Source: Morganella morganii
GTDB lineage: Bacteria > Pseudomonadota > Gammaproteobacteria > Enterobacterales > Enterobacteriaceae
Assembly (NCBI RefSeq): GCF_003996855.1
Contig: NZ_NRQY01000001.1
Span: 634,051 to 646,449, forward strand
DNA length: 12,399 nucleotides
Direction: 5' to 3'
Positions 1 through 12,399 of the stretch are shown here, piece after piece. The first letter of the stretch is position 1; each line of letters starts with the position of its first letter. Position numbers and translations under genes: made by a program. The notes under the pieces are model-generated. The model saw only the letters and a list, made by a program, of their open reading frames with translations. It made no database searches and had not been told where the DNA came from.

Positions 1-1148
1 CAGAATACCTTGTCTGCATATAGCTCATACGCTTCTTTCTGTTCCTTCATCCAGTCATGCTTATTATATACCGCCATTACCCCACCCAATTCATGCCCCA
101 GCATCTTCTCTGTGACATGGGGCATGACCCCCTCGCTCGACAAGTTAGTCACAATAGACCGCCTGAAGTCATGCGTACGCCACTCAGGTACGTCTATTTT
201 CCCCCGTAGTTTACGCATAAACATATTCGATGACGAAAGGTCGATCGCCTTGTTCGTCTCCTGCCCCGGAAATAAAACCTCATTCCCCATATTCAGCAAT
301 TTTTCAATATACGGCTCAACATGACTGAATATCGGTCGCCTGATGACGTTACCCATTTTCGAGTGCGCCGTTGGCGTAGTCCAAATCTTATCTTCCATGT
401 TAAATTCTGATGCCGTAGCTAATCTCATTTCAGATAGCCGGGCACCCCACAGCAACAGTAGCTGATGAAGAACCCTGTTTGATGTGAATATTTTGCTGTT
501 TTCCAGAGCGATCCATATTTTAGCCAGCTCAGTGTATGTAAGCACCCTATCCCCAACATCCGGTCGCTTGCCGATAGTCTTTGGGCTTAATTTCATTACT
601 TCACAGGACGCAATAAACTGACGGTTGATACACCAGGTGATCACAGACCTGAGTTGCATTAGCAGCACTCTCGCTTTCTTCGGGTTCAGCTTCTCTTGCT
701 TATCGAAAAACTTAACCCACGATGACACTGGCACGTCAGCTATGGGCGTTGACCCGAACTGTGTGTACATCGTGTTGTACACGACAGACTTATAAAGCGT
801 CTGCGTATTCGGTTTCAGGCTTGACGCGTATTTGTCCCACCAATAGTCAAGGCAGTCTTTTAACGTTGCGCCAGTCTCTCCTTTCGAGAAATATATTTTT
901 GGGTCAAGACCTTTCGTGTACAATTCGCGCATGTCGCCAATGGTGACTCTCGCGTCCTTCAGGGATAAGGCTGGATAGTGTCCTATTGTCAATCTGACAG
1001 GCTTACCGTTCCAGCGGTACCGGTACTGAAATGCGATAGTGCCGTTTGATGACACGCGGGCGCTAAGTCCGTCACCATCTGTCAGCTCCGGCTTTCCGGC
1101 GTAAGGCTTATTGTGGATACTTCTGAGTTTAGTGTTGCTTAACGCCAT
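1..1148 (-). CDS. P4-type tyrosine integrase (3' end cut by window edge)
   Basis: This is a tyrosine recombinase that integrates and excises a genetic element at a tRNA-type attachment site. I translated 382 codons on the minus strand with no stop; the P4 integrase family is usually about 390-430 residues, so only a short tail is missing. The N-terminal part (residues about 1-90) has the DUF4102-like arm-binding pattern, including DGDGLSARV near 25-32. The catalytic part carries WGARLSEMR (Arg237), THDFRR (His326, Arg329), LGHE (His352) and the probable nucleophile Tyr361 in AVYNK. All expected catalytic residues are present, so it looks functional. The ATG is preceded by GAGATAAAGGCT, a modest ribosome binding site. 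It faces away from the tRNA-Arg gene about 195 bp to its right, so the element it mobilises probably extends left of the window. Confidence 0.93.
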   Translation of the reverse strand, partial: MALSNTKLRSIHNKPYAGKPELTDGDGLSARVSSNGTIAFQYRYRWNGKPVRLTIGHYPALSLKDARVTIGDMRELYTKGLDPKIYFSKGETGATLKDCLDYWWDKYASSLKPNTQTLYKSVVYNTMYTQFGSTPIADVPVSSWVKFFDKQEKLNPKKARVLLMQLRSVITWCINRQFIASCEVMKLSPKTIGKRPDVGDRVLTYTELAKIWIALENSKIFTSNRVLHQLLLLWGARLSEMRLATASEFNMEDKIWTTPTAHSKMGNVIRRPIFSHVEPYIEKLLNMGNEVLFPGQETNKAIDLSSSNMFMRKLRGKIDVPEWRTHDFRRSIVTNLSSEGVMPHVTEKMLGHELGGVMAVYNKHDWMKEQKEAYELYADKVF

Positions 1149-1160
1149 AGCCTTTATCTC

Positions 1161-1201
1161 ATGTACACATAGGTAAAGCGGATTATGTACTCAATATGTA
1201 C
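1161..1201. repeat. Three ATGTAC direct repeats upstream of the integrase
   Basis: ATGTAC occurs at 1161-1166, 1185-1190 and 1196-1201, between the integrase start and the tRNA. A second short repeat, GCAAACAGA, appears near 1243 and again just before the tRNA. Short repeats between an integrase gene and its att core are typical of arm-type sites for integrase or excisionase. The assignment is inference from position and repetition only. Confidence 0.4.
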
Positions 1202-1343
1202 GCAATGACAAGTGAACGAAGCGAAACAATCTCAAACAATGGCAAACAGAAGAGAACAAAGAGGGAATAAAAACTTGATAGATAGTAGGGTTGGGCGGTA
1301 ACATAAGAACAGTTACGAACAAACCAAAACAACAGCAAACAGA

Positions 1344-1418
1344 GTCCTCTTAGTTAAATGGATATAACAAGCCCCTCCTAAGGGCTAATTGCAGGTTCGA
1401 TTCCTGCAGGGGACACCA
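1344..1418 (+). tRNA. argW: tRNA-Arg (anticodon CCU)
   Basis: A complete 75-nt tRNA. The acceptor stem pairs GTCCTCT with AGGGGAC (one G-T pair), followed by discriminator A and an encoded CCA at 1416-1418. The anticodon stem AGCCC/GGGCT holds the loop CTCCTAA with anticodon CCT at 1377-1379. The T arm reads GCAGGTTCGATTCCTGC. From memory it closely resembles enterobacterial argW, a known integration site (for example for prophage CPS-53/KplE1 in E. coli). It is flanked by an integrase on the left and phage gene remnants on the right, so it almost certainly serves as an attachment site here. No convincing promoter is visible in the 195 bp upstream, so expression is uncertain. Confidence 0.96.
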
Positions 1419-1544
1419 AGACCGGATAACCGCATATTGCTGCGTCCGTAAATCCGGGTCCTCACTCCATATCAGATACTGAACCGTGAAGTTATCTAGC
1501 AAACCAGCGCGGTTAAGATCGCGTTCAAATGCTCCGTAGATCAT
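1419..1544 (-). pseudogene. Truncated phage gene (tail-completion-like), cut at the tRNA
   Basis: An ATG at 1544 opens a frame beginning MIYGAFERDLN and reading about 42 residues, through LIWSEDPDLRTQQYAV, before it runs into the antisense of the tRNA gene. The start overlaps the stop of the upstream fragment in the compact GTATGA arrangement typical of phage structural operons. Continuing the frame through the tRNA only translates tRNA antisense, so the real coding sequence ends at 1419. I infer a small head-tail joining or tail-terminator type protein from its neighbour; the fragment alone is not diagnostic. It is probably not functional. Confidence 0.55.
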
Positions 1545-1699
1545 ACGTGCATCTCCTGCCACATTGCTGCCTCAATCTCATCACGCGAATCCTCAAAACC
1601 AAGTTTCAGGAACTCCTTTCGTGCAGTCGCACGCCGGAATTTCTGCTTAACTTTTGGGCCATGAACGAATACCGCATAGTTGGCAGAATAATGTAACAG
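1541..1699 (-). pseudogene. C-terminal remnant of an HK97 gp10-like phage tail protein
   Basis: About 52 residues remain, including YSANYAVFVHG, KFRRATARKEFL and GFEDSRDEIEAAM, ending at TGA 1541-1543. An aromatic/VHG segment followed by a charged FRRATA..FL helix resembles the C-terminal half of HK97 gp10-family minor tail proteins, which are usually well over 100 residues. The frame meets a stop at 1718-1720 and no start is available, so the N-terminal half is gone. The loss coincides with the start of the AT-rich leader of the recombinase cassette. The family assignment is by remembered pattern and is moderate at best. Confidence 0.5.
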
Positions 1700-1972
1700 T
1701 TCAGTTCTACAACACTTTCAGTTTTACCTGAATTATAAAATCAATAATTAAACAGCAATCCAATTCATAAGACACCTTATATTTACAATAAAAATGGCGA
1801 AAACAGCAGTAATATAGACAGTATTTTCAACATTCAGTTTTAAACCAAGTAAAGCTATAAAATTTTCAATTGATAAAACTCATCAAACGCTCCGTTTTTA
1901 TAAAAAAAAATTGAAATTAGTAAAAACAAAAACAATTATCACTGGGATATTTTATTTTTTTGGAGCGATTAC
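1700..1972. promoter_or_regulatory. AT-rich leader of the recombinase/ParB cassette with repeated decamer
   Basis: This 273-bp stretch is clearly richer in A and T than its surroundings and has no gene. TTCAGTTTTA occurs at 1717-1726 and 1833-1842, with a one-base variant TTCAGTTCTA at 1700-1709. All three are direct repeats on the plus strand. The region begins where the phage tail gene remnant is broken off and ends at the recombinase ribosome binding site. It is the obvious place for a promoter, for ParB-like binding sites and for the left recombination site of the cassette, but none is proven. Long A and T runs near 1900-1960 could also allow DNA bending. Confidence 0.4.
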
Positions 1973-3511
1973 TTGTCGATAAAAACAAACAATACCATCT
2001 ACGCAGCCGAATATATGCGAATGTCAACTGACCACCAAAAATACTCAATAGATAATCAGACTGGATATATAAGGGAGTATGCAAAAAAACACAATATTAC
2101 GATAATCAGATCATACAGTGATGCTGGTAAAAGCGGGTTGAATCTTTCTGGCAGGCCAGGCCTAAAAGCATTGATTGATGACGTTTTAGAGCATCGTATC
2201 GCTATATCATCAATTCTTGTTTACGATGTCAGCCGCTTTGGGCGATTCCAGGATACTGACGAAGCAGGCCATTATTCCCATCTACTTAAATTAAACGGGG
2301 TCAAAATCATTTATTGTGCTGAGCATTTCTCTGAGGCTCAGCCTGAAATGTTCACTCTGGGCCTGGCATTATCACGGCATGGTGCAGCGAGTTTCAGTCG
2401 AAACCAGTCTGAGAAAGTTTTCCTGGGCCAGGTAAACCTCATTAAAAAAGGTTACCACCAGGGGGGGCTGGCGGGTTATGGGCTCAGGCGCCTGTTAATC
2501 GATGAAAACCATACCCCTAAGGGAGAGCTGGAACACGGGCAACGCAAAAGTATTCAGACCGATCGGGTTATTCTGACACCCGGCCCCAGTGAAGAGATCA
2601 ACATCGTTAACCGCATCTTCGATATATTCAATGATGAAGGTAAACCAGAATTAGTCATCGCCTCTGAATTGAATCGCTGTCAGATCCTTGCTGAAAATGG
2701 AAGTTGCTGGAGCAGAGTAAAAGTACATCAGATCCTGACCAGTGAAAAATATATAGGGAACAGCGTTTATAACAAAACATCTTTCAAGTTAAAACAACAG
2801 TATGTTGTCAATCCAGAAGATGATTGGATACGTTACGATGGAGCCTACACGCCCATTATTGCGGTTGAAAAATTTAACCGGGCAAACGAAATTATCAGAG
2901 CACGTACCGCACGGCTATCAGAGGATGAACTGCTCGAGAAATTAAGAGTACTGTTGAGAAAAAAAGGAAGATTATCAGGAATTATCATTGATGAAGAAGA
3001 ACTTCTTCCATCCAGCAGTATTTATCGCTCTCGTTTTGGAAGTCTCTTACGTGTGTACCAATTAATCGGCTACACCCCAGAGACTGATTACACATGGTTA
3101 AAAACCAAACAACTGGTTAACGAGTTCAACGACCGGTCAACCCAAACAATTATCGATAACATCAGTCATGAAGGGGGATGGATAAGCGATACACCAGCAC
3201 CGGGAATACTTCACATCAATGATGAATTTACTCTTGCTATACAGTCTGCACGCTGTCAGCGCATCAACCCCAAAAGACTACGGTGGAAAATAAAATTCAG
3301 AACAATTTTCTCTCCTGATATCAGTATCGCTGTGAGAATGGACAGTTCGAATCAGTCTGCCGTTGATTATTATATATTTCCTGCGATAGATATTCTCTCC
3401 GAGAAAATATCATTAGAGGAAAGCAACCCTTATCAACTTGACCTGTATCGCTTTGATAACTTAACCCCCTTCTACCGGCTAATAAGAAGAATCAAATTAA
3501 AGGACTCATAA
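1973..3511 (+). CDS. Large serine recombinase, 512 aa, with HEAR-like C-terminal repeat
   Basis: A site-specific DNA recombinase of the resolvase/invertase superfamily. The catalytic domain (about residues 8-150) shows EYMRMSTDHQ, with probable nucleophile Ser18 and Arg16, and YDVSRFGRF with Arg88 and Arg91. A recombinase domain follows, with GYHQGGLAGYGLRR at 160-173 and YIGNSVYNK at 260-268. No CxxC zinc ribbon is visible. Instead, residues about 320-367 read LRVLLRKKGRLSG, then PSSSIYRSRFGSLL and YQLIGY, resembling homing-endonuclease-associated repeat segments. Residues 370-512 are unrecognised. The start is TTG at 1973, with GGAG seven bases upstream; I see no better start. Only one base separates its stop from the next gene, implying one operon with two ParB-like genes. 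The catalytic residues are intact, so it is probably active. Confidence 0.9.
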   Translation: MSIKTNNTIYAAEYMRMSTDHQKYSIDNQTGYIREYAKKHNITIIRSYSDAGKSGLNLSGRPGLKALIDDVLEHRIAISSILVYDVSRFGRFQDTDEAGHYSHLLKLNGVKIIYCAEHFSEAQPEMFTLGLALSRHGAASFSRNQSEKVFLGQVNLIKKGYHQGGLAGYGLRRLLIDENHTPKGELEHGQRKSIQTDRVILTPGPSEEINIVNRIFDIFNDEGKPELVIASELNRCQILAENGSCWSRVKVHQILTSEKYIGNSVYNKTSFKLKQQYVVNPEDDWIRYDGAYTPIIAVEKFNRANEIIRARTARLSEDELLEKLRVLLRKKGRLSGIIIDEEELLPSSSIYRSRFGSLLRVYQLIGYTPETDYTWLKTKQLVNEFNDRSTQTIIDNISHEGGWISDTPAPGILHINDEFTLAIQSARCQRINPKRLRWKIKFRTIFSPDISIAVRMDSSNQSAVDYYIFPAIDILSEKISLEESNPYQLDLYRFDNLTPFYRLIRRIKLKDS

Positions 3512-3512
3512 C

Positions 3513-4379
3513 ATGTCTGATGAAAAAGTTGTACTTATAAAAACAAACAAAATACTGGTCGTTAACCCTCGTCAGCGGGATGAATTCACTCATAAAGAAA
3601 TTAAAGAGAACATTCGTCAAATTGGTCTAAAGCGCCCTGTCACCGTTCGTAGAATCATTCACGATGAATATGAATTTGCTTTAATCTGTGGCCAGGGGAG
3701 ACTTGAAGCCTACATTCATTATCAGGAAGCATACATCCCGGCTATAGTAAAAAACGTCAATGAAGAAACAGGCCACCTGATGAGCCTAACTGAAAATATT
3801 GCCAGAAGGAAACCCCGGGCAACCGAACTTCTGGACAGTGTAAGGCAGTTAAAGAAGCAGGGGTTGACTGACAAGGAAATCGGTGAGCGACTGGGGTACG
3901 TAATCAGTTGGGTGCAGGGCGTAAGTAGCCTGCTGGAGAAAGGTGAGAAAAAACTATTGGCGGCCTTTGAGGCCGGTAATATTCCTTTATACCTTGCAGT
4001 AGAGATATCCCGGGCGACAGATGAGTCGATTCAGGACTCCCTGACAGAGGCATTGCTGAACGGCACTATCAAAGGTAAACAGATTAACATCATCAAGCGA
4101 ATTATTGACAATCGAAAAAATGGAAACAAAGGTTCAACGAATAAAGCATTCGCAACCAAGCGGGTTCAAAAGAAATATTCCCCAAAGGAGCTCGCTGTAA
4201 TGTATCAAAAAAACTCAGATGAACATAAAGAAATTCAAGCAAAAGCGCGATATTCCAGAGAAACACTCATGTTGGTAAAAGAAATATTCAGACAACTCAC
4301 TCAGAATAATGATTTTTGCGAATTGTTGAATAACAACAACAGTACTGATATGCCTGAGATATTATCCCCTGTACGATAA
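3513..4379 (+). CDS. ParB-like DNA-binding protein, first of pair (288 aa)
   Basis: A ParB/Spo0J-superfamily protein. The N-terminal ParB domain shows VNPRQR at 17-22, GLKRPVTV at 39-46, CGQGRLEA at 59-66 (the box equivalent to GERR) and LTENIARR at 92-99 (the ENxxR box). A helix-turn-helix lies near 116-142 (LTDKEIGERLGY, ISWVQGVSSL). The basic C-terminal part (about 196-288) is not diagnostic. Canonical ParB proteins bind parS sites and, through the N-terminal domain, CTP; here the CTP-box arginine is kept as QGR. No parA gene is present. AAGGA about nine bases upstream of the ATG is a good ribosome binding site, and the gene starts one base after the recombinase stop. I infer that it helps the recombinase, or marks DNA for it, rather than partitioning a plasmid. 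Confidence 0.88.
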   Translation: MSDEKVVLIKTNKILVVNPRQRDEFTHKEIKENIRQIGLKRPVTVRRIIHDEYEFALICGQGRLEAYIHYQEAYIPAIVKNVNEETGHLMSLTENIARRKPRATELLDSVRQLKKQGLTDKEIGERLGYVISWVQGVSSLLEKGEKKLLAAFEAGNIPLYLAVEISRATDESIQDSLTEALLNGTIKGKQINIIKRIIDNRKNGNKGSTNKAFATKRVQKKYSPKELAVMYQKNSDEHKEIQAKARYSRETLMLVKEIFRQLTQNNDFCELLNNNNSTDMPEILSPVR

Positions 4380-4394
4380 ATAGAGCGAGCGGAT

Positions 4395-5288
4395 ATGATT
4401 AAACAATGCTTTAACAACCATTTTCACCTTTACTCTGTCAGGAGCCTGTCGCCATCGAGATCGATCCCGGTTAATGTCAGGTCCAGCAATAAGTACAAAC
4501 AAATACTGACATCAATAGCTGAAATAGGTTTAATTGAGCCCATTATGATTTTTATTACGGACAACGGAGAACATAAAATCCTCGACGGGCATTTGCGTAT
4601 AGAAGCTTTAAAAGACCTGGCAATCACACATGCCCATTGCCTCATATCATCGGTTGAAGACACATACTCTTATAACAAACGGGTAAATCACTTGACCATA
4701 CTCCAAGAGCAAAGGATGCTCCAGAAAGCTGTGGAATCTGGTGTATCAGTCGAAAAATTGTGTGCCGTTCTTGGATTATCCCAGGGGATTATCAACACCA
4801 GGCTCCGTATTTCCGAAGGAATTTCAAAGGAAGCACTCGCGTTACTGGCTGATAAAAACGTGTCGCAGAATGTCTTCGATGTCCTCAGAAAGATAAAACC
4901 CTACAAACAGATGGATTTTGTGACCACAATGGTAACATTAAATAATGTTACTAAAAAATTCGCTCTGTCTATGTTACATGCCTTACCTCCAGAACATTTG
5001 GTCAGGAAGCCGGATAATGAACCCGATGATAGAGATATGGTCAAAACGCTAGCGCGACTTGAAAAAGAAATGGCCGCACTTCAGGTTGAAACGCAAGATA
5101 TCCAGAATGAATTTGCAGAAAACAATCTCAACCTGATGGTAGCGAGATCTTACATAGCAAAACTTCTCAGTAAGAATGAGATTATTCACTGGCTATATGA
5201 TAATAAAAGTGAATATCTGGACGTCTTGAAGAAGGTACTTGGGGTTAAACATCTTAATGAGGTTCAACCCGGGCAATATTCTGCCTGA
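4395..5288 (+). CDS. ParB-like protein with RepB-type C-terminal region, second of pair (297 aa)
   Basis: The N-terminal ParB-like domain shows GLIEPIMIF at 45-53 and ILDGHLRIEAL at 62-72, where DGHLR replaces the usual GERR-like box. The ENxxR motif is not clear; the equivalent region reads YNKRVNHLT near 93-101. A helix-turn-helix follows at about 117-137. Residues 168-285 resemble the RepB C-terminal domain (PF07506): YKQMDFVTTMV, then LARLEKEMAALQ (likely coiled coil) and LNLMVARSYIAKLLS. It starts 15 bases after the first ParB-like gene with a weak GAGCGAGCGGAT leader, consistent with translational coupling. The box differences suggest a divergent, possibly non-CTP-binding partner of the first ParB. 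No replication gene or ParA is nearby. Confidence 0.85.
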   Translation: MIKQCFNNHFHLYSVRSLSPSRSIPVNVRSSNKYKQILTSIAEIGLIEPIMIFITDNGEHKILDGHLRIEALKDLAITHAHCLISSVEDTYSYNKRVNHLTILQEQRMLQKAVESGVSVEKLCAVLGLSQGIINTRLRISEGISKEALALLADKNVSQNVFDVLRKIKPYKQMDFVTTMVTLNNVTKKFALSMLHALPPEHLVRKPDNEPDDRDMVKTLARLEKEMAALQVETQDIQNEFAENNLNLMVARSYIAKLLSKNEIIHWLYDNKSEYLDVLKKVLGVKHLNEVQPGQYSA

Positions 5289-5362
5289 CAGAAAACTAGT
5301 GACATAGTCATTCCTAGTCCGTTGTTCATCCTCCCGGCACATATTCATTCCAGAGATAATAA

Positions 5363-5388
5363 GGGTATCCATTACAGGATACCCACTT
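5363..5388 (+). terminator. Hairpin terminator after the recombinase/ParB operon
   Basis: GGGTATCC and GGATACCC form a perfect 8-bp stem around ATTACA, followed by ACTTTT. It lies about 75 bp after the second ParB-like stop. The U-tract is short, so termination may be partial. Confidence 0.5.
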
Positions 5389-5423
5389 TTCGAAGGTTAG
5401 CGGGGACTCTGACTGCGCCAAAG

Positions 5424-5641
5424 ACGGGGCACTTCTCTCACCTTCAGGCATCGGAATTACCCATATTCCTTTCAAGTCTGGCTGATTGCCATGGCAGTTG
5501 TATTACGCGTATAGCTACCAGTCTGTTGCTACTGAGCAGCGTACGTACTATCGAACTACGGGCTGCAGAATGGCAAGAGTTTGAGCTGGAGACGGCCTTA
5601 TCCGCGACGGATATGCTCATATACACTCCCTTGCAGTGTGT
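5424..5641 (+). pseudogene. Decayed P4-type integrase fragment
   Basis: An open plus-strand frame contains a clear internal piece of a P4-family integrase: HFSHLQASELPIFLSSLAD, then ITRIATSLLLLSSVRTIELR and AAEWQEFELE. The VRTIEL segment carries the first catalytic arginine. The N-terminal arm-binding and core domains are missing, as are the HxxR, LGH and tyrosine motifs; the frame stops at TAA 5646-5648 and the following bases show no more homology. Upstream codons of the same frame (from about 5322) do not look like integrase. It differs in sequence from the intact integrase at the left edge, so it is the relic of another element. It reads toward the repressor region, opposite to the 145-residue gene. 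Confidence 0.75.
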
Positions 5642-5692
5642 TCCGTAAATATTATTGAAAGGTAGATTCAGACAATGGATAAAATATAGAAA

Positions 5693-6130
5693 TTAATGCG
5701 TAGTTGTTTCTGTATCTTTATTTCTGACGGCATTCAGTCGTGAATCAATATCCGTAATTGCAGAACGCCCGAACCCTGGTGATATATATGCCTTGTTCAC
5801 AACTCTCCCGCAGAATTTAATCCGTTTCATTCCTTTTGACGGGCATTTCATTACCGGATGAGGTTCAGGCTCACCTCTGATATCACGGACATAGCGGTAC
5901 AGACGCGTGATGGCATCCGGAGCTACCTCATACTGCGGAATATAATGCCGCCCCTGTTTAACCATTCCCATTTTTATCAGACTGCCGATTTTATATAGAA
6001 CAGAGGTATATGTCCGGATAAAGACTTCAGATGTTCCGGTATATTGTGCAGCATCACTGTTGGTAAAACTATCATAGTCCCGGTATAACCGGATAATATT
6101 GACATATAGTTTAAATTTTTCCTCAGTCAT
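5693..6130 (-). CDS. Unrecognised 145-aa protein, possible winged-helix regulator
   Basis: I do not recognise the family. The N-terminal half (residues 1-65) is helical and looks like a winged-helix: YDSFTNSDAAQYTGTSE followed by VFIRTYTSVLYKIGSLIKMG and GRHYIPQYEV, as in small element-encoded regulators that sense promoter DNA. The C-terminal half is basic and Pro/Cys-containing (PVMKCPSKGMKRIKFCGRV), possibly unstructured. AGAGGATATAATT precedes the ATG, a good ribosome binding site. It is the second gene of a leftward unit starting from the strong promoter at 6421-6448, which appears to be controlled by the divergent S24 repressor. It could be a lytic-type regulator or accessory gene of a degraded satellite. 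Function is inference; that it is a gene is well supported. Confidence 0.7.
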   Translation of the reverse strand: MTEEKFKLYVNIIRLYRDYDSFTNSDAAQYTGTSEVFIRTYTSVLYKIGSLIKMGMVKQGRHYIPQYEVAPDAITRLYRYVRDIRGEPEPHPVMKCPSKGMKRIKFCGRVVNKAYISPGFGRSAITDIDSRLNAVRNKDTETTTH

Positions 6131-6161
6131 AATTATATCCTCTGAAAAATTATTCTGTGAA

Positions 6162-6368
6162 TTATCGGCTGCTTACCGTATTAAAAAGAGCAGCTTCAAT
6201 TTGTGTTATTAAATAACAGACAGGTAAATTTAAATGAATTAATTGAGTATAAATGTTGCCGGAAAATACCGGCCATAATCCCGCTTGCAGGACACTTTTT
6301 AATGGCGATGCTTTTGCATGCCGGTGCCGGTTACACACAATGGTGTGAGTCAGGGAGTTCGTGCGCAT
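6162..6368 (-). CDS. Small leftward ORF (68 aa) in the immunity region
   Basis: The frame begins MRTNSLTHTIVCNRHRH and continues through LQAGLWPVFSGNIY to AALFNTVSSR. It is the first ORF downstream of the leftward promoter and ends 31 bases before the 145-residue gene. Its position next to a CI-like repressor and its general style remind me of the small ash/Icd-like proteins of P4-type elements, but I cannot confirm that from sequence. The ATG has only a weak leader (GCGCTGAAAA), with no clear Shine-Dalgarno. It may be poorly translated or a leader whose RNA matters more than its protein. Confidence 0.4.
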   Translation of the reverse strand: MRTNSLTHTIVCNRHRHAKASPLKSVLQAGLWPVFSGNIYTQLIHLNLPVCYLITQIEAALFNTVSSR

Positions 6369-6420
6369 TTTTCAGCGCAGACTGTTAAAGAGCGGTGCAA
6401 CATTATCTGTTGATGAATTA

Positions 6421-6448
6421 ATAATACTATAAATATTAAATGTGTCAA
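6421..6448 (-). promoter_or_regulatory. Strong leftward sigma70 promoter
   Basis: On the minus strand a perfect TTGACA (6443-6448) is followed, after a 16-bp spacer, by TATTAT (6421-6426). Transcription should start near 6414 and run left through the 68- and 145-residue ORFs. The -10 overlaps the candidate operator at 6423-6437, so the divergent repressor is well placed to shut it off. Confidence 0.7.
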
Positions 6449-6494
6449 TATCTTTAGTATTTACAAAGGCCCGAATTTTGGTATTACTATAGTA
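6423..6494. promoter_or_regulatory. Candidate repressor operators (TACT/AGTA sites)
   Basis: Three related sites lie between the divergent units. AATACTATAAATATT (6423-6437) is a near-palindrome with one mismatch. AGTATTT at 6456-6462 is a single half-site. TACTATAGTA (6485-6494) is a perfect 10-bp palindrome reaching the first base of the repressor start codon. A fourth related site, AAATACTTTGAGTATTT, lies after the repressor. Their arrangement suits a self-regulating CI-like repressor, but the sites are not proven. Confidence 0.45.
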
Positions 6495-7201
6495 TGAATG
6501 AAAAACGACAACTGACGACAGAACAGCTGGAAGACTGCCGAAGACTGAAAGCTTTGTATGAGTCAAAGAAAAAAGCGCTGGGTATCACCCAACAGAGCAT
6601 TGCTGACATACTGAATATTAGTCAGGGCGCTGTCGGTCACTATCTTAATGGCCGTAACGCATTAAATTTACAGACAGCCAGTATATTTTCCGCGCAACTT
6701 AATGTCCCGATTTCTGATTTCAGTCCGTCTCTCGCCACAGAGGCACAGGCACTGAGCGCCGCTATTGACAGCAATATTTCCGGTCTTCGTCCTTACAAAC
6801 CCTCCCCGCGATATCCTGTGATAAACTGGGTACAGGCAGGTGCCTGGAATGAAGCAAATGAGGCTTACGGGTTAGATCAAATCGATGAGTGGTATGAATC
6901 GGAAATCCATGTTCAGGGTGCCGCATTCTGGCTGAGAGTCGAAGGAGATTCCATGACTGCTCCGACCGGAAAAAGTGTACCTGACGGCTCGCTGATCCTT
7001 ATCGATACCGGCAAAGATTCCGGAAACGGCAGTCTGGTCGTCGCAAAACTGACGGATTCCAATGAAGCAACATTCAAAAAACTGGTTATCGACGGAGGCA
7101 ACTGGTATCTGAAAGGACTTAATCCGGCATGGCCGGTGATGAAGGTCAACGGTGACTGCAAAATTATCGGTGTCGCTGTTCAGATGATGATGAAACTGTA
7201 A
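6494..7201 (+). CDS. S24-family phage repressor (CI/LexA-like), 235 aa
   Basis: A lambda CI-type repressor. The N-terminal helix-turn-helix is at about 32-54 (TQQSIADILNISQGAVGHYL, then NGRNALN). A linker runs to about 105. The C-terminal S24 peptidase domain has the autocleavage site VQAG (Ala115-Gly116), the nucleophile Ser153 in EGDSM and the general-base lysine in ATFKKL (Lys195). All self-cleavage elements are intact, so RecA-stimulated inactivation in the SOS response is expected by family analogy. No ribosome binding site precedes the ATG, and a TATAGT-like box abuts it; translation may be weak or nearly leaderless, as with lambda cI from PRM. It is divergent from a strongly promoted leftward unit, the classic lysogeny-switch layout, yet no other intact phage genes are nearby. 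Confidence 0.93.
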   Translation: MNEKRQLTTEQLEDCRRLKALYESKKKALGITQQSIADILNISQGAVGHYLNGRNALNLQTASIFSAQLNVPISDFSPSLATEAQALSAAIDSNISGLRPYKPSPRYPVINWVQAGAWNEANEAYGLDQIDEWYESEIHVQGAAFWLRVEGDSMTAPTGKSVPDGSLILIDTGKDSGNGSLVVAKLTDSNEATFKKLVIDGGNWYLKGLNPAWPVMKVNGDCKIIGVAVQMMMKL

Positions 7202-7230
7202 TCATCCTTCTGCCTGTGTGCATCTCTGAA

Positions 7231-7247
7231 AAATACTTTGAGTATTT
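7231..7247. repeat. Perfect palindrome AAATACT-TTG-AGTATTT after the repressor
   Basis: Seven-base arms with a 3-base spacer, 30 bp after the repressor stop. It matches the TACT/AGTA operator pattern upstream of the repressor, so it may be another operator controlling the following 80-residue ORF. Followed by ATTTTTA, it could instead be a weak AT-rich terminator for the repressor. Confidence 0.45.
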
Positions 7248-7327
7248 ATTTTTACTTACAGAAATACCATAACAAAATAATACTAACCTTATTTTTATGA
7301 ATACTCAGAAAAGTAAAGGAGGCACAA

Positions 7328-7570
7328 ATGAGTTGCCGCGGATATCATTGCGCCAGAGCCCGCCGGTCTGCCCGCAGACAACAATTACAGGCAGAGTACC
7401 GGCTTAATGCGGAGTTGAAAGCGGCTATCAACGGAGAACGCGATGAAAAAGAACCAGTGTTAGCTCTGAACAGACGGCCGATGAACAGAGTCACAAAAGC
7501 CCTTTCAGCCCGCCATACCTGTACTGAGAATTCTGCCGGAATGAGTGTATTTTCGAAGACAGGTCAGTAA
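7328..7570 (+). CDS. Arg-rich small protein of unknown function (80 aa)
   Basis: I do not recognise this protein. It begins MSCRGYHCARARRSARRQQ, is strongly basic at the N-terminus, has a short charged helix (LNAELKAAINGERDEKEP), then a second basic part (LNRRPMNRVTKALSARHTC). It has no signal peptide or membrane segment. AAAGGAGG five bases before the ATG is one of the best ribosome binding sites in the window, which supports expression. It lies about 125 bp after the repressor, behind an AT-rich region with a TACT/AGTA palindrome, and could be a nucleic-acid-binding accessory of the same element. That role is inference from charge and place only. Confidence 0.6.
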   Translation: MSCRGYHCARARRSARRQQLQAEYRLNAELKAAINGERDEKEPVLALNRRPMNRVTKALSARHTCTENSAGMSVFSKTGQ

Positions 7571-7927
7571 CTGCGTGTTTTTTCAAAAAAACAGCCGTTT
7601 TTCTGTTCGTTATATTCTTTTTTTCTCATCATAATAACTTTCAGATATTAATGTGCCTTTTGTCACATTTTGTCATCATTTGCTGACAAATCCCGATAAT
7701 ACATTAACCAGACTTTAAAAAGCCGGACACTACTACACATCCGCTCCGGTATAGTAAGTTCATCCAAGTAGAGAGTACCCTGAAGAAATGTTGTGATTAT
7801 GCCCGCGGATTGCGGGCTTTTTTTTATTTCTGTCAAGATGAAATTGTGCGGTGAAAAAAACAGGAATATGTTTCATCCATACCCGCTGAGCAGGTATAAA
7901 TACTCCCGTAATCCTGAGGATATCATA
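7571..7927. other. Gene-free stretch with a possible small RNA
   Basis: No convincing ORF lies here. The first part has A/T runs; then TTGTCA-like and GATAAT-like promoter elements appear around 7665-7700. A G/C-containing segment with a CCGGA/TCCGG pairing follows at about 7723-7749, and a canonical terminator ends it at 7825. This could be a roughly 110-nt small RNA or the tail of a transcript. I could not match it to any sRNA I know. The last 100 bp hold a TATAAA (7895-7900), possibly the -10 of the next gene. Confidence 0.3.
7801..7825 (+). terminator. Rho-independent terminator
   Basis: GCCCGC and GCGGGC form a perfect 6-bp G/C stem around GGATT, followed by eight T. There is no gene just upstream on this strand, which is why an sRNA is suspected. 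Confidence 0.85.
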
Positions 7928-8146
7928 ATGAAAAATTCAGCCCTTATTGTTGCAACTCTGGCCGGTTTATTCTCTTTCGGTGCAATGGCATCGACATCAG
8001 CTCCGGCAGTTTCCGCAGCGCATTCAGGTATTACCGCTACTAAAGCGGACAGCCATGTAAAATCCGTAAAACATGAAGCAAAAGTAAAAAATGAAAAAGG
8101 AAAGAAGGCAAAAAAAATTAAAGAGGAAAAACAGGGCGCAATCTGA
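7928..8146 (+). CDS. Small Lys-rich exported protein (72 aa)
   Basis: A Sec-type signal peptide is plain: MKNS, hydrophobic ALIVATLAGLFSFG and a likely cleavage at AMA/ST after residue 21. The mature part, about 50 residues, begins with an Ala/Ser-rich segment and ends with very Lys-rich sequence (VKHEAKVKNEKGKKAKK). The style resembles periplasmic Asr-like acid shock proteins, but no specific Asr repeat is visible. The start at 7928 is chosen over an in-frame ATG at 7793, because the upstream extension is translated terminator and GAGGA sits seven bases before 7928. TATAAA at 7895 may be its -10. A perfect 12-bp hairpin terminator follows. It appears to be a single-gene unit. Confidence 0.7.
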   Translation: MKNSALIVATLAGLFSFGAMASTSAPAVSAAHSGITATKADSHVKSVKHEAKVKNEKGKKAKKIKEEKQGAI

Positions 8147-8196
8147 TCATTAAAATCGTGTTATCCGCAGATTAAACCGGCACCATACCTGGGCCG

Positions 8197-8231
8197 TAAA
8201 AAAACCTCCCGTCATACGGGAGGTTTTCCTC
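8197..8231. terminator. Bidirectional hairpin terminator
   Basis: AAAACCTCCCGT and ACGGGAGGTTTT form a perfect 12-bp stem with a CAT loop (8201-8227), preceded by A and followed by T-containing sequence. It ends the exported-protein gene from the left and the 30-residue gene from the right. Confidence 0.9.
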
Positions 8232-8250
8232 TCTTCTTAATTACCCGTCA

Positions 8251-8343
8251 TCACATCACTAACGCAATAACAAAGATAATGAGCGCCATGCAGGTGAAGA
8301 AACCAATAGGGTATACCATCGTACTTTTCGTCATTGGTGACAT
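8251..8343 (-). CDS. Small single-span membrane protein (30 aa)
   Basis: The ORF reads MSPMTKSTMVYPIG, then a hydrophobic segment FFTCMALIIFVIALVM up to a TGA. The AGGAG eight bases upstream of the ATG is a strong ribosome binding site, and a perfect bidirectional terminator lies 24 bp after the stop. One transmembrane helix with a short N-terminal tail, without cleavable signal, is typical of enterobacterial small inner-membrane proteins that modulate larger partners. I cannot match it to a named one. It is divergent in style from the TauE-type gene upstream on the same strand, from which it is separated by about 165 bp, so it probably has its own promoter. Confidence 0.65.
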   Translation of the reverse strand: MSPMTKSTMVYPIGFFTCMALIIFVIALVM

Positions 8344-8509
8344 GATCGAATCTCCTGTAAACCTTACTTAGTATCTGACAAACAAAGAACCCGCAGATAT
8401 TTAAGGACATCCGAAGACATAAGTAAAGCTGATAGATCACAAAATCAGCCTGCAATCAATAAAACACGTTTTCGGTGCATATTGTTATTTTTCGGCGGAA
8501 ATATCAAGC

Positions 8510-9322
8510 TTACTGCACAAATACCATAACTACCAGCACAAATATCAGAAGTACCAGATAAGATTTTGCATAGAGTTTATCCGGTATCCGGCCAATCAGC
8601 GGAGCGCTGAGTTTTTGCCCCAGCCAGGAACCGGCAATCAGCAAAATAAACGCCGGAATATCCACATAACCGGCAAAACCACTGCCGAATTCCGCCGTTT
8701 CATGGCGGGCCAGCAGAATGTAAGTCAGCGTGCCGGTCAGCGCCACCGGCAAAGATAACGGGTTTGCCATTGCTGCCGCCTGTGCCATTTCCGCACCTCG
8801 GCGGCGCATCAGAGGGACCGTCATCACACTGCCGCCCACTCCCAGAAATGCAGCCACCACACCAATCACAGTACCGGCTGCCGCAGTAGTACCCGCTGAC
8901 ATCCCCCGCAAATGAGAAGCTGACGGTGTCATAAATCCGGGGCGGAAAATACTGTCCGAAATAGTGATGGCAAGGTAAGAAATAAAAAGCCACTTAACCC
9001 ATATACCCTGAACGCTAATCGCCAGTAATGCACCAGCCACCGCACCGGCGGCAATATATCCCGCCAGCGGGCGAACCTGTGACCAGTTAATCATTCCGGC
9101 GCGGTGCTGGCGAAGTGTTGCCATTGATGAGCTGAATATCATCACACCGGTGGATGTCGCCACCGCAATATGCATGGCAGACGCCGCAGTATGGCTGTCC
9201 GCCGTGGCCGTTAACAATGCATAAAGCAGCGGAACAATAAAAAAACCGCCACCGAAACCGAAACCGAATAATACCGTTGTCGATCCGACAAGGTAGCCAC
9301 ACACAAATAAGAGTAAAAACAC
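8510..9322 (-). CDS. TauE/SafE (TSUP) family membrane permease
   Basis: A polytopic inner-membrane protein of the sulfite exporter TauE/SafE family, whose members export or import sulfur-containing or organic anions. About eight hydrophobic segments are visible. The first half has the family's GFGFGGGFFIVPLLY segment (about 20-34 from the chosen start), and the second half the matching FLGVGGSVMTVPL, the typical internal duplication. The chosen start is GTG at 9322, with GGAG eight bases upstream, giving 270 residues, the usual length. A longer TTG start at 9400 adds 26 residues but has a poor leader. It follows the YegP terminator, so it is probably its own unit. The substrate cannot be read from sequence. 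Confidence 0.88.
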   Translation of the reverse strand: MFLLLFVCGYLVGSTTVLFGFGFGGGFFIVPLLYALLTATADSHTAASAMHIAVATSTGVMIFSSSMATLRQHRAGMINWSQVRPLAGYIAAGAVAGALLAISVQGIWVKWLFISYLAITISDSIFRPGFMTPSASHLRGMSAGTTAAAGTVIGVVAAFLGVGGSVMTVPLMRRRGAEMAQAAAMANPLSLPVALTGTLTYILLARHETAEFGSGFAGYVDIPAFILLIAGSWLGQKLSAPLIGRIPDKLYAKSYLVLLIFVLVVMVFVQ

Positions 9323-9440
9323 AGAACCAGCTCCGCTTAATATAATCGTTACCCCTACTATAAACAGCCCGCGGGGAGTTCGCTTTTGTATGCAGGACAA
9401 CCGGTATTGTATTTCAGCCAGGATAAGTTCTGCGTCGCAG

Positions 9441-9478
9441 AAAAAAGAAAAGGCTCACTGATGGGTTCAGGAGCCTTA
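9441..9478 (-). terminator. Terminator of the YegP-family gene
   Basis: On the minus strand AAGGCTC, CTGA and their partners TCAG, GAGCCTT form a two-part stem around a small loop, followed by a run of T broken by one C. It starts about 20 bp after the YegP-family stop and insulates the permease gene. Confidence 0.85.
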
Positions 9479-9496
9479 TTAATTCTGCTGCTTATT

Positions 9497-9691
9497 TTAT
9501 TTATCGGTAAGGTCTTTAATCTCTTCAGAAGGACCATTTTTCTGTACGGAGGCAATACCATTCAGCGCCCCCTGCTTTGATGCATACATCTCGCTGGTGG
9601 CGATAATTTCATGGTTACCGGCTTTCAGGACAAAATAATACGGCTGTGATGCATCTTTCTTGGCCGATTTTTTTAACTCGTAATACCCCAT
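9497..9691 (-). CDS. YegP-family protein (DUF1508), 64 aa
   Basis: A single DUF1508 domain: MGYYELKKSAKKDASQPYYF, then VLKAGNHEIIATSEMYASKQ and GALNGIASVQKNGPSEEIKD. The YYELKK..., FxLKAxNHEIIATSEMY and Asn-Gly-Ile pattern is characteristic of the UPF0339/YegP family, which forms small beta-rich proteins of unknown cellular role. Two-repeat members are about 110 residues; this is the one-repeat form. GAGGAG six bases upstream of the ATG is an excellent ribosome binding site. It is followed by a strong terminator, so it is a monocistronic gene. The upstream 120 bp, shared with the broken acetyltransferase's 3' end, contains a TATACT that may be its -10. Confidence 0.88.
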   Translation of the reverse strand: MGYYELKKSAKKDASQPYYFVLKAGNHEIIATSEMYASKQGALNGIASVQKNGPSEEIKDLTDK

Positions 9692-9810
9692 AACAAGCTC
9701 CTCAGATTGAAAATCATGTTAATACGGCAAATCATAATGACGATTTCAGTATAGTCACTGATACGTAAAAACAGGAAATAAAAACCGGAAAAGATAATAT
9801 CCGATGATAT

Positions 9811-10299
9811 TCAGTAACCAATCATCAGTAAATACGGGGTATCATCACAGATAAAATGACCGGCTTCACTCATACCGCATTTCAGATGTGCACGAACTGA
9901 ACGTTCATTATCCTGATTAATAAATGCGACCGGCTTTCCGCTGTTTTCCGCACACAACTGTTTATACAATGCAGGCAAAATTCCCTGTCCGCGATAATCT
10001 GCGGCGATACAGACCGGGCCATAAAACCAGTTATTTTCCAGCAGTTCACCGAATTACTGTGCAATCAGAGCAGTCACAGGGGATATTTGCGCTGACTGCT
10101 CCGGGAAACTGAACACAACACCGGCAATCACATCATCATCATGAGCAATAATCACCGTCAGCGCATGCGCAAACATATTTTCAACTTTTTTCAGGGGATA
10201 TTCTCCCAGTAATCCCCCCTGCCGCGACTGTGCATTTTCCTGTAATAATGCGGTAACCTGTCCGCAGTCCGCATTTTTCATCAGCCGGTAACAAATCAT
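9811..10299 (-). pseudogene. GNAT N-acetyltransferase interrupted by an in-frame TAA
   Basis: The reading frame runs from ATG 10299 to TGA 9811 (about 162 codons) and is interrupted by one TAA at 10054-10056. The first part (MICYRLMKNADCGQVTALL, ... VIIAHDDDVIAGVVFSF) has the GNAT N-terminal strand pattern. After the stop, in the same frame, come FGELLENNWFYGPVCIAADY, the acetyl-CoA-binding RGQGI, LPALYKQL, and the C-terminal FINQDNERSVRAHLKCGM. The frame is otherwise undamaged. CAA or CAG to TAA at a glutamine (ALIAQ-stop-FGELL) is the simplest explanation, so the mutation is recent or the protein is made by readthrough. The leader AGGGGAGAAG is good. It sits downstream of the YdcH-family gene on the same strand, with a terminator between. 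Confidence 0.85.
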
Positions 10300-10332
10300 C
10301 TTCTCCCCTCTCTTTTTTATTCCCCGGAAAGT

Positions 10333-10358
10333 AAAAAGCCACCGGATTAACCGATGGC
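10333..10358 (-). terminator. Terminator of the YdcH-family gene
   Basis: On the minus strand GCCATCGG and CCGGTGGC pair with one mismatch around a TTAAT loop, followed by five T. It starts 13 bp after the YdcH-family stop. Confidence 0.8.
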
Positions 10359-10370
10359 ATATAAGAAAAT

Positions 10371-10592
10371 TCAGTCATCTTCCGGCGGATCTTTCAGAAG
10401 CTGATGGATCTCTTCTTTAAGGCGTAATTTTTGCTTTTTCAGTTCCACCACTTCCTCACTGTAACCACTTCTGTCGGATTTTTCCAGGCGGGCTATTTCA
10501 TGATCGAGTTGATTGTGTTTATCAAACAGCGTACGAAACTGATGATTATTCTGGCGAAGATGGGAAATTAAATCACGGTATTCCGGAAACAT
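10371..10592 (-). CDS. YdcH-family protein (DUF465), 73 aa
   Basis: A short, mostly helical protein: MFPEYRDLISHLRQNNHQFR, TLFDKHNQLDHEIARLEKSD, then EVVELKKQKLRLKEEIHQLL. The 'F..L.dkHn.LD.eI..lE...' and 'v..LKkqKL.LKdei..ll' patterns are the DUF465/YdcH signature, forming a two-helix coiled coil. Enterobacterial members are about 74 residues, so this is full length. GGAGG nine bases upstream of the ATG gives a strong start; the same GGAGG overlaps the stop of the preceding small ORF, suggesting translational coupling. Function of the family is not established; a structural or regulatory helix bundle is possible. Confidence 0.88.
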   Translation of the reverse strand: MFPEYRDLISHLRQNNHQFRTLFDKHNQLDHEIARLEKSDRSGYSEEVVELKKQKLRLKEEIHQLLKDPPEDD

Positions 10593-10598
10593 AACAAC

Positions 10599-10706
10599 TT
10601 ACCTCCTGTCAGTGACTATATAACCATCATCTGCGATTTCCGCCCGTAAATCAAAGATCAGACGCTGAAAATTTGACATTGGTTTGCTGTTTAATTCCGC
10701 AAACAT
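10599..10706 (-). CDS. Small ORF or C-terminal fragment before YdcH (35 aa)
   Basis: The frame from ATG 10706 reads MFAELNSKPMSN, FQRLIFDLRAEIADDG, YIVTDRR. In the same frame it extends upstream through EHNFREDWQRK to the TGA that ends the lipoprotein ORF at 10758, with no other start. The sequence looks like real protein: a compact amphipathic helix with a clean end. It could be a true micro-gene with a weak AGAGA leader, or the tail of a longer gene whose front was lost. I do not recognise the family. Its stop overlaps the ribosome binding site of the YdcH-family gene, which suggests co-transcription. Confidence 0.45.
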   Translation of the reverse strand: MFAELNSKPMSNFQRLIFDLRAEIADDGYIVTDRR

Positions 10707-10757
10707 TTTTCTCTGCCAGTCTTCACGGAAATTATGCTCCGCCTGCCCGCCTGTACA

Positions 10758-11153
10758 TCATGGGGTTATTGTTAAGGTCATACGTGCTGACGGTTTTACT
10801 TCATAGATTTGCTTTTCACTATTCCAGACAAACTCCGGCGACGCATACTGACCATATTCATGGGAAGGAAAATCATTGGGTTTATAAGAAAAATCACTGT
10901 CGATACCGGTCATTTTGCTTTCTTTCAGCCCGGCTTTAAAAATTTCATTAAGTTTATTTTTGCTTTTTTCCGCGTCCTGTTCAAATTTCGAACGACCCGC
11001 AAGCATATAGACCGGCTTCCCGGTGGTATTAATTATAAGATTATCGTGTGGTTTTTTGGTAGCTATTGTTAGTTCAGAGTGAGTTTTACTTCCTGCCTCA
11101 GCACATCCGACAAGCAGACATAATGACAGATGGGATATAACTACATAATGCAT
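10758..11153 (-). CDS. Putative lipoprotein of unknown function (131 aa)
   Basis: The N-terminus MHYVVISHLSLCLLVGC carries a lipobox (LVG-C), so signal peptidase II should cleave before Cys17 and lipidate it; Asp is not at +2 (the residue is Ala), which favours outer-membrane sorting by the Lol rule. The signal is short and lacks an obvious positive N-region, so the true start may differ. The mature part is soluble, with charged helical sequence (KFEQDAEKSKNKLNEIF) and a Tyr/Phe-rich C-terminal half (SPEFVWNSEKQIYEV). I do not recognise the family. The leader TCAGGAATTAACCTT gives a reasonable ribosome binding site. Its TGA is followed, in the same frame, by the small ORF before YdcH. Confidence 0.6.
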   Translation of the reverse strand: MHYVVISHLSLCLLVGCAEAGSKTHSELTIATKKPHDNLIINTTGKPVYMLAGRSKFEQDAEKSKNKLNEIFKAGLKESKMTGIDSDFSYKPNDFPSHEYGQYASPEFVWNSEKQIYEVKPSARMTLTITP

Positions 11154-11498
11154 AAGGTTAATTCCTGATAATTGACCCCGGCATTATTACATAAGATTAT
11201 TTTATATGTAAACCAAATCAAAAATAACATATAGTTATTAACTGATAATACCACCTGAGACTAAGTGAAATATAAAATGAATTTCCCCGTCATTTTTTGC
11301 ATTAATTATATAAATAACTGCATTTTCACCAAAAACACAGTTTATTATTTTATAAAAATAATCTGTATTATTTTACAACGGTATCAGACAACACCCTTTT
11401 ACTGTGCTGACAGTAACCATATTTTCATCCTGCCAGACAAATTAACCCTGTAATTTGTCTGGTAAAATATCCCGCCTCAATTCAGTAAAGAAAGTCTG
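11154..11498. other. AT-rich intergenic region
   Basis: This 345-bp stretch holds no gene I can support. A 62-codon open frame at 11265-11453 is translated AT-rich DNA with no ribosome binding site. TATTATTTT-type runs occur near 11342-11375, and a long perfect inverted repeat is at 11433-11462. The region should hold the leftward promoter of the lipoprotein gene and the rightward promoter of the 36-residue gene. Confidence 0.5.
11433..11462. repeat. Perfect 12-bp inverted repeat with 6-base loop
   Basis: CCAGACAAATTA and TAATTTGTCTGG pair perfectly around ACCCTG. It lies about 36 bp before the 36-residue gene. There is no T-run on either side, so it is a poor simple terminator; an operator or a structured 5' leader is as likely. 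Confidence 0.6.
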
Positions 11499-11609
11499 AT
11501 GATTAAAGTGATTAAGGTAACGGTTAAAACAGGAATATCGGCTCTGCCGGCTTCTCTGCTTATCGGGCTGATTTTATTGCTGTGTTTACTGTTATTTTCG
11601 GAACAATAA
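11499..11609 (+). CDS. Small single-span membrane protein (36 aa)
   Basis: ATG at 11499 opens MIKVIKVTVKTGISALPASL, followed by a hydrophobic stretch LIGLILLLCLLLFSEQ and TAA. A basic N-terminus and one Leu-rich helix suggest a type of small inner-membrane protein with the N-terminus in the cytoplasm. The leader AAAGAAAGTCTG is only a fair ribosome binding site. It is preceded by the inverted repeat at 11433-11462, which may lie in its leader. No match to a named small protein comes to mind; toxin-like small membrane peptides share this look. It is the only plus-strand gene in the last 4 kb. Confidence 0.45.
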   Translation: MIKVIKVTVKTGISALPASLLIGLILLLCLLLFSEQ

Positions 11610-11720
11610 TTTTTATCCGATGATGATGCTGCAGAACATTTCATTCTTTGAGAATAAAAGTAATCAACTAATATAAAACCCGAAAAAATACTGGGTTATC
11701 AACTGACTGACCACAGAATG

Positions 11721-11743
11721 AAAAGCCTCACCAAAGTGAGGCT
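11721..11743 (-). terminator. Terminator of the DUF3088 gene
   Basis: On the minus strand AGCCTCAC and GTGAGGCT pair perfectly over 8 bp with a 4-base loop, followed by four T. It is 24 bp after the DUF3088-family stop. Confidence 0.8.
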
Positions 11744-11766
11744 CACTTTCTGCTTATTGACCACTG

Positions 11767-12075
11767 TTACGGATGTTTTTTAGGGCAACCGTTTGTCATG
11801 GCAAATTCTGCCAGAATGCCATCAACATCATTAATAAATTGTTGTCCGTCAGCAAAAACCAATACCGGCAATGATTGATTTTCTTCCCCGATAAGCTCAA
11901 CAAGCGGCTTTCTTGGTTTTTCAAAATCAACATAAACAACATTTATTGATTCACGCAGCTCAGGATTGGTTGCAAGGACGCCTTCTAACAGAGTGCAGTC
12001 CGGGCAAAGAAAGAGACTGCCGGGATAATTTAAGTCAGAAAATCCCATTTTTAAAAGATACAGTGTTTTTTTCAT
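11767..12075 (-). CDS. DUF3088 thioredoxin-like protein (102 aa)
   Basis: The protein starts MKKTLYLLKMGFSD and has YPGSLFLCPDCTLLEGVLA with a CxxC pair (Cys24, Cys27), then VDFEKPRKPLVELIGEENQS, LPVLV and a C-terminal FINDVDGIL. This is the DUF3088 pattern, a thioredoxin-fold family often about 110 residues; the ENQSLPVLV segment is the cis-Pro-like region. The Cys pair suggests a thiol-redox or metal-related role, not established. The start at 12075 is favoured over an in-frame ATG at 12135, because GGAGG lies five bases upstream and because family members begin at this point. A good terminator follows. Confidence 0.8.
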   Translation of the reverse strand: MKKTLYLLKMGFSDLNYPGSLFLCPDCTLLEGVLATNPELRESINVVYVDFEKPRKPLVELIGEENQSLPVLVFADGQQFINDVDGILAEFAMTNGCPKKHP

Positions 12076-12178
12076 ATGTTCCTCCGGTTTGTTATCAAAA
12101 TAATTTACCATCCATTCGATGGAAATAATTTCCATAACTCACTCAGATTTAATGAAAAAAAGTATAAATATTCTCTTT

Positions 12179-12399
12179 CTATTTCCGGCCAGTACTGACC
12201 GGCTGGCGTAACGAAACAATTAAAATCTTTAATTCCTTTACCACCCGCCTCAGAACCGATACCAAACCCTGTGCTGTATTTACATGTGACCGGGTTGCTA
12301 TCACACCTGAATCATACGGTATAGTAATAACGTATTGGTTTTCTCCTGATATATTTCTGTATGCAAACATCAGCATCGATATATTGCCGGCTTGGTAAT
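12179..12399 (-). CDS. Possible 3' end of an ORF, cut by window edge
   Basis: A minus-strand frame stays open from the right edge to TAG at 12179, about 73 codons. An internal ATG pair at 12376-12368 has no ribosome binding site, so if this is a gene it starts beyond the window. It reads YRNISGENQYVITIPYDSG, VIATRSHVNTAQG and LRRVVKELKILIVSLR. I do not recognise it, and an open frame of this length could occur by chance. Confidence 0.2.
   Translation of the reverse strand, partial: YQAGNISMLMFAYRNISGENQYVITIPYDSGVIATRSHVNTAQGLVSVLRRVVKELKILIVSLRQPVSTGRK

Follow-up and report, generated by a model that had tools for sequence, protein, structure and literature searches.

The window (the whole stretch of 12,399 nucleotides that was analyzed) contains a trio of tightly packed genes, rec, gene A and gene B, which encode a large serine recombinase (REC), a ParB-like protein (protein A) and a RepB-type protein (protein B). 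Their coordinates and those of the neighbouring features are summarized in Table 1. The gaps given in the original prediction, 1 base between rec and gene A (3512) and 15 bases between genes A and B (4380-4394), were exact, and the lack of ParA in the window was borne out with a home-made ParA model; the Pfam scan in the window covered eight proteins. The bounds of the unit, first placed at 1700-5390, are better set at about 1801-5409, from the limits of homology to a genome of the genus Serratia (G834).

Table 1. Features of the trio and its immediate surroundings in the window.
Feature	Position	Strand	Remarks
tRNA-Arg (CCT)	1344..1418	+	ARAGORN, Rfam; left boundary of the module-bearing island
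Phage tail-terminator fragment	1350-1562	minus	Beside tRNA-Arg, left of the trio
Left-end motif AAACAGCAGTAATATAGACA	1801..1820		20 bp; candidate att half-site or left terminus
Large serine recombinase (REC)	1973..3511	+	512 aa, TTG start
ParB-like protein A (PBA)	3513..4379	+	288 aa
RepB-type protein B (RBB)	4395..5288	+	297 aa
ORF with 5′-truncated tyrosine-integrase fragment	5322..5648	+	Right neighbour of the trio
Terminator-like hairpin	5363..5390	+	GGGTATCC-ATTACA-GGATACCC, then ACTTTT; direct reading of the sequence
Right edge GCGGGGACTC	5400..5409		Identical in G834; candidate right terminus; homology stops at 5409

The trio lies in an island that spans about 1432-7558 of the window. 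A related genome (G488) has the same tRNA-Arg, but there it is not followed by 1432-7558. The trio had been described as sitting between two integration relics, which fits the right side. On the right, the integrase homology (5403-5601) starts at the module edge, and the fragment matched the integrase of the E. coli locus L110 in tblastn (aa 204-271) and the integrase genes of two genomes (G001 and G002) at the DNA level (78-81%). On the left, the neighbours are the tRNA-Arg and the phage tail-terminator fragment, and the integrase gene at 3-1148, which reaches the window edge without closing, shows no visible sign of being a relic.

Concerning REC, Pfam matches were obtained to Resolvase (PF00239, E 9e-21) and Recombinase (PF07508, E 6e-19), and residues R16, S18, R61, R88 and R91 were 100% conserved in 95-96 aligned homologues. 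The best Foldseek matches of its structure model, the pTM of which was only 0.50, were the serine-integrase complexes 9dxd and 9dxf (E 9e-17 and 6e-16), with alignments some 320-370 columns long when gaps are counted. No zinc-ribbon was found in REC by Pfam at E 0.1, and its C-terminal part had no Pfam match. The lack of a Pfam zinc-ribbon match leaves room for a control of synapsis supplied by the partners.

Protein A matched ParB_N (PF02195, E 2.5e-9) and RepB (PF07506, E 6e-10) in Pfam, and Spo0J (1vz0, E 1e-9) and also Noc in phmmer. In the window it contains the boxes CGQGR and ENIARR. The first of them appeared as CG[QE]GR in 80/80 protein A sequences, and the ENxAR box (the Mg/nucleotide box ENxxR of ParB) was invariant, with E94, N95 and R98 in 100% of the 80 sequences. 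The canonical CTPase box of ParB is GERR, in the place of which protein A has CG[QE]GR. Protein B matched RepB (PF07506, E 3e-27), while ParB_N scored only below the cut-off. It has a ParB-like N-domain with divergent boxes and a long C-terminal helix, and its AlphaFold model (pLDDT 85) was matched by Foldseek to ParB/Noc (E 3e-9). The ENxxR box is absent from protein B, where most of 81 sequences have YNKRVN; there is no glutamate at that place, and the alignment with Noc is gapped just before it. So, the boxes predicted for protein A were confirmed, but the RepB-type region, ascribed earlier to one protein only, is present in both. Taking together the invariant boxes of protein A and the ParB-like fold of protein B, it is plausible that the pair acts as a DNA-sliding or synapsis-control partner of REC, in which protein A would bind CTP.

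The conservation of the trio was studied in 105 related loci fetched via a partner protein, a set in which REC-family members without partners are thus uncounted. All three genes occurred in the same order in 95 of them, and a tabulation of 77 loci, with longest-ORF starts, showed that rec and gene A mostly overlap, by a few bases. Purifying selection on each of the three genes is strong, with pN of 0.12-0.22 per gene vs pS of 0.76-0.88 in three comparisons. The records belong to alpha-, beta- and gammaproteobacteria, one acidobacterial MAG and viral contigs, and records under the names Serratia quinivorans, Yersinia, Enterobacter, Salmonella and Klebsiella had protein B at 91-94% identity. 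Of 394 genomes from the order that includes Serratia, 6 were positive at E 1e-15, the window's own genome included, which indicates a sporadic occurrence. The titles and abstract openings of the literature searched contained no description of the trio and no function for it.

The ends of the homology were sharp. The window and G834 were 89% identical over 1802-5409 and showed no homology beyond; its beginning at 1802 coincides with the left motif, and the terminator-like hairpin is also present in G834. The motif AAACAGCAGTAATATAGACA was common to five enterobacterial copies (the window, L007 and G834 of the genus Serratia, L009 of Yersinia and L010 of Trabulsiella), 160-190 bp upstream of rec and within otherwise unconserved DNA, and it was absent, allowing up to 4 mismatches, from L106, L108, L109, L110, L112 and L156. 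The right edges of the module differ among clades, and GCGGGGACTC was absent within 3 kb of the gene B end in L007, L009 and L010. Sharp ends were observed also in Pseudomonas, alphaproteobacterial and E. coli copies. A block of about 3.5 kb of P. fragi, running from about 120 bp before rec to the gene B end, was found without its flanks in 8/298 further Pseudomonas genomes searched, in one of which the contig ends there, whereas some Pseudomonas and some alphaproteobacterial copies had flanks common to one another. In an E. coli ICE, the homology of two copies stops at the gene B stop. A sister ICE (L157) has a methyltransferase gene in place of the trio and, being occupied in this way, was rejected as a clean empty site; the E. 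coli ST540 locus (L111) was rejected as an empty allele because unrelated DNA lies behind its integrase.

The idea of a self-mobile cassette was strengthened by the sharp ends against G834 and the recurring Pseudomonas block, but no empty site or excision was found. No other Pseudomonas genome was seen with both flanks and without the module, no empty site for G834 was seen within its genus among the matches listed, and no excised circle was found. In the window, no att duplication was detected by direct-strand comparison, the tRNA 3′ end being single and the left and right flanks dissimilar. Adjacency to a tRNA was rejected as a general rule, since tRNAs close to the trio were few in an ARAGORN scan of 102 loci. 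Within 6 kb of the trio, 16/104 loci had tyrosine integrases that belong to a single similarity cluster, and in E. coli L110, L112 and L114 they are directly upstream of it, so that the trio could hitch-hike. Downstream of the module there is a 5′-truncated integrase in four cases (the window, G834, E. coli L110 and L115), which may be a mere reflection of layered tRNA-hotspot islands.

The conserved order, the intact and selected proteins, the horizontal spread and the sharp ends in differing neighbourhoods led us to favour, with moderate confidence, the reading that the three genes work as a single functional unit, a horizontally mobile module of about 3.6 kb in which the ParB-like pair controls the recombinase. 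REC would carry out DNA cutting and joining and would itself move the unit. Protein A may be a nucleotide-dependent clamp of the ParB type and protein B its ParB-fold partner, and both together would load REC on its site and control synapsis or direction, in the role otherwise played by an excision (directionality) factor. They would probably repress the operon too; no universal palindromic operator or parS was found upstream of rec across groups. The putative termini of the unit would be the 20-bp left motif and the right edge at 5400-5409, and it is carried in genomic islands. Besides the empty sites not found and the nearby tyrosine integrases, points that speak against this reading are the absence of the left motif from six enterobacterial copies, the variable right edges, the flanks that some copies have in common, the atypical boxes of proteins A and B, and the low pTM of the REC model.

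It is also possible, with a lower probability that still deserves attention, that the trio is cargo, i.e., an island accessory system for defence, maintenance or regulation that uses REC enzymatically and is shuffled by host recombination and foreign integrases. Such a system would fit with its position 23 bases past a fimbrial gene in three E. coli ICE copies (L106-L108), with the 616/5426 E. coli genomes that have at least 80% of a stretch where an intact tyrosine integrase comes before the trio (the insertion places having been inspected singly for a few only), and with the mild enrichment of T-arm-like tRNA traces within 2 kb of the trio (11 in 349 kb vs 9 in 940 kb farther away). The homology, however, ends as sharply as in an element proper, and the adjacent genes vary, the top Pfam family accounting for only 7/75 of the nearest downstream ORFs and 4/81 of the upstream ones. 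Defence-type neighbours within 6 kb would also fit with cargo (ZacB/ZacC-like in 11/104 loci, UvrD/GajB-like helicases in 7/104, and, in smaller groups, TOTE primase-helicase, type I restriction and DUF6119), but these tallies have no random-genome control. PADLOC gave only weak matches for protein B (E 4e-5) and REC (E 9e-3), none for protein A, and no agreement with a known-defence model. The fimbrial neighbourhood of L106-L108 could suggest instead a local DNA-inversion switch for neighbouring genes, as invertases exist among serine recombinases. This is very improbable, since that fimbrial operon owns an annotated tyrosine-type DNA invertase, the neighbours differ outside L106-L108, and a screen of the 200 bp ahead of rec gave few inverted repeats with arms of at least 8 bp (Pseudomonas L013 and L028 have a hairpin with 8-bp arms, and other hairpins occur in L039, L053 and L110).

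The names given by Pfam and GenBank ("RepB plasmid partitioning"), the plasmid-borne location of some copies and the decayed copy L006, with gene B alone, could be taken as signs of a plasmid partition-locus remnant (ParB/RepB without ParA) beside an unrelated resolvase. Against this, an ORF for ParA, screened with a model built from seven ParA-type proteins, was found in only 1/104 loci, 7 kb from the trio; proteins A and B are coupled to the recombinase, with strong selection on all three genes; and protein A missed the RepABC RepB equivalog TIGR03454 (27.4 vs 201.5 bits), for which no match of protein B was listed at E 0.1. The remnant was rejected on these grounds as extremely improbable. 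The gene-neighbourhood comparison, intended to reveal homologues lying mostly apart or beside parA, found them mostly together, with ParA near almost none of them, and so the original prediction survived it. The likeness to RepB of repABC plasmids lies in the PF07506 C-terminal region, while many copies of the trio, unlike repABC, are chromosomal.

A covarying structured RNA of about 140 nt was found in 47/100 sources searched, nearly always directly after gene B. The covariance model did not find it in the window, L007, L009 or L010. Rfam gave no match at the structured RNA that reached the gathering score in six RNA-bearing loci plus the window, and in a permissive scan of L051 all matches were far below gathering scores. 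It is conceivable, though rather doubtful, that the system in its major form works as a ribonucleoprotein, made of REC, two ParB-family clamps and the RNA directly 3′ of gene B, the latter serving target choice or synapsis as a scaffold, a guide or an ssDNA-like recombination site. The RNA would then have been lost, never present or replaced (e.g., by the conserved end motif) in the enterobacterial, Pseudomonas and Burkholderiales copies of this analysis, the window among them.

Compared to known systems, the module with the ParB-like pair resembles the serine integrases with their recombination directionality factors (RDF; SPbeta YokA-YotN, phiC31, Bxb1) in the catalytic and recombinase domains, the catalytic residues and the fold, and in the pairing of an integrase with a dedicated protein partner, the RDF role of proteins A and B being putative. 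It differs from them in that REC has no Pfam zinc-ribbon and a C-terminal part without Pfam match, and in that two ParB-family partners are encoded in the same operon. With the CTP clamps ParB, Noc and KorB, it shares the alignment of both proteins with Spo0J/Noc and the ENxxR box kept by protein A, but GERR is replaced in protein A, protein B does not have the Glu of ENxxR, and the pair is tied to a recombinase with ParA near almost none of the loci. Like CcrAB/CcrC of SCCmec, REC is a large serine recombinase encoded within a chromosomal cassette, here a putatively mobile one, although its match to CcrB was weak (63.9 bits, far under the 900-bit NCBIfam equivalog cut-off) and no common target was seen for the trio. 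To our knowledge, the described Ccr systems have no ParB-like partners, and we know of no serine recombinase that works with ParB-type clamps or with a dedicated RNA.

If the proposal is true, the trio would be a compact large serine recombinase under RNA or clamp control, of use for genome engineering. It would explain a set of genes often annotated as "plasmid partitioning", and it may supply the mover for island DNA. More generally, it opens a wider question to direct test, namely if CTP clamps that slide on DNA are able to determine in which direction, or at which site, site-specific recombination proceeds.

In the window, the gaps of 1 and 15 bases between the genes for the large serine recombinase (REC), the ParB-like protein A and the RepB-type protein B agree with the tight packing described in the original prediction. 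An alignment search for relatives of B gave 297 on genome contigs, of which the best 80 were taken, and 19 on viral contigs; with six plasmid or phage loci these made up a set of 105. The homologues of the three genes were found together rather than apart, with REC, A and B matches in order in 95 of the 105 loci, a count that leaves out partnerless REC relatives because the loci were chosen by the partner proteins. REC is partial or broken in a few of the 95 (L008, L017, L043, L045, L056). The ten loci without the full trio comprise five clipped by the stretch start, two with weak partial matches and three (L006, L027, L044) in which B stands alone or has decayed. ParA was nearly absent as well: a search model made from seven proteins found a single ParA ORF in 104 loci, 7 kb from the trio.

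Coordinates of features in the window (no prefix) and in related loci (prefix L)
Feature	Position	Placement	Domains or remarks
REC, large serine recombinase	1973-3511	first of three co-directional genes	Resolvase + Recombinase domains
A	3513-4379	second gene	ParB N-domain + RepB-type region
B	4395-5288	third gene	strong RepB-type region, sub-threshold ParB N-domain
REC residues 140-145	2390-2425	near catalytic domain end	SFSRNQ; EYSREL in most homologues
ORF	5693-6130 (minus)	inside trio island	no Pfam/NCBIfam family match at E 0.1
S24-type phage repressor	6494-7201	inside trio island	HTH_3 + Peptidase_S24
Divergent HTH gene (example)	L041:6685-7302 (minus)	upstream of rec	~205 aa, C-terminal part HTH_DeoR
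Predicted RNA, example copy	L051:10882-11044
Predicted RNA, second copy	L061:17572-17734	6.7 kb downstream of trio	gene B relative absent from surrounding fetched stretch
chrB-a cis-regulatory RNA	L012:9910-9995 (minus)	near acidobacterial trio copy	Rfam
Stretches in trio islands	L159:20831-24979; L160:17425-21795		two adjoining tyrosine recombinases + third protein, and relaxase gene

Among relatives the coding regions of the trio mostly abut or overlap. Between the window and the Serratia, Yersinia and Trabulsiella copies, pN was 0.12–0.22 for each gene, with synonymous sites close to saturation. The catalytic residues of REC are invariant (95–96 sequences), A keeps both CG[QE]GR and ENxAR in 80 of 80 sequences, and B keeps DGxxR and an asparagine, the place of ENxxR being without glutamate (81 sequences). 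The trio proteins fell far short of the cut-offs of the SCCmec recombinase and repABC RepB equivalog models, and PADLOC gave nothing beyond two weak matches. The predicted structure of REC (pLDDT 78, pTM 0.50) resembles serine-integrase complexes, best the integrase–RDF complex 9dxd (E 9e-17, TM-score 0.43, 325 alignment columns). Because the Pfam Recombinase domain ends at residue 310, the part uncovered by the fold match would be the C-terminal ~200 residues. The model of B (pLDDT 85), with a long helix at residues 213–258, resembles ParB and Noc (E 3e-9); A matches Spo0J and Noc at sequence level.

Concerning the surroundings in the window, the trio is bordered on the left by a tRNA-Arg, accompanied by a phage tail-terminator fragment, and on the right by a tyrosine integrase fragment. 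The related genome G488 has the same tRNA-Arg followed by different DNA, and the common core restarts at 7559; the window island therefore spans about 1432–7558. A separate, diverged trio (45–48% protein identity) lies elsewhere in G488. The best comparison, G834 of the genus Serratia, is 89% identical across 1802–5409, and similarity outside that interval was absent. The left edge of this homology is base two of a 20-bp motif, also kept 160–190 bp before rec in the Serratia, Yersinia and Trabulsiella loci (L007, L009, L010), with unconserved DNA to its left; it was not found in six further enterobacterial copies (L106, L108, L109, L110, L112, L156). Such a pattern would be expected of the attachment half-site of an integrated element, though the motif may instead be an operator or promoter. 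The right edge lies directly past a terminator-like hairpin, and integrase-fragment homology begins at 5403; a 5′-truncated integrase follows the module in G834 and two E. coli loci (L110, L115) too. In G834 (L252, a tRNA-Phe hotspot), remnants of tyrosine-integrase C-termini flank the module on both sides, and a 433-codon integrase ORF is present.

In many relatives a conserved non-coding block of ~140 nt, predicted to form a structured RNA, lies directly 3′ of gene B, at about −13 to +80 nt from its estimated end by DNA profile, the sole exception among tabulated matches being the additional L061 copy. Many copies open with a short ATG...TAA reading frame. RNAalifold on 39 sequences predicted 31 pairs, made up of five stems and some weak pairing at the 5′ side; 11 of the 31 show compensatory double changes. 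For the five stems (27 pairs), pairing cells reached 98.2% (shuffles 92.1%, slid versions 30–45%), double-change cells 82 (shuffles 23.7) and the covariation score 0.272 (shuffles 0.151), none of 500 shuffles being as high on any of the three, with covariation counts inflated by sequence kinship. Pair types were a less telling measure (28 versus 25.1, with 20 of 500 shuffles as high). The covariance model gave 48 strong matches (at least 85 bits) in 47 of 100 sources, 33 of them used in the model and 14 outside it; L068 has a degenerate match (21.5 bits), and all remaining matches score at most 13.1 bits and count as noise. No match to this model came from the window, and no Rfam family matched the RNA in scans of six RNA-bearing loci. 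Three of 20 RNA-bearing genomes have a second strong copy (behind another gene B, behind a deleted REC–B remnant, and without gene B in the fetched DNA), four additional matches being weak. In a decayed module (L240, G815:C22), the REC front adjoins the gene B tail with the RNA retained behind. On a 61-row REC tree, a quick build with some long branches, RNA presence takes 11 changes against a shuffled mean of 20.1, and the RNA is missing from the seven-row enterobacterial branch that includes the window.

At distant sensitivity the window trio matched 649 of 5426 E. coli genomes; among 20 matches listed, six cover 78% of the trio and the rest 12–15%. At least 80% of the integrase-plus-trio stretch of the ssrA island (L110) occurs in 616 of 5426, with few places inspected. 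In the order of Serratia the trio was found in 6 of 394 genomes, and among the matches listed (120 of 280 proteins) B is 91–94% identical in records of five enterobacterial genera. A divergent HTH gene, whose product is likely a regulator, lies upstream of rec in 46 of 104 loci, with no enterobacterial locus among the matches listed.

Within 6 kb of the trio there are clusters of ZacB/ZacC-like, UvrD/GajB-like, TOTE-type, type I restriction and DUF6119 proteins. A Pfam scan of the nearest ORFs (75 of 84 downstream, 81 of 89 upstream) ranked DEAD/Helicase_C first downstream (7/75) and Acyltransferase first upstream (4/81); integrases, UvrD, TOTE and DUF6119 are among the next-ranked families (25 of 73 and 25 of 71 listed), several counts including close kin of one lineage. 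As these tallies are without a random control, any defence-gene enrichment is an impression. Next to the trio in loci L110, L115, L109, L004 and L135 (E. coli, Rhizobium and another Serratia-order genome) lies a DUF6119/TIGR04141 protein, and the E. coli loci among them have His-Xaa-Ser maturation genes as well.

No description of the trio was found in a literature search of titles and abstract openings, a body that leaves most subscription papers outside. The reading we favour, at about an even chance, is that the trio is a mobile recombination module in which the ParB-like pair of A and B would load on module DNA and set the timing, place or direction of recombination by REC. In many locus pairs homology stops right outside the trio, or outside the trio plus the divergent HTH gene; other pairs have kilobases of flank in common. 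A block of P. fragi DNA (L052) that starts ~120 bp ahead of rec and stops where gene B ends was found again, minus the surrounding P. fragi sequence, in seven further Pseudomonas genomes; an eighth has it at a contig end (8 of 298 searched). For two of these copies, genus members share no flanks in empty-site fashion, and no empty site, duplication or circle was found in the window, Pseudomonas or Serratia-genus comparisons.

Other E. coli settings of the trio are an ICE, in which a fimbrial gene precedes it by 23 bases (L106–L108), and a thrW island, with gene B disrupted by an IS66 element (L109/L159). In the ICE, L106/L108 homology ends at the gene B stop and the next genes differ, while the sister ICE L157 has a methyltransferase in place of the trio. 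This cargo-exchange spot, with the fimbrial operon on one side and the creatininase gene on the other, holds the trio with an FMN-binding gene, the trio with a hypothetical gene, or the methyltransferase. The main rival to the mobile-module reading, a serious but less probable one, is that the trio is island cargo, moved by others. The boldest reading, an RNA-assisted recombinase complex that is lacking in the branch of the window, seems improbable.
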